Part shown: in pieces, positions 1-64,000 of the stretch | Layout of the letters: each line of letters begins with the position of its first letter | How positions within the stretch are numbered: the stretch's first letter is position 1 | Origin: Agromyces sp. NDB4Y10 | GTDB lineage: Bacteria > Actinomycetota > Actinomycetes > Actinomycetales > Microbacteriaceae | Length of the DNA: 64,000 nucleotides | Assembly: GCF_001620055.1 (NCBI RefSeq) | Contig: NZ_LQGY01000039.1 | Span: forward strand, 1 to 64,000 | Direction of reading: 5' to 3' | Program-made: the position numbers and the translations under genes | The notes under the pieces: generated by a model | The model's database searches: none | The model's input: only the letters and a program-made list of their open reading frames with translations | What the model was told of the DNA's origin: nothing

Positions 1-113
1 GGCCCGCCGCGCCCCGCGGGCGCGGACGACGCGCTGACGCGGGCTCGCGGCATCCGCCGGAACGCCCGCTGCCGGGCGGTCGTCGTCGCGCCCGCTCGCG
101 TCGCCCGTGCCCA

Positions 114-3100
114 TCAGCTCGCCGCGGCCTCCGCCGGCTCCGCCTGCGCCTTCCCGAGCACCGCGGCAACCCGCTCGGCCACCGACTCCGGGTCGCCGAA
201 CAGCTCGAAGCTGTGCACGCGCAGGTAGTGCCACCCGAGTCGGCGCAGCACGTCGGGCCGCAGGCGCAGCGACTCGCGGAGGCTCTGCCCGGCGAGCGCC
301 GGATCGGTCTCGACCACCACCGCGCGGCCGGCGTGCGCCGCCGCGAGCGACAGCGTGCCGCGGTGTCCGACGCTCACCCGGATGCCGCGCCGCTCGAGCC
401 GCGTCGCGAGGTCGACGAGCATGGGGTCGCCGCGACCGCGGTCGCGCAGGCCGTCCTTCTGCTCCTCCGTGTGCGAGAGCACGCTCGCGAGGGCCACCAC
501 GCCGTGCCGCTGCCGGCCGTCGTCGATGTCCTCGGGCCGGAACGCCGACACGATGTCCATCGACCGCCGGGCGCGGGTCATCGCGACCGCGAGCAGGCGC
601 TCTCCCCCGGGCTCGCCGAGCGAGCCGAAGTTCGACAGCAACCGGCCGTGCGGGGTGCGCCCGTACCCGATCGAGAAGATGACCCGGTCGCGGCTCTGGG
701 CGACGGCCTGCTCGAGCGTGAGCACCGTGAACGGCTCCGCGCGGTCGCGCAGGATGAAGTCCGACAGGTCGGTGCGCTTGGCGAACGCGGCGAGCACCGA
801 CTGGTGCACGCGGGCGGCGTGGCGGGCGCTCGCCGTGATCACCATGAGCGACTCGCGGGGCCGCTTCACGGCGTGCTCCATGACGAGCTCGACGACCTTG
901 CCCACCTCGGCGTCGAGGCTCTCGACCGTGCCCGTCACGGGATCCGGCAGGCCGTTGCCCCGCACGTAGTGCAGGCCGAGGCTGCCGTGGCCGAGGAAGC
1001 TCCCCGCCCAGGGCATCGACACGATGCGCCCGCCGTAGAAGCGCCGGTTGACGAGCTCGGCCAGGTCTTCGCCGCCCGCTCGGTAGCTGCGGGTGAGCGT
1101 CAGCGTGGGCAGGAGGTCGGCGAGCCGGGCGAGCGCCGAGTCCGCGTGGAGGGCGTCGACGTCGTCGGCATGCGCCGCGCCGTCGGGTTCGCTGCGGATG
1201 GCCGTCTCGAAGCGGGTCGGCGTCTGCGTCACGGGGTCGCCGAACGCGACGACCTGCGTCGCGCGTCGGATGGCGCCCAGGTTCTCGGCGATCGTCGTCG
1301 CGCCCGCGTCGACGAGGATGACCGTGTCGAAGGGGATGGCGTCGTCGATCGCGGGCACCTCGTACGGCGAGGACAACCACACGGGCGCGAGCGCGCGGAA
1401 CAGGTGCGGCGCCTCGCGGTGCAGGCGGTCGGGCCGGACCCGGTCGCCCCGCAGCATCCGCCGCAGTCGCTCGGCCTCGTCGGGATGGTCGACGAGCGCG
1501 ACCCGCCAGGCCTCGGACAGGCGCCACGCGAGGAGCGGTCCGGCGGCCGACGCGTGCGCGTCGTCGACGAGCCGGAAGTCGGCCTCGAGGCGATCGAGCA
1601 CCGTCGTGTTCGCGCCGAGCAGCGCACGGTCCGAGCCGAGCATCGTCTCCAGGACCGACTGCCACCAGGCGAGGTCGAGCTCGGATGCCACGAGGTGCTC
1701 GGGAACGTGCCGACGGGCCAGGTCGACGAGGAGCGGGTCGAGGCCGAGGTCGCGCAGACGCTGCAGCAGTGCGGTGCGCTCCTGGAGGTTGTGCAGCACC
1801 TCCGACTCGGCGGCGAGGCCGACGAGCGTGGCCTCGAGGTCGCGGAGCGGCCGGGCCGCGAGGCGGCGCGGCGTGCCGTCGAGCCCGAGCGGCACGTCGA
1901 GCGCCTGCAGGTCGGACGCGACCGTGTGGAACGCCACGTGCACGTCGTCGAGGCCGACGGGGACGCTGGGCACGGCGCCCGCCTCGGAGTACCGGTGCCA
2001 CAGCGTGCGCTGCTGCTGGATGCCGCGGAGCGCCGCGTTGAGGTCGCCGACGTGCACCCCGGGGCGCACGTACTCGAGCGCGAGTCGCTTCAGCCGCCGG
2101 CGGTTCGTTCCCGACATACCGGTCTCGCGCCGGGGCGCGGTCGCCGCGATGAGTTCGCCGAGCGGACGGTCGTACACCGCCGGGAGGAACTTGTCGAGCG
2201 TGTCGCGCACGTCGTGCAGCAGCCGGAGGAACACGCCGAGCTCGGCCACCGACTCGAACTGCCGCAGCCGCGTCTGCCCGATGAGCTGCCGGGCCCGCTC
2301 GAGCAGTCGCGGCACGTCGGTGCTGCTCAGGCGCTTCGCGAGCTCGTGTGCGGCCGACGCCTCCTCGGAGGTCTCGAACGAGGCGCCGTACCACGGCGAG
2401 TCCCCGGGGCCGTAGCGGAACTCGCCGAGCGTGGCGGCCCGCACGAGGTCGGCCGCGGCGGCCTCCCGTCCCTTCGCGAGCGCGACGAGCGAGTCGCGAT
2501 CGAGTCGAGACGTGGTGTCGGGCGGCGTGGGCAGCGCGGCGAGTCCGGCCAGCGCGGTGAGGGCGTCGAGCACCGAGACGCCGAGCTCGGGATCGGTCCG
2601 CGTGAGGGCGTGACGGTAGTCGAGGAGCACGCGACGCAGCCGCACGAGCGCGTCGTCGACGTCCGCGATCCGCGGCTGCTCGGCCTTCTCGTTGCGCGAG
2701 ATCGACTGGATGAGGTCGCGGCGCAGGCCCGAGGTGGTCACGGCGAGCCCGCCGAGCCCGACCTGTCCCAGGCGGTGCGCGATGCCGTCGAGGCTCGCGC
2801 GGCGGGCGCCCACGACGAGGACGCGCCGGTCGTTGGAGACGAGCGCGCCGATCGCGTTGACGATGGTCTGGGTGCCGCCCGTGCCCGGGAGCGTCTTGAC
2901 CACGAGCGAGGCGCCCTGCTCGATCCGCGCGATGACCTGCTCCTGCTCGGCGTCGGCGTCCAGGAGGAGCCGGTCGGTCGAGGGCGGGCGCTCGTCCTGC
3001 GGGACGATGCGCGGCGGCTCGAGGGGCCGGGCGACCTCCGTGCGGGCCGAGGGGTTGCCGGCGATCGCGTCGATGACCGGATGCTCGAGCCGCGCGGCAT

Positions 3101-3869
3101 CCGCCCCCATGGCCGGGCCGACCTCGGCGAACGAGGAGACGACGAGGCGCGGGGCGACGTGGAAGTGCGGCAGGTGGGAGGTGAGGCCGCGAAGCCGGTC
3201 GATGACGGGCTGGGGCTTGAAGACGCCGTTGGTGATCGCGAGCGCGACGAACGCGTCGGCGTCGAGCGTGATCTGGAAGCGGTCGTGGAGCTCGCGCGCG
3301 AGGGCCGGGTTGAGGAACGGCTGGCCCTTGAGCTTCAGCTCGAAGTCGCGACCGTACCGACGGATGGCGAGGGGCCGGAGCAGCACGGGCGCGAGGAAGT
3401 CCTCGCCCTGGTCGTGCCACGAGGCGAGGCCGATCGCGAGGTGCACCGACTCGATGCCGCGCACCGACCGGAGCTCGATGCCCTTCTGCGTGATCTCGGC
3501 GGCGGCGAGCCGGGCGTTGCGGAGGGCGAGCTCGTCGCGGATCAGGCTCGACAGCAGTGTGGAGTTGCCCGTGATGAACTGCGGCAGGCCGCCCGGGTGC
3601 GTCGTCGAGAGCTCGATGCGCGTGCGCGCCGAGTCGTCGAAGTGGATGAGCGGCGACCGGCCGCCGAGCTCGCGCAGTTCCGCATGCCAGCGACGCCAGC
3701 TGGGCTCCGCGATGTTCGACGCGGTCACGCCGGGCTCGCCGACGGACACCGCGTGGGGCGCCGCGGGGTCGCGATGGAAGGCCGAGGGCCCCGGCGAGCC
3801 GGGGGCGGCGTCCTCGGCCTCGTCCTCGAGGAACCCGTCCCCGCTGTCGTTCCGATCGAGCCGTTGCAC
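114..3869 (-). CDS. DUF4011/superfamily 1 helicase-like protein with degenerate ATPase motifs
   Basis: A 1,251-residue protein from the GTG chosen here. The first quarter matches the DUF4011 pattern (WRRWHAELRELGGRSPLI, LAIGLASWHDQ, APVLLRPLAIRRYGRDF). A DNA2/Upf1-like SF1 core follows, but its key residues are altered. The P-loop near residue 327 reads PGTGGTQT, with Gly in place of the catalytic Lys, and motif II near residue 849 reads VILVDAGAT, without the DE pair. Motif III (FGDPVTQTP, ~873) and motif VI (AMTRARR, ~1093) are kept. The last ~85 residues resemble a Vsr/MTES_1575-type nuclease domain (ending RRLGWHYLRVHSFELF) whose acidic residues are incomplete. The frame is open to 3983, but that would run through the divergent operator, so GTG at 3869 is preferred. 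Function unknown; it may bind rather than hydrolyse ATP. Confidence 0.8.
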   Translation of the reverse strand: MQRLDRNDSGDGFLEDEAEDAAPGSPGPSAFHRDPAAPHAVSVGEPGVTASNIAEPSWRRWHAELRELGGRSPLIHFDDSARTRIELSTTHPGGLPQFITGNSTLLSSLIRDELALRNARLAAAEITQKGIELRSVRGIESVHLAIGLASWHDQGEDFLAPVLLRPLAIRRYGRDFELKLKGQPFLNPALARELHDRFQITLDADAFVALAITNGVFKPQPVIDRLRGLTSHLPHFHVAPRLVVSSFAEVGPAMGADAARLEHPVIDAIAGNPSARTEVARPLEPPRIVPQDERPPSTDRLLLDADAEQEQVIARIEQGASLVVKTLPGTGGTQTIVNAIGALVSNDRRVLVVGARRASLDGIAHRLGQVGLGGLAVTTSGLRRDLIQSISRNEKAEQPRIADVDDALVRLRRVLLDYRHALTRTDPELGVSVLDALTALAGLAALPTPPDTTSRLDRDSLVALAKGREAAAADLVRAATLGEFRYGPGDSPWYGASFETSEEASAAHELAKRLSSTDVPRLLERARQLIGQTRLRQFESVAELGVFLRLLHDVRDTLDKFLPAVYDRPLGELIAATAPRRETGMSGTNRRRLKRLALEYVRPGVHVGDLNAALRGIQQQRTLWHRYSEAGAVPSVPVGLDDVHVAFHTVASDLQALDVPLGLDGTPRRLAARPLRDLEATLVGLAAESEVLHNLQERTALLQRLRDLGLDPLLVDLARRHVPEHLVASELDLAWWQSVLETMLGSDRALLGANTTVLDRLEADFRLVDDAHASAAGPLLAWRLSEAWRVALVDHPDEAERLRRMLRGDRVRPDRLHREAPHLFRALAPVWLSSPYEVPAIDDAIPFDTVILVDAGATTIAENLGAIRRATQVVAFGDPVTQTPTRFETAIRSEPDGAAHADDVDALHADSALARLADLLPTLTLTRSYRAGGEDLAELVNRRFYGGRIVSMPWAGSFLGHGSLGLHYVRGNGLPDPVTGTVESLDAEVGKVVELVMEHAVKRPRESLMVITASARHAARVHQSVLAAFAKRTDLSDFILRDRAEPFTVLTLEQAVAQSRDRVIFSIGYGRTPHGRLLSNFGSLGEPGGERLLAVAMTRARRSMDIVSAFRPEDIDDGRQRHGVVALASVLSHTEEQKDGLRDRGRGDPMLVDLATRLERRGIRVSVGHRGTLSLAAAHAGRAVVVETDPALAGQSLRESLRLRPDVLRRLGWHYLRVHSFELFGDPESVAERVAAVLGKAQAEPAEAAAS

Positions 3870-3932
3870 ACCGACACCATACGGCCCGGTTGCCGGATCG
3901 CTCGGAGCATCGCCGCGCACGGCGCTATTTGA

Positions 3933-3965
3933 ATACCCACGGGGTATGAAATACCATCGGGGTAT
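3933..3965. promoter_or_regulatory. Tandem CsoR/CstR-type operator overlapping the rhodanese start
   Basis: There are two inverted repeats, ATACCC-ACG-GGGTAT at 3933-3947 and ATACC-ATCGG-GGTAT at 3951-3965. Their G/C-tract layout is that known for CsoR-family repressors. The second copy runs into the ATG at 3964, so bound repressor would cover both promoter and start codon. There is no Shine-Dalgarno sequence, which suggests a leaderless message. Autoregulation by the CstR-like protein two genes downstream is inferred. Confidence 0.75.
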
Positions 3966-4278
3966 GCCTGTGAAGTCGACCACCCCCGCCGAGGCGCACG
4001 CCGCCGCCGACCTCTACCTCCTCGACGTCCGCGAACCCGATGAGGTCGCGCAGGCCCGCGTCGAGGGCGCGCACCACATCCCGCTCGGGTCCCTCGTCGA
4101 CCGCCTCGACGAGGTCCCGCGCGACCGCACGGTGCACGTCATGTGCCACGCGGGCGGGCGCAGCGCCCGCGCCGCCGCCTACCTCGACGCCCAGGGCATC
4201 GAGGCCGTGAACGTCGAGGGCGGCATCGCCGAGTGGCACCGCACCGGCCTGCCCGTCACGATCGGAGGAATCGCATGA
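3964..4278 (+). CDS. Single-domain rhodanese-like sulfurtransferase
   Basis: A 104-residue rhodanese domain with the opening YLLDVREPDE and an active-site loop CHAGGRSA, where the Cys carries the persulfide and the Arg shapes the loop. It probably moves sulfane sulfur between low-molecular-weight or protein thiols in the cytoplasm. ATG at 3964 is used. An in-frame ATG at 3946 is possible but lies inside the first operator repeat. The stop overlaps the regulator's ATG by four bases (ATGA), so the two genes are translationally coupled, as expected for a reactive-sulfur response unit. Confidence 0.85.
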   Translation: MPVKSTTPAEAHAAADLYLLDVREPDEVAQARVEGAHHIPLGSLVDRLDEVPRDRTVHVMCHAGGRSARAAAYLDAQGIEAVNVEGGIAEWHRTGLPVTIGGIA

Positions 4279-4565
4279 GCATCGCCTCGGAGTCCACTCC
4301 GAAGTCCGACGCCCAGCGCCGCATCGCCAATCGGTTGAAGCGCGCGCGCGGCCAGCTCAACGCCGTGATCGAGGCCGTCGAGTCCGGCGCCGACTGCCGC
4401 ACCGTCGTGAACCAGCTCGCCGCCGTCTCCAGCGCCCTCGATCGCGCCGGGTTCGCCGTGATCTCCACGGCGATGCGCGACTGCGCGACCGACCCGGAGG
4501 GCGCCGGCGAGGGCGACCGGCTCGATTTCGACGAGCTCGAGAAGCTCTTCCTCTCGCTGTCCTGA
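4275..4565 (+). CDS. CsoR/DUF156-family repressor, CstR-like (persulfide-sensing type)
   Basis: A 96-residue all-helical DUF156 protein (RRIANRLKRARGQLNAVIEA). Copper-sensing CsoR uses Cys-His-Cys. Here the two Cys are present (ADCRTVV and MRDCATD), but the intervening position has no His (VISTAMRDC), as in CstR-type sensors that form di- or trisulfide links when exposed to persulfides. Together with the co-transcribed rhodanese this favours reactive sulfur over copper as the signal. It should bind the tandem repeats at 3933-3965. The family is secure; the inducer is inferred. Confidence 0.85.
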   Translation: MSIASESTPKSDAQRRIANRLKRARGQLNAVIEAVESGADCRTVVNQLAAVSSALDRAGFAVISTAMRDCATDPEGAGEGDRLDFDELEKLFLSLS

Positions 4566-4597
4566 CCGCGGGCCCCGGCCGGTTCGCCCCGCGACGA

Positions 4598-4637
4598 CGA
4601 CGGCCGCCGATCGATGATCTCCGATCGGCGGCCGTCG
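4598..4637. terminator. Bidirectional hairpin terminator
   Basis: A perfect 16-bp stem (4598-4613 with 4622-4637) and an 8-base loop lie between the convergent cstR-like and alanine dehydrogenase genes. There is no long T run. Confidence 0.8.
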
Positions 4638-4672
4638 CGTGCCCGAGGGTGCGCCGGATCGGCGCCCCGGCG

Positions 4673-5773
4673 TCAGACGAGGGAGGACAGTTCGAGTCCG
4701 TGCGCCTTGGCGACGCCCTCGTTGGTCAGCTTGCCGGCCGTGGCGTTCAGCCCCTTCGCCAGTGCCGCGTCGTCGGCGAGCGCGGCCTCCCAGCCGCGGT
4801 CGGCGATCTTCAGCACATACGGCAGGGTCGCGTTGGTGAGGGCCGGCGTCGACGTCGCCGGCACGGCGCCCGGCATGTTCGCGACGCAGTAGTAGATGGC
4901 TTCGTGCACGCGGAACGTCGGCTCGGCGTGGGTGGTGGGGCGCGAACCCTCGAAGCAGCCGCCCTGGTCGATGGCGATGTCCACGAGCACGGCACCGCGC
5001 TTCATGGTGGAGACCATCTCGTCGGTGACGACCTTCGGCGCCGCCGCGCCGGGCACGAGCACCGCGCCGATGACGAGGTCGGCGTCGCGGACCTGGCGCG
5101 CGATCTCGTAGGGCGACGACGCGAGCGTCTTGATGCGGTGCTCGTACCGCGCGTCGAGCTCCCGGAGCTTCGGCAGCGAGATGTCCATGACGGTGACGTC
5201 GGCGCCGAGGCCGAGGGCCGTCGCGGCGGCCTGCTCGCCGGCGACGCCGCCGCCGATCACGAGGACCTTCGCCGGGGCGGTGCCGGGCACGCCCGCCAGC
5301 AGGACGCCGCGGCCGCCCTTCGAGGCGTGCAGCTCGGCGGCGCCGACCTGCGGCGCCAGGCGACCGGCGACCTCGCTCATCGGCGTGAGGAGCGGCAGGG
5401 AGCGGTCGGGAAGCTGCACGGTCTCGTAGGCGATCGCGGTGACGCCGGAGTCGAGGATCGCGCGCGTCAGCGGCAGGTCGGCCGCGAGGTGCAGGTAGGT
5501 GAAGAGCGTGAGGTCCTCGCGCAGGTAGCCGTACTCGGAGGCGACCGGCTCCTTCACCTTCAGCACGAGCTCGGCCGCCCACGCCTCGGCGGCCGTCTCC
5601 ACGATGTGGGCACCGGCGGAGCGGTACTCGTCGTCGTGGTAGCCGGCGCCGGCGCCGGCGCCGGCCTGGATGTCGACGCGGTGACCGCGCTGGGCGAGCG
5701 CGTGCGCTCCGGCCGGCGTCATCGCGACGCGGAATTCGTTGTTCTTGACCTCAGCGGGCACGCCGATGTGCAT
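4673..5773 (-). CDS. ald: Alanine dehydrogenase
   Basis: NAD-dependent interconversion of L-alanine and pyruvate plus ammonium. The 366-residue length is normal for the family. It opens MHIGVPAEVKNNEFRVAMTP. The expected substrate residues are Lys74 (LVLKVKEP) and His95 (LFTYLHLAAD), and the Rossmann motif VLVIGGGVAGEQAA lies near residue 170. Translation starts at the ATG at 5773, just upstream of the conserved N-terminus; the open frame beyond it is antisense to the Lrp gene. It is divergent from that Lrp/AsnC regulator, its probable controller. Confidence 0.95.
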   Translation of the reverse strand: MHIGVPAEVKNNEFRVAMTPAGAHALAQRGHRVDIQAGAGAGAGYHDDEYRSAGAHIVETAAEAWAAELVLKVKEPVASEYGYLREDLTLFTYLHLAADLPLTRAILDSGVTAIAYETVQLPDRSLPLLTPMSEVAGRLAPQVGAAELHASKGGRGVLLAGVPGTAPAKVLVIGGGVAGEQAAATALGLGADVTVMDISLPKLRELDARYEHRIKTLASSPYEIARQVRDADLVIGAVLVPGAAAPKVVTDEMVSTMKRGAVLVDIAIDQGGCFEGSRPTTHAEPTFRVHEAIYYCVANMPGAVPATSTPALTNATLPYVLKIADRGWEAALADDAALAKGLNATAGKLTNEGVAKAHGLELSSLV

Positions 5774-5902
5774 GGTTTCTCCGAATGCTGTGTGGACTGG
5801 TCCTTCCATCGTCGCCTGTCGTTCGCCGGAACGGAAGTGAAGCCGCATGTCGTTCGGTAGACTTGCGGCATCCGTCTCGAAAGTTCGAAGGAGGGCTCGG
5901 CC

Positions 5903-6406
5903 GTGACCGATCTGCCGCAGTTCAGCGAACCCGCCCGCGTCGTCCTCGACGACATCGACCGGCAGATCATCGCGCGACTCCACGCGAACGCCCGCATCCC
6001 CAACGTCGACCTGGCCCGCGAGGTCGGCGTCTCGCCGTCGACCTGCCTCGCCAGGGTGCGAGCGCTGCGGGAGCGCGGCGTGATCACGCGCTACACCGCG
6101 GAGATCAACCCCGCGGCTCTCGGCTACACCCTCCAGGCGCTGATCTCGGTCCGCATCCGCCCCGGGGCCCGGCACCTCATGGAGCAGATCTCCGACGAAC
6201 TGCGCGGCGAGCCCGAGGTGGCGCAGCTGTTCTTCCTCGGCGGCAGCGAGGACTTCCTCATCCACGTGCGCGTCCGCGACAGCGAGCACGTGCGCCAGTT
6301 CGTGCTGAAGAACCTCTCCGCGAATCCCGCCGTCGCCCTCACCGAGACCAACCTCGTGTTCGAGCACCACACGGCGAACTCCGCGGGGCTGCGCACCGTG
6401 CTCTGA
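5903..6406 (+). CDS. Lrp/AsnC-family transcriptional regulator (AldR-like)
   Basis: A 167-residue protein. The N-terminal helix-turn-helix (LDDIDRQIIARLHANARI, then VSPSTCLARVRALRERGVI) is followed by a RAM/ACT-like effector domain (LISVRIRPGARHL, LFFLGGSEDFLIHV). GTG at 5903 is preceded by GAAGGAGGG at about 5888-5896, and a TAGACT -10 box lies at 5858-5863. Divergent placement against ald suggests that it senses alanine or another amino acid and controls ald, as AldR does in mycobacteria (inferred). Confidence 0.9.
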   Translation: MTDLPQFSEPARVVLDDIDRQIIARLHANARIPNVDLAREVGVSPSTCLARVRALRERGVITRYTAEINPAALGYTLQALISVRIRPGARHLMEQISDELRGEPEVAQLFFLGGSEDFLIHVRVRDSEHVRQFVLKNLSANPAVALTETNLVFEHHTANSAGLRTVL

Positions 6407-6416
6407 CCGCGCGCGC

Positions 6417-7484
6417 TCAGGTGCCGACGGGCAGGATCTCGCCGAGGTCCAACCCCTGCGGCGCCTCGAGCTGGTCGTAGGTGCAGCTCTCGGGCGTGCG
6501 ATCCGGTCGCCACCGGCGGAACTGGGCGGTGTGACGGAACCGGTCCCCCTCCATGTGGTCGTAGGCGACCTCGACGACGAGCTGGGGACGGAGCGGCACG
6601 AACGAGAGGTCCTTCCCCGCGCTCCATCGGCTCACCGCGCCCGGCATCCGGCCCGTCCGATGCGCCTCCTCGTCGGCCCACTCCCCCCAGGGATGCCGCG
6701 ACAGGTCCTCCTCCACGAACGGAGCCAGCTCATCGACGAGTTCGCGCCGTCGCGCCATCGGGAACGACGCCGCGACGCCCACGTGCTGCAGCCGGCCGTC
6801 GGCGCCGTACAACCCGAGCAGGAGCGAACCCACGACGTCGCCGGACTTGTGCCAGCGGTACCCCGCGACGACGCAGTCGGCCGTGCGCTCGTGCTTGATC
6901 TTGAACATCGTGCGGCGGTCCGGCTCGTACGTGCCATCGAGCGGCTTGGCGACGACCCCGTCGAGCCCCGCCCCCTCGAAGCGCTCGAACCAGTCGCGGG
7001 CTTCGACCGGGTCGCCCGTCGACGGCGTCACGAAGACCGGGTCGGATGCCGCGGCGAGCGCTTCCTCGAGCCGCGCCCGCCGCTCCGAGAACGGGCGCCC
7101 GGTGAGATCGTCGTCGCCGATCGCGAGCAGATCGAACGCGACGAACGACACGGGCGTCTGCTCGGCAAGCAGACGCACGCGGCTCGCCGCCGGATGGATG
7201 CGCTGCTGCAGCGCGTCGAAGTCGAGTCGGCCGTCGCGGACGAGGATGATCTCGCCGTCGACGACGCAGCGCTCCGGCAGGTTGGCGCGCAGCGCGTCGA
7301 CGAGCTCGGGGAAGTACCGGGTCATCGGTCGCTCGTTCCGGCTTCCGAGTTCGACCTCCTCGCCGTCGCGGAAGACGATCGTGCGGAAACCGTCCCATTT
7401 CGGCTCGACGTGGCCGACATCCGGGATCTCCTTGACCGACTTGGCGAGCATCGGCTTCACGGGCGGCATCACCGGCAGGTCCAT
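6417..7484 (-). CDS. ATP-dependent DNA ligase, small LigC-like type
   Basis: A 355-residue ligase with a nucleotidyltransferase domain and a C-terminal OB domain. Adenylation motif I is EPKWDGFR with Lys29. Further motifs are RCVVDGEIILV, SFVAFDLLA, GLDGVVAKPL and MFKIKHERTADCVVAGYRW. No polymerase or nuclease domain is fused, so it resembles mycobacterial LigC rather than LigD. It would act in repair alongside the replicative NAD-dependent ligase. ATG at 7484 is used; the frame is open further upstream, but that stretch is antisense to the small genes there. Confidence 0.92.
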   Translation of the reverse strand: MDLPVMPPVKPMLAKSVKEIPDVGHVEPKWDGFRTIVFRDGEEVELGSRNERPMTRYFPELVDALRANLPERCVVDGEIILVRDGRLDFDALQQRIHPAASRVRLLAEQTPVSFVAFDLLAIGDDDLTGRPFSERRARLEEALAAASDPVFVTPSTGDPVEARDWFERFEGAGLDGVVAKPLDGTYEPDRRTMFKIKHERTADCVVAGYRWHKSGDVVGSLLLGLYGADGRLQHVGVAASFPMARRRELVDELAPFVEEDLSRHPWGEWADEEAHRTGRMPGAVSRWSAGKDLSFVPLRPQLVVEVAYDHMEGDRFRHTAQFRRWRPDRTPESCTYDQLEAPQGLDLGEILPVGT

Positions 7485-7661
7485 CCGACCATCATGCGCC
7501 CTGGGTGCGTCACCGCGCAGCCGTCGACGTGGGACACCGGGCCGGGTAGCATCCGCCTCTCGAACGGTCAAGGGACTCCCCGGGGATGTCCCCACCGCGT
7601 ACCGTCGAAGACGGCGGTCGCGCACGGGGGGTGCCGACCTGCCGCCGAGAAGGGGATGACG

Positions 7662-7823
7662 ATGTCCGACCCGCAGAGCGGCGACCCGGAGACGGAGCGC
7701 GAACTCGACGCCGCCGTCGCCGAGGCCGAACGCCATGCCCGCGCCGAAGAGGACGCGGATCCGAACGAACAAGTCGCCGTGCAGGACGAATCCGGCGAGA
7801 TCACCGAGGAGCCAGCACAATGA
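7662..7823 (+). CDS. Small acidic hypothetical protein
   Basis: A 53-residue, highly acidic protein (MSDPQSGDPETERELDAAVA...) with no recognisable domain and probably disordered. ATG at 7662 is preferred over the one at 7656 because AAGGGG at 7650-7655 is then correctly spaced. Its TGA overlaps the next ATG (ATGA), so it is coupled to the 88-residue protein downstream. A TAGCAT -10-like box lies near 7545. I do not recognise a function. Confidence 0.65.
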   Translation: MSDPQSGDPETERELDAAVAEAERHARAEEDADPNEQVAVQDESGEITEEPAQ

Positions 7824-8086
7824 CGTCGCTACTCGAACCAGACCAGGAGACGCCGACCGCGGAGGGACCGCTTCCGTCGATCGGGATCTGGTGGCCCATG
7901 CTCGAGGCACCGCTCCAGCGGGAGATCCTCGAGCACCCGACCGCACCGCTGCGCATGAGCGTGGTGCGGCGCATCTACGACCTGTGCGAGCTCGACGACC
8001 GGCCCGTGCCCCGGTCCGGGGTCCGCCTCGGCCCGAACGAGCGGGCGTACATCGCCGGATGGGTGCACGCCGTCGACTGGACCTGA
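7820..8086 (+). CDS. Hypothetical protein, 88 aa
   Basis: A short soluble protein with a conserved-looking centre (IGIWWPMLEAPLQREILEHP, then VVRRIYDLCELD and LGPNERAYIAGWVHAVDW). There is no signal peptide or membrane segment. It overlaps the preceding acidic protein by four bases. The Trp-rich core and tight coupling argue that it is a real gene. I cannot assign a family. Confidence 0.7.
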   Translation: MTSLLEPDQETPTAEGPLPSIGIWWPMLEAPLQREILEHPTAPLRMSVVRRIYDLCELDDRPVPRSGVRLGPNERAYIAGWVHAVDWT

Positions 8087-8127
8087 TGGGCGCATGAGAA
8101 CACGCCGACCCCGGCTCGCGCAAGATC

Positions 8128-8157
8128 TTGTCGCGTCGGATCGGAGGCGGATAGACC
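8128..8157 (+). promoter_or_regulatory. Promoter for the 8165 gene (leaderless)
   Basis: TTGTCG at 8128-8133 and TAGACC at 8152-8157, with an 18-bp spacer. The ATG at 8165 follows seven bases after the -10 box, so the transcript probably begins at the start codon. Confidence 0.55.
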
Positions 8158-8164
8158 TGTACGC

Positions 8165-8524
8165 ATGGAGCGGATCCACTACGCCGGGGGCGTGCTGCTG
8201 ACCGGGAGCGACATCGCCGGCGCGGTGGTCGACTACGCCGCGGCGCTCGCGGCGCGTCGCACCGCGGCATCCGTCGACATCCCGGTCCGCGTCGCGGACG
8301 GGCGCACGAGCCGCGCCCACATGCTCATCGGACCCTCCAGCCAGCTGGTCACCGAGCCGATCGAGTCCGACCTCGACGAGCTCGTCGACGAGGACCTCGT
8401 CACGGCGCTCCGGATCGCGACCACGGCGCTCGAGACGACGCGCCCGGTCATCGGCGCGACGGGGCCCGACGACCTCATCGACGACGGCGACACGGACGCC
8501 CTCGACTGGCCGCCTATCACCTGA
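8165..8524 (+). CDS. Hypothetical protein, 119 aa
   Basis: A soluble protein opening MERIHYAGGVLLTGSDIAGAV, with an acidic C-terminus (DDLIDDGDTDALDWPPIT). There are no transmembrane segments or known motifs. The opening and the strand-helix look of its centre suggest a small folded domain. It faces a convergent pair of small genes ending at 8544. It is part of a cluster of six small proteins between the ligase and tRNA-Arg. Function unknown. Confidence 0.7.
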   Translation: MERIHYAGGVLLTGSDIAGAVVDYAAALAARRTAASVDIPVRVADGRTSRAHMLIGPSSQLVTEPIESDLDELVDEDLVTALRIATTALETTRPVIGATGPDDLIDDGDTDALDWPPIT

Positions 8525-8543
8525 CCGGCTCGACGGCGTGCCG

Positions 8544-8822
8544 TCAGTCGACCTCGAGCGGCGTGTCGGACCGATCGGACACCTCGCCGCGCCGCGCCGG
8601 GTCCCCGTCCCCGTCGTCCGACGGAATCGGGATGATGCTGACCGGGATGCCCGGTCCGACGAGCAGGTCGGCCGGCTGCGGACGCCCCTCGCCGAAGTTG
8701 ACCGTGATCCACCGCGGGGTGCCCGTGGCGAACGCCTCCTCGATGGCCGCCTTGAGGGCCTCGACGTCGGCCTGGCCCACGGAGTACTGCGCGCCGTCGT
8801 ACATGATGTTGACCCGCTTCAC
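8544..8822 (-). CDS. Hypothetical protein, 92 aa
   Basis: A GTG start at 8822 overlaps the stop of the upstream gene (GTGA), so the two form an operon. The N-terminal two thirds look folded (MKRVNIMYDGAQYSVG, ALKAAIEEAFATGTPRWITV), and the tail is acidic and probably disordered. I recognise no domain. The phrase TPRWITVNFGEG suggests a small binding domain, but that is only an impression. Confidence 0.7.
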   Translation of the reverse strand: MKRVNIMYDGAQYSVGQADVEALKAAIEEAFATGTPRWITVNFGEGRPQPADLLVGPGIPVSIIPIPSDDGDGDPARRGEVSDRSDTPLEVD

Positions 8823-9163
8823 GATTCGTTCCCTCCCGCGTGGTTCGCCGAATCGTGCTCGGTGCGCGCCTCGGGCTCGGGCACGAGGACGAGACCTCCC
8901 GGCGAGTTCGCGGTGGACATGAGCGCATCGACCCAGGCGCGGTTGATCGACGGCTGCCGGCCCCCGGCGTACTTGAACACCAGCGAGATCCGCGGATGGA
9001 GCCAGAGCGTGCTGCGCCCGTCGCCGATCGCCGGATCGTCGCGCCAGCTGAAGTAGAAGGACTCGCCGCGACGCAGCTTCGCGCCGATCACGAGCTGCAG
9101 GTGCGCGAGCACCCGATCGTCGAAGTCGACGCCGAGCGTCGAGTCGTACGTGAGCTTTCCCAC
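8819..9163 (-). CDS. Small conserved protein (DUF7882-like)
   Basis: A 114-residue protein opening MGKLTYDSTLGVDFDDRVL, then HLQLVIGAKLRRGESFYFSW and DGRSTLWLHPRISLVFKY. From memory it resembles a family common in Microbacteriaceae and annotated DUF7882; I could not search. GTG at 9163 is chosen because GGAGGT precedes it by four bases; the longer open frame upstream has non-coding character. A -10-like TATCCT lies about 45 bases upstream. First gene of a two-gene operon. Confidence 0.75.
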   Translation of the reverse strand: MGKLTYDSTLGVDFDDRVLAHLQLVIGAKLRRGESFYFSWRDDPAIGDGRSTLWLHPRISLVFKYAGGRQPSINRAWVDALMSTANSPGGLVLVPEPEARTEHDSANHAGGNES

Positions 9164-9237
9164 GAGTACCTCCGCGCTCAGTTCCGGGCCCACGCCGGTC
9201 CCGTGTGGCAAGGATATCGCCCGGTGGAGTCCCAAGA

Positions 9238-9277
9238 CAGGGGCTTGCCTCGCCGCTCCGCCGGTGTCAAGCCTCTG
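9238..9277. other. Imperfect stem-loop between divergent small genes
   Basis: CAGGGGCTTG at 9238-9247 pairs with CAAGCCTCTG at 9268-9277 (one wobble pair, 20-base loop). It lies in the divergent promoter region of the DUF7882-like gene and the 82-residue gene and could be an operator or RNA hairpin. Confidence 0.35.
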
Positions 9278-9351
9278 GCCCGGGTGCCCGAGGTCGCGTA
9301 GGAAGGATGGGGAGGGATGCACCCGCGTCCCAGCCGAGGAGGGTGATGACG

Positions 9352-9600
9352 ATGACGACGCACCACGGCACGACGGCCCGACCGGTCGTCGAGGTGGTCC
9401 CGCTGACCCCGACCACCTGGCGAGTGTGCGACTCACGCCGAGACGGGGAGACGAAGCGGATCGTCGGCTACATCACGACGGCCCAGGACGGGTTCGAGAT
9501 GCTCTGGATGCGGCCGCGCCCGGGCGTCATGTACCGCTACGACACCTTCGACGACGCCGTGGATGCCACGGCGACCCGACTGCGGCTCCTGCGCAGCTGA
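9352..9600 (+). CDS. Hypothetical protein, 82 aa
   Basis: A small soluble protein (PVVEVVPLTPTTWRVCDSRR, then RIVGYITTAQDGFEMLWMRP and YRYDTFDDAVDATATRL). It reads like a compact beta-rich domain that occurs as a stand-alone protein in related genomes (recalled, not searched). AGGAGG at 9337-9342 favours ATG at 9352 over the one at 9346. Divergent from the DUF7882-like operon. Function unknown. Confidence 0.75.
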   Translation: MTTHHGTTARPVVEVVPLTPTTWRVCDSRRDGETKRIVGYITTAQDGFEMLWMRPRPGVMYRYDTFDDAVDATATRLRLLRS

Positions 9601-9615
9601 GCCGCACCGGATCGG

Positions 9616-9687
9616 TGCCCCTGGAGGGACTCGAACCCCCAACCCTTTCCTTAGGACGGAACTGCTCTTCCATTGAGCTACAGAGGC
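9616..9687 (-). tRNA. tRNA-Arg (anticodon CCU)
   Basis: A 72-nt cloverleaf: acceptor GCCTCTG/CAGGGGC, D stem GCTC/GAGC, anticodon loop GTCCTAA, T loop TTCGAGT, discriminator A. CCA is not encoded. It reads AGG codons, which are rare in this GC-rich genome. Confidence 0.95.
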
Positions 9688-9775
9688 TGACCGCACGAGT
9701 CTACCGGCCCCGTGCGGGCCGGGCGGCCCGGGCAGGGTGGCACGCGCGCGCCTCGGACCGGAGCGTCGACGTCGC

Positions 9776-9874
9776 TCAGTTGTAGCCGAGCACGACGATC
9801 GCGGAGGTCGCCGGGGCGAGCTCGTCGACGAAGGCGATCTCGTCGGTCCGGTCGTCGTCGGAGGGCTGCGTCAT
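9776..9874 (-). CDS. 32-residue peptide, acidic N-terminus and hydrophobic C-terminus
   Basis: The reading frame gives an acidic first half (MTQPSDDDRTDEIAFVDELA) followed by a hydrophobic end (PATSAIVVLGYN). CAGGTGA sits four to six bases before the ATG and supports translation. The layout resembles a leader-plus-core precursor peptide, but no modifying enzyme or exporter is nearby, so it could equally be a small regulatory protein. It lies between tRNA-Arg and the CHAP-domain gene on the same strand. Confidence 0.5.
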   Translation of the reverse strand: MTQPSDDDRTDEIAFVDELAPATSAIVVLGYN

Positions 9875-10012
9875 CGCGGTCACCTGCTTCTTCCGTGGGG
9901 GATGCCGGTCAGGCTAACCGCCCGCGGCCGGCGAGGTCATTGGCCGGAACGTCCAAGTTCCGTACCGCGATTCGCCATGATGTCGCACGGTCGCCGGTCG
10001 GCGCACGCCGGC

Positions 10013-10888
10013 TCAGGCGGGCGGATACAGGTACAGGGCGTCGCCGACCGAGATCGTGCGCCGGTGGTACGAGTGGTCGGAGTTCCAGTTGTACTCCTCG
10101 ATCGTGACCGTGCCGTCGCCGTTCACCGCCTGCACGTACGCGACGTGGTTGTAGGGGAACCACGCCACCGCGCCGACCACCGGCTCGCTGCTCGTCGGCC
10201 AGCCCTTCGAACGCCACGAGTCGGCCCACGTCCAGGCGCTGCCGGAGGCGAGGTTCGACCAGTCCCACTTCCACGGCGCGCCGTACACGCCCGCGTCGCG
10301 GTTGAGCCGCCACGCGACGAAGTCGACGCATTCGCGGTAGTAGTACCGGAGCGGGGAGAGCCCGCCGCCGTAGTCGTCGGGCGTCTCGTACCACCACGGG
10401 TAGTCGTCGCCCTCGGCCTGCTGCGCGACCCGGGCGTAGTCCCCCGTGGCTGCCCGGGAGGCGAGCTCTGCGGCGCGAGCCTCGGCCTCCGCCTCGGCGG
10501 CCGCCGCGGCCGCGGCGTCGATCTCGGCCTTGGTCGTGACCGCGTAGCCGTCGGTGGACAGCGTCGCCCCGCCGGCATTGACGGACACCTCGACCGCCTG
10601 GGCCTCGGCCACCGACAGGCTGAACTGGGTCGGCCCGCCGGGCAGTCGGCCGCCCGGCAGGAACGCGTAGGCCGGCAGTGCGAGCGTGCCGACGAGCGCG
10701 GGCACGATCAGCACGGTGGCCGCGACCCGGGCCGGGCCGTTGCGGCGAGCGCGGCGGGCAGCCGGCGCTGCGGCCGGCCGTGCCGGCACGAGGTGGGCGT
10801 CGTCGCGGACTCGCCGGACGCCGGGGCGTCGCTCGGTCCGCCGTCTCGGCCGGGTGGGGGGCTGGCCGATCGCGTCGTCACCGTTCAA
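10013..10888 (-). CDS. Exported CHAP-domain protein (putative peptidoglycan amidase)
   Basis: A 291-residue protein. A cationic N-terminus is followed by an export segment (VAATVLIVPALVGTLALPAYAF), then a linker with Ala/Glu-rich helix, then a C-terminal CHAP domain. The catalytic Cys (~187) is in YRECVDFVAWRLN and the His (~248) in YNHVAYVQAV, followed by TIEEYNW. It should hydrolyse peptide or amide bonds in the wall. GGAGG ten bases before a TTG at 10888 is used as the start; ATG at 10984 would add 32 unlikely residues. Its N-terminal module matches the NlpC/P60 protein at 11883. Confidence 0.85.
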   Translation of the reverse strand: MNGDDAIGQPPTRPRRRTERRPGVRRVRDDAHLVPARPAAAPAARRARRNGPARVAATVLIVPALVGTLALPAYAFLPGGRLPGGPTQFSLSVAEAQAVEVSVNAGGATLSTDGYAVTTKAEIDAAAAAAAEAEAEARAAELASRAATGDYARVAQQAEGDDYPWWYETPDDYGGGLSPLRYYYRECVDFVAWRLNRDAGVYGAPWKWDWSNLASGSAWTWADSWRSKGWPTSSEPVVGAVAWFPYNHVAYVQAVNGDGTVTIEEYNWNSDHSYHRRTISVGDALYLYPPA

Positions 10889-10986
10889 GGGTCGTGAACC
10901 TCCGGGACCCGCGTCCGGAGGGCTCCGGATGCGGGAGGCGTACAGGTCGCGGAGAGGGGGGTCGCTCCGGACTCGTACCACCATAG

Positions 10987-11007
10987 GGCACGGCTCCGAG
11001 CCGTGCC
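10987..11007. terminator. Hairpin downstream of the HNH gene
   Basis: GGCACGGCT-CCG-AGCCGTGCC, a perfect 9-bp stem and 3-base loop, 40 bases after the HNH stop. No T run. Confidence 0.65.
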
Positions 11008-11045
11008 AGCGTCCCCGTCGCGGCGTGCCGCGAGGTCGGGCGGCG

Positions 11046-11543
11046 TCAGGCGGCCTGTCCGAGGAAGTCGCTCCACTGCGGCAGGGGGCGCTCGAATCCG
11101 CGCACGACCCAGCCGCGTCCGTGCGGCATCCGCGGCGTGATGCGGAGGTCCCAGCCCATCTCCGCCGGCGTGTGGTCGCCCTTGGCGTTGTTGCAGCGCA
11201 GGCAGCACGCCACCAGGTTCTCCCAGGTGTCGCGGCCGCCGCGGGAGCGCGGGAGCACGTGGTCGATCGTCGCCGCCGACTTGCCACAGTAGGCGCACCG
11301 GTGCTCGTCGCGCCGAAGCACGCCGCGGCGGCTCACGGGGACCTGGTGGACCCGAGGGGTCCGCACGTACCGGGTCAGGAGGATCACGCTGGGGCGGACC
11401 CAGTCGCCGTTGGCACCGTGCACCGGATTGCCCTCGTCGTGGAGGATGACGGTGGCCTTCTCGTTCATCACGAGGAGCAGCGCTCTCTTGAACGAGACGA
11501 CGGCGAGGGGCTCATATCCGGCGTTCAGCACCAGGGTGCGCAT
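11046..11543 (-). CDS. HNH endonuclease-family protein
   Basis: A 165-residue protein. The N-terminal half (MRTLVLNAGYEPLAVVSFKR) is typical of the widespread actinobacterial HNH family. The nuclease half has two zinc-binding CxxC pairs (CAYCGK and CLRCNNAKGDHTP) around the core TIDHVLPRSRGGRDTWENL, giving a D-H...N...H arrangement. It is a chromosomal, non-mobile member whose role is poorly understood. GAAAGG precedes the ATG at 11543. It is transcribed alone between two hairpins. Confidence 0.9.
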   Translation of the reverse strand: MRTLVLNAGYEPLAVVSFKRALLLVMNEKATVILHDEGNPVHGANGDWVRPSVILLTRYVRTPRVHQVPVSRRGVLRRDEHRCAYCGKSAATIDHVLPRSRGGRDTWENLVACCLRCNNAKGDHTPAEMGWDLRITPRMPHGRGWVVRGFERPLPQWSDFLGQAA

Positions 11544-11641
11544 GACGTGCCTTTCGATCGGTGCTGGATGGCTTCCAGCCGCGTGAAGGGATCGACGACA
11601 CGGATGCCGCGGGGCGGAGCGCACTCCCCCGGAAACGCGAA

Positions 11642-11670
11642 ACGGGCACCGTCGTGAAGACAGTGCCCGT
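11642..11670. other. Hairpin in the HNH leader region
   Basis: ACGGGCAC at 11642-11649 pairs with GTGCCCGT at 11663-11670 around a 13-base loop. On the minus strand the stem is followed by TTTCG, so it could be a weak terminator or leader attenuator for the HNH gene. Confidence 0.5.
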
Positions 11671-11820
11671 CGGCATCCCGGCGCAGTCGCGACTCGGCTG
11701 ACTGCCGCGTCGCTGGTCGTAGAGCGCGCGCGCACCCGCGGAATGGGTGCTGCTGCGCGGAACGACCATCGACTTCCCCTACCCGGTATTCGGATCGTCA
11801 GAACCCAAGGCTACGACACG

Positions 11821-11852
11821 AATGGCGTGCCGGGTCCTCCCGGCACGCCATT
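11821..11852. terminator. Terminator of the NlpC/P60 gene
   Basis: A perfect 14-bp stem (11821-11834 with 11839-11852) and TCCT loop, 30 bases after the NlpC/P60 stop. Confidence 0.85.
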
Positions 11853-11882
11853 TCGCATCACGCTTCATGCGTCGTTCACGCG

Positions 11883-12716
11883 TCAGATGCGCACGATCCA
11901 GTAGTCGCTGGTCCAGATCGGCTGGATCCGGACGACGGTGCCCTCGTAGGGGGCGTGCAGGATCTGGCCGTCGCCGGCGTAGAACCCGATGTGCCCCGAC
12001 ATGACGACGAGGTCGCCCGGCACCGCCTCGGACAGCGGGATCTGCGTGCCCGCCGCGCCCTGCGCGGTGGACGAGTGCGGGAGGTCGATGCCGAACTGCG
12101 CGTAGACGTACTTGACGAGGCCCGAGCAGTCGAAGCCCGCGGGCGTCGCACCGCCGTAGACGTACGGCACGCCGAGGTACTGCTGGGCCACGGAGAAGAC
12201 GGCCGACGGGCTCGCGGCGCCGGACACCTGCGCCGGAGCGTACTGGCTGGCCTCGGCGGCGTAGGAGGTCATCGCCGCGGCGGCGGCCTGACGGGCCTCC
12301 TCTGCGGCGCGGGCCTCCTCGGCGGCGCGGATCTCCTCGCCGGAGACGGCGTCGTAGCCGTCCTGCGAGAGCGGCGCGGCGATCACGTCGTCGGCCACGT
12401 CGACGGCCTGGGGCTGCGCCTTCGTCAGCTGCGTCTCGGCGGTGGCGCCGAACTGGATCCCGTCGGTGCCGGGGGCGAACGCGTACGCCGGGATGGCGAA
12501 CGTGCCCACGAGGCCGGCGGCGACGGCCATGACGACGACGTTCTTCGCGCCGCCGGAGCGCATGCGGCGGCCGAGCGAGCGGTGCTCGCGGCGCACCGGC
12601 GCCGGCGCGGTCTCGGTGCCGACGGGCGCCGAGGGCGTCTCGCGGCGGACGAGAGCGGTTCGGATGGGGGGCTTGGGGGAAGTGGTCGCGCGGGAGCGCC
12701 GGGGGAATCGAGCCAA
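11883..12716 (-). CDS. Exported NlpC/P60 endopeptidase
   Basis: A 277-residue protein. It has a basic N-terminus and an export segment (VVVMAVAAGLVGTFAIPAYAF), then a linker with an EEARAAEEAR coiled helix. The C-terminal NlpC/P60 domain has Cys ~197 (GFDCSGLVKYVY), His ~242 (GHIGFYAGDG) and a third polar residue in LHAPYEG. It should cleave stem peptides between D-Glu and the diamino acid. The start is TTG at 12716, seven bases after GGAGG. The stalk resembles that of the CHAP protein (LS.DGY...EI.AA), so the two look like one module with exchanged catalytic domains. Confidence 0.9.
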   Translation of the reverse strand: MARFPRRSRATTSPKPPIRTALVRRETPSAPVGTETAPAPVRREHRSLGRRMRSGGAKNVVVMAVAAGLVGTFAIPAYAFAPGTDGIQFGATAETQLTKAQPQAVDVADDVIAAPLSQDGYDAVSGEEIRAAEEARAAEEARQAAAAAMTSYAAEASQYAPAQVSGAASPSAVFSVAQQYLGVPYVYGGATPAGFDCSGLVKYVYAQFGIDLPHSSTAQGAAGTQIPLSEAVPGDLVVMSGHIGFYAGDGQILHAPYEGTVVRIQPIWTSDYWIVRI

Positions 12717-12860
12717 AACGTGTCCTCCGCCCCACGACGCCGGAGCATCGTCCCACCTTGTGCGCCGGGGGCGCGTCACGGGTATCGGGGGCGAGCGGTG
12801 GGCACCGGAGGCGTCTCGACCCTGTTCCGCCGACTGGCTTGGCGCCGGCGGACTCGATCG

Positions 12861-12889
12861 AGGATACGCGACGCTCGGCCGATTGTCAC
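12861..12889 (-). promoter_or_regulatory. Promoter of the NlpC/P60 gene
   Basis: On the minus strand GTGACA (12889-12884), a 17-bp spacer and TATCCT (12866-12861). It predicts a leader of about 135 bases before the TTG. I looked for the c-di-AMP (ydaO) riboswitch common at such genes and did not find its conserved core. Confidence 0.65.
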
Positions 12890-12964
12890 ATTTCGATCAC
12901 GGAGCGGCGGAATCGCTTTCCGCAGGCGCCCCGGACGCCGCGGATCAGCGGCGCGGGAGCCCGG

Positions 12965-13753
12965 TCAACCGTGCTCGAGCGCGGTGCCCGAGACCACGCG
13001 CGGAGCGGCGCCGGGAAGCTCGGCGCGGGCCGAGCCCGCGTCTGGCGCCTCGGGCGCGGCGCCCGCATCGCCGATGAAGAGGTGGCCGGCCATGCCGACC
13101 GGCATCGGCAGCGCCTCGTGCCCGGCGGCCTCGGCGACGACGAGGTCGCCCTCGCGGCGGAACTCGACGACCGCACCGGGGAGGATCCCGGCGCCCTTGA
13201 ACCGGGCGAGCAGCTCGGGGTCGAACTGGGCCGGCTCCGCCAGCCGGCGGATGACGCCCGTCGCGCGGCCCGACCCCTCGTCGAGGGCCGTCAGCACGTT
13301 GCGCACCCCGGACATGAACGGCGCGGCGGGCTCGACACCCAGCTCCTCGAGGCCGGGGATGGGGTTGCCGTACGGCGAGTGCGTCGGGTTGCCCAGGATC
13401 TCGACGAGGCGGCGCTCGACCTGCTCGCTCATGACGTGCTCCCACCGGCAGGCCTCGTCGTGCACGTACTCCCAGTCGAGCCCGATGACGTCGGCGAGCA
13501 GCCGTTCGGCGAGCCGGTGCTTGCGCATCACGTGCACGGCCTTGCTCCGCCCGGCCTCCGTGAGCTCGAGGTGGCGATCGCCGGAGACGACGACGAGCCC
13601 GTCGCGCTCCATGCGGGCGACGGTCTGGGACACGGTCGGCCCGGAGTGCCCGAGGCGCTCGGAGATGCGGGCGCGCAGCGGCACGATGTGCTCCTCCTCG
13701 AGGTCGAGGATGGTGCGCAGGTACATCTCGGTCGTGTCGATGAGATCCGTCAA
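12965..13753 (-). CDS. Iron/manganese-dependent repressor, DtxR/IdeR family
   Basis: A 262-residue protein. N-terminal winged helix (MTDLIDTTEMYLRTILDL, SGPTVSQTVARMERDGL), then the metal-binding and dimerisation region (MRKHRLAERLLADVIGL, CRWEHVMSEQVERRLVEIL), then an SH3/FeoA-like C-terminal domain (ALPMPVGMAGHLFIGDAG) and a ~30-residue Ala/Pro-rich tail. It represses metal uptake or storage genes when iron or manganese is bound. The start is TTG at 13753 behind GGAGGAGTGAG. Divergent from serC. IdeR is the likeliest subtype, but an MntR role is not excluded. Confidence 0.9.
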   Translation of the reverse strand: MTDLIDTTEMYLRTILDLEEEHIVPLRARISERLGHSGPTVSQTVARMERDGLVVVSGDRHLELTEAGRSKAVHVMRKHRLAERLLADVIGLDWEYVHDEACRWEHVMSEQVERRLVEILGNPTHSPYGNPIPGLEELGVEPAAPFMSGVRNVLTALDEGSGRATGVIRRLAEPAQFDPELLARFKGAGILPGAVVEFRREGDLVVAEAAGHEALPMPVGMAGHLFIGDAGAAPEAPDAGSARAELPGAAPRVVSGTALEHG

Positions 13754-13903
13754 CTCACTCCTCCTCGGCCATGGGGCGCGTCCGACCCACAAGCCTACTT
13801 GTCCCCGCCGGACCGGGAGCCGGCACGGGGAGCGGCCGGATCCGACACCGCGACGGTCCGGGCCCGCGTCATCCGCCGCCATGGCGAACGGGGCTCGCCG
13901 TAG

Positions 13904-15028
<1,125 letters not shown>

Positions 15029-15038
15029 GGTTTCGGCC

Positions 15039-15308
15039 ATGCGGCTGTGGCTCAGGGAGTCCGAGCGGCGTCCCGATCCGGCGCCGGTCCGGACCGATGC
15101 GCGCAAGGCGCTGCTGGCGGGCACGGCCGCCTGGGCCGTGGTGCTCGTGGTCGCCCTGGTGATGCGCGACTGGCTCGACTCGATCGGCGCGGGCTGGTTC
15201 GTCACCGCCGCGATCATCGGCGTGGCCCTCGGCCTCGTCGGACTCGCGGTGGTGCAGCTGCGCCGTCGGGGCCGGCGCGACCCGGCCGACCGCGACTCAG
15301 TCGACTGA
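15039..15308 (+). CDS. DUF2530 membrane protein
   Basis: An 89-residue protein with two transmembrane helices (LLAGTAAWAVVLVVALVM and GWFVTAAIIGVALGLVGLAV) and a basic C-terminus. It matches the DUF2530 family usually found beside SerC, DUF3027 and a cold-shock gene in actinobacteria, as here. It starts ten bases after serC; the serC stop also forms a TAGGGT -10-like box. It overlaps the convergent DUF3027 gene by 12 bases. Role unknown. Confidence 0.85.
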   Translation: MRLWLRESERRPDPAPVRTDARKALLAGTAAWAVVLVVALVMRDWLDSIGAGWFVTAAIIGVALGLVGLAVVQLRRRGRRDPADRDSVD

Positions 15309-16001
15309 GCCGGGCGTCTCCGCCTCGTCGTCGACGACTGCCTCGTCAGCGGCGTCGTCGTCAGCTGCGTCGTCGTCAGCCGCGTCGTCGTCCACGGCTG
15401 CGTCGTCAGCGTCGGCGTCGTCGGCGAGCGCGTCGATGTCGATCCCGTCGAACACGTCTTCGTCGTCGTCGGCCGCGGCGTCGTCGGCGTCGTCCGCATC
15501 GTCATCGGCGTCGTCGTAGCCGTCGTCCGTCGCATCCGCGTCGTCGGGCCCGGCGTCGCCGTCGTCGCCCGATCCGTCGCCGTCACCGTCGACCTCGTCG
15601 CCCGTCGCGGCCTCGGCCGCCGCAGCCTGCGCGGCCCGGTACTCGGCCAGTCGCTCCGACCACGGCACCCACTCCGGCGCGAGCAGCGCGCGCTCGCCGG
15701 GCAGCAGCTCGGTCTCGAGCACCGTGGGCTCGCCGTCCTCGACGCGCGCGAGCGTGACGCTCCAGTGCCAGCCCGGGTACCCGGTCAGGTCGGCCGCGAA
15801 GTGCAGCGAGAGCACGTGCTCGCCCTCGGCGACGTGACCGATCACCGAGCCGACGGTCTCCGGTGCCGTCACCTCGAGCAGCGCGCGCTGCGCGAGCGCC
15901 ACCGAACCGAGCAGCACCTCGTCGGGCGCCCATGAGGGTGCCGGGGCCTGCTCGGCCGTCTCGTCCGGGCCGGCGGGCTCGAGCTCGGGTGCGTCAGACA
16001 T
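15297..16001 (-). CDS. DUF3027 protein with long Asp/Ala-rich tail
   Basis: A 234-residue protein. The folded part (about residues 25-125: VLLGSVALAQRALLEVTAPE, GYPGWHWSVTLARV, APEWVPWSERLAEYR) matches DUF3027. The last ~100 residues are almost entirely Asp and Ala with some Val/Gly, strongly acidic and probably disordered. It overlaps the upstream cold-shock gene by eight bases and DUF2530 on the other strand by 12. Role unknown. The acidic tail could mimic nucleic acid or bind basic partners (speculative). Confidence 0.85.
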   Translation of the reverse strand: MSDAPELEPAGPDETAEQAPAPSWAPDEVLLGSVALAQRALLEVTAPETVGSVIGHVAEGEHVLSLHFAADLTGYPGWHWSVTLARVEDGEPTVLETELLPGERALLAPEWVPWSERLAEYRAAQAAAAEAATGDEVDGDGDGSGDDGDAGPDDADATDDGYDDADDDADDADDAAADDDEDVFDGIDIDALADDADADDAAVDDDAADDDAADDDAADEAVVDDEAETPGSVD

Positions 16002-16374
16002 CCAGCTCGTCCGCGACACGCCGCAGCAGCGCCGCGATCTTCCGGCTGTGCGCGTTGTCGGGGTAGCGGCCGCGCTTGAGGTTGGCGCCGATGCCGTCGA
16101 GCACCTTCACGAGGTCCTCGACGATGACCGCCATGTCGTCGGCCGGCTTGCGGTTCAGGCGCGCGAGACTCGGCGGCGCGTCGAGGACGCGGACCGAGAG
16201 GGCCTGCGCACCGCGCTTGCCCTCGGCGACGCCGTACTCGAGGCGGCTGCCCGAGCGGACGGTCGCTCCGGCGGGAAGCGCCGAGGCGTGGAGGAAGACC
16301 TCCTGGCCGTCATCGCCCTGGATGAAGCCGAACCCCTTCTCCTCGTCGTAGAACTTGACCTTGCCGGTGGGCAT
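15994..16374 (-). CDS. Cold-shock domain protein with C-terminal extension
   Basis: A 126-residue protein. Residues 1-65 form a cold-shock domain with RNP-type motifs (KGFGFIQGDDG, EVFLHASAL) that binds single-stranded nucleic acid. A helical ~60-residue extension (VIVEDLVKVLDGIGANLKRG, KIAALLRRVADELDV) is typical of the actinobacterial CspB-like branch next to DUF3027. This extension distinguishes it from the 67-residue protein at 27879. First gene of the DUF3027 operon. Confidence 0.92.
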   Translation of the reverse strand: MPTGKVKFYDEEKGFGFIQGDDGQEVFLHASALPAGATVRSGSRLEYGVAEGKRGAQALSVRVLDAPPSLARLNRKPADDMAVIVEDLVKVLDGIGANLKRGRYPDNAHSRKIAALLRRVADELDV

Positions 16375-16480
16375 ACGAATGAACCTCGCTCTGTCGTGGG
16401 GGCGCGCCGGAACCGCGGCGACGTCGGATTCCAGTCTAGGTCCCGCACGCGAGCGGGGCGGCTGGGCCTATTCTGGACGA

Positions 16481-16756
16481 GTGAGCAGTCAGGGTCCCAT
16501 CGCCGACCAGCGCGTCGAGCGTATCCTCGCCTACATGGTGGCGGCGACCGTGGGCCTGTCGATCATCGCGTTCCTCGCGGTCATGTTCGGCACGCTCGCC
16601 GGCGTCGGCGCCGACGACGGGTTCAGCCAGGGCATCTGGCCGTTCGTGCTGGTGCTGCCGCTGATCGGGCTCCCCATCGGGTTCCTCCTTCTCATCGCAC
16701 TCCTCATCGTCAACGGCGTCCGCCGGTCGAGGGAGTCCCGGCAGGGCTCCGACTGA
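16481..16756 (+). CDS. Small two-helix membrane protein
   Basis: A 91-residue protein with two hydrophobic helices (MVAATVGLSIIAFLAVMFG and GIWPFVLVLPLIGLPIGFLL) and polar ends. TATTCT at 16469-16474 ends six bases before the GTG, so the transcript is probably leaderless. It lies three bases before the helicase-associated gene and is likely co-transcribed with it. It is sometimes annotated as an ABC transporter part in related genomes, but nothing here supports that. Confidence 0.75.
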   Translation: MSSQGPIADQRVERILAYMVAATVGLSIIAFLAVMFGTLAGVGADDGFSQGIWPFVLVLPLIGLPIGFLLLIALLIVNGVRRSRESRQGSD

Positions 16757-16759
16757 GAC

Positions 16760-18625
16760 ATGCTGGTGCTCGCCGCGAGGCTCCGCGCGCTGCAGCGCGA
16801 GCGGCTCGCGGACGCGCTCCGGACCCGCGAATTCGACGCCGCGGGCGTGCGCGACCTGTTCGACCTCGCCGAGGCGATCACCTCGCACGACTCGATCGAC
16901 CATGCACTGGACCGCCTCGAGCGACCGACCCTCGCGGTCCTCGCGGCGAGCGCCGCCACCGCCGACGACGCGGGGTGGACCTCGAGCGCCCTCGTCGACG
17001 CCGAGCTGGCTCGGCTCGGCGCCGCCGAGCCGCTGGCGGATGACGCGGCATCCGCCCTCGACCGGCTGGATGCCTCGTTGCTCGCGCTGCGCGACGGTGA
17101 CCGCGTGCACGTGCCCGGCGAGGTGCGCGCCCGCCTGGCCGCACGGCTCGGCGACGACCTGCCCGACGCCGAGGCGCTCGCCGCGCCCGCACCGCCGGTG
17201 GCCGTGCGGGCCGACCGCCCCGACCACGGCCTGCTCGAGCGTCGCGCGGCCGAGGCCGCGTACGCGACGGTCGCCGCGACCGCCGAGCTGCTCGCCGGAC
17301 TCGCCGCGCAGCCCGCGCGCGAACTCGCGAAGGGCGGGCTCGCACTGCCCGACGCCAAGCGACTCGCCGAGGCGACCGGCGTCGACCTCGCCGAGCTCCC
17401 CCGGCTCGTCCGTCGCGCCATCGAGGCCGGCCTCGTCATGCGAGACGGTCCCGTGTGGCTCGAGTCGGACCGCGGCGCCGAGTGGGCGATGAACGCCACC
17501 GCGGCGCGCTGGACCCGCCTCGCCGAGTCGTGGCGCGAACGCATCCCGGCCGCGCTGCGCGACCTCGTCGTGCGCCGCAGCGAGGGGCTCAGCGCGAGCT
17601 CGGTGCGCGACGACGCGACCTGGTACTACCCCGGCGGCGGCCGCTGGCTCGCCGACGGCCTCGATCGACTGCTCGAGGACGCCGAGGCGCTCGGCCTGGC
17701 GGTCGCGGGCGAGCCCGTCGAGACGGCGCGTCTCGTGCTCGCGGGCGATCTCACGGGCGCGGCCGAACGCCTCGCGCGGCACTTCCCCCACCAGGTCGAC
17801 CGCGTCTACGTGCAGCACGACCTGACGATCGTCTCGCCGGGCCCCCTCGAGCCGTCGCTCGACGCGCGGCTGCGCGGCTTCGCCGACGTCGAGGGGCGCG
17901 ACCTGGCCTCGAGCTACCGGGTGACCGCGGCATCCGTCAATCGCGCACTCGCCGCGGGCGAGACCGCCGAATCCATCCGCTCGTTCCTCGAGTCCATCTC
18001 GCTGACCGGCATCCCGCAGCCGCTCGAGTACCTCGTGGGCGAGTCGGCGGCGCGATTCGGCAGCGTGCGGGTGAGCGCGGCGGATGCCTCCGACGCCCCC
18101 GCTCGTTCGTCCGTCCGCTCGGACGACGCGCAGCTGATCGGCACCCTCGCGGTCGACCAGTCGCTCTCGGCGCTCGGCCTGCGCCAGGCCGGGCCGCACC
18201 GCCTGATGTCCCGCTTCCCGCCGGACGTCGTGTTCTGGGGTCTCAGCGACGCCCGCTACCCCGTCGCCGCGGAGGACGCGCAGGGCCGCATCATCCGGCT
18301 GCGCCGCCACCACGTGGGCCACGTCCCGGCTGCGGCGCCCCGCTCCGATCCGATCGAGGACCTGCTCGACCGGATCGCCGAGGCCGACGCGGGCGGGGGA
18401 ACCGAGCAGGCGTGGCTCGCGCGCCAGCTCGAGGCCGCGGCCCGGGCGAAGGAGACCCTGACCGTGACCGTGCGGATGCCCGGCGGCGACACGGCCGACT
18501 ACCTGCTGGCGCCCGCGAGCGTCGCGAACGGACGACTGCGCGCCCGCGACCGCAAGGCCGACATCGAGCGCACCCTCCCGATCTCGGCGATCGCCGCGGT
18601 CGCTCCGGCGCCCGCCGGCAGTTGA
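16760..18625 (+). CDS. Helicase-associated protein (XPB partner type)
   Basis: A 621-residue protein of the actinobacterial family encoded next to the XPB helicase. The N-terminal half is helical with repeated winged-helix-like segments (LARLGAAEPLADDAASALDRL, AIEAGLVMRDGPVWLES). The C-terminal half carries the helicase_C_3-type region (RVYVQHDLTIVSPGPLEP, ASSYRVTAASVNRALAAGET). It contains no Walker motifs. It probably loads or regulates the XPB-like enzyme, which follows on the same strand after 69 bases. Confidence 0.85.
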   Translation: MLVLAARLRALQRERLADALRTREFDAAGVRDLFDLAEAITSHDSIDHALDRLERPTLAVLAASAATADDAGWTSSALVDAELARLGAAEPLADDAASALDRLDASLLALRDGDRVHVPGEVRARLAARLGDDLPDAEALAAPAPPVAVRADRPDHGLLERRAAEAAYATVAATAELLAGLAAQPARELAKGGLALPDAKRLAEATGVDLAELPRLVRRAIEAGLVMRDGPVWLESDRGAEWAMNATAARWTRLAESWRERIPAALRDLVVRRSEGLSASSVRDDATWYYPGGGRWLADGLDRLLEDAEALGLAVAGEPVETARLVLAGDLTGAAERLARHFPHQVDRVYVQHDLTIVSPGPLEPSLDARLRGFADVEGRDLASSYRVTAASVNRALAAGETAESIRSFLESISLTGIPQPLEYLVGESAARFGSVRVSAADASDAPARSSVRSDDAQLIGTLAVDQSLSALGLRQAGPHRLMSRFPPDVVFWGLSDARYPVAAEDAQGRIIRLRRHHVGHVPAAAPRSDPIEDLLDRIAEADAGGGTEQAWLARQLEAAARAKETLTVTVRMPGGDTADYLLAPASVANGRLRARDRKADIERTLPISAIAAVAPAPAGS

Positions 18626-18694
18626 GTCCGCGTCGAGGCGCCGAGGCGACCGCTCCGGGTGACCTCGGAGGATCCGGGCATAGACTGGTCCGCT

Positions 18695-20335
18695 ATGTCA
18701 GACGGCCCCCTGATCGTCCAGAGCGACCGCACCGTGCTCCTCGAGGTGGCGCACCCGCTCGCCGAGGACGCGAGGCACGACCTCGCGATCTTCGCCGAGC
18801 TCGAACGCGCGCCCGAGCACATCCACACGTACCGCATCACGCGGCTCGGACTGTGGAACGCGCGCGCGGCCGGACACACGGCCGAGGACATGCTCGGCAC
18901 GCTCGAGCGGTATGCGAAGTTCCCCGTGCCGCAGACCGTGGCCGTCGACATGCGCGAGACGGTCGGGAGGTACGGCCGGCTGGTGGTCGACCGCACGGAT
19001 GACGGCGCACTGCGGCTCCGCAGCGACGACCTCGCGGTGCTCACGGAGGTCGCGGGCGCCAAGCGCATCGCGCCCCTGCTCACCGAACGCATCGACGAGG
19101 CCAGCTTCCTCGTCGAGGCGTGGGCGCGCGGGCAGCTCAAGCAGGAACTCGTGAAGCTGGGCTGGCCGGCCGAGGACCTCGCCGGCTACACGCCCGGCAC
19201 GCCGCATCCGATCGACCTCGAGCAGAACGGATGGCACCTGCGCGACTACCAGCAGAAGGCCGTCGACAACTTCTTCGACGGCGGCTCGGGCGTCGTCGTC
19301 CTGCCGTGCGGCGCGGGCAAGACCCTCGTCGGCGCGGGCGCGATGGCGACCGCGAAGACCACGACGCTCATCCTCGTCACGAACACCGTGTCGGCGCGGC
19401 AGTGGCGCGACGAGCTGCTGAAGCGCACGTCGCTCACCGCCGACGAGATCGGCGAGTACTCGGGCCAGGTCAAGGAGATCAAGCCCGTCACCATCGCGAC
19501 CTACCAGATCCTGACGGCGAAGCGGAAGGGCGAGTACGCCCACCTCGCGCTCCTCGACGCGCTCGACTGGGGCCTCGTGGTCTACGACGAGGTGCACCTG
19601 CTGCCCGCGCCGGTGTTCAAGCTCACGGCCGAGCTGCAGGCGCGCCGCCGCCTCGGGCTGACCGCGACCCTGGTCCGCGAGGACGGGCGGGAGGGCGACG
19701 TCTTCTCGCTCATCGGGCCCAAGCGCTTCGACGCGCCGTGGAAGGAGATCGAGGCGCAGGGCTTCATCTCCCCCGCGGCCTGCTACGAGGTGCGCATCGA
19801 CCTGCCGCAGTCCGAGCGGCTCGCGTACGCGGCATCCGCCGACGACGAGCGATACCGGCTGGCGGCCACCGCGCCGGCCAAGCTCGGAGTGGTGAAGGAA
19901 CTCGTGGCGCGGCACGCGGGCGAGCGGATCCTCGTCATCGGCCAGTACCTCGACCAGATCGAGGAGCTCGCCGACGCGCTCGGCGCACCCCAGCTGACCG
20001 GCGCGACTCCGGTCGACGAGCGCGAGCGGCTGTTCCAGGAGTTCCGCGACGGGACCACGCCGGTGCTGGTCGTGTCGAAGGTCGCGAACTTCTCGGTCGA
20101 CCTGCCCGAGGCGACCGTCGCCATCCAGGTCTCGGGCTCGTTCGGCTCGCGGCAGGAGGAGGCGCAGCGACTCGGACGCCTGCTGCGGCCGAAGGAGTCG
20201 GGTCTCTCGGCCAACTTCTACACCCTGGTCGCGCGCGACACGGTCGACCAGGACTTCGCGCAGAACCGGCAGCGCTTCCTCGCCGAGCAGGGTTACTCGT
20301 ACACGATCCTCGACGCGCACGCCCTGGCGGCCTGA
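18695..20335 (+). CDS. XPB/Ssl2-type DNA repair helicase
   Basis: A 546-residue SF2 helicase. The N-terminal domain (PLIVQSDRTVLLEVAHPLAE) is the bacterial XPB damage-recognition-like part. The motor has motif I LPCGAGKTLVG (~203), motif II DEVH (298-301), motif III LTATLVRED and motif VI QEEAQRLGRLLRPK (~490). It unwinds DNA 3' to 5' in repair. TAGACT at 18681-18686 lies eight bases before the ATG, pointing to leaderless transcription and its own promoter despite the upstream partner gene. Confidence 0.95.
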   Translation: MSDGPLIVQSDRTVLLEVAHPLAEDARHDLAIFAELERAPEHIHTYRITRLGLWNARAAGHTAEDMLGTLERYAKFPVPQTVAVDMRETVGRYGRLVVDRTDDGALRLRSDDLAVLTEVAGAKRIAPLLTERIDEASFLVEAWARGQLKQELVKLGWPAEDLAGYTPGTPHPIDLEQNGWHLRDYQQKAVDNFFDGGSGVVVLPCGAGKTLVGAGAMATAKTTTLILVTNTVSARQWRDELLKRTSLTADEIGEYSGQVKEIKPVTIATYQILTAKRKGEYAHLALLDALDWGLVVYDEVHLLPAPVFKLTAELQARRRLGLTATLVREDGREGDVFSLIGPKRFDAPWKEIEAQGFISPAACYEVRIDLPQSERLAYAASADDERYRLAATAPAKLGVVKELVARHAGERILVIGQYLDQIEELADALGAPQLTGATPVDERERLFQEFRDGTTPVLVVSKVANFSVDLPEATVAIQVSGSFGSRQEEAQRLGRLLRPKESGLSANFYTLVARDTVDQDFAQNRQRFLAEQGYSYTILDAHALAA

Positions 20336-20390
20336 GGCTCGGCGGGCATCCGCCGGTCGGGGCCCGCTGCGTCTTCTCCGGTGAGGCGCG

Positions 20391-21095
20391 CTACGTCTCG
20401 TCGACGCGGTCGGCACGCCCGCGCCCGGCGCGCCGGCCGACCCACCAGGCGAGCCGATCGAGCAGGATCACGAGCGCCGAGAGCACGGAGATGTACACGA
20501 GCACCTCGAGCATCGCCACGAACGAACCGAGCGCGCCGAGCTCGTCGGTGTCGAGGAACGGGTAGGGGAAGCGGTCGGGGACCTCCGGCAGCGCGAGGGC
20601 GCGCCAGAGGAAGATCATCCCGTACGCGAACGGGTACAGCACCCACCATCCGATGTCGCGCCAGCGGACGACGCGGTGCGGCCCGAACAGCACCCAGTCC
20701 ACGAGCACCATCACGGGGACCACGTAGTGCACCGCGAAGAGCGCCCGCTCCGACAGCTGCTCGCGCGGGTCCTCGACGAACAGGCCCGGGATCGGATTCG
20801 CCAGGTCGTTCAGCAGCACGTGCGACACGATCATGGTCGTGAGGATCCAGACCGTGACGCCGCCGCGCAGGCGCGGTGCGGGTGTCGCCGTCGTGGCGCG
20901 CCGCACCATCCAGTACAGCGCCGCGGCGTAGTAGCCGAAGACGATGACGTTGCTCTGCGTCGTGAAGTACGCCAGGCGCCGTTCCGCGGCGATGAGTCCC
21001 CAGAGCACCACGACGACGATCGCGACGCGCCACCAGAATTGCGGGGTCGCCCACACGTTCACGCGACGCTCCTCGCGCGTCCCGGGGTCGCTCAT
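20391..21095 (-). CDS. Pr6Pr-family membrane protein
   Basis: A 234-residue integral membrane protein with about six helices (WWRVAIVVVVLWGLIAAE, VTVWILTTMIVSHVLLNDL, HYVVPVMVLVDWVLFGPHR, WWVLYPFAYGMIFLWRAL). The conserved HYVVP...DW and YPFAY segments match the Pr6Pr family, related to FAR-17a/AIG1 proteins. Substrate unknown. ATG at 21095 follows the conserved length; the frame upstream looks non-coding. Convergent with the XPB gene. Confidence 0.85.
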   Translation of the reverse strand: MSDPGTREERRVNVWATPQFWWRVAIVVVVLWGLIAAERRLAYFTTQSNVIVFGYYAAALYWMVRRATTATPAPRLRGGVTVWILTTMIVSHVLLNDLANPIPGLFVEDPREQLSERALFAVHYVVPVMVLVDWVLFGPHRVVRWRDIGWWVLYPFAYGMIFLWRALALPEVPDRFPYPFLDTDELGALGSFVAMLEVLVYISVLSALVILLDRLAWWVGRRAGRGRADRVDET

Positions 21096-21193
21096 CGCCT
21101 GTTCCGACGCCTCGATCGCCACCCGGTCACCCTCCTCGTCGAGCGGTCGCCGCGCGCGCCGCAGGCCGAATCTAGGCACGCGCCCGGCCACTG

Positions 21194-21955
21194 TCAACCG
21201 GCCCGGCCGTAGCGGAGGAACAGCATCCGCTCCCCCGCGATCGCGTGCACGAGGCGCATGCGGCGGGCGACCTCGTGCGCCGACGACGCCGTGCGCGGCG
21301 CGTCGCCCGCGACGATCGTCGGACTGAGCGTGAGGCACGTCTCATCGACGAGGTCGGCCTCGGCGAGCGCGCCGTACAGGCCGGGACCGCCCTCGCAGAG
21401 CACGGACGGCATGCCGCGAGCGGCCAGCTCGTCGAGCGCCCCTCCCAGGTCGACGCGGTGCTCGCCCGAGACGATCACGTCGGCGACCTCCGCGAGCGCC
21501 GCGCGGCGGTCGGCGGGCGCGTGCTCGGACGTGACGACGAGCGGTCGCGCGACGGCGTCCGTGAAGAACGGATGCCGCGGCGGGAGCCCCAGCCGCGAGG
21601 AGACCACGGCGAACCTGGGCTGCGGTTCGCGGCCGCGCGCGGTCCGCCATGCGGCATCCGCGTCGACCACGGCGGCGCCGCCGTAGCCCTCTGCTTCGAC
21701 CGTGCCGGCGCCGACGAGCACCACGTCGGCGTGCGAGCGGAGGACCGACAGCAGTCGCTGGTCCTCGTGGTCGCCGAGGCTGCCGCTGCGTCCGCCGAGC
21801 GTCGCCGCGCCGTCGAGGCTCGCGACCATGTTCACGCGGCAGAACGCCTCGGCGCCCGGCGCGCCCGCGTCGACCACGTCGACCGCGTAGGCGGCGTGCA
21901 TGCGGTCGGCGTCGAAGCGCGCCCGGCCGGGGCCGACGGATGCCGCGGCGCTCAT
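21194..21955 (-). CDS. RibD C-terminal-type (pyrimidine) reductase
   Basis: A 253-residue stand-alone reductase domain related to dihydrofolate reductase. Motifs are VNMVASLDGAATLGGRSGS, DVVLVGAGTVEAEGYGG and SVLCEGGPGLYGALAEADL. In riboflavin synthesis the family uses NADPH to reduce the ribosylamino-pyrimidine. Without a deaminase domain it may serve that step or a related pterin reduction. It overlaps folP by four bases, which supports a folate/pterin setting. Confidence 0.85.
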   Translation of the reverse strand: MSAAASVGPGRARFDADRMHAAYAVDVVDAGAPGAEAFCRVNMVASLDGAATLGGRSGSLGDHEDQRLLSVLRSHADVVLVGAGTVEAEGYGGAAVVDADAAWRTARGREPQPRFAVVSSRLGLPPRHPFFTDAVARPLVVTSEHAPADRRAALAEVADVIVSGEHRVDLGGALDELAARGMPSVLCEGGPGLYGALAEADLVDETCLTLSPTIVAGDAPRTASSAHEVARRMRLVHAIAGERMLFLRYGRAG

Positions 21956-22878
21956 GCCACGCCGCCGGGCATGTTGTGCTCGAGGAACGCGGGCTCGCGC
22001 CACCCCTCGATGGCCTCGACCATGCGGACCGCGTCGACGGTCTCGCGCACGTTGTGCACCCGGACGATGCGGGCGCCCCGGCCGATGCAGTACACGGCGG
22101 CGGCGAGCGACCCGGCGAGGCGGTCCCGACGGTCGCGGCGACCCAGGCTCTCGCCGACGAAGTCCTTGTTCGACAGCGCCACGAGCAGGGGCGGCCCGAT
22201 CGACGCGATCTCGTCGAGCCTCCGCGTGAGCGCCAACGAATGCCGGGTGTTCTTGTTCAGGTCGTGGCCCGGGTCGATCACGATCCGCTCCGGCGGCACC
22301 CCGTGCGCGAGCGCGAGGTCGATGCGTTCCCGCAGGAACGTCGACACCTCGGCCACCACGTCGCCGTAGGTCGGCGCGGGGTGCGGCGTGCGCGGCGCGG
22401 CGCGGCTGTGGGTGATGACGATCGTGGCATCGCTGTCGGCGACGACGTCGGCCATGGCGGGGTCGTGGATGCCGGTGGTGTCGTTGATGACGTGCGCGCC
22501 CGCGTCGATGGCGCGGCGGGCGACCTCGGGCTGGAACGTGTCGACCGAGACGACCGCGGCCGTACCCGCGAGCGCCGCGACGACCGGCACGACCCGGTCC
22601 GCCTCCTCGTCGACGGGCACGGGCGGACCGGGCGCGAACTTCGCCCCGCCGATGTCGACCCAGTCGGCCCCCTCGTCGAGGGCGGCGTGCGCGGCGGCGA
22701 CCGCCCGGTCCAGCTCGAACGTGGCACCCCGGTCGTAGAACGAGTCCGGCGTGCGGTTCACGATCGCCATGACCGCGACCTGACGCGAGAAGTCGAACTC
22801 GCGCGGGCCGATCCGGCGACGACCGACGGCCGTCATCGGAGGCTCCCCCGGACCTGCGCCGGTCTCTTCACGCGCCAT
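21952..22878 (-). CDS. folP: Dihydropteroate synthase
   Basis: Condenses pABA with the pterin pyrophosphate to dihydropteroate. The family signatures are VAVMAIVNRTPDSFYDRG, GADWVDIGGAKFAPG, VSVDTFQPEVA, IVIDPGHDLNKNTRHSL and ARIVRVHNV. About 308 residues from ATG at 22878, or 294 from ATG at 22836; neither has a strong ribosome site. The segment DIGGAKFAPG replaces the usual DIGGESTRPG, a divergence seen in FolP2-like proteins, so catalytic activity should not be assumed. Confidence 0.88.
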   Translation of the reverse strand: MAREETGAGPGEPPMTAVGRRRIGPREFDFSRQVAVMAIVNRTPDSFYDRGATFELDRAVAAAHAALDEGADWVDIGGAKFAPGPPVPVDEEADRVVPVVAALAGTAAVVSVDTFQPEVARRAIDAGAHVINDTTGIHDPAMADVVADSDATIVITHSRAAPRTPHPAPTYGDVVAEVSTFLRERIDLALAHGVPPERIVIDPGHDLNKNTRHSLALTRRLDEIASIGPPLLVALSNKDFVGESLGRRDRRDRLAGSLAAAVYCIGRGARIVRVHNVRETVDAVRMVEAIEGWREPAFLEHNMPGGVA

Positions 22879-22990
22879 GACGCGAGTCTCCCACGCCCGG
22901 AGCGCCCGGACGGCGCTCATGGCATCCGCTCGTCGCCCGTTCGAGCGATTCCCAGCCAAGTTCCAGCCCACGCGCAGGAGAATCGGGGGC

Positions 22991-23683
22991 ATGAGCGACG
23001 GACCTCGAATCCTCATCGTCGACGACGAGCCCAACATCCGCGATCTCCTCACGACCAGCCTCCGCTTCGCCGGCTTCGCGGTGCGCGCCGTGGCCAACGG
23101 CGCGCAGACGATCTCCGCGGTGCTCGAGGAGGAGCCCGACCTCATCATCCTCGACGTGATGCTGCCCGACATGAACGGCTTCGGCGTGACCAAGCGCCTG
23201 AGGTCTGCCGGCTACACCGCGCCGATCCTCTTCCTCACCGCGAAGGACGACACCGAGGACAAGATCACCGGCCTCACCGTCGGCGGTGACGACTACGTCA
23301 CCAAGCCCTTCAGCCTCGACGAGATCGTCGCGCGCATCCGCGCCATCCTGCGCCGCACCATGCACGCCGAGGAGGACGCGGTGATCCGCACCGGCGAGCT
23401 CACCATGGACCAGGACACGCACGAGGTGCTCGTGGGCGACACCCCGGTCGAGCTCTCCCCCACCGAGTTCAAGCTGCTGCGCTACCTCATGCTGAACCCG
23501 AACCGGGTGCTCTCCAAGGCGCAGATCCTCGACCACGTCTGGGAGTACGACTTCAACGGCGACGCCGGCATCGTCGAGAGCTACATCTCGTACCTGCGCC
23601 GCAAGCTCGACCAGCACTCCTCCGAGCCGCTCATCCAGACCAAGCGCGGCTTCGGCTACATGCTGAAGTCGTCGAAGCCGTAG
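22991..23683 (+). CDS. OmpR-family response regulator (MprA/TrcR-like)
   Basis: A 230-residue regulator. The receiver has acidic residues DDE (11-13), phospho-acceptor Asp55 (LIILDVMLP) and Lys in VTKPFS. The C-terminal winged helix has ELSPTEFKLLRYLMLNPN and GYMLKSSKP at the end. AGGAG at 22976-22980 precedes the ATG at 22991. Paired with the downstream kinase. Target genes cannot be told from the sequence. Confidence 0.92.
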   Translation: MSDGPRILIVDDEPNIRDLLTTSLRFAGFAVRAVANGAQTISAVLEEEPDLIILDVMLPDMNGFGVTKRLRSAGYTAPILFLTAKDDTEDKITGLTVGGDDYVTKPFSLDEIVARIRAILRRTMHAEEDAVIRTGELTMDQDTHEVLVGDTPVELSPTEFKLLRYLMLNPNRVLSKAQILDHVWEYDFNGDAGIVESYISYLRRKLDQHSSEPLIQTKRGFGYMLKSSKP

Positions 23684-23725
23684 CCCAGCGCCGGTACAGG
23701 GTGCCTGCGTAGACTCGCCGACGCC

Positions 23726-25552
23726 ATGCATCAGAGCCTCGCCGACCGCTGGAGCCGCGTCTCGCTCCGCACCAAGATCACGGGCGTCACCGTGCTCATG
23801 CTGACGCTCGGGCTCCTCGTGTCCGGCATCGGCACCGCGGCGATGCTGCGCACCTACGTCGAGGCGCAGCTCGAGTCCAAGCTCAGCGCCATCGCGTCCG
23901 GCGACCTCGACAAGTACTTCGACGGCGGACCGGGCTCCGGCCGCGACGCCGGCGGCCTGGACTTCAGCGACGCGAACGACGACGTGTTCATCGCGCTGTA
24001 CGACGCGCGCACGGGCGAGTTCCGCGACCACAACTGGAAGGACCGCGACCCGTCGACCTACCCGATGCTGCCGGAGCGGCTGACGCAGGGCGAGGTGTAC
24101 GCGTGGAACTCCAGCGGGGGCTTCCGCGTCTTCTCCCTCTACGACGCCGGCGGCGAGCCGACGTTCCGGGGCGTCTACGCGGTGGTGACGGCCGACCAGC
24201 AGGGCGGGCTCGCGCCGATCATCGTCGCGATCTCCTCGCGCGACACCGAGCGGATCCTCGCGGCGTACCTGACGATCTTCCTCGGCTTCGGCCTCGGCGT
24301 CGTGCTCGTCGGCGCGCTGCTCACCCGGATGCTCGTGACCTCGACGTTCGCTCCCCTGCGGGAGGTCGAGCGCACGGCGGCCGCGATCGCCGACGGCGAC
24401 TTCGGCCAGCGGCTCGGCGGCGCGACGCCCAACACCGAGGTGGGCCGGCTGAATCGCTCGCTCAACACGATGCTGAACCGCATCGACCGGGCGTTCCGCG
24501 ACCGCGCACGCACGATCGACCAGATGCGGCGATTCGTCGGCGACGCGTCCCACGAGCTCCGCACGCCGCTCGTGTCCGTGCGGGGCTACGCCGAGCTCTA
24601 CCGGATGGGCGCGCTGCAGACCCCCGAGGACGTCGCGCAGGCGATGGACCGGATCGAGAAGGAGGCCATCCGGATGGGCGGCCTCGTCGAGGACCTGCTC
24701 GCCCTCGCACGCCTCGACGAGGCGAAGCCGCTCGACCTCGCCGAGGTCGACCTGGTGCCGCTTGCACGCGATGCCGCGCTCGACGCGATGGCCGCGAACC
24801 CCGGCCGCGTGGTGACGGTGATCGCGCCCGAGGAGGTGCGAACGGGCTCGAACGACACGGTGCCGGCCGACGTCGAGGTCGACCTCGATTCCGCGACGAC
24901 GCGTCCCGGTGGCGCGATGGCGCTCGCCGGCGCGACGCTCGCGCGCCTCCGGGGACGCCGCACGCCGACCTCGTCCGAGAACGGCGGGCGCACCCGACGC
25001 GGTCGCGGGTCGCGCGGGGCCGCGACGCGCACGGGCGAGCTGGCCCTGCCCGCGGCCACCCGCACGGGCGACCTGGCCGCACCCACGCGCACCGGCGAGC
25101 TCTCGGTACCCGCCGCCGGCGGCCAGTCCGGCGAGGCGCCCATCGTCCCGGTCCGCCGCGCGGTGGTCCTGGCCGAGGAGAACAAGGTCCGGCAGGTCAT
25201 CACCAACCTCATGGGCAACGCCATGCGCTTCACCCCCGAGGACAGCCCGATCGAGATCCGCGTCTCGGTGGACGACGCGGCCGAGCGCGCGGTACTCGAG
25301 ATCATCGACCACGGCGAGGGCATCCCGCCGCAGATCCGCGAGAAGATCTTCCAGCGCTTCTGGCGGGCCGACACCTCGCGCACGCGCGAGACGGGCGGAT
25401 CGGGCCTGGGACTGGCGATCGTCTCCTCGATCGTGAGCGCGCACAACGGCCAGGTCGACGTGGTCGAGACGCCCGGTGGCGGCGCGACCTTCCGCGTGGC
25501 GCTGCCCCTGGCGGGCTCGTCGGCGGCGCCGCACCCGGTCGCGACCTCCTGA
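23726..25552 (+). CDS. Sensor histidine kinase with repeat-containing insertion
   Basis: A 608-residue membrane kinase. TM1 is near 20-45, an extracytoplasmic sensor spans ~45-175 and TM2 ~180-205, followed by HAMP. The phospho-acceptor is His276 (GDASHELRTPLVSVRGY) and the ATPase has N (TNLMGNAMRF), D (IIDHGEGIPP) and G (GGSGLGLAIV) boxes. Between the DHp region and the N box is a ~105-residue insertion (~371-478), rich in Arg/Thr/Gly, with three degenerate repeats ATRTGELALPA, ATRTGDLAAP and TRTGELSVPA. TAGACT at 23710-23715 suggests its own near-leaderless promoter. Confidence 0.92.
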   Translation: MHQSLADRWSRVSLRTKITGVTVLMLTLGLLVSGIGTAAMLRTYVEAQLESKLSAIASGDLDKYFDGGPGSGRDAGGLDFSDANDDVFIALYDARTGEFRDHNWKDRDPSTYPMLPERLTQGEVYAWNSSGGFRVFSLYDAGGEPTFRGVYAVVTADQQGGLAPIIVAISSRDTERILAAYLTIFLGFGLGVVLVGALLTRMLVTSTFAPLREVERTAAAIADGDFGQRLGGATPNTEVGRLNRSLNTMLNRIDRAFRDRARTIDQMRRFVGDASHELRTPLVSVRGYAELYRMGALQTPEDVAQAMDRIEKEAIRMGGLVEDLLALARLDEAKPLDLAEVDLVPLARDAALDAMAANPGRVVTVIAPEEVRTGSNDTVPADVEVDLDSATTRPGGAMALAGATLARLRGRRTPTSSENGGRTRRGRGSRGAATRTGELALPAATRTGDLAAPTRTGELSVPAAGGQSGEAPIVPVRRAVVLAEENKVRQVITNLMGNAMRFTPEDSPIEIRVSVDDAAERAVLEIIDHGEGIPPQIREKIFQRFWRADTSRTRETGGSGLGLAIVSSIVSAHNGQVDVVETPGGGATFRVALPLAGSSAAPHPVATS

Positions 25553-25678
25553 GCCCGACGGGCCGGTCCTCCGGGGCCACGACCGCTCCTCCCCACCTCT
25601 CCCGCGGGCGCGATCGGGCAACGGATGCCGCGGCACCCGCCGTGCCCCCGGTCGCGCCCGCGTAGCGTCCGACGGGCA

Positions 25679-25697
25679 CCCCGGGAGGTTCCCGGGG
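25679..25697. other. Hairpin upstream of the WXG100 gene
   Basis: CCCCGGGA-GGT-TCCCGGGG, a perfect 8-bp stem, ends 21 bases before the ATG. It may terminate the kinase message or lie in the WXG100 leader. Nothing else is seen between 25553 and 25718. Confidence 0.5.
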
Positions 25698-25718
25698 CTC
25701 CCGACGAGAGGACCATCC

Positions 25719-26009
25719 ATGACCCGATACCAGGTCGACAGCGAGCAGGTCGCGGCGGCGACCGCGAGTGCGCAGGGCACGATCGGACGCATCCAGTCGG
25801 AGATCGCGTCGCTCGTCGCCCAGCTGACGGGCCTGCAGGCCTCGTGGTCGGGCCAGGCGGCGACGGCGTTCCAGGCGGCGGTGACCGACTGGCGCGCCAC
25901 GCAGCAGCAGGTCGAGCAGAGCCTCGCGGGGCTGAGCCAGGCGCTCGGCGCGGCGGCGTCGCACTACGCCGACGCCGAGTCGGCCAACGCCCGGCTGTTC
26001 CTGCGCTGA
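25719..26009 (+). CDS. WXG100-family (ESAT-6-like) protein, orphan
   Basis: A 96-residue helical hairpin with the WxG turn at QASWSGQAATAFQ and a C-terminal helix (YADAESANARLFLR). Family members are exported as dimers by ESX/type VII systems. The usual C-terminal export motif YxxxD/E can be read as YADAE. No EccC ATPase or other ESX gene is in the window, so it either uses a secretion system encoded elsewhere or has an intracellular role. Followed by a strong terminator. Confidence 0.9.
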   Translation: MTRYQVDSEQVAAATASAQGTIGRIQSEIASLVAQLTGLQASWSGQAATAFQAAVTDWRATQQQVEQSLAGLSQALGAAASHYADAESANARLFLR

Positions 26010-26026
26010 GCGCTCGGCACGACGAC

Positions 26027-26056
26027 GAAGGGCGCCTCCCGGAGGAGGCGCCCTTC
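26027..26056. terminator. Bidirectional terminator
   Basis: A perfect 13-bp stem (26027-26039 with 26044-26056) and CGGA loop between the convergent WXG100 and groEL genes. Confidence 0.88.
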
Positions 26057-26078
26057 GCGCGTGGTGGTGCCGTGCGGA

Positions 26079-27740
<1,662 letters not shown>

Positions 27741-27767
27741 TTAGCACTCAAAACGAGTGAGTGCTAA
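27741..27767. promoter_or_regulatory. CIRCE element (HrcA operator)
   Basis: A perfect inverted repeat TTAGCACTC-N9-GAGTGCTAA between the groEL promoter and start. It indicates heat-shock control of groEL by the HrcA repressor. Confidence 0.97.
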
Positions 27768-27771
27768 AGCG

Positions 27772-27800
27772 ATTCTGGCACTCACCCGGCCCGAGTGCAA
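27772..27800 (-). promoter_or_regulatory. groEL promoter
   Basis: On the minus strand TTGCAC (27800-27795), a 17-bp spacer and CAGAAT (27777-27772). Transcription would start inside CIRCE, so HrcA binding would block it. Confidence 0.65.
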
Positions 27801-27834
27801 GCGAGCGACGGATGCCGCATCCCCGGGGAACGCG

Positions 27835-27865
27835 GAAGCGCCGCCGGGCGAGCCGACGGCGCTTC
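27835..27865. terminator. Hairpin after the small cold-shock gene
   Basis: GAAGCGCCG (27835-27843) pairs with CGGCGCTTC (27857-27865) around a 13-base loop, 14 bases after the stop. Confidence 0.65.
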
Positions 27866-27878
27866 GACGCTGAGGGGA

Positions 27879-28082
27879 TCAGGCGGGGCGGACCGCCTCG
27901 GCCTGGGGGCCCTTGGAGCCTGAGCCGACCTCGAAGGTCACCTGCTGGCCCTCTTCGAGCACCTTGTAGCCCGCCATGTCGATCGCGGAGTAGTGGACGA
28001 AGACGTCCTGACCGCCCCCGTCGACGGTGATGAATCCGTAGCCCTTTTCAGCGTTGAACCACTTCACGGTTCCGTTCGCCAT
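27879..28082 (-). CDS. Cold-shock protein, CspA type
   Basis: A 67-residue single cold-shock domain with RNP1 KGYGFITVD and RNP2 VFVHYSAI. It binds single-stranded RNA/DNA as an RNA chaperone or antiterminator. Monocistronic, with a promoter at 28211-28240 and a leader of about 120 bases, consistent with the long regulated leaders of cold-shock genes. Confidence 0.95.
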
Positions 28083-28210
28083 GCGTTGCTCCCATGTTGC
28101 CGAGTTTCCGAGTCAGCACGTGCCTTCGCCTGTACCGGGCCGTCGACGTGCCGACACGGCGCCGGGGCCCCGGCACCGGATGCTCCACACGCGATCGAGC
28201 GGCCGAATCC

Positions 28211-28240
28211 AGATAGTCACAGCGCGCGCGCCCGGCACAA
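28211..28240 (-). promoter_or_regulatory. Cold-shock gene promoter
   Basis: On the minus strand TTGTGC (28240-28235), an 18-bp spacer and CTATCT (28216-28211). The predicted start near 28204 gives a ~120-base untranslated leader. Confidence 0.55.
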
Positions 28241-28289
28241 GGGTTCCGCGGCCCCGAATGGTCGCAGAATGGCAACGATTCGGTCACCG

Positions 28290-28832
28290 TCAGCGGCCGG
28301 ACGCCTCCACGTAGTCCGCCCCGAGCACCACGACGAGCTGCATGCCGGTCGCCCCGTACTCCTCCGAGAGCCGGACGTCGCCGACGGGCAGCAGCCCCAG
28401 CACTCCGCGGGCCGCGCCCTCGAGCTCCGGCGCCGCGTAGTACACGACGGTGGTCTCGATGTCGGACGTGTCGGCGTTCGAGGTGATGCCCACCGTGAGC
28501 CCGCTCGCCGTCAGCGTCTCGCCGACGCTCGCCGCCAGGCCCGAGGTGCCCGTACCGTTCAGCACCGCGACCGGGACGTCGGGCGCCAGGGTCGGCGGCG
28601 CCGTCGCCACCGGAGTCTGCGTGGGGACCGGCTGCCCCCCGCCGAAGTCGAGCCGGTCGTTGTAGACGCTCACCGCGGCGATGCCCGCACCGGCCAGCAC
28701 GACCGTCGCGAGGGCGGCCCAGCCGAACGCGATCCACCGGGCGCCACGGCGGGCGGGGGCACGGTGCGCGCCGACGCGCTCGATACCGTGCGGGATCGAA
28801 TCGAACCGGTCTCGGGGGAACTTCTGCGTCAT
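28290..28832 (-). CDS. LytR_C-domain membrane-anchored protein
   Basis: A 180-residue protein. A cytoplasmic N-terminus with basic residues precedes one membrane anchor (WIAFGWAALATVVLAGAGIA), a Pro/Thr-rich stalk and a LytR C-terminal domain outside the cell (VPVAVLNGTGTSGLAASVGE, TTVVYYAAPELEGAARGV, LVVVLGADY). The family is linked to envelope assembly with LytR-CpsA-Psr proteins, but no LCP enzyme domain is fused. It overlaps the DUF3263 gene by four bases. Confidence 0.88.
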   Translation of the reverse strand: MTQKFPRDRFDSIPHGIERVGAHRAPARRGARWIAFGWAALATVVLAGAGIAAVSVYNDRLDFGGGQPVPTQTPVATAPPTLAPDVPVAVLNGTGTSGLAASVGETLTASGLTVGITSNADTSDIETTVVYYAAPELEGAARGVLGLLPVGDVRLSEEYGATGMQLVVVLGADYVEASGR

Positions 28833-29173
28833 GGATCCTGCCGGGGTCGTGGTCGGCCCGTCTCGATCGCCGCGCCGGTGGGGATGGCGCGTTCGGCCCG
28901 CGCCGCCGCCCGCGCCGCGCGCTGCCGCTGCAGGCGCTTCACGAGCATGGGATCGTGCCGCAGGGCGGCGGGGTCGTCGACGAGTTCGGCGAGCAACCGG
29001 TAGTACCGGGCCGGCGAGAGATCCAGCTCGTCGCGGATCGCATCGGCCTTCCGCGCCGGGTCGCGCCACGCGCGCGCCTCGAAGGCGAGGATGCGCCGAC
29101 GTCGCTCGTCCAGTCCGTCCGTGCTCCGGTGCGTGGTCGCGGAGTCGGGGTCGGGCCTGCCTGCGGCGTCCAT
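28829..29173 (-). CDS. DUF3263 protein
   Basis: A 114-residue protein with the DUF3263 core (RRRILAFEARAWRDPARKAD, LDLSPARYYRLLAELVDDPA), which looks like a small helix-turn-helix, and an Arg/Ala-rich basic tail suited to DNA binding. The pairing with a LytR_C gene through an ATGA overlap is the standard actinobacterial arrangement. GGAGGTGCG precedes the ATG at 29173. Confidence 0.88.
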   Translation of the reverse strand: MDAAGRPDPDSATTHRSTDGLDERRRRILAFEARAWRDPARKADAIRDELDLSPARYYRLLAELVDDPAALRHDPMLVKRLQRQRAARAAARAERAIPTGAAIETGRPRPRQDP

Positions 29174-29359
29174 CGCACCTCCTCGTCGGTCTCGGTCGGC
29201 GGTCGCCCGCTCGTCTGACGACATCCTAGAGAGCGGATGCCGCGCACCCGCCGCACTCGGGCGGAGCGCCGTCACGGAACACGCGTCGAGCGTCATGCGT
29301 TGCACCGCACGTCGCCGGAACTGCGACGATGGGATGACCGCACACGACGAGGAGACCGC

Positions 29360-29761
29360 ATGCCGTACGAGGTGGAGAAGTCCGAGGAGCAGTGGCGAGA
29401 GGAGCTCGGCGACGAGCGCTACGCCGTGCTCCGCGGCGCCGGGACCGAGCGCGCGTGGACCGGCGAGCTGCTCGACGAGGAACGCGCCGGCGTCTACGCG
29501 TGCGGCGCCTGCGGCGCCGAGCTGTTCAAGAGCGGCACGAAGTTCGACTCCGGATGCGGCTGGCCGAGCTTCTACGAGTCGGTCCGGCCCGAGGCGGTCG
29601 AGCTCCTCGAGGACACCTCGCTCGGCATGGTGCGCACCGAGGTCCGCTGCGCGCGCTGCGGCTCGCACCTCGGCCACGTCTTCCCCGACGGCTTCGGCAC
29701 GCCCACCGGCGACCGGTACTGCATGAACTCGATCGCCCTCGACTTCACGCCCGAGTCCTGA
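29360..29761 (+). CDS. msrB: Peptide-methionine (R)-S-oxide reductase
   Basis: A 133-residue MsrB. Zinc is held by two CxxC pairs (ACGACGAELF and RCARCGSHLGH). The catalytic Cys is in RYCMNSIALDF, with GCGWPSFYES and HVFPDGFG as substrate-site motifs. It repairs oxidised methionine using thioredoxin. Two bases after its stop, a nitroreductase-like gene begins on the same strand, forming a redox operon. Confidence 0.96.
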   Translation: MPYEVEKSEEQWREELGDERYAVLRGAGTERAWTGELLDEERAGVYACGACGAELFKSGTKFDSGCGWPSFYESVRPEAVELLEDTSLGMVRTEVRCARCGSHLGHVFPDGFGTPTGDRYCMNSIALDFTPES

Positions 29762-29763
29762 GC

Positions 29764-30315
29764 GTGGCATCCGTGCGCGAGGCGGCGCTCGCCCGCCGGT
29801 CGTGGCCCGAGGTGACGGATGCCGCACCCGGCGACGACGAGCTCCGCGACCTGCTCGAAGCGGCCGGTCGGGTCGCCGACCACGCGTCGCTCGCCCCGTG
29901 GCGCGTGATCGCCGTGCGCGGCGACGCCCGCGCCCGCGTGGGCCGGTCGCTCGCGGCCGCCGCCGGCGCCGAGGGAGCCGCGGCCGAGAAGCTCGCGGCG
30001 AAGCCCCTGCGCGCCCCGCTCCTGCTCGCGGTCGTCGCCTGCACGAGGCCGCATCCGAAGGTCCCCGAGTGGGAGCAGGACGCCGCGGCGGCCGGGGTCG
30101 CCCACCTGCTCTCGCTCCTGCTCGACGAGGCCGGGTGGGGCGTGATGTGGCGGACGGGGCCGCTCACGCGGCATCCGCTCGTCGCCGACGCGCACCACCT
30201 CGCACCGGGCGAGCACCTGCTGGGGTGGCTCTACGTCGGCGGCCGGCCGGAACGCGTCCGCCCGGAGCGGCGAGTCGGCCCCGACGTGGCGCAGCGGTTC
30301 AGCTCGTTGGCCTGA
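29764..30315 (+). CDS. Nitroreductase-family protein
   Basis: A 183-residue FMN-dependent nitroreductase fold. RRSWPEVTDAAPGDDEL and ADHASLAPWRVIAVRGDARA bind FMN. VPEWEQDAAAAGVAHLLSLL and GWGVMWRTGPLTRHP form the central helix and active-site region. Probably NAD(P)H-dependent; substrate unknown. The GTG start is two bases after msrB. Its end overlaps the convergent transporter gene by 17 bases. Confidence 0.9.
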   Translation: MASVREAALARRSWPEVTDAAPGDDELRDLLEAAGRVADHASLAPWRVIAVRGDARARVGRSLAAAAGAEGAAAEKLAAKPLRAPLLLAVVACTRPHPKVPEWEQDAAAAGVAHLLSLLLDEAGWGVMWRTGPLTRHPLVADAHHLAPGEHLLGWLYVGGRPERVRPERRVGPDVAQRFSSLA

Positions 30316-31387
30316 CCGCCGCGGTCGACCCGGTGACCGACTCGGGCTCCGGCGGCGCCGCGTGCTTCGCGCGCCCCCAGCGGATGCTCGCCAGCGCGAC
30401 CGCGACGAGCGCCAGCACCGTGCCGCCGACCGTGGCCAGCCCGACGGGGCGGCCGGTGGCCGGCAGGAGCAGGTCGAGCGCGAGCGCCGCCGTGAGCTGC
30501 CCGGCCACGAGCCCCAGCGCGAGCAGCAGCACCCCCACCCGGCGCACCAGCACCGCCTGCGCGGCGATGAACACGCAGCCGATCGCGCCGCCCGTGTAGA
30601 GCCACCAGTCGGCGGGCATGCGATCGGGCCAGCCGACGGATGCCGCATGCACGAGCATCACGCCGACGAGCACCGCCGTGCCCACCGCGAAGTTGGCGAC
30701 GGTCGCGGCGAGCGCGCTCGCCGATGCGGTGCGGACCCGCCCGTTCATCGCCTGCTGCCAGGAGGCGCCGATGCCGGCCGTGAACGGCAGGAGCATGACC
30801 CACAGCGGGACCGACGCGGACACCTGCGCGGAGACCGCCCACCCCACCGCCGCGAGCGCGAGCACGGCGCCCGCGACGCGCGCGACCGACAGGGGCCGGC
30901 GCCCCCCGGGACCGATGCCGATCACGTCGAACACGACCCCGCCGAGCGTCTGTCCGGCGACGATCCCGATCGTGAACAGGGCGACGCCGAGGACGCCGAC
31001 GGCGATGCCCTGGGTCGCGACGAACCAGGCGCCCGCGACGCCGCCGAGCAGCATCCACCACGGCACCGCGCCGGCGCGGAACGCGACGCCGAGGCGGACG
31101 AGCCCGCGGCGCCCTCCGGGCCACGCCGCCGCGAGCACCAGGAGGAGCACGAGGCCGGACCCGAACGAGATCACCGCAGCGACGGAGTAGTCGTCGAGGG
31201 CGCGCGCCAGCTGCCCGTTCACCCGGGACTGCAGCGCCACGAGGCCGCCGGACACCACGGTGAGGGCGATGGCGACCCACATCGGCACCCGCGAATCGGC
31301 CGCGTGCGCGTGCGGGGGCGAGTGGTGCGGATGACTCGCCGCGCCGCCCGCTGCGGGCTGCGACGACGGGGCGGGTGTGCTCGACAT
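30299..31387 (-). CDS. DMT-superfamily (YdcZ/DUF606-type) membrane protein
   Basis: A 362-residue protein with ten predicted helices in two similar halves (MWVAIALTVVSGGLVALQSRVNGQLA and, in the second half, FTAGIGASWQQAMNGRV), as in the DUF606/YdcZ group of drug/metabolite transporters. The first 35 residues are polar and His/Pro-rich and may be dispensable. ATG at 31387 shares its A with the encoded CCA of tRNA-Thr, leaving no room for a ribosome site. Translation could instead begin at GTG or ATG codons near residues 34-36. Confidence 0.8.
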   Translation of the reverse strand: MSSTPAPSSQPAAGGAASHPHHSPPHAHAADSRVPMWVAIALTVVSGGLVALQSRVNGQLARALDDYSVAAVISFGSGLVLLLVLAAAWPGGRRGLVRLGVAFRAGAVPWWMLLGGVAGAWFVATQGIAVGVLGVALFTIGIVAGQTLGGVVFDVIGIGPGGRRPLSVARVAGAVLALAAVGWAVSAQVSASVPLWVMLLPFTAGIGASWQQAMNGRVRTASASALAATVANFAVGTAVLVGVMLVHAASVGWPDRMPADWWLYTGGAIGCVFIAAQAVLVRRVGVLLLALGLVAGQLTAALALDLLLPATGRPVGLATVGGTVLALVAVALASIRWGRAKHAAPPEPESVTGSTAAVRPTS

Positions 31388-31462
31388 GGAGCCGGCTACG
31401 GGACTCGAACCCGTAACCACCGCTTTACAAGAGCGGTGCGCTACCAATTGCGCCAAGCCGGC
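31387..31462 (-). tRNA. tRNA-Thr (anticodon UGU), CCA encoded
   Basis: A 73-nt cloverleaf (31390-31462) plus CCA at 31387-31389: acceptor GCCGGCT/AGCCGGC, D stem GCGC/GCGC, anticodon loop CTTGTAA, T loop TTCGAGT, discriminator U. The final A of CCA is the first base of the transporter's annotated ATG. Confidence 0.95.
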
Positions 31463-31507
31463 GTGACTCCCCCACATCCTACCGATCGCGCGGCGCGAGC
31501 GGACGAC

Positions 31508-31540
31508 GACGGCCCGGCCCCGCGAGGGGACCGGGCCGTC
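31508..31540. terminator. Terminator of the DsbA-like gene
   Basis: GACGGCCCGG pairs with CCGGGCCGTC (10 bp) with an inner CCCC/GGGG extension, 20 bases after the stop. Confidence 0.75.
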
Positions 31541-31560
31541 GGCACGACCGGGGGCGGCGC

Positions 31561-32484
31561 TCAGCCGGCGGGGGTCGGGGTGGGCGTCGGCGTCGGCGTG
31601 CCGTTGGACTCCGAGTAGCTCTGGCCGGCCGCCTGCAGCACGAAGGCGCGGAACTCGGCCGGGTCCTCGAGCGAGCCGACGTACTGCTTGCCGTTCACCA
31701 GCACCGTCGGCGTGCCCTTGACCGACTCGAGCTCGGAGTTCGGGATCGGCTGGGTCAGCGCCCGGTTGGTGGCATCCTCGACCCAGCTCTTGAACCGCGT
31801 CTCGTCGATGCACTCGTCGACCGACGAGGACGCGCCGGCCTCGGCGGCGAGCGCCTTGATCTCCTCATTCGAGAGGCCCGCCGAGAGCTCCTCCGGCTGG
31901 TTCTCGAACATGAGCGCGTTGAAGTCGAAGAACGCCTCGGGCGACCGGTCGGCCACGCACGCCGCGGCGTTGGCGGCGCGGAGCGAGTACTGGGTGCCGG
32001 CGGACTTGTTCGTGAGGATGGCGATCGGGTGCACCTCGAGCGTCGCGGCGCCCTGCTCGACCATCGTGCGCATCGACTCGGAGTTCGTCTGCTCGAACTG
32101 GCCGCAGTAGGGGCAGAGGTAGTCGACGTAGACGACGATGTTCGCGACCGTGCCGCTGTCGTCGGGCTCGCTCGGCGTCGGCTCGCCGTTCGCGGGGATC
32201 GCGCGGGTCGAGACCGGCTCGATGCCGCTCTCGCCGCCGACGAGCAGGATGCCGTCGCTGGCCATGTTCTGCGGGCCGGGACCCTCGGGACGGACGCTGT
32301 TGAAGATCATCGTGCCGATGAGCGCCGCGATGGCGAGCACCACGACGATGACGCCGCCCTGGATCAGGAACTTCTTGCGGCGGTCCTTCCGCCGCTGCTC
32401 CTCGCGCAGCAGGCGGGCCTTCTCACGGGCCGCCTCGCGTCGCTCGTTGCGGCTGGGGCGCGGCTGGATGGATCCAGTGCTCAT
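31561..32484 (-). CDS. Membrane-anchored DsbA-like thiol oxidoreductase
   Basis: A 307-residue protein. A highly charged cytoplasmic N-terminus (RREAAREKARLLREEQRRKD) precedes one membrane helix (39-61) and an extracytoplasmic thioredoxin fold with the DsbA-type site CPYC (~123-126, VVYVDYLCPYCGQFE). An inserted helical domain and the cis-Pro segment KGTPTVLVNGKQYVG follow. The tail is a PT repeat. It should form or isomerise disulfides in exported proteins, in the TrbB/DsbA (BdbD-like) manner. Divergent from the MsiK-like gene; the 274-bp gap between them holds both promoters and no other gene. Confidence 0.93.
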   Translation of the reverse strand: MSTGSIQPRPSRNERREAAREKARLLREEQRRKDRRKKFLIQGGVIVVVLAIAALIGTMIFNSVRPEGPGPQNMASDGILLVGGESGIEPVSTRAIPANGEPTPSEPDDSGTVANIVVYVDYLCPYCGQFEQTNSESMRTMVEQGAATLEVHPIAILTNKSAGTQYSLRAANAAACVADRSPEAFFDFNALMFENQPEELSAGLSNEEIKALAAEAGASSSVDECIDETRFKSWVEDATNRALTQPIPNSELESVKGTPTVLVNGKQYVGSLEDPAEFRAFVLQAAGQSYSESNGTPTPTPTPTPAG

Positions 32485-32758
32485 CGATGGTCAACTCCGG
32501 GTCAGCTGTGGGGGCGCGCGGGAATGCAGGCGCACGCACCGATGAGTGTAGGAGCGGACACTGTGAATCGCCCAAACGGCGCCCGAGCGGCGGCTGGTCG
32601 CGGCATCCGCGGATCCCGGTCGCACGCTGCGGCCACCGACGCGGATGCGGCGATGCGGAGCTCGCGTGACATACTGAGGGAGCGTCGACACCGAGGTCGG
32701 CGTTTCCATTCACTACGGATCGTCCGGCACGTACCTGCCGGTGAAGGAGAACAGAACC

Positions 32759-33859
<1,101 letters not shown>

Positions 33860-33880
33860 CGCACCGCACCATGCGACCGC

Positions 33881-33912
33881 GATGCCGGTCGGGCTCCGGC
33901 CCGGCCGGCATC
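33881..33912. terminator. Terminator of the MsiK-like gene
   Basis: GATGCCGG (33881-33888) pairs with CCGGCATC (33905-33912), with an inner GGGC-TCCG-GCCC hairpin; 21 bases after the stop. Confidence 0.7.
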
Positions 33913-33938
33913 GTCGTTCCCGGGTACGCTTGGGCCTG

Positions 33939-35258
33939 ATGAGCGGCACACTCTCGATCACGTCGGCGATGACCGACCCCGCCCTGCTCGACCTCCCGTG
34001 GGACCTCCCGCTCGAGGCGTGGCCGAGCGAGACCATCGCGGCGCTCCCGAAGGGCATCTCGCGACACCTGGTCCGCTTCGCGCACCTCAGCGGCCACGTC
34101 GTGGCCATCAAGGAGACCACGGCCGAGATGGCCAAGGGCGAGTACGAGATGCTGCGCACCCTGCAGCGGCTCGAGATCCCCTGCGTCGAGCCCGTCGCGG
34201 TCATCACGAACCGAACGGATGCCGACGGCGAGGAGCTCGCGCCAGTGCTCGTCACCCGGCACCTGCGCTTCTCGCTGCCGTACCGGGCGCTGTTCTCGCA
34301 GACCCTCCGCCCCGACACCGCGACCCGCCTCGTCGACGCGCTCGCGGTCCTCCTCGTGCGACTGCACATCGTCGGGTTCTTCTGGGGCGACGTGTCGCTG
34401 TCGAACACGCTGTTCCGTCGCGACGCCGGAGCGTTCGCCGCGTACCTCGTCGACGCCGAGACGGGCAAGCTCTACGAGGGCGGCCTGTCGAACGGCCAGC
34501 GCGAGAACGACCTCGAGATCGCGCGAGTGAACATCGCCGGTGAACTGCTCGACCTCGAGGCGGGCGGCCGCGTCGCCGACGAGCTCGATCCGGTCAACAT
34601 CTCGAACGGCATCGTCGACGCCTACCGCAGCCTCTGGACCGAGCTGACCGGCTCCGAGTCGTTCGGGCTCGCCGAACGGTGGCGCATCAACGAACGCGTC
34701 AACCGCCTCAACGAGCTCGGGTTCGACATCGAGGAACTCGCCATCCGCACCGACGAGTCCGGAACCACGCTGCGCATCCAGCCGAAGGTCGTCGATGCGG
34801 GCCACCACCAGCGTCGGCTGCTCCGCCTCACGGGGCTCGACGCGGGCGAGAACCAGGCCAGGCGCCTGCTGAACGACCTCGACTCGTACCGCGCCGCGTA
34901 CAACAAGCAGGACCAGGACGAGGAGATGGTCGCGCACGAGTGGCAGATGCGCGTGTTCGAGCCCGTCGTCCGTGCCGTCCCGCAGGAGCTCCGCGGCAAG
35001 CTCGAGCCCGCCGAGGTGTTCCACGAGCTGCTCGAGCACCGGTGGTACATGGCGCAGCAGCAGGGTCACGACATCCCGCTGGCCGAGGCGCTCACCGCCT
35101 ACATCAACGATGTGCTGCGGCACCGTCGCGACGAGGCCACGGTGATCGGTCCGCCGACCGAGGCGATCACGACCGCGCTGCCGGCCGTCGGCCCGGACAC
35201 CGCCGAACTGGCCGTGCACGATCCCGACGACGAGGGCGACTGGCGCCTCAAGGTCTGA
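33939..35258 (+). CDS. DUF4032 protein with kinase-like N-terminal domain
   Basis: A 439-residue soluble protein. The N-terminal half resembles lipopolysaccharide/protein-kinase folds: a lysine strand (GHVVAIKETTAEMAKGEYEML), a catalytic-loop equivalent (FFWGDVSLSNTLFRR, W-G-D-x5-N) and a metal-binding equivalent (YLVDAETGKL). The C-terminal half is DUF4032 (ENQARRLLNDLDSYRAAYNK, HEWQMRVFEPVVRAVP). A phosphotransferase role is inferred; the substrate is unknown. TACGCT at 33925-33930 suggests a leaderless message. Its stop is six bases before the repeat array. Confidence 0.85.
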   Translation: MSGTLSITSAMTDPALLDLPWDLPLEAWPSETIAALPKGISRHLVRFAHLSGHVVAIKETTAEMAKGEYEMLRTLQRLEIPCVEPVAVITNRTDADGEELAPVLVTRHLRFSLPYRALFSQTLRPDTATRLVDALAVLLVRLHIVGFFWGDVSLSNTLFRRDAGAFAAYLVDAETGKLYEGGLSNGQRENDLEIARVNIAGELLDLEAGGRVADELDPVNISNGIVDAYRSLWTELTGSESFGLAERWRINERVNRLNELGFDIEELAIRTDESGTTLRIQPKVVDAGHHQRRLLRLTGLDAGENQARRLLNDLDSYRAAYNKQDQDEEMVAHEWQMRVFEPVVRAVPQELRGKLEPAEVFHELLEHRWYMAQQQGHDIPLAEALTAYINDVLRHRRDEATVIGPPTEAITTALPAVGPDTAELAVHDPDDEGDWRLKV

Positions 35259-35263
35259 TTCCC

Positions 35264-35398
35264 CCGGTGGTCGAGTAGGACGCGGCGGAGCCGTGCCCGT
35301 ACCGACACCCGGTGTCGAGTAGGACGCGGCGGAGCTGCGCCCGTCGCCAGCCCCGGTGGTCGAGTAGGACGCGGCGGAGCCGCGCCCGTACCGAGACC
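35264..35398. repeat. Left array: three palindromic extragenic repeats
   Basis: Three head-to-tail copies (35264-35308, 35309-35350, 35353-35398) of a ~42-46 bp unit that opens CCGGTGGTCGAGTAGGACG and ends near CCGTACCGAGACC. The centre of copy 3 is a perfect hairpin CGCGGC-GGA-GCCGCG; copies 1 and 2 vary in it. The array begins six bases after the DUF4032 stop. Its unit is inverted relative to the array at 35733. Confidence 0.92.
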
Positions 35399-35450
35399 AC
35401 GTGTGCACAGTCCCGGCGGCCGTACGCCCGCCTGCGCCAGACTCGCCCAC

Positions 35451-35732
35451 ATGGCATACATGTACATGCTTCGGTGCGCCGACGGCACGACCTACGTGGG
35501 AAGCACGGTCGACCTCGAGCGCCGCATCGCCCAGCACCAGGCGGGGGAAGGTGCCGAGTACACGCGACGACGACGTCCCGTGGAACTCATCCACGTCGAG
35601 GAGTACGCACGCCTCGACGACGCCTTCCGCCGCGAGAAGCAGGTCCAGAACTGGGGTCGGGCGAAGCGGCTCGCGCTCGCTCGCGGGGATCACGAGACCC
35701 TGGCTTCGGCGAGCAGGAAGCGCTGGACGTGA
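35451..35732 (+). CDS. Single-domain GIY-YIG nuclease-family protein (YhbQ-like)
   Basis: A 93-residue protein that is essentially one GIY-YIG domain. MYMLRCADGTTYVGSTVDLE carries the two strands of the motif, with RRIAQHQAG next. EYTRRRRPVELIHVEEY and FRREKQVQNWGRAKRLAL match the YhbQ/UPF0213 pattern, including the conserved REKQ helix. The domain cuts DNA with a divalent metal. CAGACT at 35438-35443, seven bases before the ATG, suggests a leaderless message. The gene is bracketed by inverted arrays of the same palindromic repeat, and its stop codon touches the right array, so it may act on or spread that repeat (inference). Confidence 0.92.
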   Translation: MAYMYMLRCADGTTYVGSTVDLERRIAQHQAGEGAEYTRRRRPVELIHVEEYARLDDAFRREKQVQNWGRAKRLALARGDHETLASASRKRWT

Positions 35733-35850
35733 GTCTCGGTACGGGCGCTTCGCGTCCTACTCGACCACCGGGTCTCGATACGGGCGCTTCGCGTCCTACT
35801 CGACCACCGGGTCTCGGTACGGGCGCTTCGCGTCCTACTCGACCACCGGG
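35733..35850. repeat. Right array: three 39-bp repeats, inverted relative to the left array
   Basis: Three nearly identical units at an exact 39-bp period, starting at 35733, 35772 and 35811. Each begins GTCTCGGTACGGGCGCTTCG (or GATAC) and ends CCTACTCGACCACCGG. The reverse complement shares both ends with the left-array unit but has a shorter centre (GCGAAGCGC-like hairpin). The array starts at the base after the GIY-YIG stop and ends two bases from the rlmB stop. Confidence 0.95.
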
Positions 35851-35852
35851 GG

Positions 35853-36860
35853 CTACTCGGCGCGCAGCTTCGCGATCTCGTAGAGCGTGACGGATGCCGC
35901 GATGCCGGCGTTCAGCGACTCGGTGGCCGCCGAGATCGGGATCGACACGATCGCGTCGCACGTCTCGGTGACCAACCGCGACAGCCCCTTGCCCTCGGAC
36001 CCGACGACGACCACGATCGGCCGGTCGGCGAAGTCGAGGCCGGGCAGCGACACATCGCCGTCCCCGTCGAGACCGAGCACGAACACGCCGCGCTCCTTCA
36101 GCGCCTTGAGGGTCTGCGTCAGGTTGGGCGCCATCGCCACGGGGACCCGTGCCGCCGCGCCGGCGGAGGTCTTCCATGCCGCGGCCGTCACGCCGACCGA
36201 CCGGCGCTGCGGCACGATCACGCCCTGCCCGCCGAACGCGGCCGTCGAGCGGATGATGGCACCGAGGTTGCGCGGGTCGGTGACGCCGTCGAGCGCCACG
36301 AGCAGCGGCGTCTCGTCGTCGGCGAGCACCTCGTCGAGCAGGTCGATCGGGTGCGCGTACTCGTACGGCGGCACCTTGAGTGCGAGGCCCTGGTGCACCC
36401 CGCCCTCGCCCGCGAGCCGGTCGAGCTCGGGCCGCATGACCTCGAGGATCGGGATGCCGCGGTTGGTCGCGATCTTCACGGCCTCCTTCACGCGGTCGTC
36501 CATCTCGATGCGTGCGGCGACGTAGAGCGTGGTGGCGGGGATGCGGGTGCGCAGCGCCTCCACGACGGCGTTGCGGCCGGTCACGATCTCCGACTCGTCA
36601 CCCGACTTCGACCGGCGGGCGGCACCCGACGCGCCACGAGGTGCGCCGGCGCGCTGCGGCGTGCGGCCGCCCGACTTCTCCGCGGCGCGCTCGGCTGCGG
36701 CCTTGCGCTTGTAGGCCTTGTGGTACGGCCGGTCCTCGGCCTTGGGGGTCGGGCCCTTGCCTTCGAGCGCCTTGCGGCTGTGGCCGCCGGTCCCGACCTT
36801 CTGGCCCTTGCCCTTCTTGCGCACGGCTCCCGCGCGAGGCTTTCCGCTGCTGCCCTTCAT
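35853..36860 (-). CDS. rlmB: 23S rRNA (guanosine-2'-O-)-methyltransferase RlmB (TrmH family)
   Basis: A 335-residue SPOUT methyltransferase. A ~85-residue Lys/Arg/Gly-rich N-terminal extension precedes the substrate-binding domain ([20 protein letters not shown]). The knotted domain has motif 1 [20 protein letters not shown], motif 2 [14 protein letters not shown] and motif 3 [20 protein letters not shown]. It 2'-O-methylates a guanosine in 23S rRNA. Four-base overlap with cysS, the usual actinobacterial arrangement. The basic extension is typical of actinobacterial members. Confidence 0.94.
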
Positions 36861-38281
36861 GAGGTGAGGCTCCAATGCGTTCCGGTCTGGCTGTCTTCGA
36901 TGGTGATGCCGGCGCCCGCGAGTTCGGCGCGGATGCGGTCGGCGGTGGCCCAGTCCTTCGCGTCGCGCGCTGCGCGACGGTCGTCGATGAGCCGGGTGAC
37001 GAGGGCGTCGAGCGCGGATGCCGCAGGTCCGGCGTCCGTCGCCCAGGCCGGGTCGGCCGGGTCGATGCCGAGCACGCGCACCATGGCGTGCACCTGCCCG
37101 CGACGCTCGGCGGCGACCGGAAGGTCCTCGTCGTCGAGGGCCTGGTTGCCGGCCCGGACGGTCTCGTGCAGCACGGCGAGCGCCTGCGGCACGCCGAGGT
37201 CGTCGTCCATGGCCTCGGCGAAGGCGGCCGGCCACGTGGCATCCGTGCCGGTCTCGGCGTGGCGCGTGCCGGCGAGCCGGCGGTCGACGCGGGCGAGGAA
37301 GGTGCGGATGCGGTCGACGGCGGCCTCGGCCTCGGCGAGGGCCTCGGGCGAGTAGTCGAGGGTCGATCGATAGTGCGCCTGGCCGAGGTAGTACCGCACG
37401 GCGAGCGGGGAGGCGAGCTCGAGCAGTTCGTCGGCGTAGACGGAGTTGCCGAGCGACTTCGACATCTTCTGGCCGCCGACGTTCACGAGGCCGTTGTGCA
37501 CCCAGTACCGGGCGAAGCGCTGGCCGTCGGCGCCGGACTGCGCGAGCTCGTTCTCGTGGTGCGGGAACCGCAGGTCGAGCCCGCCGCCGTGGATGTCGAA
37601 CTCGGTGCCGAGGTAGCGCGCCGCCATCGCCGAGCACTCGATGTGCCAGCCCGGGCGCCCGTGTCCCCACGGCGCGTCCCATGCGGCCGAGGCGGGCTCG
37701 GTGTCCTTGCGGCCCTTCCAGAGCGCGAAGTCGCGCGGGTCGCGCTTGCCGCGCGGGTCGGCGTCGGCCGCCGCCTCCATGTGGTCGCGGGACTGCCTGG
37801 TGAGCTCGCCGTAGGCCGGCCATGTGGCCGTGTCGAAGTACACGTCGCCCGACCCGTCGGCCGCGACGTAGGCGTGCCCGGCCTCGATGAGGCGCGCGAT
37901 GAGCTCCTGCATCTGCTGCACGCTCGCCGTGGCGCGCGGCTCGTACGTGGGCGGGAGGATGCCGAGCGCGTTGTAGGCGGCGGTGAACTCGAGCTCGACT
38001 CGATAGGCGAGCGACCACCACTGGTCGCCGATGCCCTCGTCGGCCGCGGCGTTCAGGATCTTGTCGTCGATGTCGGTGACGTTGCGGATGAAGGTGACCC
38101 GGTCGCCCCGCGCCGTGAACCACCGGCGCATGAGGTCGTAGACGAGCGCGCTCCGCAGGTGCCCGATGTGCGGGCTCGACTGCACGGTCGGGCCGCAGAC
38201 GTACATGCCGACGTGTCCCTCGGTGAGGGGCACGAAGTCACGCAGGGCCTGGGCCTTCGAGTCGTAGAGTCGCACGGTCAC
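36857..38281 (-). CDS. cysS: Cysteinyl-tRNA synthetase
   Basis: A class I synthetase of 474 residues. HIGH is at 38-41 ([11 protein letters not shown]), KMSKS near 270 ([11 protein letters not shown]), and the zinc site includes Cys29 (MYVCGPTVQ), WHIECSAM and the His pair in [11 protein letters not shown] at 38281 is the start, and TAGGCT six bases upstream suggests leaderless transcription. It heads the cysS-rlmB operon and follows ispDF. MshC, which is similar, is excluded by the length and the full anticodon-binding C-terminus. Confidence 0.96.
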
Positions 38282-38335
38282 CCCGCAAGCCTACCGGCGG
38301 GCCCGCTGCGAGACCGATGCGACGGATGCCGCGGC

Positions 38336-39565
38336 TCAGGCGGGCACGACGAGCGCCGTGGCGATCGCGGCCACGCCCTCGCCGCGGCCGGTGAAGCCGA
38401 GGCCGTCGGTCGTCGTCGCGGCGACGCTCACGGGTGCGCCGAGAATGCCGGACAAGAGCGCCTCCGCCTCCGCGCGGCGGGGCGCGAGCTTCGGGCGGTT
38501 GCCGACGACCTGCACCGAGACGTTGCCGACCCGGAAGCCGGCGTCGGCCAGGCGCCGCACGGTCTCGGCGAGGAACACCTCGCCGTGCGCGCCCGAGAAG
38601 CGCGGGTCGGCCGTGCCGAACGTGCCGCCGATGTCGCCGAGGCCGGCGGCGGCCAGCAGCGCATCGCAGACGGCGTGCGCGACGGCGTCGCCGTCCGAGT
38701 GACCGGAGAGCCCTCGCTCCCCCGGCCACTCGAGGCCGGCGAGCCACAGCGGCGTGTCGGCGTCGTCGGCGAACGCGTGCACGTCGATGCCCGTCCCGAC
38801 GCGGGGCAGCGCGACGGATGCCGCGGGGTCGGCGGCCGCGGCGGGTGCGACGTCGGCGGCGGCATCCGCTCTGGCGCGCTCGGCCACGAGCTGCTCGGCC
38901 CGGTGCAGGTCGGCCGGGACCGTGATCTTGAAGGCCCGCGCGTCACCCGGGACGATGTCGATCGGCATGCCGACGGACTCGACGAGGGCCGCGTCGTCGG
39001 TGTGCTCGCCGTGCGCCCGCGAGTAGGCGTGCTCGAGCGCGGACCGCGGGAATCCCTGGGGCGTCTGCATCGCGGCGAGCTCCGATCGGTCGACGGTCGC
39101 GACGACCCGGCCCCGCGCGTCCACCCGCTTGATGGTGTCGATCACCGGCAGGCCGGGCACGACGCCGTGGCCCCGCGCCCGGACGGCCGCGGCGACCTCG
39201 TCGAACACGATCGACGGCGTGAGGGGCCGCGCCGCGTCGTGCACGAGCACGGTCTCGATGACGTGCGGCAGTGCGGCGATGCCGCGCGAGACCGACTTCT
39301 GGCGGGTCTCGCCGCCGGCGACGACGTCGAAGGCGACGGATGCCGCTCCGGCCCGGGACGTGACGATGGCCCGAGCCTCCTCGACGCGCTCGTCGGGCGC
39401 GACGACGACCAGGTACGGGGGGTCGCTCATGCCGAGCACGGCATCCAACGCGACACCGAGGACCGTGTCGTCGCCGAGCGGCACGAACGCCTTCGGCTCG
39501 GGGCGACCCAGGCGCGTGCCGCTGCCCGCGGCGACGACGATGACGGCGACGGTCGAATCGTTCAC
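38336..39565 (-). CDS. ispDF: Bifunctional IspD/IspF isoprenoid synthesis enzyme
   Basis: A fusion of 409 residues. Residues 1-230 are IspD, the CTP:methylerythritol-phosphate cytidylyltransferase ([37 protein letters not shown]). Residues ~245-409 are IspF, the cyclodiphosphate synthase ([12 protein letters not shown] with metal-binding Asp/His, [35 protein letters not shown]). Together they carry out steps 3 and 5 of the MEP pathway. The start is GTG at 39565, with TACGCT six bases upstream. An Ala-rich linker joins the halves. Confidence 0.96.
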
Positions 39566-39591
39566 GCGTCGAGCGTATCGCCGCCCGGACG

Positions 39592-39630
39592 ACGATCGCC
39601 GCCCTGCGCTGGTGCGCGGGCGGCGATCGT
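39592..39630. terminator. Hairpin between carD and ispDF
   Basis: A perfect 13-bp stem (39592-39604 with 39618-39630) around a 13-base loop, 19 bases after the carD stop. It separates carD from the ispDF promoter. Confidence 0.75.
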
Positions 39631-39648
39631 ACGGGAGCCGGGCTCGGG

Positions 39649-40131
39649 CTAGGAGGCGAGGACCTCGTCGAGGACGGTCGACGCCTGCTCCTCGTCGGTC
39701 TTCTCGGCCAGCGCGAGCTCCGAGATCAGGATCTGTCGAGCCTTCGCCAGCATCCGCTTCTCGCCCGCGGACAGGCCGCGGTCCTGGTCGCGGCGCCACA
39801 GGTCGCGCACGACTTCGGAGACCTTGATCACGTCGCCGGAGGCGAGCTTCTCGAGGTTCGCCTTGTAGCGGCGCGACCAGTTGGTCGGCTCTTCGGTGAA
39901 GGGCGCTCGAAGCACCTCGAAGACCTTGTCGAGGCCTTCCTTGCCGATCACGTCACGAACGCCGACCAGGTCGACGTTCTCGGCGGGAACCTCGATGACG
40001 AGGTCGCCCTGCGTGACGTTCAGCTTGAGGTAGAGCTTCTCTTCGCCCTTGATGATGCGTTTCTTGACTTCGACGATCGTCGCGGCTCCGTGGTGCGGGT
40101 AGACAACGGTCTCGCCAACCTCAAACAGCAT
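39649..40131 (-). CDS. carD: CarD-family transcription factor
   Basis: A 160-residue protein. The N-terminal RNA-polymerase-interacting Tudor-like domain ([38 protein letters not shown]) is followed by a helical DNA-binding domain with the conserved Trp that wedges the open complex ([20 protein letters not shown]). It stabilises open promoter complexes, notably at rRNA promoters. ATG at 40131 matches the family N-terminus and has GAAAGGACG upstream; a TATCCT -10 box lies about 25 bases upstream. Confidence 0.96.
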
Positions 40132-40292
40132 GAATAGACGTCCTTTCGGCAACTTTCAGGATATCACACCGAGGTAGTGCTAGGGTTCCGCCTCCACGCC
40201 CGAAGCCCCCTGCGCCCGTAGGCTAGACTCATCGAAGTCCCCTGCGCGCGGTTGCCTGCATCCGCGCGCACGCATGTCTCGTTGGAGGTTCT

Positions 40293-40748
40293 GTGAAGGC
40301 GCGTCTCGCGGCATCCGCTGCCCTGGCTCTCGGCATCGCCATCGGCGGAACCGGCTGCGGCATGATCACCTACCAGGCGACCACGGAGCGGTACGACCCC
40401 AGCGACGGCGTCTCGGCCGAGGTCGGTTCGCTCGCGGTGCGCAACATCCTCATCATCAGCGAGGACGGCGACGAGGGCAGCATGATCCTCTCCGTCTCGA
40501 ACTCCGGCTCGGAGGACGCGACGCTCGAGCTCCAGGTCGGCAGCGAGACCGTCGAGGTCGACGTCGACGCCGGCCAGACCGTCGCCCCCGGCGCCGGCGA
40601 CGAGGAGCCCCTGCTCATCGAGGGCCTCGACGCCGAGGTCGGCGGGCTCGTCCCCGTGTTCGTCACCACCGACGGCGCCGAGGGCCGCGAGATCTCCGTG
40701 CCCGTCCTCGACGGCCGCCTCCCCGAGTACGCCGACCTGGTGCCGTAA
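40293..40748 (+). CDS. Putative exported lipoprotein, 151 aa
   Basis: A secreted protein with a signal segment (RLAASAALALGIAIGGTGCG). A Cys follows the hydrophobic stretch, but the lipobox GGTGC is poor. The mature part is beta-rich (SLAVRNILIISEDGDEGSMI, ATLELQVGSETVEVDVDAG), like DUF461/PCu(A)C-type folds, but without their Met/His copper ligands. GGAGG seven bases before the GTG and TAGACT at 40222 support expression. Divergent from carD and convergent with regX3. Function unknown. Confidence 0.8.
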   Translation: MKARLAASAALALGIAIGGTGCGMITYQATTERYDPSDGVSAEVGSLAVRNILIISEDGDEGSMILSVSNSGSEDATLELQVGSETVEVDVDAGQTVAPGAGDEEPLLIEGLDAEVGGLVPVFVTTDGAEGREISVPVLDGRLPEYADLVP

Positions 40749-40770
40749 CCCGGCCCACCACGACCGATCG

Positions 40771-40805
40771 AGCGGATGCCGCAGCGCGAGCGCGCGGCAT
40801 CCGCT
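40771..40805. terminator. Bidirectional terminator built from inverted GGATGCCGC words
   Basis: AGCGGATGCCGC (40771-40782) pairs perfectly with GCGGCATCCGCT (40794-40805) around an 11-base loop, between the convergent lipoprotein and regX3 genes. Confidence 0.85.
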
Positions 40806-40813
40806 TCGTCGTC

Positions 40814-41494
40814 TCAGGCCTCGAACCGGTAGCCCAGACCCCGGACGGTGACCAGCTGCACCGGCTCCGAGGGCGTGACCTCGATCTTCGAGCGGATGCG
40901 CTTGATGTGCACGTCGAGCGTCTTGGTGTCGCCGAAGTAGTCGCTTCCCCAGACACGGTCGATGAGCTGGCCGCGCGTGAGCACGCGACCGGCGTTGCGC
41001 ATGAGCAGCTCGAGCAGCTCGAACTCCTTCAGCGGCATCGCCACCGTCTCGCCGTCGACCTCGACGGTGTGGCGGTCCACGTCCATCCGGACGCGGCCGC
41101 CCGTGATGATCGCGTCGTCGAGGTCCTCCGGCTCGATCCGTCGACGCAGCACCGCCCGGATGCGAGCGAGCAGCTCGCGGGTCGAGTACGGCTTCGTGAC
41201 GTAGTCGTCGGCGCCCAGCTCGAGGCCGACGACGATGTCGACCTCGGAGTCCTTCGCGGTCAGCATGATGATGGGCACCTGCGAGCGCTGGCGGATCTCG
41301 CGGCAGACCTCGGTCCCGGGCAGCCCGGGCAGCATGAGGTCGAGCAGCACCAGGTCGGCTCCCGCGCGGTCGAAGGCCGCGACGGCCGCCGGCCCGTCGG
41401 CGGCGACCTCCACCTCGTAGCCCTCGCGCTCGAGCAGGAAGCTCAACGGTTCGCTCAGCGCGATCTCGTCCTCGACGAGCAGGATGCGGGTCAC
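40814..41494 (-). CDS. regX3: Phosphate-regulon response regulator RegX3
   Basis: A 226-residue OmpR/PhoB-family regulator. The receiver has Glu/Asp pocket VEDE, phospho-acceptor Asp52 (LVLLDLMLPG) and Lys in VTKPYSTRE. The winged helix ends TLDVHIKRIRSKIE and VRGLGYRFEA. It should bind the 11-base direct repeats upstream of phoU and both pstS genes. GTG at 41494 overlaps the senX3 stop, so the pair is coupled. The RegX3 rather than MtrA assignment rests on senX3/phoU/gpm synteny. Confidence 0.94.
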   Translation of the reverse strand: MTRILLVEDEIALSEPLSFLLEREGYEVEVAADGPAAVAAFDRAGADLVLLDLMLPGLPGTEVCREIRQRSQVPIIMLTAKDSEVDIVVGLELGADDYVTKPYSTRELLARIRAVLRRRIEPEDLDDAIITGGRVRMDVDRHTVEVDGETVAMPLKEFELLELLMRNAGRVLTRGQLIDRVWGSDYFGDTKTLDVHIKRIRSKIEVTPSEPVQLVTVRGLGYRFEA

Positions 41495-42780
41495 GTGCGG
41501 TCTCCTCGGGAAGGGGCTGCGGCCGGCAGGGCCGCGGCGATGCGATCGGGGGTCTCGGACGATTCGCCGCGCCCCGCGCTGGCGGGTGCGGCCCCGTCGC
41601 CCTGACCGTCGACGACGGTCTCGGCGGCGGTGTCCTCGGGCTCGGGCGGGGATACGGGCGGCTCGGCGAGCGGCAGTCGGATGGTGAAGGTCGAGCCGCG
41701 CCCCGGCTGCGACCACACTCGGACGTCGCCGCCGTGGTTCTGCACCGTGTGCTTGACGATGCTGAGGCCGAGGCCCGACCCGCCCGTGTTGCGGGAGCGG
41801 GCCTGGTCGACCCGGTAGAACCGCTCGAACACGCGGTCCTGGTCCTCGGGGGCGATGCCGATGCCCTGGTCGGCCACGGCGATCTCCACCGCATCGTCGT
41901 CGACGGTGACGCCGACGCCCACGCGCCCGCCCTCGCTCGAGTACGCGAGCGCGTTCGCGATGAGGTTGTGCACCGCGACGACCATGAGCGCCTCGTCGCC
42001 GTAGACCTTCGCCTTCGACTTCGCGCGGAGCCGGACCTCGATGCCCTTGGCCGCGGCGACGACCCGGTTCTGGTCGACGGCGGCGGCGACGATGCGGTCG
42101 ACGTCCAGCAGCTCGTCGCGGCGCAGGGCATCGCGGGCCTGCAGGCGGGACAGCTCGATCACCTCGCTCGTGATGTGCCCGAGGCGCGTCGACTCGACCG
42201 CGAGGCGATCGGCGAAGCGCCGCACCCGTTCCGGCTCGTCGGCGGCCTGGTCCAGCGCCTCGGCGAGCAGGCTCACCGAGGCGATCGGGGTCTTGAGCTC
42301 GTGGCTGATGTTCGCGATGAAGTCGCGACGCACCTCGTCGAGTCGTCGGGCCTCGGTCCGGTCGTCGGCGAGGAGCAGGACGAAGCGCGTGCCGAGCCGG
42401 GCGACCCGCACGTCGACCTGCATGGTGGCATCGCTGAACGGACCGCGCGCGAGCACGAGCTCGGTCGCCACGGGCTCGCCCGTGCGGCGGACGGCGGCGA
42501 CGAGGTCGATGAGCTCCTGGTGGGCGAGCATCTGGTTGCGCACCAGGCCCATCGCGAGCGCGCCCGGCGAGGCGCGGAGCACGTTGTTCGACGGGTCGAG
42601 CACGACGCCCGCCGACTCGAGCACGTCGAGCACCTGGTCGACGCCGTCGGGGATCGTGGGCGCGACGACGCGCGCAGCGCTCTGCCCACGCCGTTCGGCG
42701 ATGTGCAGCACGACGGTGAAGCCGGCCCCGATGAGCACGCCGAACGCGAGCGCGGCGAGCACGGACCAGGTGGAGTCCAT
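41491..42780 (-). CDS. senX3: Phosphate sensor histidine kinase SenX3
   Basis: A 429-residue kinase with one N-terminal membrane anchor (VLAALAFGVLIGAGFTVVLH), a PAS-like domain, the phospho-acceptor His160 (DFIANISHELKTPIASVSLL), and an ATPase with N (VHNLIANALAYSS), D (VADQGIGIAPED) and G (NTGGSGLGLSIVK) boxes. The PAS domain and the lack of a large outside sensor fit SenX3/PhoR kinases, which sense phosphate through the Pst-PhoU complex. A ~60-residue disordered acidic tail follows. Divergent from phoU. Confidence 0.93.
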   Translation of the reverse strand: MDSTWSVLAALAFGVLIGAGFTVVLHIAERRGQSAARVVAPTIPDGVDQVLDVLESAGVVLDPSNNVLRASPGALAMGLVRNQMLAHQELIDLVAAVRRTGEPVATELVLARGPFSDATMQVDVRVARLGTRFVLLLADDRTEARRLDEVRRDFIANISHELKTPIASVSLLAEALDQAADEPERVRRFADRLAVESTRLGHITSEVIELSRLQARDALRRDELLDVDRIVAAAVDQNRVVAAAKGIEVRLRAKSKAKVYGDEALMVVAVHNLIANALAYSSEGGRVGVGVTVDDDAVEIAVADQGIGIAPEDQDRVFERFYRVDQARSRNTGGSGLGLSIVKHTVQNHGGDVRVWSQPGRGSTFTIRLPLAEPPVSPPEPEDTAAETVVDGQGDGAAPASAGRGESSETPDRIAAALPAAAPSRGDRT

Positions 42781-42851
42781 GGGACCAACGATAACCACCG
42801 CCCGGGCCCGTCACGTCCGGGATGCCGGTGGACGAGGGTAGGTTAGGGAGT

Positions 42852-42880
42852 GTTCAGGAACGCGGCACCTGCCGTTCACC
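42852..42880 (+). promoter_or_regulatory. PHO box upstream of phoU
   Basis: GTTCAGG, CGGCACC and GTTCACC start at 42852, 42863 and 42874, in exact 11-base phase, as in actinobacterial PhoP/RegX3 sites. Phosphate-starvation control is inferred. The divergent position could also regulate senX3-regX3. Confidence 0.7.
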
Positions 42881-42968
42881 TGCACCGGGGAGGATGTCGC
42901 GGGTCGGCCGGCTGCCGGCTGCTCGCGCGTGCCCGACGCGCGAGCCGAGACCGAAGGGGTCGAATTAC

Positions 42969-43622
42969 ATGCGTGAGGTGTTCCAGCAGGAACTGCGAGA
43001 GGTCCAGGACGGCCTGGTCGAGATCGCGACGCTCGTCGCCGAGGCCATCGAGAAGGCCACGCGCGCCTTCAACGAGTCGAACGTGAGCCTCGCCGAGGAG
43101 GTCATCGCCGACGACCACCTCATCGACCAGCGAGCCCAGGCGCTCGACGAGCTCGCCATCACGATCCTCGCCCGCCAGCAGCCCGTCGCGCGCGACCTCC
43201 GCATCGTCGTGAGCGCGCTGCGCATCTCTGCGTCGCTCGAGCGCATGGGCGATATGGCGACGCACATCTCGCAGCTCGCGCGCTACCGCTTCCCCGACAA
43301 GGTCGTGCCGAAGAGCCTGCGCCCCACGTTCGCCGAGATGGGCACGCTCGACGTCGAGATCGCGCGGCGACTCGTCGAGCTGCTCCGCAACGAGGACGTC
43401 CGCCTCGCCGAGGAGATCCGCAACGAGGACGACAAGGTCGACGCCCTCCACCTCTCGGTGTTCGACAAGGTCCTCGGCGAGACCTGGAAGGGCGAGGCGG
43501 TCGACACGGTCGACGCGACGCTCGCCAGCCGGTACCACGAGCGGTTCGCCGACCACGCGGTGTCCATCGCCAAGAAGGTCCAGTACCTCGCCACGGGCGA
43601 CTGGGTGCCGGACCCCGTCTGA
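42969..43622 (+). CDS. phoU: Phosphate-signalling protein PhoU
   Basis: A 217-residue protein of two three-helix bundles (EVFQQELREVQDGLVEIATL; ARDLRIVVSALRISASLERM). The metal-binding helices have the E/DxxxD pattern typical of PhoU. It links Pst transporter activity to the SenX3 kinase and represses the regulon when phosphate is ample. Preceded by a PHO box and followed by a bidirectional terminator. Its ribosome site is weak. Confidence 0.95.
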   Translation: MREVFQQELREVQDGLVEIATLVAEAIEKATRAFNESNVSLAEEVIADDHLIDQRAQALDELAITILARQQPVARDLRIVVSALRISASLERMGDMATHISQLARYRFPDKVVPKSLRPTFAEMGTLDVEIARRLVELLRNEDVRLAEEIRNEDDKVDALHLSVFDKVLGETWKGEAVDTVDATLASRYHERFADHAVSIAKKVQYLATGDWVPDPV

Positions 43623-43647
43623 CCACCACGCGCCGCGAGGCGCGACG

Positions 43648-43688
43648 GCGAAGGGCCGAGCGGATGCGACATCCGCTCGGCCCTTCGC
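43648..43688. terminator. Strong bidirectional terminator
   Basis: A perfect 19-bp stem (43648-43666 with 43670-43688) and three-base loop between the convergent phoU and gpm genes. It contains the GCGGATG/CATCCGC words. Confidence 0.92.
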
Positions 43689-43707
43689 TCGTGTCGGGGC
43701 GTCGACC

Positions 43708-44454
43708 CTACTTCTTGCCCTGCGCGGCCACCGCCGCGGCGCCGGCCGCCGCCGCCTCGGGGTCGAGGTACTCGGCGGGCTTGGTCGGCATGAAGTCGTC
43801 GCCGAGCTCGTAGACCAGCGGGATGCCCGTGGGGATGTTCAGCTCGGCGATGTCGGCGTCGGAGATGCCGTCGAGGTGCTTCACGAGCGCCCGCAGCGAG
43901 TTGCCGTGCGCGGTCACGAGGACCGTCTTGCCGTCCTTCAGGTCGGGGATGATGTCGGTCTCCCAGTACGGGAGCATGCGCGCGATGACGTCCTTCAGGC
44001 ACTCGGTGCGCGGCATCTCGTCGTCGGAGAGGCTCGCGTAGCGGGGGTCGCCGACCTGCGACCACTCGCCGTCGTCGTCGATGGGCGGCGGCGGGGTGTC
44101 GAACGAGCGACGCCACAGCATGAACTGGTCCTGGCCGTACTTCTCGAGGGTCTCGGCCTTGTCGAGGCCCTGCAGCGCACCGTAGTGGCGCTCGTTGAGG
44201 CGCCACGACCGGCGGACGTCGATCCAGAGCCGGTCGGCCTCCTCGAGGGCGAGGTTCGCGGTCTGGATGGCGCGCGTGAGCACCGAGGTGTGCAGCACGT
44301 CGGGCAGCACGCCCTTCTCGACGAGCAGCTCGCCGGCGCGGCGGGCCTCGGCGCTGCCGAGTTCACTGAGCCGCACGTCGACCCAGCCGGTGAACAGGTT
44401 CTTCTGGTTCCAGTCGCTCTGGCCGTGGCGCAGCAGCACGAGGGTGTAGACCAT
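43708..44454 (-). CDS. gpmA: 2,3-bisphosphoglycerate-dependent phosphoglycerate mutase
   Basis: A 248-residue glycolytic mutase. The phospho-His motif [18 protein letters not shown] is followed by [17 protein letters not shown] and the second catalytic His in [15 protein letters not shown]. It interconverts 3- and 2-phosphoglycerate. TAGGCT lies seven bases before the ATG, a likely leaderless start. Next to phoU and senX3-regX3 as in mycobacteria. Confidence 0.96.
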
Positions 44455-44563
44455 GCGCCCCAGCCTACCGGCGCGGCATGGCGCCCCCATTCCCGCGGTC
44501 GCGGCGTGACGGATGCCGCGCAGCGGAGCGGTACGCCCTTGGCGCGCCTGCGAGACTGGGAGC

Positions 44564-45391
44564 ATGCCGGTCGGATCCATCACGCGGGGGACGACGAACA
44601 CGAACCGCCTCCGCCGCGTCGACCGATGGATCGCCGACCAGCCGGAGTTCCGCCGCGCGGCCGATCCGCTCGTCGTCGACCTCGGCTTCGGTGCGAGCGG
44701 CGTCACGGCCTTCGAGCTCGCGACGCGGCTGCGACGCACGCGCCCCGACGTGCGCGTGCTCGGCCTCGAGATCGAGCCCGGGCGCGTGCGCACCGCCGAG
44801 GCGCAGCTCGCCGACGTGCGGGCGGGTCGCACCCACTTCGCCGCGGACCTCCCGGTCTCCTTCGGGCTCGGCGGCTTCGAGGTGCCCGTGCGCGGCGGCG
44901 GCTCCCCCGCCGTGATCCGAGCGTTCAACGTGCTGCGGCAGTACGACGAGTCCGACGTGACCGGCGCCTGGGCGCGCATGCGCGAACGGCTCGCGCGCGG
45001 CGGGCTGCTCGTCGAGGGCACCTGCGACGAGCTCGGCCGCATCGCGGCGTGGGCGGGGGTGACGGATGCCGGCCCGCGCACCTTCACGATCAGCCTGCGC
45101 CTGCGCGACCTCGACGCGCCGTCCGTGGTCGCCGAGCGCCTGCCCAAGGCGCTCATCCACCGGAACGTGCCCGGTGAGCGCGTGCACGACCTCCTCGTCG
45201 CGCTCGACCGCGGATGGCGGGTCCACGCGCCGCTGTCCGTCTACGGCCCCTCGCAGCGGTGGATCGCGGTGGCGCGCGGACTCCGCGACGAGGGGTGGCC
45301 CGTGCTCGGCGGGGTGCGCCGCTGGCGACTCGGCGAGCTCACGCTCGCGTGGGACGCGGTCGCGCCGGGCGCGGCGGCATCCGCTCGCTGA
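44564..45391 (+). CDS. Putative class I SAM-dependent methyltransferase
   Basis: A 275-residue protein. A Rossmann-type methyltransferase is suggested by motif [21 protein letters not shown], the acidic motif [10 protein letters not shown] and the segment [16 protein letters not shown]. The C-terminal part ([20 protein letters not shown]) has no match I recognise. Substrate unknown. It stands alone, convergent with the ygfZ-like gene, and its end forms a hairpin with an inverted GGATGCC word. Confidence 0.8.
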
Positions 45392-45411
45392 ACGGCCGCA
45401 GGTCGGATGCC
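45376..45411. terminator. Hairpin from inverted GGCATCCG/CGGATGCC words
   Basis: GGCATCCG (45376-45383) pairs with CGGATGCC (45404-45411) around 20 bases that include the methyltransferase stop. Convergent gene ends make a terminator role likely. Confidence 0.5.
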
Positions 45412-45430
45412 GGTAGCTCCGGGTGCCGGC

Positions 45431-46576
45431 TCAGGGGCGGACGCCGAGCCGCGGCAGGCGGGGCACGTCGACCGCGGCCCCCGCGCCGGCCGGGACGATC
45501 TCGACCTGCGCGGCCGCCACGTCGATGCCATGGCTCTCGACGATGAGCTCGAGCTGCGGGGGCACCGCACGCTTGACCACCGCGAGGGCGATCGGACCGA
45601 GTTCGTGGTGCATGGCGGCCGAGGTGATGTGGCCGACGACCCGGCGCTCGGGCTCCTCACCGGGCGCGGGCTCGGGCCTGACCTTGACGCCGACGACCTC
45701 GTCGCCGGCCTTCGGCAGGACGGTGTCGCTGCCGTCGAGGTGCAGCATCACGAGCCGACGCGGCGGGCGGCCGAGGTTCACGACCTTCGCCACCGTCTCC
45801 TGGCCGCGGTAGCAGCCCTTGTGCAGGTCGACCGCGCTGCGGAGCCAGTCGAGCTCGTGCGGCAGGGTCTTCTCGTCGACCTCGGTCGCGAACCGGGGAC
45901 GCCACGCGGCGACGCGCAGCGCCTCGAGCGCGAGCACCCCGGCCGGTTCGGCGGCCCCCGACCGGACAGCCGCGGCGAGGCCCGCGAGCGACGCGCGCGG
46001 CACGATCACCTCGACGTACCGCCAGAACGCGCCGGGATGCGCCGGGTCGACGCTGTAGCGGTGCCCGCCCGGGAGCTCGAGGCGCCAGGGATCGGTCCAG
46101 CGCAGCGCGCCGTCGGGCAGGTCGAGCGGGAACCCGTCGCCCTCGGGCATCGCACCGACGACCGCGACCTCGGCGGAGACGTCGGCGACCTCGACGCGGA
46201 GCATGAAGCGCATGCGGTCGAGCCACGACGCCAGCGCGGGCGCGTCGTCGCGCTCGGCGACGAGCCAGGTTCGCTCGCCGTCGTCGACGACGTGCACGGC
46301 GTGCTCGACGTGGCCGGCGGCGTCGAGGAAGAGCGCCTCGGCCGATTCGCCCGGGCGGAGGTGGTCGAGCCGCTGGCTCGCCATCGAGTTCAGCCAGGAG
46401 AGACGGTCGGGGCCGGTGACGGTCACGACGCCGCGGTGCGAGAGATCGACGACCGCTCGCCCCTGCTCGAGTCGGCGCTGCTCGACCATGGGATTGCCGT
46501 AGTGACCCGCGACGCCCTCATCCACGCCCTCGGCGGGCACGGCACCGGGGAGCGCGAGGAACGGGGAGCCGGTCAT
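45431..46576 (-). CDS. ygfZ: YgfZ/GcvT-like folate-binding protein
   Basis: A 381-residue protein of the GcvT fold with the YgfZ signature KGCYRGQETVAKVVN, whose Cys is needed for iron-sulfur cluster repair in E. coli YgfZ. Other GcvT-like segments are VVTVTGPDRLSWLNSMASQ and ALEALRVAAWRPRFATEVDE. It is a tetrahydrofolate-dependent helper of Fe-S enzymes. Overlaps the nitrobindin gene by one base (TGATG), so the two are co-translated. Confidence 0.92.
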   Translation of the reverse strand: MTGSPFLALPGAVPAEGVDEGVAGHYGNPMVEQRRLEQGRAVVDLSHRGVVTVTGPDRLSWLNSMASQRLDHLRPGESAEALFLDAAGHVEHAVHVVDDGERTWLVAERDDAPALASWLDRMRFMLRVEVADVSAEVAVVGAMPEGDGFPLDLPDGALRWTDPWRLELPGGHRYSVDPAHPGAFWRYVEVIVPRASLAGLAAAVRSGAAEPAGVLALEALRVAAWRPRFATEVDEKTLPHELDWLRSAVDLHKGCYRGQETVAKVVNLGRPPRRLVMLHLDGSDTVLPKAGDEVVGVKVRPEPAPGEEPERRVVGHITSAAMHHELGPIALAVVKRAVPPQLELIVESHGIDVAAAQVEIVPAGAGAAVDVPRLPRLGVRP

Positions 46577-47184
46577 CAGTCGACCTTCGCCAGCCGCGCC
46601 GAGGCGTGCGTACGGAGGTCCTGCCCGAGGGCGGCGATGTCCCAGGCCCAGAGCAGGTGGTTCTCGACGAGGCCGTACAGGCGTGTGGCGGCCGCGTACT
46701 CCTTCGCGCCGGCGGCGCGCATCACCGCGTCGGTCGCGAGGTCGATGCGCGGGCCCTTGACCTGCCCGAGGTACAGCTCGCTGACCCCGCCGGGATGCAC
46801 GACCGAGACCTCGAGGTCGAACCCGCCGGCGGCGTTGCGCAGCGTCTCGACGGCCTCGGCGTCGGGGAACCGGGAGGGTCCGGTCGCGGGCAGGAGCGCG
46901 GGGCCGGGGTCGCCCTCGCCGAGCGGCCGGGCGAGCCGCCAGTATCCGGTCTCCGCGGCGATCGGCGTGGGCTCCGCACCCTCGTCACCCGGGAAGAGCC
47001 ACGTGGACGAGGTGTAGTTGAGGTACGGCAGGCCGTCGTGGCTGAAGCTCACGCGCTGCCCGAACTCGTGCGTGACCGACTCGTCGCCGACCTTGTAGTC
47101 GATGACGCCGGAACCCTCCCACACCCCGATGAGCCAGGAGAGCGGAACGAGCTCCGGGGGGAGGTCGACCGGGAGTTCGATCAC
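46576..47184 (-). CDS. Nitrobindin-family heme protein (FABP-like)
   Basis: A 202-residue ten-stranded barrel protein. It contains the family motif GVWEGSGVIDY and the C-terminal heme-ligand region NHLLWAWDIAAL, in which the His binds ferric heme. Nitrobindins isomerise peroxynitrite to nitrate, which protects Fe-S and tyrosine targets and fits the neighbouring YgfZ gene. GTG at 47184. A small membrane-protein gene ends three bases upstream. Confidence 0.92.
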   Translation of the reverse strand: MIELPVDLPPELVPLSWLIGVWEGSGVIDYKVGDESVTHEFGQRVSFSHDGLPYLNYTSSTWLFPGDEGAEPTPIAAETGYWRLARPLGEGDPGPALLPATGPSRFPDAEAVETLRNAAGGFDLEVSVVHPGGVSELYLGQVKGPRIDLATDAVMRAAGAKEYAAATRLYGLVENHLLWAWDIAALGQDLRTHASARLAKVD

Positions 47185-47187
47185 GGC

Positions 47188-47304
47188 CTAGCGCTGCCCC
47201 TTGAAGAGCCGGAAGACGACCACGCCGCTCACCCAGGCGATGGCGAGGCTCGCGAGCCCGAGCAGGCCGATGAAGAAGAGTTCGAGGGCGAGCAGCGAAT
47301 CCAT
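47188..47304 (-). CDS. 38-residue membrane protein
   Basis: It begins MDSLLALELFFIGLLGLASL and ends AIAWVSGVVVFRLFKGQR: one membrane helix with a basic C-terminus. Its TAG is three bases before the nitrobindin GTG and its start lies 20 bases after the upstream membrane-protein gene, so it fits tightly into this operon. The size and hydrophobicity recall single-helix partner peptides. Function unknown. Confidence 0.7.
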   Translation of the reverse strand: MDSLLALELFFIGLLGLASLAIAWVSGVVVFRLFKGQR

Positions 47305-47324
47305 GCAGCGAGTCTACCCGCTGC

Positions 47325-47672
47325 TCAGAGCACGACCGGCAGCAGCGCGAGCGCGGCCACGGCGACGACCACGACGGCGCCCGCGATCGAGGCGCTCACC
47401 CGTCCGACGAATCCGTGCGGCTCCCGCGAGGCGAGCTGCAGGGCCATCGACGCGATGACGGATGCCGCGAGCACCATGCCGAGCGCCACGTAGACCGCCC
47501 CCGGCGCGTCGTCGCCGAACCACACGCGGCGTCCGGAGTACGCGGCGGCGACCACGAGCACCGAGCCCACCGCGGCGAGCGCCCACACGACGGGGATCGC
47601 CCACCGCCCCCATGCCGACGCCGGCGCCGATGCCGGGGCCGGCGGTGCCGTGTGACCGTGTGCGTCGCCCAT
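47325..47672 (-). CDS. Small three-helix membrane protein
   Basis: A 115-residue protein with a His-containing N-terminus ([11 protein letters not shown]) and three helices ([60 protein letters not shown]). First gene of the nitrobindin/ygfZ operon and divergent from glnR. No family recognised. Confidence 0.75.
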
Positions 47673-47745
47673 GCCGTCCCTCGTTCCGTGGCGCCCCTTC
47701 GGGCGTCCCGTAGTATTGACCGCACCTTACTACTGGAGGGTGTGC

Positions 47746-48435
47746 GTGGCGCAGCTGCTGATCCTGACGCCGGCAGCCAACGATGACGTTCTCCCGGCCC
47801 TGTCTCTCCTGACCCATCGGGTGCGCGTGATCCCCGCGTCACCCGACCAGCTCGTGCGCGCACCCGAGTCCGATCTCGTCTTCCTCGACGCCCGCACGAA
47901 CCTCGCGGGAGCCAAGGCGCTGGCGCAGATCCTCCGCACCACCGGGCTCTCGGTGCCGCTCGTGCTCGTGGTCACCGAGGGCGGCCTCACCGCGGTCACC
48001 CCGGACTGGGGCGTCGACGACGTGATCCTCGAGCACGCCGGCCCCGCCGAGATCGACGCGCGCATCCGCCTCGCCGTGGGCCGGGCGCAGGCATCCCAGC
48101 CGGCCGAGCGCATCCAGACCTCCGGCGTCGTCATCGACGAGGCCAGCTACTCGGCGAAGGTGCACGGGCGCACCCTCGACCTCACCTACAAGGAGTTCGA
48201 GCTGCTCCGCTTCCTCGCGGCGCATCCGTCGCGCGTGTTCACGCGCGAGCAGCTGCTCAGCGAGGTGTGGGGCTACGACTACTTCGGCGGCACGCGCACG
48301 GTCGACGTGCACGTGCGGCGGCTGCGCGCGAAGCTCGGCGACCTCGACTCCCTCATCGGCACCGTGCGCAACGTGGGCTACCGCTTCAACGTGCACGAGG
48401 AGGACGAGCGCGACGCCGACGTCACCATCCGGTGA
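47746..48435 (+). CDS. glnR: GlnR-like orphan response regulator
   Basis: A 229-residue OmpR-family protein. The receiver keeps Asp48 ([16 protein letters not shown]) but lacks the usual N-terminal acidic pair, as GlnR does, and has [17 protein letters not shown]. The winged helix [38 protein letters not shown] and [10 protein letters not shown] closely follow mycobacterial/Streptomyces GlnR. It would activate nitrogen assimilation genes. No kinase is adjacent. TGGAGGG precedes GTG at 47746, and TAGTAT lies at about 47711. Adjacent to ppk and the pst cluster. Confidence 0.9.
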
Positions 48436-48480
48436 CATCCGCTTCACCACCCGGTCGCACCCCGGTGGCATGATGTGGGG

Positions 48481-50679
48481 ATGACGGCCGAGACCACCCT
48501 CGACGAAGACCGCACCTCGAGCGATTTCGACGACGACTTCGAGCCGCTCGACACGGATGGCGCTCCTGAGCTCGTCTCGGAGCGCTACCTCGACCGCGAG
48601 CTCAGCTGGTTGGCGTTCAACCAGCGCGTGCTCGAACTCGCCGAGGACCCGCGCCTGCCGGTGCTCGAACGGGCCAACTTCCTGGCCATCTTCGCGACGA
48701 ACCTCGACGAGTTCTTCATGGTCCGCGTCGCGGGCCTCAAGCGCCGCATCAACACGGGACTCGCGGTGCCGACGAACGTGGGGCGCACCCCGCACGAGGT
48801 GCTCACCGACATCTCCCGCAAGGCGCACGAGCTGCAGCTGCGGCACGCCGCCGCGTACCAGGAGCTCGTCAAGCCCGCCCTGGCCGATGCCGGCATCCGC
48901 ATCGTCTCGTGGGAGGACCTCGACGAGGCCGAGCACGCGCACCTCCACGAGTTCTTCAGCTCGCAGATCTTCCCGGTGCTCATGCCGCTCGCCGTCGACC
49001 CGGCCCACCCCTTCCCCTACATCTCGGGGCTCTCGCTCAACCTGTCGGTGCGCGTGCGCAACAGCCGGACGGGCCGGCTCGAGTTCGCCCGCGTGAAGGT
49101 GCCGCAGATGCTCCACCGGTTCGTGCGGGTCGACCCCGACGAGCCGGTCGAGGATGCGCGCTACATCGCCCTCGAGGACCTCATCTCGAACCATCTCGAG
49201 GACCTCTTCCCCGGGATGGAGATCCTCGACCACCACGTGTTCCGCGTCACCCGCAACGAGGACGTCGAGATCGAGGAGGATGAGACCGAGAACCTCATCA
49301 AGGCGCTCGAGAAGGAGCTCCTTCGCCGCCGGTTCGGTCCGCCCATCCGCCTCGAGATCTCGAACGACATGGACGACGTCACGCTCGGCCTGCTCGTCCG
49401 CGAGCTCGACGTGACCGAGCAGGAGGTGTACCGGCTCCCGGCCCCGCTCGACCTCGGCGGCCTGTTCGACCTCGCACGCATCGACCGGCCGGAACTGCAC
49501 TACCCCACGCACGTGCCCGCGACCAACGCGCAGCTGATGCGGTCCGAGCCGAACCTGCCAGCCGACGTCTTCGGCGCGGTCGCCCGCAAGGACATCCTCC
49601 TGCACCACCCGTACGAGTCCTTCGCGACGAGCGTGCAGGCCTTCCTCGAGCAGGCCGCCGCCGACCCCGACGTGCTCGCGATCAAGCAGACCCTGTACCG
49701 CACCTCGGGCGACAGCCCCATCGTCGAGGCGCTCATCGACGCCGCCGAGTCGGGCAAGCAGGTGCTCGCGCTCGTCGAGATCAAGGCCCGCTTCGACGAG
49801 CAGGCGAACATCTCGTGGGCGCGCAAGCTCGAGAAGGCGGGCGTCCATGTCGTGTACGGCCTCGTCGGGCTGAAGACGCACTGCAAGCTCGCGCTCGTCA
49901 TCCGCCAGGAGAAGGGGCGGCTGGTCCACTACAGCCATATCGGCACCGGCAACTACAACCCGAAGACCAGCCGCATCTACGAGGACCTCGGCCTGCTCAC
50001 CGCCGACGACCAGGTCGGCAAGGACCTCACGCGGCTGTTCAACGAGCTCTCCGGGTACGCCATCGAGAAGAAGTTCAAGCGCCTGCTCGTCGCGCCGCTG
50101 CACCTGCGGAAGGGTCTGCTCAAGCTCATCACGCAGGAGATCCGCAACGCCGAGGCCGGCCGGCCGAGCGGCATCCGCATCAAGGTCAACTCGATGGTCG
50201 ACGAGGCGATCATCGACGGGCTGTACCGGGCGTCGAACGCGGGCGTGCCCGTCGAGATCTGGGTGCGCGGCATCTGCAGCCTGCGGCCGGGCATCCCCGG
50301 CCTGAGCGAGAACATCACGGTGCGCTCCATCCTCGGCCGTTACCTCGAGCACTCGCGCATCTTCACCTTCCACAACGACGGCGACCCCATCGTCTACATC
50401 GGCTCGGCCGACATGATGCACCGCAACCTCGACCGCCGCGTCGAGGCGCTGGTCCGCCTCACCGACCCCGACCACGTCGCCGACATCGGCGAGCTCTTCG
50501 ACGAGGCCATGGACGACGGCACGAGCTCGTGGCACCTCGACGGCGACGGCATCTGGACCCGGCACTCCACCGACGACGAGGGCCGGCCCCTCGCCGACCT
50601 GCAGCACCTGCGCATCGAGCGCGTCGCGCAGCGCACGTCGCGCGTGGTCCGGAGCGCACGATCGGCGAAGCGACGATGA
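48481..50679 (+). CDS. ppk1: Polyphosphate kinase 1
   Basis: A 732-residue enzyme that makes polyphosphate from ATP reversibly. N-terminal and head domains ([25 protein letters not shown]-like linker), then two phospholipase-D-like domains. Autophosphorylated His near 485 ([20 protein letters not shown]) and second His near 647 ([14 protein letters not shown]). ATG at 48481 is six bases after CATGAT, a possible leaderless start. It overlaps the Nudix gene by four bases. Confidence 0.96.
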
Positions 50680-51620
50680 GCCCCGTCGCGACCGCCGTCT
50701 ACGCAGCCGGCGCGGTGTGCTGGCGCGTCATCGACGGGCGCGTGCACGTGCTCGTCGTCCACCGCACCGTCTACGGCGACGTCACCATCCCGAAGGGGAA
50801 GGTCGACCCCGGCGAGACCCTCCCCCGCACCGCCGTCCGCGAGATCGCGGAGGAGACCGGACTGTCGGTCGCCCTCGGGGTGCCGCTCGGCGTCTCGCGC
50901 TACGCGCTGCCGAGCGGGCGCGAGAAGATCGTGCACTACTGGGCGGCCCGCGTCAGCGAGAAGGCCGTCCAGCGCTCGACGTTCCGCCCGAACGCCGAGA
51001 TCGCCGCGCTCGAGTGGGTGACCATCAAGCGCGCCCGCAGCTACCTCACCTACGAGCCCGACCGCGAGATCCTCGACAACTTCGCGAAGCTCGTCGACCA
51101 GGGCGTGACGTCGACGTTCGCGCTCATCGTGCTCCGGCACGGCAAGGCCCAGGCGCGCGGCTCGTGGGACGGCCCCGACACGACGCGTCCGCTCGTCGAG
51201 CGCGGGGTGCGGCAGGCGGTCGCCCTCGCCGACACGCTGACCGCGTGGCGGCCGAAGAAGATCGTCTCGAGCCCGGCCGTGCGCTGCGTGACCACCGTGA
51301 CCCCGCTCTCCGCGGCATCCGGCATCACGGTCAAGCGCGACGACGGCATCAGCCAGGACGCGTGGGAGGCCGGGCACGACGAGGTCCGGCGGGTCATCGG
51401 CAAGCGCGTGCGGGTCGGCAAGACCGCCGTCGTCTGCAGCCACGGGCCGGTCCTGCCGGAGATCATGCGGGAGATCGCCCTCGCGACGGGGACGCCGCTC
51501 GGCTCGTACGTGACGGATGCCGCGGGCATCGACGTCGGCGAGTTCAGCGTCGTCCACCTGTCGGCCACGAACCCCTCCTCGGGCATCATCGCCATCGAGA
51601 CGCACGCCCCGAAGTCCTGA
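50676..51620 (+). CDS. Nudix hydrolase/histidine phosphatase fusion (MutT1-like)
   Basis: A 314-residue two-domain protein. Residues 1-140 are Nudix ([27 protein letters not shown], complete GX5EX7REUXEEXGU box). Residues ~150-314 are a histidine phosphatase ([27 protein letters not shown]). The same fusion in mycobacteria (MutT1) hydrolyses 8-oxo-dGTP and diadenosine polyphosphates. Co-translated with ppk1 through ATGA, which suggests coupling of polyphosphate and nucleotide clean-up. Confidence 0.94.
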
Positions 51621-51672
51621 GCCTTCGGACGCGACCGACATGCAGCGGATGCGCAGCTTCCCCACCCGGTCT

Positions 51673-51723
51673 CGGCACCGGCTGTTCACCTTCCGTTCAC
51701 CGAGGTGGGTTTCGCTGTTCACG
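51673..51723 (+). promoter_or_regulatory. PHO box of the first pstS
   Basis: CGGCACC (51673), GTTCACC (51684), GTTCACC (51695) and GTTCACG (51717) sit at exact 11-base multiples, with one unit between the last two degenerate. This fits cooperative PhoP/RegX3 binding about 70-120 bases before the start. Confidence 0.85.
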
Positions 51724-51791
51724 CGATCGCGAGTCGGAATCGGCCGCGCCGGTCGATCCCCGCTCCCGTGTCCCCCACCCGAAGGATCCCA

Positions 51792-52877
51792 GTGAATCGC
51801 ACGCGCCTGCTCGCGTCCGCCGCGCTCGCCGCGACCACCGCCCTCCTCCTCTCCTCGTGCGCCGTCAACGAGATGGGCCTCGACGACACCGGTTCGAACC
51901 TCGACGGGTACGTCATCGGCGCCGGATCCTCGGCCCAGGGCGCCGCGCAGCAGGCCTGGGTCGCCGGTTTCCAGACGGCGCACCCGCACGTGACCGTCGA
52001 CTACGACCCGTCCGGGTCCGGAGCCGGCCGCGACACCTTCATGGAGGGTGCGAGCGACTTCGCCGGATCCGACCGCGCCTACACGCTCGACGAGCTCGAC
52101 GAGGGCCGGTTCGGCCGCTGCGCACCGGACTCCACCGTCATCCAGCTGCCGCTCTACATCTCCCCCATCGCGGTCGTGTTCCGGCTCGACGGCATCGACA
52201 CGCTCGACCTCGACGCCGCCACCATCGCGGGCATCTTCGCCGGCGACATCGTGAACTGGAGCGACCCGGCCATCGCCGCGACGAACCCCGACGTGGAGCT
52301 GCCCGACCTGCCCATCACGGCCGTGCACCGCTCGGACGACTCCGGCACCACCGAGAACTTCACGGAGTACCTCAACGCGGCCGCGCCAGACGTGTGGGAG
52401 TGGGAGGCCGACGGCGTGTGGCCGTTCGCCGGCGGCGAGGCCGCCCAGGGCAACTCGGGCGTCGTCGACACCGTCGGCAAGGGCGTGGGCACGATCGGCT
52501 ACGCCGACGCGTCGCGCGCCGGCGACCTGGGCACGGTCGCCGTGCAGGTCGGCGAGGAGTTCGTGCCCTTCTCGCCCGAAGCCGCGGCGGCGATCGTCGA
52601 CGCGTCGCCGCTCGAGGAGGGCCGCGCCGAGGGCGACCTCACCATCGCCATCGACCGCACCACCGAGCAGGCGGGCGTCTACCCGATCGTGCTCGTCAGC
52701 TACCTCATCGCCTGCGAGGAGTACGTCTCGCCCGAGAACGTCGAGGTGGTGCGGGAGTACCTCGCCTACATCGCGAGCGAGGAGGGCCAGCAGGCCGCTG
52801 CCGAGGACGCCGGCTCGGCGCCGATCTCGGATGCGCTGCGCGACCGCGCCATGCAGGCGATCGAGTCGATCCGGTAG
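51792..52877 (+). CDS. pstS: Phosphate-binding lipoprotein PstS (first copy)
   Basis: A 361-residue lipoprotein with signal and lipobox TTALLLSSCAVNE, where Cys is lipidated. The phosphate-binding segments are IGAGSSAQGAAQQAWV, DYDPSGSGAGRDTFMEGA, FAGSDRAYTLDEL and HRSDDSGTTENFTEYL. It delivers phosphate to PstCA. It has its own PHO box and is separated from pstS2 by 150 bases, which contain another. The two copies share most of these segments, so they arose by tandem duplication. Confidence 0.96.
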   Translation: MNRTRLLASAALAATTALLLSSCAVNEMGLDDTGSNLDGYVIGAGSSAQGAAQQAWVAGFQTAHPHVTVDYDPSGSGAGRDTFMEGASDFAGSDRAYTLDELDEGRFGRCAPDSTVIQLPLYISPIAVVFRLDGIDTLDLDAATIAGIFAGDIVNWSDPAIAATNPDVELPDLPITAVHRSDDSGTTENFTEYLNAAAPDVWEWEADGVWPFAGGEAAQGNSGVVDTVGKGVGTIGYADASRAGDLGTVAVQVGEEFVPFSPEAAAAIVDASPLEEGRAEGDLTIAIDRTTEQAGVYPIVLVSYLIACEEYVSPENVEVVREYLAYIASEEGQQAAAEDAGSAPISDALRDRAMQAIESIR

Positions 52878-52916
52878 GCGGACTCCCAGCTGCGGCTCCC
52901 CCGCCGGTCGATCCCG

Positions 52917-52934
52917 GTTCACCTGCCGTTCACC
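52917..52934 (+). promoter_or_regulatory. PHO box of the second pstS
   Basis: GTTCACC at 52917 and at 52928, an 11-base direct repeat. A TAGCGT -10-like element follows at about 52965. Confidence 0.8.
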
Positions 52935-53027
52935 CTCGTGGGGGACGCTCGTCACGCACGCTGGTTAGCGTCGCAGGCGGGTCGGCACCGGCCCACCCCC
53001 TGCATTCCAACCCCGGAAGGGAATCAC

Positions 53028-54125
53028 GTGAACCTCAAGCGTTTCGGCGCGCCCGCCGTCATCGCCATGACCGCGGCGCTCGCACTCAGCTCCTGTGCTG
53101 CGAACGAGGGCGGCGCCACCGAGAACGGCGACGCCGGCTCGGAGTCGACGCTCTCCGGCAACCTCGTCGGCGCCGGCTCGTCCGCCATGGATGCCGCCCA
53201 GCAGGCCTGGATCGCGGAGTTCCAGAACGCCAACCCCGACGTCACCATCGACTACGACCCGTCCGGTTCGGGCGCGGGGCGCGACACGTTCCTCGAGGGC
53301 GCGAGCGGCTACGCCGGCTCCGACCGCGCGTTCAACGACGAGGAGATCGCCGCCGGCGGCTTCGCCGCGTGCGCGCCGGACTCGACGATCATCCAGCTCC
53401 CGCTCTACATCTCGCCGATCGCCGTCATCTTCAACCTCGACGGCATCGACTCACTGAACCTCGACCCGGCCACCATCGCCGGCATCTTCGCGGGCCAGAT
53501 CACCAACTGGAACGACCCGGCGATCGCCGCGACGAACGAGGGCGTCGAGCTGCCCGACCTGGCGATCACCCCGGTCCACCGCTCCGATGACTCGGGCACG
53601 ACCGAGAACTTCACCGACTACCTCGCCCAGGCCGCTCCCGAGGTGTGGACGTACGAGGCCGACGGCGTCTGGCCGTTCGAGGGCGGCGAGGCCGCGCAGG
53701 GCACGTCCGGCGTGGTCGACGCTGTGACCAACGGCACGGGCACCATCGGCTACGCCGACGCGTCGCGCGCCGGCGACCTCGGCACCGCCGCGGTGCAGGT
53801 CGGCGACGAGTTCCTCGAGTACTCGCCGGAGGCGGCCGCCGCCATCGTCGACGTCTCGCCGTTCGTCGAGGGCCGTCCGGACGGCGACCTCTCGCTCGAG
53901 CTCGACCGCACGCCGGACGAGGCCGCCTACCCGATCGTCCTCGTCGCGTACTCGATCGCGTGCCAGCAGTACGAGGACTCGGCCACAGCCGAGCTGGTGA
54001 AGGCGTACTTCTCGTACATCGCCAGCGCCGAGGGCCAGGACGTGGCCGCCGAGAACGCCGGCTCGGCCCCGATCTCCGACACCCTGCGTGAGCAGGCGGT
54101 CGCGGCGATCGACTCCATCCAGTAA
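53028..54125 (+). CDS. pstS: Phosphate-binding lipoprotein PstS (second copy)
   Basis: A 365-residue lipoprotein with lipobox ALALSSCAANE and an acidic/Gly/Ser-rich linker. The binding segments VGAGSSAMDAAQQAWIAEFQ, DYDPSGSGAGRDTFLEGA and HRSDDSGTTENFTDYL parallel the first copy. GGAAGGG precedes GTG at 53028. It heads the pstS-C-A-B operon. A strong hairpin after its stop would leave more pstS message than pstCAB message. Confidence 0.96.
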   Translation: MNLKRFGAPAVIAMTAALALSSCAANEGGATENGDAGSESTLSGNLVGAGSSAMDAAQQAWIAEFQNANPDVTIDYDPSGSGAGRDTFLEGASGYAGSDRAFNDEEIAAGGFAACAPDSTIIQLPLYISPIAVIFNLDGIDSLNLDPATIAGIFAGQITNWNDPAIAATNEGVELPDLAITPVHRSDDSGTTENFTDYLAQAAPEVWTYEADGVWPFEGGEAAQGTSGVVDAVTNGTGTIGYADASRAGDLGTAAVQVGDEFLEYSPEAAAAIVDVSPFVEGRPDGDLSLELDRTPDEAAYPIVLVAYSIACQQYEDSATAELVKAYFSYIASAEGQDVAAENAGSAPISDTLREQAVAAIDSIQ

Positions 54126-54132
54126 GAAGGTC

Positions 54133-54174
54133 GTGCCCGGCCCCGACGCTTCCGCGGAAGCCGGGGCCGGGCAC
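54133..54174. terminator. Intra-operon hairpin (attenuator) after pstS
   Basis: GTGCCCGGCCCC pairs with GGGGCCGGGCAC (12 bp), enclosing a second hairpin GCTTCC-GCG-GAAGC. It lies between pstS and pstC. It may stabilise or partly terminate the transcript, giving excess binding protein over permease (inferred). Confidence 0.75.
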
Positions 54175-54211
54175 AGCCCTGTTTTCGAATCAGACCAGAG
54201 GAACTCGCCAG

Positions 54212-55150
54212 ATGAGCACCGCACCCGCCCCGATCCGGGCGAAACAGCGACCGGGGGACCGCGTCTTCTCGCGTTCCGCGGTCTTCGCCGGGTCGATGAT
54301 CCTCGTCACGCTCGCGGCCGTGGCGACCTTCCTCATCGTGCAGAGCGTCCCCGCGCTCTTCGCGACCGGCGAGACCGCATCGATCCTCGACACGAACTTC
54401 TGGGCGTACGTCGGCCCGCTCGTGTTCGGCACGATCTGGGCGGCGGCGCTCGCCCTCCTCCTCGCACTGCCCGTCTCCATCGGCATCGCGCTCTTCATCT
54501 CGCACTACGCCCCGCGGCGCCTCGCCTCGGTGCTCGGCTACATCGTCGACCTGCTCGCCGCAGTGCCCTCGGTCGTCTTCGGACTGTGGGGCATCGGCGT
54601 GCTCGCTCCGGCGGTGCAGCCCCTCTACACCTGGCTGGTCGACAACCTCGGCTGGTTCCCGCTCTTCTCCGGTCCCGTCTCCGGCACCGGCCGCACGATC
54701 CTCACCGCCGCCGTCGTCCTCGCCGTCATGATCATCCCGATCATCACGGCCATCTCCCGCGAGGTCTTCCTGCAGACCCCCGTGCTGCACGAGGAGGCCG
54801 CGCTCGCGCTCGGCGCCACGCGCTGGGAGATGATCCGCACCGCGGTGCTGCCCTTCGGCCGTCCCGGCATCATCTCCGCCGCCGTCCTCGGCCTCGGCCG
54901 CGCGCTCGGCGAGACGATGGCCGTCGCCATGGTCCTCTCGGCCACCGGCGCCGTCACCTTCCAGCTGCTCACGTCGGTCAACCCGTCGACGATCGCCGCG
55001 AACATCGCGCTGAGCTTCCCCGAGGCCTACGGCATCAACGTCAACGTGCTGATCGCCACCGGCCTCATCCTCTTCATCGTCACCTTCGCGGTGAACGCGC
55101 TCGCACGTTGGATCGTGGCGCGCCGCAGCGAGTTCTCGGGAGCGAACTGA
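54212..55150 (+). CDS. pstC: Phosphate ABC transporter permease PstC
   Basis: A 312-residue permease with six membrane helices after a cationic N-terminus ([20 protein letters not shown]). The EAA-type ATPase-contact loop is [20 protein letters not shown] and [16 protein letters not shown] follows. It forms the channel with PstA. The stop overlaps the pstA start by one base. Confidence 0.96.
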
Positions 55151-56244
55151 TGACCACCACGCTCACCCCTCCGGAGCCCCGCGTCGCGACGCCCGTCAGC
55201 AACTCGCTGACCGCCGGCAAGCTGCCCAACGGCGCACCGTGGATGATCCTCGCGGCGAGCCTCCTGGTCTCGGCGGGCCTGTTCGGCGTGATCGCGCTGA
55301 GCGGCGCCGAGTTCAACTGGGTCGGCACCCTCGTCGTCGCCGCACTCATCTACGTCGTCGTGATCACCGTGCTCTCACGCATCGTCGAGGGATCGCGCCG
55401 GTCCACCGACCGGTTCGTGACCTCGCTGGTGACGGGCGCGTTCCTGCTCGCGATGATCCCGCTCGTCTCGCTCACGATCACGGTCGTGACCTTCGGGCTC
55501 GCCCGCTTCGACCCCGAGTTCTTCACGTACTCGATGCGCAGCGTCACCGGCGAGGGCGGCGGTGCGCTGCACGCGATCGTCGGCACGCTGCTGATGACGG
55601 GCACCGCGGCGCTCATCTCGATCCCCATCGGCCTGATGACCTCGATCTACCTGGTCGAGTACGGTCGCGGGCGACTCGCGCGCGGCATCACCTTCCTGGT
55701 CGACGTGATGACCGGCATCCCGTCGATCGTCGCGGGCCTGTTCGCGTACGCGCTGTTCGCGATCTTCTGGGGTCCCGGCACCCGAACGGGCATCGCCGGG
55801 GCGGTCGCGCTCGCGGTGCTGATGATCCCCGTCGTCGTCCGCTCGAGCGAGGAGATGCTGCGGCTCGTGCCGAACGAGCTCCGCGAGGCCGCCTACGCGC
55901 TCGGCGTGCCCAAGTGGCTCACGATCGTGAAGGTCGTGCTCCCCACGTCGATCGCGGGCATCACGACCGGCATCATGCTCTCGATCGCCCGCGTCATCGG
56001 CGAGACGGCACCGCTGCTCATCGCGGCCGGCTTCACGAACAGCATGAACTACGACATGACCGAGGGGCGCATGCAGTCCCTCCCCGTGTTCGTGTACACC
56101 CAGTACGCCAACCAGGGCACGCCCGCCTCGGCCTATCTCGACCGTGCGTGGGCGGCCGCGCTCACCCTGATCCTCATCGTCATGGCGCTGAACCTGATCG
56201 CCCGCCTCGTGGCGCGGTTCTTCGCCCCCAAGTTCGGGCGCTGA
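55150..56244 (+). CDS. pstA: Phosphate ABC transporter permease PstA
   Basis: A 364-residue permease with an N-terminal pair of extra helices ([20 protein letters not shown]) and the transporter core ([40 protein letters not shown]). The EAA loop is [20 protein letters not shown]. Starts at the ATG overlapping the pstC stop (TGATG). The ~60-residue N-terminal extension relative to E. coli PstA is common in actinobacteria. Confidence 0.96.
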
Positions 56245-56270
56245 GCCCAGACCCCCCAGTAAGGAAACCC

Positions 56271-57050
56271 GTGTCCAAGCGCATCGAGGTCCGCGACCTC
56301 AACGTCTACTACTCGAAGTTCCTCGCCGTCGAAGGCGTCACCCTCGAGATCGAGCCGCGCAGCGTGACGGCCTTCATCGGCCCGTCCGGCTGCGGCAAGT
56401 CCACGTTCCTCCGCACCCTCAACCGCATGCACGAGGTCATCCCCGGCGCGCGCGTCGAGGGCGAGGTGCTGATCGACGGCAACAACCTCTACGACCCGGA
56501 TGTCGACCCGGTGCTCGTCCGCCGTCAGGTCGGCATGGTCTTCCAGCGTCCGAACCCGTTCCCGACGATGTCGATCAAGGAGAACGTCCTCGCGGGCGTG
56601 AAGCTCAACAACAAGCGCATCTCCAAGTCCGACGCCGACGATCTGGTCGAGAAGTCGCTCATGGGCGCGAACCTCTGGAACGAGGTCAAGGACCGGCTCG
56701 ACCGCCCGGGCTCGGGCCTCTCGGGCGGCCAGCAGCAGCGCCTCTGCATCGCCCGCGCGATCGCGGTCTCGCCCGAGGTCATCCTGATGGACGAGCCCTG
56801 CTCGGCACTCGACCCGATCTCGACCCTCGCCATCGAGGACCTCATCGAGGAGCTGAAGCAGGAGTACACGATCGTGATCGTGACCCACAACATGCAGCAG
56901 GCGTCGCGCGTGTCCGACAAGACCGCGTTCTTCAACATCGCCGGCACCGGCAAGCCCGGCAAGCTCATCGAGTACGACGACACCACGACGATCTTCTCGA
57001 ACCCGTCGCAGAAGGCGACCGAGGACTACGTGTCGGGCCGCTTCGGCTGA
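56271..57050 (+). CDS. pstB: Phosphate ABC transporter ATPase PstB
   Basis: A 259-residue ATPase with Walker [10 protein letters not shown] (~38), Q loop [13 protein letters not shown], signature LSGGQQQR (~150), Walker [14 protein letters not shown] and H loop IVTHNMQQA. It energises PstCA and, with PhoU, reports phosphate status to SenX3. GTG at 56271 follows AAGGAAA. Last gene of the operon, followed by a hairpin. Confidence 0.97.
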
Positions 57051-57067
57051 TCCCGACCGCGCTCCAC

Positions 57068-57103
57068 CGACGGCCCGTCCCCGATCCCGGGGGCGGGCCG
57101 TCG
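57068..57103. terminator. Terminator after pstB
   Basis: CGACGGCCCG pairs with CGGGCCGTCG (10 bp), with an inner CCCC/GGGG extension; between convergent pstB and the aminodeoxychorismate lyase gene. Confidence 0.8.
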
Positions 57104-57106
57104 CCG

Positions 57107-57994
57107 TCAGTCGCGCGGCGAGAGCAGGTAGGCGTTCAGCGCGGCCGTGGTCTCGGCGTCGAGGGGCACTGTCGCGCCGTCGAGCTCCACGATGGGCGCG
57201 GCCATGCGCACGCTCGACACGAGCCACGCGGCATCCGCTGCCCGCAGGTCGTCGACGGTGAGGTCGCGGTACTCGGCGGTGCGCCCGATCGCCTCGAGGT
57301 GCGCGAAGACGCTGCGCTGGGTGGTGCCGTGCAGGATGCCGGCTGCGGGGGGCGGCGTGACGAACCGGTCGCCCATCCGCACGATCACGCTCGAGGTGGG
57401 TCCCTCGAGCACGTACCCGTCCGAGGAGATGTAGATCGCGTCGTCGGCGCCGCGCCGCTTGGCCTCGCGCAGCGCGGCCATGTTGCCCGCGTAGCTCAGC
57501 GTCTTCGCGCCGAGCAGCAGCCACGGGGCGCGCTCGCCGACGCCGTGCGCGACGCCGCGGTCGAGGGTGACGACGCGGATGCCGCGCTGGCGCGCCGCCG
57601 TGAAGTCGACGCCGGGCGTCACGTGCACCCATCCGGTCGGCTTCGGGCCCGGCTCGATCCCGCGGCTGAGCGCCAGCTTCAGGGCGAATTCGCCCTGGGC
57701 CGGCACGCGCTCGGCCGCGCGGGTGATGATGAGGCGCCACTGGTCGAGGTTCGGCTCCGGCAGCTCGCAGAGCCGCGCCGAGTTCACCAGTCGGGCGAGG
57801 TGCGGTTCGACCTCCTGCGGGTGACCGTCGATGATCGCGAGGGTCTCGAACACGCCGTCGCCGCGGTGCGGGGCGAGGTCGTTCACGGCCAGGGCGCCGG
57901 CGCCCGGTTCGACCTCGCGGAACGACGACTCGAGGAACTGTGGCGAGGCGTCGGTCGGCAGCGGATCGACCAGGAACGTGACGGTGTCGGCCAT
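57107..57994 (-). CDS. pabC: Aminodeoxychorismate lyase (class IV aminotransferase)
   Basis: A 295-residue PLP enzyme of fold type IV. It opens with VNDLAPHRGDGVFETLAI, the PLP lysine is near 163 (LLGAKTLSYAGNMAALREA), and YISSDGYVLEGPTSSVIV and PPPAAGILHGTTQRSVF are typical. It would release pABA from aminodeoxychorismate for folate, matching the folP gene elsewhere in the window; a branched-chain or D-amino-acid aminotransferase role is possible. TAGCAT at 58001-58006 (minus strand) ends six bases before the ATG, so it is probably leaderless. Confidence 0.88.
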   Translation of the reverse strand: MADTVTFLVDPLPTDASPQFLESSFREVEPGAGALAVNDLAPHRGDGVFETLAIIDGHPQEVEPHLARLVNSARLCELPEPNLDQWRLIITRAAERVPAQGEFALKLALSRGIEPGPKPTGWVHVTPGVDFTAARQRGIRVVTLDRGVAHGVGERAPWLLLGAKTLSYAGNMAALREAKRRGADDAIYISSDGYVLEGPTSSVIVRMGDRFVTPPPAAGILHGTTQRSVFAHLEAIGRTAEYRDLTVDDLRAADAAWLVSSVRMAAPIVELDGATVPLDAETTAALNAYLLSPRD

Positions 57995-58084
57995 CCTCCG
58001 ATGCTACGCCGGTGGCCGTCGTCGCGGCCGTGGCCGCGGTCGCACGGCCGTCGCGGCGCCGTGGTGGGCCCGCGGGCATGGAAG

Positions 58085-58164
58085 TGGCCGGCCGCAGAAC
58101 GCCTCTCGGCGCGAGGCCGCTCGAAGCGGCGAGATTTGGAGCCCGGGGTTACTGCGACCGGCCA
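58085..58164 (-). ncRNA. Candidate structured RNA
   Basis: An 80-base region closed by a 12-position helix with one mismatch (TGGCCGGCCGCA at 58085-58096, TGCGACCGGCCA at 58153-58164). Inside are GCCTC-N7-GAGGC and GCCGC-TCGAA-GCGGC hairpins, which share bases and are alternatives. On the minus strand TACACT (58175-58170) predicts a transcript beginning right at the closing helix. pabC has its own adjacent promoter, so this need not be its leader. I match it to no known RNA family. Strand uncertain. Confidence 0.4.
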
Positions 58165-58264
58165 CGACAAGTGTAAACGAGGGGCCCCCGAGGACTATTC
58201 CGCACGCCCGATCCCGGTGCGGGTCGGGCGTGTCGGACTCGACCGTGCTAGCCTGCGCCGCTGC

Positions 58265-58903
58265 TCAGTCGAGGCTGTCGTGCCGCCAGAGCCGCGCGCA
58301 GGCGGTGAGCTCCTCGGCGAGGGACGACAGGCGCAGCGCTCGGCGCGTGAGGATGCCGGGACGATCGGGGTGCACGGCGTCCGCGGCATCCGCGTCGTCG
58401 GCGAGGCTCGTGAAGCCGGTGGCGGCCACGCGCCCGAACGCCGAGGCGCGTTCCAGGGCCGCGGCGAAGTCGCCGGAGAACACGCCGCGAAGGATCACGT
58501 CGGCCAGCTCGCGCATCTCCGCGGGACCGGCCGGGGTGGGGGCGCCGGCCACGACCTGGTCGATGGTGCGCGACACCTCGGTGCCGCGCTGGAAGGCGAG
58601 GCTCACGCCCGCGGCATCCTGCCGGATCATCGTGCGCAGCAGGTAGATGCGCCACAGCGCGCCCGGAAGGCTCTTGGGCGAAGCCTGCGACCACAGCTCG
58701 GCGATCGCGTCGATGCCATGCTCATCGGTGTACGACACCAGCCGCGACACGATCTCGGGATCGGGGTCGGCGCGCACGCGCGACAGCACCGCCGCCGCGG
58801 TGTCGTGGGCGACTCGGCTCACCTGCGCGGGATCCTCCGCGCCGAGGTAACCCTCGAACATGCGCGGCGGAAAGCGCGTGGGACGGTGGAAATCTGCGGT
58901 CAT
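58265..58903 (-). CDS. Conserved actinobacterial hypothetical protein
   Basis: A 212-residue soluble helical protein. It opens MTADFHRPTRFPPRMFEGYL and contains ARDPDPEIV-type and YTDEHGIDAIAELWSQA segments that I recall from actinobacterial proteins often mislabelled as an RNA polymerase beta subunit. It has no catalytic motif I can see. TATCGT eight bases before the ATG suggests a leaderless start. Function unknown. Confidence 0.8.
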   Translation of the reverse strand: MTADFHRPTRFPPRMFEGYLGAEDPAQVSRVAHDTAAAVLSRVRADPDPEIVSRLVSYTDEHGIDAIAELWSQASPKSLPGALWRIYLLRTMIRQDAAGVSLAFQRGTEVSRTIDQVVAGAPTPAGPAEMRELADVILRGVFSGDFAAALERASAFGRVAATGFTSLADDADAADAVHPDRPGILTRRALRLSSLAEELTACARLWRHDSLD

Positions 58904-58941
58904 CGCGGGCCACGATACCGCCGCGACCTGCGAGCCGTGCC

Positions 58942-58962
58942 GATTCCGCGCTCCGCGGAATC
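58942..58962. terminator. Hairpin at the end of the HNH gene
   Basis: GATTCCGCG-CTC-CGCGGAATC, a perfect 9-bp stem that overlaps the HNH stop codon. Confidence 0.55.
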
Positions 58963-59464
58963 AGCTCCCGTCCTCCGCCGAGAGGAAGGCATCGACCTCC
59001 GCCATCGACTGGAGCCGAACGGTCGAACGCCAGTTCCTGCCGAGCCGTTCGTAGGTGACGATGGCATGGCAGTTACGGCAGCGAACGTCGCACTTGGCGA
59101 TCTCGGCGGCGATCGTCGAGATCGCGTGCCCACCTTGTGCGAGCCGCATCACTCCGTCCTGCTTCTCGACGCCACTCCGGTGATCGAAGTCCAACACGCG
59201 GATGTCGGTTTCTCCGCAATCCACGCACGGATGCGTCAGGAGATGCCGACCGATCCACTCGAGTGCTCTGGATCGACGTGATTCCTTTCCAGCGACGATG
59301 CGCCGTAGCTGGCTCTCCCGATGGAGCGAATAGTAGGCGCGGGCATTCGCCCGGTTGCAGTCGCGGCACAAGGACTGCAGGCCGTCCTGCGAGGCCGTTC
59401 GTCGGTTGTATTCGACCAGTGGCCTAGACTGCTTGCATCTGCCGCATTGCTTCGTCTGCGTCAC
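58961..59464 (-). CDS. HNH endonuclease-like protein with N-terminal zinc ribbon
   Basis: A 167-residue protein. The N-terminal zinc ribbon has CGRCKQSRP and LCRDCNRANA. The C-terminal HNH domain has CVDCGETDIRVLDFDH and CRNCHAIVTYER, giving the D-H and zinc-binding Cys pairs of phage-type HNH nucleases. Its codon use is visibly less GC-biased than that of its neighbours, suggesting transfer. GTG at 59464 lies three bases from the start of the divergent tRNA-Lys, so its promoter must overlap the tRNA gene. A solitary homing-type nuclease is possible. Confidence 0.82.
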   Translation of the reverse strand: MTQTKQCGRCKQSRPLVEYNRRTASQDGLQSLCRDCNRANARAYYSLHRESQLRRIVAGKESRRSRALEWIGRHLLTHPCVDCGETDIRVLDFDHRSGVEKQDGVMRLAQGGHAISTIAAEIAKCDVRCRNCHAIVTYERLGRNWRSTVRLQSMAEVDAFLSAEDGS

Positions 59465-59467
59465 CTT

Positions 59468-59542
59468 GCCCCCGTAGCTCAGAGGCAGAGCAGCTGACTT
59501 TTAATCAGCGGGTCGGGATGTCGGAATTCCCCGGGGGCACCA
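59468..59542 (+). tRNA. tRNA-Lys (anticodon UUU) with atypical T arm
   Basis: Acceptor GCCCCCG/CGGGGGC, D stem GCTC/GAGC, anticodon stem GCTGA/TCAGC with loop CTTTTAA, discriminator A and encoded CCA (59540-59542). The T arm reads GGGAT-GTCGGAA-TTCCC: position 54 is G, position 58 is G and one pair is T-T, departing from the TTCGANT loop. It may be a working variant or a decaying copy. Confidence 0.8.
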
Positions 59543-59728
59543 CTCAACGCCCCCTGCTGCTCCGGAGGTGCTCTGCCTGCGGATCGGTGGCCTGAACGTA
59601 CGGCCAGCCGCCGACACGCTGCTCGCGACTCCGCGCCCGCCGACCGAACGGCACGGAGCCCCTCCGTGCGCCTGCCGCGTCCATCGCACGTGAACGTTCG
59701 GTGAAGTCTCGCCCGCCCGGCGATCAAT

Positions 59729-59748
59729 CCATAGACCGCGGTCTATGG
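59729..59748. promoter_or_regulatory. 20-bp perfect palindrome, candidate ArsR-type operator
   Basis: CCATAGACCGCGGTCTATGG, about 30 bases before the arsenate-reductase-like start. ArsR/SmtB repressors bind similar AT-edged dyads, but no arsR gene is in the window. Confidence 0.6.
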
Positions 59749-59777
59749 TTGAAGAGAGCGAGACGAAACGAGGTGCC

Positions 59778-60473
59778 ATGACCGAGGCCGACCTGGGCGA
59801 CGCGCGCGACCGCGCGGCCGCGTCATCCGCCGACCGGAGCGGGCTGCGAGCCCTCGACGACCCGTACGAGGTGCTGCAGCGCAGCGCTGAGCGGCTCGCC
59901 TCGCACTACGACGGCATCGTGAGCGCCGAGACGGCCGAGCGCGTCGTCTTCGAGTCGTACGCCGCGCTGAAGCGGACCGCCCGCGTGGACGCGCACCTCC
60001 CGAGCCTCGCGTACCGGTTCGCGAACGAGCGCCTGACCGCGCTCGCGCAGTCGAAGGGCGTCATCCCGAAGCCGGTGCCCGAGGTGCTGTTCGTCTGCGT
60101 GCAGAACTCGGGGCGTTCGCAAATGGCCGCCGCGCTCATGCGCGAGCTCGGCAGCGGGCGGGTGCACGTCCGATCCGCCGGGTCGCAGCCCGGGGAGGCG
60201 GTGCTGCCCTCCGTCGTCGACGCCATGCGCGAGGTCGGGCTCGACCTCGGCGAGGAATTCCCGAAGCCGCTCACCGACGACGTCGTGCGCGCCGCCGACG
60301 CGGTGGTCACGATGGGCTGCGGCGACGCCTGCCCCGTCTACCCCGGCAAGCGGTACCTCGACTGGCGACTCGAGGATCCGGCGGGGCTCGACGCCGACGG
60401 CGTCCGCCGCGTCCGCGACGAGATCCGCGCCCACGTCGAACGGCTGCTCGCCGAGATCCTGCCGACGGTCTGA
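59778..60473 (+). CDS. Arsenate reductase-like low-molecular-weight phosphatase with three-helix domain
   Basis: A 231-residue protein. Residues 1-90 form the helical-bundle domain fused to many actinobacterial ArsC proteins (YEVLQRSAERLASHYDGIVS). The C-terminal domain has the CX5R loop at Cys107 (LFVCVQNSGRSQMAAALM) and the Cys pair in MGCGDACPVYPGKRYLDW, as in mycothiol-dependent arsenate reductases. ATG at 59778 is used because an alternative at 59745 lies inside the palindromic operator. No arsenite exporter or ArsR gene is adjacent, so the real substrate is unproved. Confidence 0.88.
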   Translation: MTEADLGDARDRAAASSADRSGLRALDDPYEVLQRSAERLASHYDGIVSAETAERVVFESYAALKRTARVDAHLPSLAYRFANERLTALAQSKGVIPKPVPEVLFVCVQNSGRSQMAAALMRELGSGRVHVRSAGSQPGEAVLPSVVDAMREVGLDLGEEFPKPLTDDVVRAADAVVTMGCGDACPVYPGKRYLDWRLEDPAGLDADGVRRVRDEIRAHVERLLAEILPTV

Positions 60474-60479
60474 GGGCGG

Positions 60480-61952
60480 TCAGCCGCGCGCGGGCCGGTC
60501 CTCCGGTGCGAGGTCGGGCGGCGACAGGACCCCGAACTCGTGCTGCAGCGCGCTCCGTGCCGCGTTCCAGCCAGCCAGGCCGTGCACACCCGGCCCCGGC
60601 GGCGTCGAGGACGACGCGAGGTACACGCCCGAGAGCGGCGTGCGCCACGGGTCGGGTGAGATCACCGGGCGGCGGACGAGCTGCATGAGCGACGGCGCGC
60701 CGGAGGCGATGTCGCCGCCGACGTAGTTCGGGTTGTCGGCCTCGAGGTCCACCGCCGACCGCGCGGAGGACGTGAGGATCACGTCGCGGAAGCCGGGCGC
60801 GAACCGTTCGATCTGCCGCACGACGGCCTCGGTGGGGTCGACGGTCGAGCCGGCGGGGACGTGCGTGTACGTCCACAGCGTGTGCCGCCCGTCCGGCGCC
60901 CTGGTCGGGTCGACGATCGACGGCTGCGAGACGAGCACGTAGGGCGATGCCGGATGCCGCCCGCGGGCGACCTCGCGCTCCCCCGCGGCGATCTCGGCGC
61001 GGGTGCCGCCGACGTGCACGGTGCCCGCCTCGGCGAGCGCCGGGTTCGCCCAGGGCACCGGCCCGGCGAGCGCGAAGTCCACCTTCGCGGCGGCGTTGCC
61101 GTAGCGGAAGCCCCGCAGCGCCCTCCGGTACCGGTCGGGAAGGCGATCCCCGGCGATGCGGTCGAGCGCGCGCGGGGTGACGTCGAGGACCACGGCCCGT
61201 GCTGCGGGCAGGGCCGCGAGGTCGTCGATCGCGGCATCCGTCACCACCTCGCCGCCGTGCGCCCGCAGGTCGTCGACCATGGCGCCGACGATCGCGCCGC
61301 TGCCGCCCACGGGGATCGGCCAGCCGCGGGCGTGGGCGAGCGCCGTGAGCACCAGCCCCGCACCGGCGGTCGCCGGCGAGGGCATGGGTCGGATCGCGTG
61401 CGCGGCGACGCCGGCGAGCATGGCGGGGGCGACCTCCTCGCGGAACCGGGCGTTCCAGGCCCACGATCCCTGCTCGAGCACGGCCAGCCCGAAGCGCAGT
61501 CCGACGAGCGGATGCCGCGGCACGCGTACGAGCGAGGAGCCGATGAGGTCCATGAGCGCATCGTCGTGCGCGGCCAGCCCGCGCAGGAGCCCGGCGTATG
61601 CGGCGCCGTCGCGCCCCAGCCCCTCGGCGGTGCGCTCGAGGTCGCGCCACGCGAGGCCGGCGCGGCCCCCGTCGAGCGGGTGACCGTACGAGATGGGCGG
61701 GAGGCGCAGCTCGATGCGGCGCTCGAGTTCGAAGCCGCGGAAGAACGGCGAGGCGAGCGCCATCGGGTGCACCGCCGAGCACACGTCGTGGAGGTAGCCC
61801 GGCAGCGTCAGTTCCTCGGTCCGGGCGCCGCCGCCGGGGGTCGGTGCCGCCTCGTAGACGCGGACGGACAGTCCGGCGCGAGCGAGCGTGACGGCCGCGG
61901 CGAGCCCGTTGGGGCCCGCCCCGACGACGATCGCGTCGACGGCGTCGGTCAC
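60480..61952 (-). CDS. FAD-dependent oxidoreductase, phytoene desaturase-like
   Basis: A 490-residue flavoprotein. The dinucleotide fold AIVVGAGPNGLAAAVTLARA and the GGGARTEEL segment match the NAD(P)/FAD-dependent oxidoreductases related to phytoene desaturase (CrtI/PDE-like). C-terminal FAD contacts are SGVYLASSSTPPGPGVHGLA. It stands apart from carotenoid genes, so its substrate is unknown. GTG at 61952 overlaps the SRPBCC gene stop, so the two are co-translated. Confidence 0.9.
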   Translation of the reverse strand: MTDAVDAIVVGAGPNGLAAAVTLARAGLSVRVYEAAPTPGGGARTEELTLPGYLHDVCSAVHPMALASPFFRGFELERRIELRLPPISYGHPLDGGRAGLAWRDLERTAEGLGRDGAAYAGLLRGLAAHDDALMDLIGSSLVRVPRHPLVGLRFGLAVLEQGSWAWNARFREEVAPAMLAGVAAHAIRPMPSPATAGAGLVLTALAHARGWPIPVGGSGAIVGAMVDDLRAHGGEVVTDAAIDDLAALPAARAVVLDVTPRALDRIAGDRLPDRYRRALRGFRYGNAAAKVDFALAGPVPWANPALAEAGTVHVGGTRAEIAAGEREVARGRHPASPYVLVSQPSIVDPTRAPDGRHTLWTYTHVPAGSTVDPTEAVVRQIERFAPGFRDVILTSSARSAVDLEADNPNYVGGDIASGAPSLMQLVRRPVISPDPWRTPLSGVYLASSSTPPGPGVHGLAGWNAARSALQHEFGVLSPPDLAPEDRPARG

Positions 61953-62392
61953 TTGCCCTCCCAGCGACCCTCGGCGAGGTAGGCCAGGCGACGGAGCGTC
62001 TCCACGTTGCGCAGGCGGATGGCGGGCTGCCGGATCACCGACGGGAGGAACCTCGCCGGCCCCTCGGCGGCCTCCTCGTAGATGCGCACGAGGCAACCCC
62101 CGTCGGCCGGCTTCGCCTCGATGGCGACGACGGCCTCGCCGATCGGCCATCCCTTCGCGCGGAACACCGCACGCCGCGGCGGATCCCACTCGCGCGACTC
62201 GGTGACGTCGTCGAGGTAGATGGGCCAGATGCCCACCGAGTGGTGCAGGCGCGCGCCCGGACTCGGCCATCGGCGGTCGACATCGCGCATGCGCATGGCG
62301 CCCACGACCCAGACCGGATAGAGCCAGCCCTCGGCCAGCACCTCGAACACGGCCTCGGGCGGGCATGCCAGCCGCCGGACGTTGTGGGCCAT
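61949..62392 (-). CDS. SRPBCC (START/Bet v 1-like) family protein
   Basis: A 147-residue lipid- or ligand-binding fold (MAHNVRRLACPPEAVFEVLA; WLYPVWVVGAMRMRDVDRRW; RIYEEAAEGPARFLP). Its tight coupling with the FAD oxidoreductase suggests that it presents or senses that enzyme's hydrophobic substrate. ATG at 62392 is used; the longer open frame upstream is non-coding in character. Confidence 0.85.
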   Translation of the reverse strand: MAHNVRRLACPPEAVFEVLAEGWLYPVWVVGAMRMRDVDRRWPSPGARLHHSVGIWPIYLDDVTESREWDPPRRAVFRAKGWPIGEAVVAIEAKPADGGCLVRIYEEAAEGPARFLPSVIRQPAIRLRNVETLRRLAYLAEGRWEGK

Positions 62393-62702
62393 CGGTCCTC
62401 CCCCGGCCGCCACGCACCCGCGCACGGCCTGTTCCGATGCTACGGGCGCGCCACCGGTCGAAGGCAACCCCTCGACGGATGCCGCGAACCGGGGCACCGC
62501 CTGGCGGGGTCGCGGCCGCATCGGCCTCGTCGCCCCGCCACGGCAGCCCCACCCCCATGGTTTCCCCTGCCGCAACCTGAGCTGCGGTGCACCGAGCGTA
62601 CGCGTCCGACCCGGCGTGATGACACACCCCTGAACTGGGGGTGGACTGAGGCGACGATCGTGGAACAATGCCGGCGCGACGTGCCGCCGAGCCCCGCGGA
62701 TG
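62393..62702. other. 310-bp intergenic region, no gene seen
   Basis: It lies between the SRPBCC and LLM genes (same strand) and has no convincing frame. A minus-strand TACGCT near 62600 and a GGATGCCGC word near 62479 are the only features I noted. It probably holds the promoter of the SRPBCC operon. Confidence 0.5.
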
Positions 62703-63752
62703 TCAGCCGACGATACGCCGGAACGCGCCCATGAGCGCCACCCGCTCGGCGGAGTCCCGGGCGAGCGGCGTGACGGTGAGCGTCGTCACGCCCGCGGCGG
62801 CGAAGGCCGCCACCCGCTCGGCGACCTCGGCGGGCGAGCCGATCAGCGAGATCGCGCGGACGAGGTCGTCGGGGACCGCGGCGATCGCCTCCTCGCGGCG
62901 GCCCTCGAGGTAGAGGTCCTGGATGTTCGCCGCCTCGTCCGCGTAGCCGTAGCTCGCGATCAGGTCGTTGTAGAAGTTCTTGCCGCGCGCGCCCATGCCG
63001 CCCACGTACAGGGCCAGGTTGGGCTTCACGGCCGCGATGGCGGCGGCCGCGGCATCCGCTCGGTCGGTGATCGCCAGGGCCGGGCTCGCGAACACGTCGA
63101 GCGGGCCGAGTTCGGGTGCCCGCTTCGCCAGGCCCGCGTCGAGCGCGTCGCCCCAGACGTCGCGCGCCCGCTCGGGGTGGAAGAACATGGGCAGCCAGCC
63201 GTCGGCGATCTCGGCGGTCTGCGCGACGGACTTCGCACCGAGCGAGGCGACCGTGATCGGGATGCGCTCGCGCACCGGATGGTTGATGAGCTTCAACGGC
63301 TTGCCGAGGCCGGTGCCCTCGCCCTCGGGCAGCGGGATGCGGTAGTGGCGTCCGGTGTGCACGACGGGCTCGCGCCGCCAGGTCATCCGGCACACGTCGA
63401 TGATCTCGCGGGTGCGGCCGAGCGGCGCGTCGTACTTCACGCCGTGGAAGCCCTCGATGACCTGCGGGCCCGAGGCGCCGATGCCGAGCTCGAAGCGCCC
63501 GTCCGACACGTAGTCGAGGCCGGCGGCCGTCATCGCCGTGAGCGTGGGCGTGCGGGTGTAGAGCTGCAGGATGCCGCTCATGAGCGTCATGCGGGAGGTG
63601 CGCGCGGCGAGGAAGCCGAGCTGGCTGACCGCGTCGAACGAGTACGCCTCGGGCACGGCGACGAGGTCGACGCCCGCCGCCTCGAGCTCGGTCACCTCGT
63701 CGGCGACCTCGCGGAATCCTCCGGCGTAGTTCAGGAACATGCCGACGCGCAT
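62703..63752 (-). CDS. LLM-class flavin/F420-dependent oxidoreductase
   Basis: A 349-residue TIM-barrel protein of the luciferase-like family. It opens MRVGMFLNYAGGFREVADEV, with LEAAGVDLVAVPEAYSFDAV, LSGILQLYTRTPTLTAMTAA and GRFELGIGASGPQVIEGFHG as F420- or FMN-binding segments. Close relatives in actinobacteria use F420. Substrate unknown. ATG at 63752. Transcribed alone. Confidence 0.9.
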   Translation of the reverse strand: MRVGMFLNYAGGFREVADEVTELEAAGVDLVAVPEAYSFDAVSQLGFLAARTSRMTLMSGILQLYTRTPTLTAMTAAGLDYVSDGRFELGIGASGPQVIEGFHGVKYDAPLGRTREIIDVCRMTWRREPVVHTGRHYRIPLPEGEGTGLGKPLKLINHPVRERIPITVASLGAKSVAQTAEIADGWLPMFFHPERARDVWGDALDAGLAKRAPELGPLDVFASPALAITDRADAAAAAIAAVKPNLALYVGGMGARGKNFYNDLIASYGYADEAANIQDLYLEGRREEAIAAVPDDLVRAISLIGSPAEVAERVAAFAAAGVTTLTVTPLARDSAERVALMGAFRRIVG

Positions 63753-63893
63753 GCGTCACTCCTCGTCGTCGTGGGGTTCGGGCGGGCCGGCACACGGCGT
63801 GGGGGCGCGCGGCGGGCCACCACGACCCTAGCCGACGGCGAACGGATGTCGCGGCGCCCCCGATCCCCCGAGGGCCGCCGCGGCATCCGAGTC

Positions 63894-64000
63894 TCAGGTC
63901 TCGAAGGCGACGATCGGTTCGGTCGTCGGGGACTCGGAGCCGCCGGCCGGTTCGACGGTGATGCCCACGAGCAGTCCGGGCTCGAACTCGCCGTCGAGCA
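63894..64000 (-). CDS. C-terminus of an anti-sigma factor (RskA-like), partial
   Basis: Only the last ~35 residues lie in the window. They end GLLVGITVEPAGGSESPT-TEPIVAFET, matching the C-terminal extracytoplasmic part of RskA-type anti-sigma-K factors (VTVEPAGGS..PTT.PVV). The rest, with the membrane helix and sigma-binding domain, lies beyond the window edge. Confidence 0.7.
   Translation of the reverse strand, partial: LDGEFEPGLLVGITVEPAGGSESPTTEPIVAFET

Follow-up and report, generated by a model that had tools for sequence, protein, structure and literature searches.

What connects a small GIY-YIG nuclease gene with the two inverted arrays of palindromic repeats that enclose it? This question is raised by a locus of Agromyces sp. 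NDB4Y10, which most likely represents a nuclease–palindrome pair resembling the Ssn system of Neisseria.

The gene encodes a stand-alone GIY-YIG nuclease of 93 aa (positions 35451–35732, + strand; Pfam PF01541, E = 1.6e-18) and lies in the 64-kb window, which is the whole stretch of DNA analyzed. Two genes converge on it: that of a DUF4032 protein on the left, the host side of the insertion site (33825–35258, + strand; PF13224, E = 1.8e-73), and that of a SpoU/RlmB-type rRNA methyltransferase on the right, the other side of the site (35853–36836, − strand; PF00588, E = 6.5e-35), the annotation of which is part of a longer open frame. The three upstream and three inverted downstream units described in the first-pass annotation are both recovered by direct reading and by a repeat search. 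Upstream unit 1 (GGTGGTCGAGTAG–hairpin core–TACCGACACC; 35266–35309) and unit 2, which has a degraded outer end (CGGTGTCGAGTAG...; 35310–35352), were found by these two means, and unit 3 (35355–35398), the core of which is close to that of unit 1, by the repeat search and a strict pattern; all three are on the + strand, head-to-tail, with spacings of 44 and 45. The three inverted 39-bp units on the − strand occupy 35733–35848: unit 1 directly follows the stop codon (35733–35770; direct reading and repeat search), and units 2 (35771–35809) and 3 (35810–35848) were found by the repeat search and the strict pattern.

The general unit is an imperfect palindrome consisting of GGTGGTCGAGTAG, a hairpin core that varies in sequence and length, and TAYCGAGACC; upstream units 1 and 2 deviate from these consensus ends at one or both sides. 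Upstream and downstream units do have common ends and different cores, as was first noticed. The accompanying statement that arrays and gene fill the intergenic gap is correct for the flanking stops (DUF4032 at 35258, rlmB at 35853) and incorrect as to complete filling, with about 52 bp of non-repeat sequence before the ATG. With two mismatches allowed, the window contains 28 occurrences of the end motif, where 7.0 would be expected and no shuffled sequence gave more than 14; the five exact matches all lie inside the arrays flanking the gene. The arrays are thereby confirmed as real and not a product of chance. An Rfam scan of 35200–35900 gave no match up to E = 1. Throughout the 3.34-Mb genome, there are 35 strict copies of the unit against 0 for a reversed-pattern control, and a looser pattern gives 45 matches, two of which overlap each other. 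The same genome has two PF01541 matches, namely the 93-aa gene and UvrC (confirmed by Pfam domains).

Covariation is seen in both the hairpin cores and the arms of the units. Among the distinct cores of two Agromyces genomes, the Watson–Crick pairing fraction is 0.815, versus 0.61–0.62 when arms are swapped between cores; the corresponding values are 0.95 and 0.66 in genome G171, 0.95 and 0.82 in G045, and 0.75 and 0.63 in G129 (16 pairs only). The arms of 185 distinct units were compared at the positions next to GAG. Before GAG, the base forms a C–G pair with its partner in 140 units and a T–A pair in 45, with no mixed combination; after GAG, the pair is T–A in 164, G–C in 14, and something else in 7. 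The GTAG and GGAG forms therefore differ by a compensated base pair. As judged from the units themselves, the palindrome is shown to be under structural constraint, and the units fold with predicted DNA energies of −5.8 to −14.1 kcal/mol. On the GGTCTCGATAC...CTACTCGACC strand, transition-type mismatches are G·T and not A·C in 23 of 25 cases (distinct Agromyces cores pooled), which suggests that this is the folding strand; the trend is seen only in Agromyces, the other three genomes (G171, G045, and G129) having one G·T and two A·C in all.

According to a crude codon-based gene caller, 66 of 76 units in three genomes lie between called genes, as do 26 of 52 in G210. The preference for convergent gene ends that had been proposed was not borne out: 11 of 92 intergenic units lie at such ends, which make up 20–24% of intergenic bases, and a further 12 of the 92 lie at an edge with undefined context. 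This result is to be treated with care because the crude caller placed half of the G210 units in genes.

The 93-aa protein is a small stand-alone GIY-YIG protein with a predicted intact active site. Y15, G17, R25, and H29 are invariant among 30 homologues and E62 is conserved in at least 90% of them; these five are taken here to be the catalytic residues of the GIY-YIG active site. The protein matches the T5orf172 model marginally (21.4 bits versus a cut-off of 20), and no Ssn-named model is present among its Pfam, NCBIfam, and PHROGs matches. Its AlphaFold2 model has a mean pLDDT of 91, and the best Foldseek matches of this model are the UPF0213 proteins 1zg2 and 1ywl, followed by Slx1. In comparison with the homologue of A. 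luteolus (genome G225; 92 codons), dN is 0.14 and dS is 1.23, synonymous sites being already much changed, which indicates that the gene is under purifying selection, as judged from this one pair.

Most other copies of the gene that were examined are also adjoined by repeats, as the first-pass annotation anticipated. Of 30 family loci, counting the own locus, 21 have end motifs (up to one mismatch, 500 bp per side) both upstream and downstream of the gene, five have them on a single side, and four (L039, L045, L055, and L061) have none. A scan of GTDB with the 30-sequence alignment revealed at least 554 stretches encoding relatives, of which the best 80 from named genomes were analyzed; these were chosen by similarity and are therefore not a random sample. 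The best 80 span Actinomycetota, Chloroflexota, Bacteroidota, Verrucomicrobiota, one Margulisbacteria, and one Stenotrophomonas record, and stray contigs are possible among them because many are metagenome bins. In a motif-free search of these best 80 loci, including four with a flank shorter than 200 bp, the two 500-bp flanks share a word of at least 14 in 60 loci and of at least 16 in 53, versus 20 and 5, respectively, of 520 control pairs taken from other parts of these loci. Flank words of at least 14 are likewise present in 21 of the 29 loci in the family set and in 21 of the 25 in the Agromyces set; these two sets partly overlap each other and the GTDB 80.

In the best 80 loci, the outer-end motif reaches 3.5 per kb in the 100 bp next to the gene and 5.2 per kb in the following 100 bp, compared with 0.16–0.18 per kb at a distance of 0.5–8 kb (reversed motif, at most 0.13 per kb); its density over these first 200 bp is thus raised 20- to 30-fold. 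Of the 199 motif matches within 500 bp, 134 are oriented with the outer end distal to the gene. The exact outer-end motif is absent within 600 bp in 29 of these 80 loci, many of which have other repeat classes; the two Verrucomicrobiota loci of the 80 have no flanking repeat. In 18 repeat-bearing genomes, the surroundings of a further GIY-YIG gene (UvrC in 17 of 18, by Pfam domains) have a motif density at background level, 0.10 per kb. GIY-YIG relatives on viral contigs have a flank word of at least 14 in 5 of 67 cases and lack one in 62 (one of 68 was skipped).

Six of 22 matches to distant plasmid-borne homologues were examined. The Methylobacterium bullatum gene (L286) has a different palindromic or inverted repeat on both flanks (CCTCATCCTGAGGTGCC), and the Sphingomonas parapaucimobilis gene (L287) has inverted repeat copies upstream, as judged by eye (CTTCGACTTCGCTCAGCCTGAACGG); no flanking repeats were found beside the homologues of S. 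paeninsulae, Acidiphilium, Cupriavidus, and Variovorax. The viral-contig loci L368 and L369 contain a 16-mer common to both flanks (AGCGAGCCTCGAAGGA), which resembles part of the Methylobacterium repeat.

The flanks of Agromyces nuclease genes carry distinct repeat classes: GTAG (GGTCGAGTAG...TATCGAGACC), GGAG (GGTTGAGGAG...CGTCTCGAAACC), a core-less GGTTGAGCxTGTCGAAACC, and CCCTGAGCTTGTCGAAGGG. Genome-wide copies of three classes (GTAG, GGAG, and CCCTGAG) were counted in 60 Agromyces genomes. Mean GTAG copies are 33.7 in the 13 genomes with a same-class nuclease, 4.9 in the 10 with an other-class nuclease only, and 4.6 in the 37 with none; the corresponding means are 37.8 (8 genomes), 1.3 (15), and 4.9 (37) for GGAG, and 129 (3), 2.3 (20), and 2.1 (37) for CCCTGAG. 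One-sided Mann–Whitney tests of same against other class yield p = 0.038 for GTAG (weak when taken alone), 0.0011 for GGAG, and 0.0024 for CCCTGAG, and when the class sets are shuffled among the 23 nuclease genomes, the observed fit is reached in 0 of 20,000 permutations. The class flanking the nuclease thus tends to match the class that is abundant genome-wide, which is the strongest result of this analysis.

In particular, a CCCTGAG-flanked nuclease is found in three genomes, and the same three have the most CCCTGAG units (213, 100, and 75); they are not independent, because two of them carry the nuclease at a common site and encode almost the same protein. G245, G218, and G250 each carry a pair of nucleases, of which one is GTAG-flanked and the other GGAG-flanked. 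Some genomes have few copies despite a same-class nuclease (GTAG: 0, 1, 2, 2, 4, 5, and 7; GGAG: 0, 3, and 8). The class label of G236 is doubtful (GGAG by 4 versus 2 motif matches); G208 and G202 show partial matches, and the gene of G214 is broken. The labels cluster on the protein tree, with 35 changes versus a shuffled mean of 51 (0 of 200 as low); this tree, built from the 118 proteins left after duplicates and short or broken sequences among the 133 loci had been set aside, and with “none” counted as a label, is poorly resolved, with 14 of 115 inner branches starred. On sequence evidence, the pairing of nuclease and palindrome is established.

Gene and repeat also co-occur at the level of the family. 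In 199 family genomes, the gene (threshold E = 1e-6) is present in 49 and the strict unit in 55, with both in 35, the gene only in 14, the repeat only in 20, and neither in 130 (Fisher odds ratio 16, p = 5e-14, genomes being counted as if unrelated by descent). Genomes and loci are related, and the tests therefore overstate independence. The strict pattern misses variants, so that counts of genes without repeats are too high; of the 14 gene-bearing genomes without a strict unit, some have variant units.

Repeats without the small gene are found in G045 (632 units), G069 (132), G025 (96), G057 (32), G079 (28), and G040 (25), and the small protein has no match at 1e-6 in any of the 20 repeat-only family genomes. 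A renewed PF01541 search of these 20 gave matches in 18, the best being UvrC in 17 and a protein with the GIY-YIG domain only in G192. Of seven weaker matches, two have a Schlafen-type helicase domain and five have no other domain, one of the five showing no domain at all at the threshold used. UvrC and the small gene were told apart by Pfam domains because open-frame length is uninformative (the open frame around a genuine small gene can be as long as 749 aa). Agromyces genomes without the small nuclease similarly include carriers of GTAG units (G210, 81; G079, 25; G242, 24), GGAG units (G211, 79; G240, 60; G241, 20), and CCCTGAG units (G243, 35; G238, 17). In the draft genome G210, contig C38 (L246) breaks off directly behind a pair of units that follow DUF4032, and absence of the gene there is therefore uncertain; G079 and G242 are single contigs. 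Several repeat-rich genomes without the small gene are thus counter-evidence against a strict dependence of the repeats on the nuclease. The early suggestion that copy number tracks the nuclease stands class by class in the 60 Agromyces genomes and fails for repeat-rich genomes without the gene (G045, G069, and G025).

Site comparisons indicate gain and loss. The end of the DUF4032 gene is present in 60 of 60 Agromyces genomes, and the DUF4032–rlmB gap could be measured in 27 of 30 sites fetched. With the gene, the gap is 594 bp in the own genome and 786 bp in G225, and it is 268 bp in G208, which has a cut-down inverted gene; the other 24 gaps have no GIY match, 18 of them measuring 11–146 bp (one, L197, contains half a unit) and six 575–653 bp. 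The 26 Agromyces GIY-YIG genes occupy 14 neighborhoods, as defined by single-linkage links after the GIY matches of the short locus L213 had been removed by hand. The long gaps of L187, L188, L190, L192, and L193 (575–577 bp) and L206 (653 bp) hold a different stretch of near-constant length, free of GIY matches and unit motifs, and the 146-bp gap of G205 (L179) contains an extended, imperfect inverted repeat that differs from the units.

For single units, 24 sites of G000 and G210 were located on 800 kb of G205, which lacks the gene. Two sites at which G205 is 1.2 kb longer were omitted, and the remaining 22 correspond to 19 distinct places, of which 14 have no GTAG or GGAG unit by pattern, four have a GGAG unit, and one has a GTAG unit; at least one of the 14 “empty” places is affected by a variant unit missed by the pattern (L261), and some are clean to within a few bases. 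Empty sites in relatives, proposed as a test at the outset, were found in this way for both the gene cassette (the 18 short gaps) and single units (the clean places of G205). The 800 kb of G205 contain only six GGAG units at five places, four of which are among the compared ones; chance would hardly give this overlap, which argues that some units are old and may have changed class in place. By themselves, the same-place other-class units fit change in place as well as insertion. A GTAG unit is present in G000 or G210 where G205 has GGAG at L016 1504–1538, L256 2637–2668, L026 1504–1589, L260 5659–5692, and L263 1868–1948. In addition, L026 at about 2530–2640 contains truncated units in tandem that have no inner end and look like amplification products of the outer end plus core.

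In the preferred reading, to which a probability of roughly 0.6 is assigned, the small GIY-YIG protein would recognize the folded single-stranded form of the palindrome (a hairpin or cruciform) via the conserved arms (GGTGGTCGAGTAG ... TATCGAGACC) and would then cut or nick it. The dispersed units would be its cognate targets, multiplied where a nuclease of the matching class is present now or was present recently, and the gene, bracketed by its own targets, would come and go between host genes as a cassette. Cleavage may lead to copying of the units or the cassette; we infer this step, like hairpin recognition and cleavage themselves, from comparisons of sequence. The original suggestion that the protein may have been co-opted to spread or process the palindromes is partly supported: it gains from the association, the class tracking, the empty sites, and the failure to find a Y1 transposase, and loses the preference for convergent ends. 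A broader proposal is put forward tentatively, at somewhat less than even odds: stand-alone GIY-YIG nucleases may be a second, HUH-independent kind of REP mobilizer that reads the paired arms of its palindrome, multiplies this class in the genome, travels between its own copies, co-diversifies with the arms by compensatory base-pair changes, and sometimes converts old units in place.

Three other explanations bear on the same data. The nuclease might mark targets without mobility, by cutting single-stranded units in incoming or replicating DNA (uptake or recombination control) while selection or recombination keeps and multiplies the units. Such a role agrees with the Neisseria Ssn system, with the persistence of repeats in genomes without the nuclease, and with the same-place other-class units of G205 (4 of 19), which point to old sites altered in place. 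However, copies rise with a same-class nuclease, as expected if the nuclease helps multiplication, and most of the compared G205 places have no GTAG or GGAG unit by pattern (L261 at least being a missed variant), some being clean; marking alone is therefore considered unlikely. The repeats might be spread by a RAYT or another transposase, with the GIY-YIG gene a passenger between two arrays: the units are REP-like and contain GTAG, and the literature associates REPs of the GTAG type with RAYTs (PMC3733652, PMC8266576). Against this, no Y1 transposase (PF01797) was found in the own genome or in 20 other repeat-bearing genomes (0 of 20; control genomes were positive in 5 of 14), on which ground a RAYT was rejected as the mobilizer, and a passenger predicts neither class matching nor repeated association across phyla, which makes hitch-hiking very improbable. 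That the units are ordinary extragenic hairpins (terminators or insulators) around a housekeeping-like small gene would fit their folding and their mostly intergenic position in three of the four genomes sampled (crude caller); it is strongly disfavoured, and has hardly any probability left, given the density peak beside the GIY-YIG gene and the class matching, together with the absence of units from many relatives, the lack of excess at convergent ends, and the Rfam scan without a match up to E = 1.

The nuclease–palindrome pair preferred here can be compared with several known systems. REP/RAYT systems (PMC8266576, PMC3733652, PMC2817692) share with it palindromes of 20–50 nt, many copies, a gene flanked by its own repeats, an irregular stem, and GTAG; the dispersed imperfect palindromes between genes (crude gene caller) are a further likeness. 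The enzyme here is a GIY-YIG protein and not a Y1 transposase, and GTAG lies inside the palindrome arm and not in a 5′ foot outside it, one class having GGAG with a compensating change. Strand-specific hairpin binding, the GTAG motif, and a bulge are described for RAYTs (PMC8266576), and the present units may be said to resemble RAYT-bound REPs by analogy only. The CGTC-tagged REPs, including Neisseria dRS3, appear in a 2013 survey as abundant palindromes apparently without a dedicated transposase (PMC3733652); the sequence here is another, and the likeness is that of abundant palindromes. Some abundant bacterial palindromes have no known mover, as the survey states for the CGTC REPs (PMC3733652). 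The class-by-class match of nuclease and palindrome provides a concrete candidate mover and a set of natural nuclease–target pairs on which structure and specificity can be studied; it may also yield new single-strand cutters with sequence specificity. Among the publications listed by literature searches, none connects GIY-YIG proteins with these repeats.

GIY-YIG homing endonucleases typically lie within an intron or intein or have a DNA-binding tail. They have in common with the present gene the GIY-YIG catalytic domain and gain and loss at sites, whereas here a single 93-aa domain lies between host genes, bracketed by many-copy palindromes. The identity of a homing endonuclease does not fit the protein, which is a single domain with no intron or intein setting or tail, and for which the grpIintron_endo match is far under the cut-off (20 versus 56 bits). 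The UPF0213-type proteins 1zg2 and 1ywl have the same fold and a similar length and are the closest solved structures; their entries are named hypothetical or are unnamed.

The idea of a GIY-YIG protein acting with a dispersed repeat is probably not new in kind, in view of the Ssn family. The Neisseria Ssn nuclease reportedly cuts single-stranded and not double-stranded DNA at NTS, a sequence with hundreds of genomic copies, and the family is said to include many homologues with differing target sequences. Neisseria dRS3 is reportedly linked to the Ssn target, and repeats of this CGTC-tagged kind to a GIY-YIG protein. A small stand-alone GIY-YIG protein, a short sequence in many copies, and homologue-specific targets are the features held in common, and the present units are dispersed in the genome as well as around the gene, as are Ssn targets. 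The differences are that the present pairs occur in Actinomycetota including Agromyces, in Chloroflexota, and in others, that their units combine fixed arms with variable hairpin cores, that several classes exist in one genus, and that the cassette is found at many sites.
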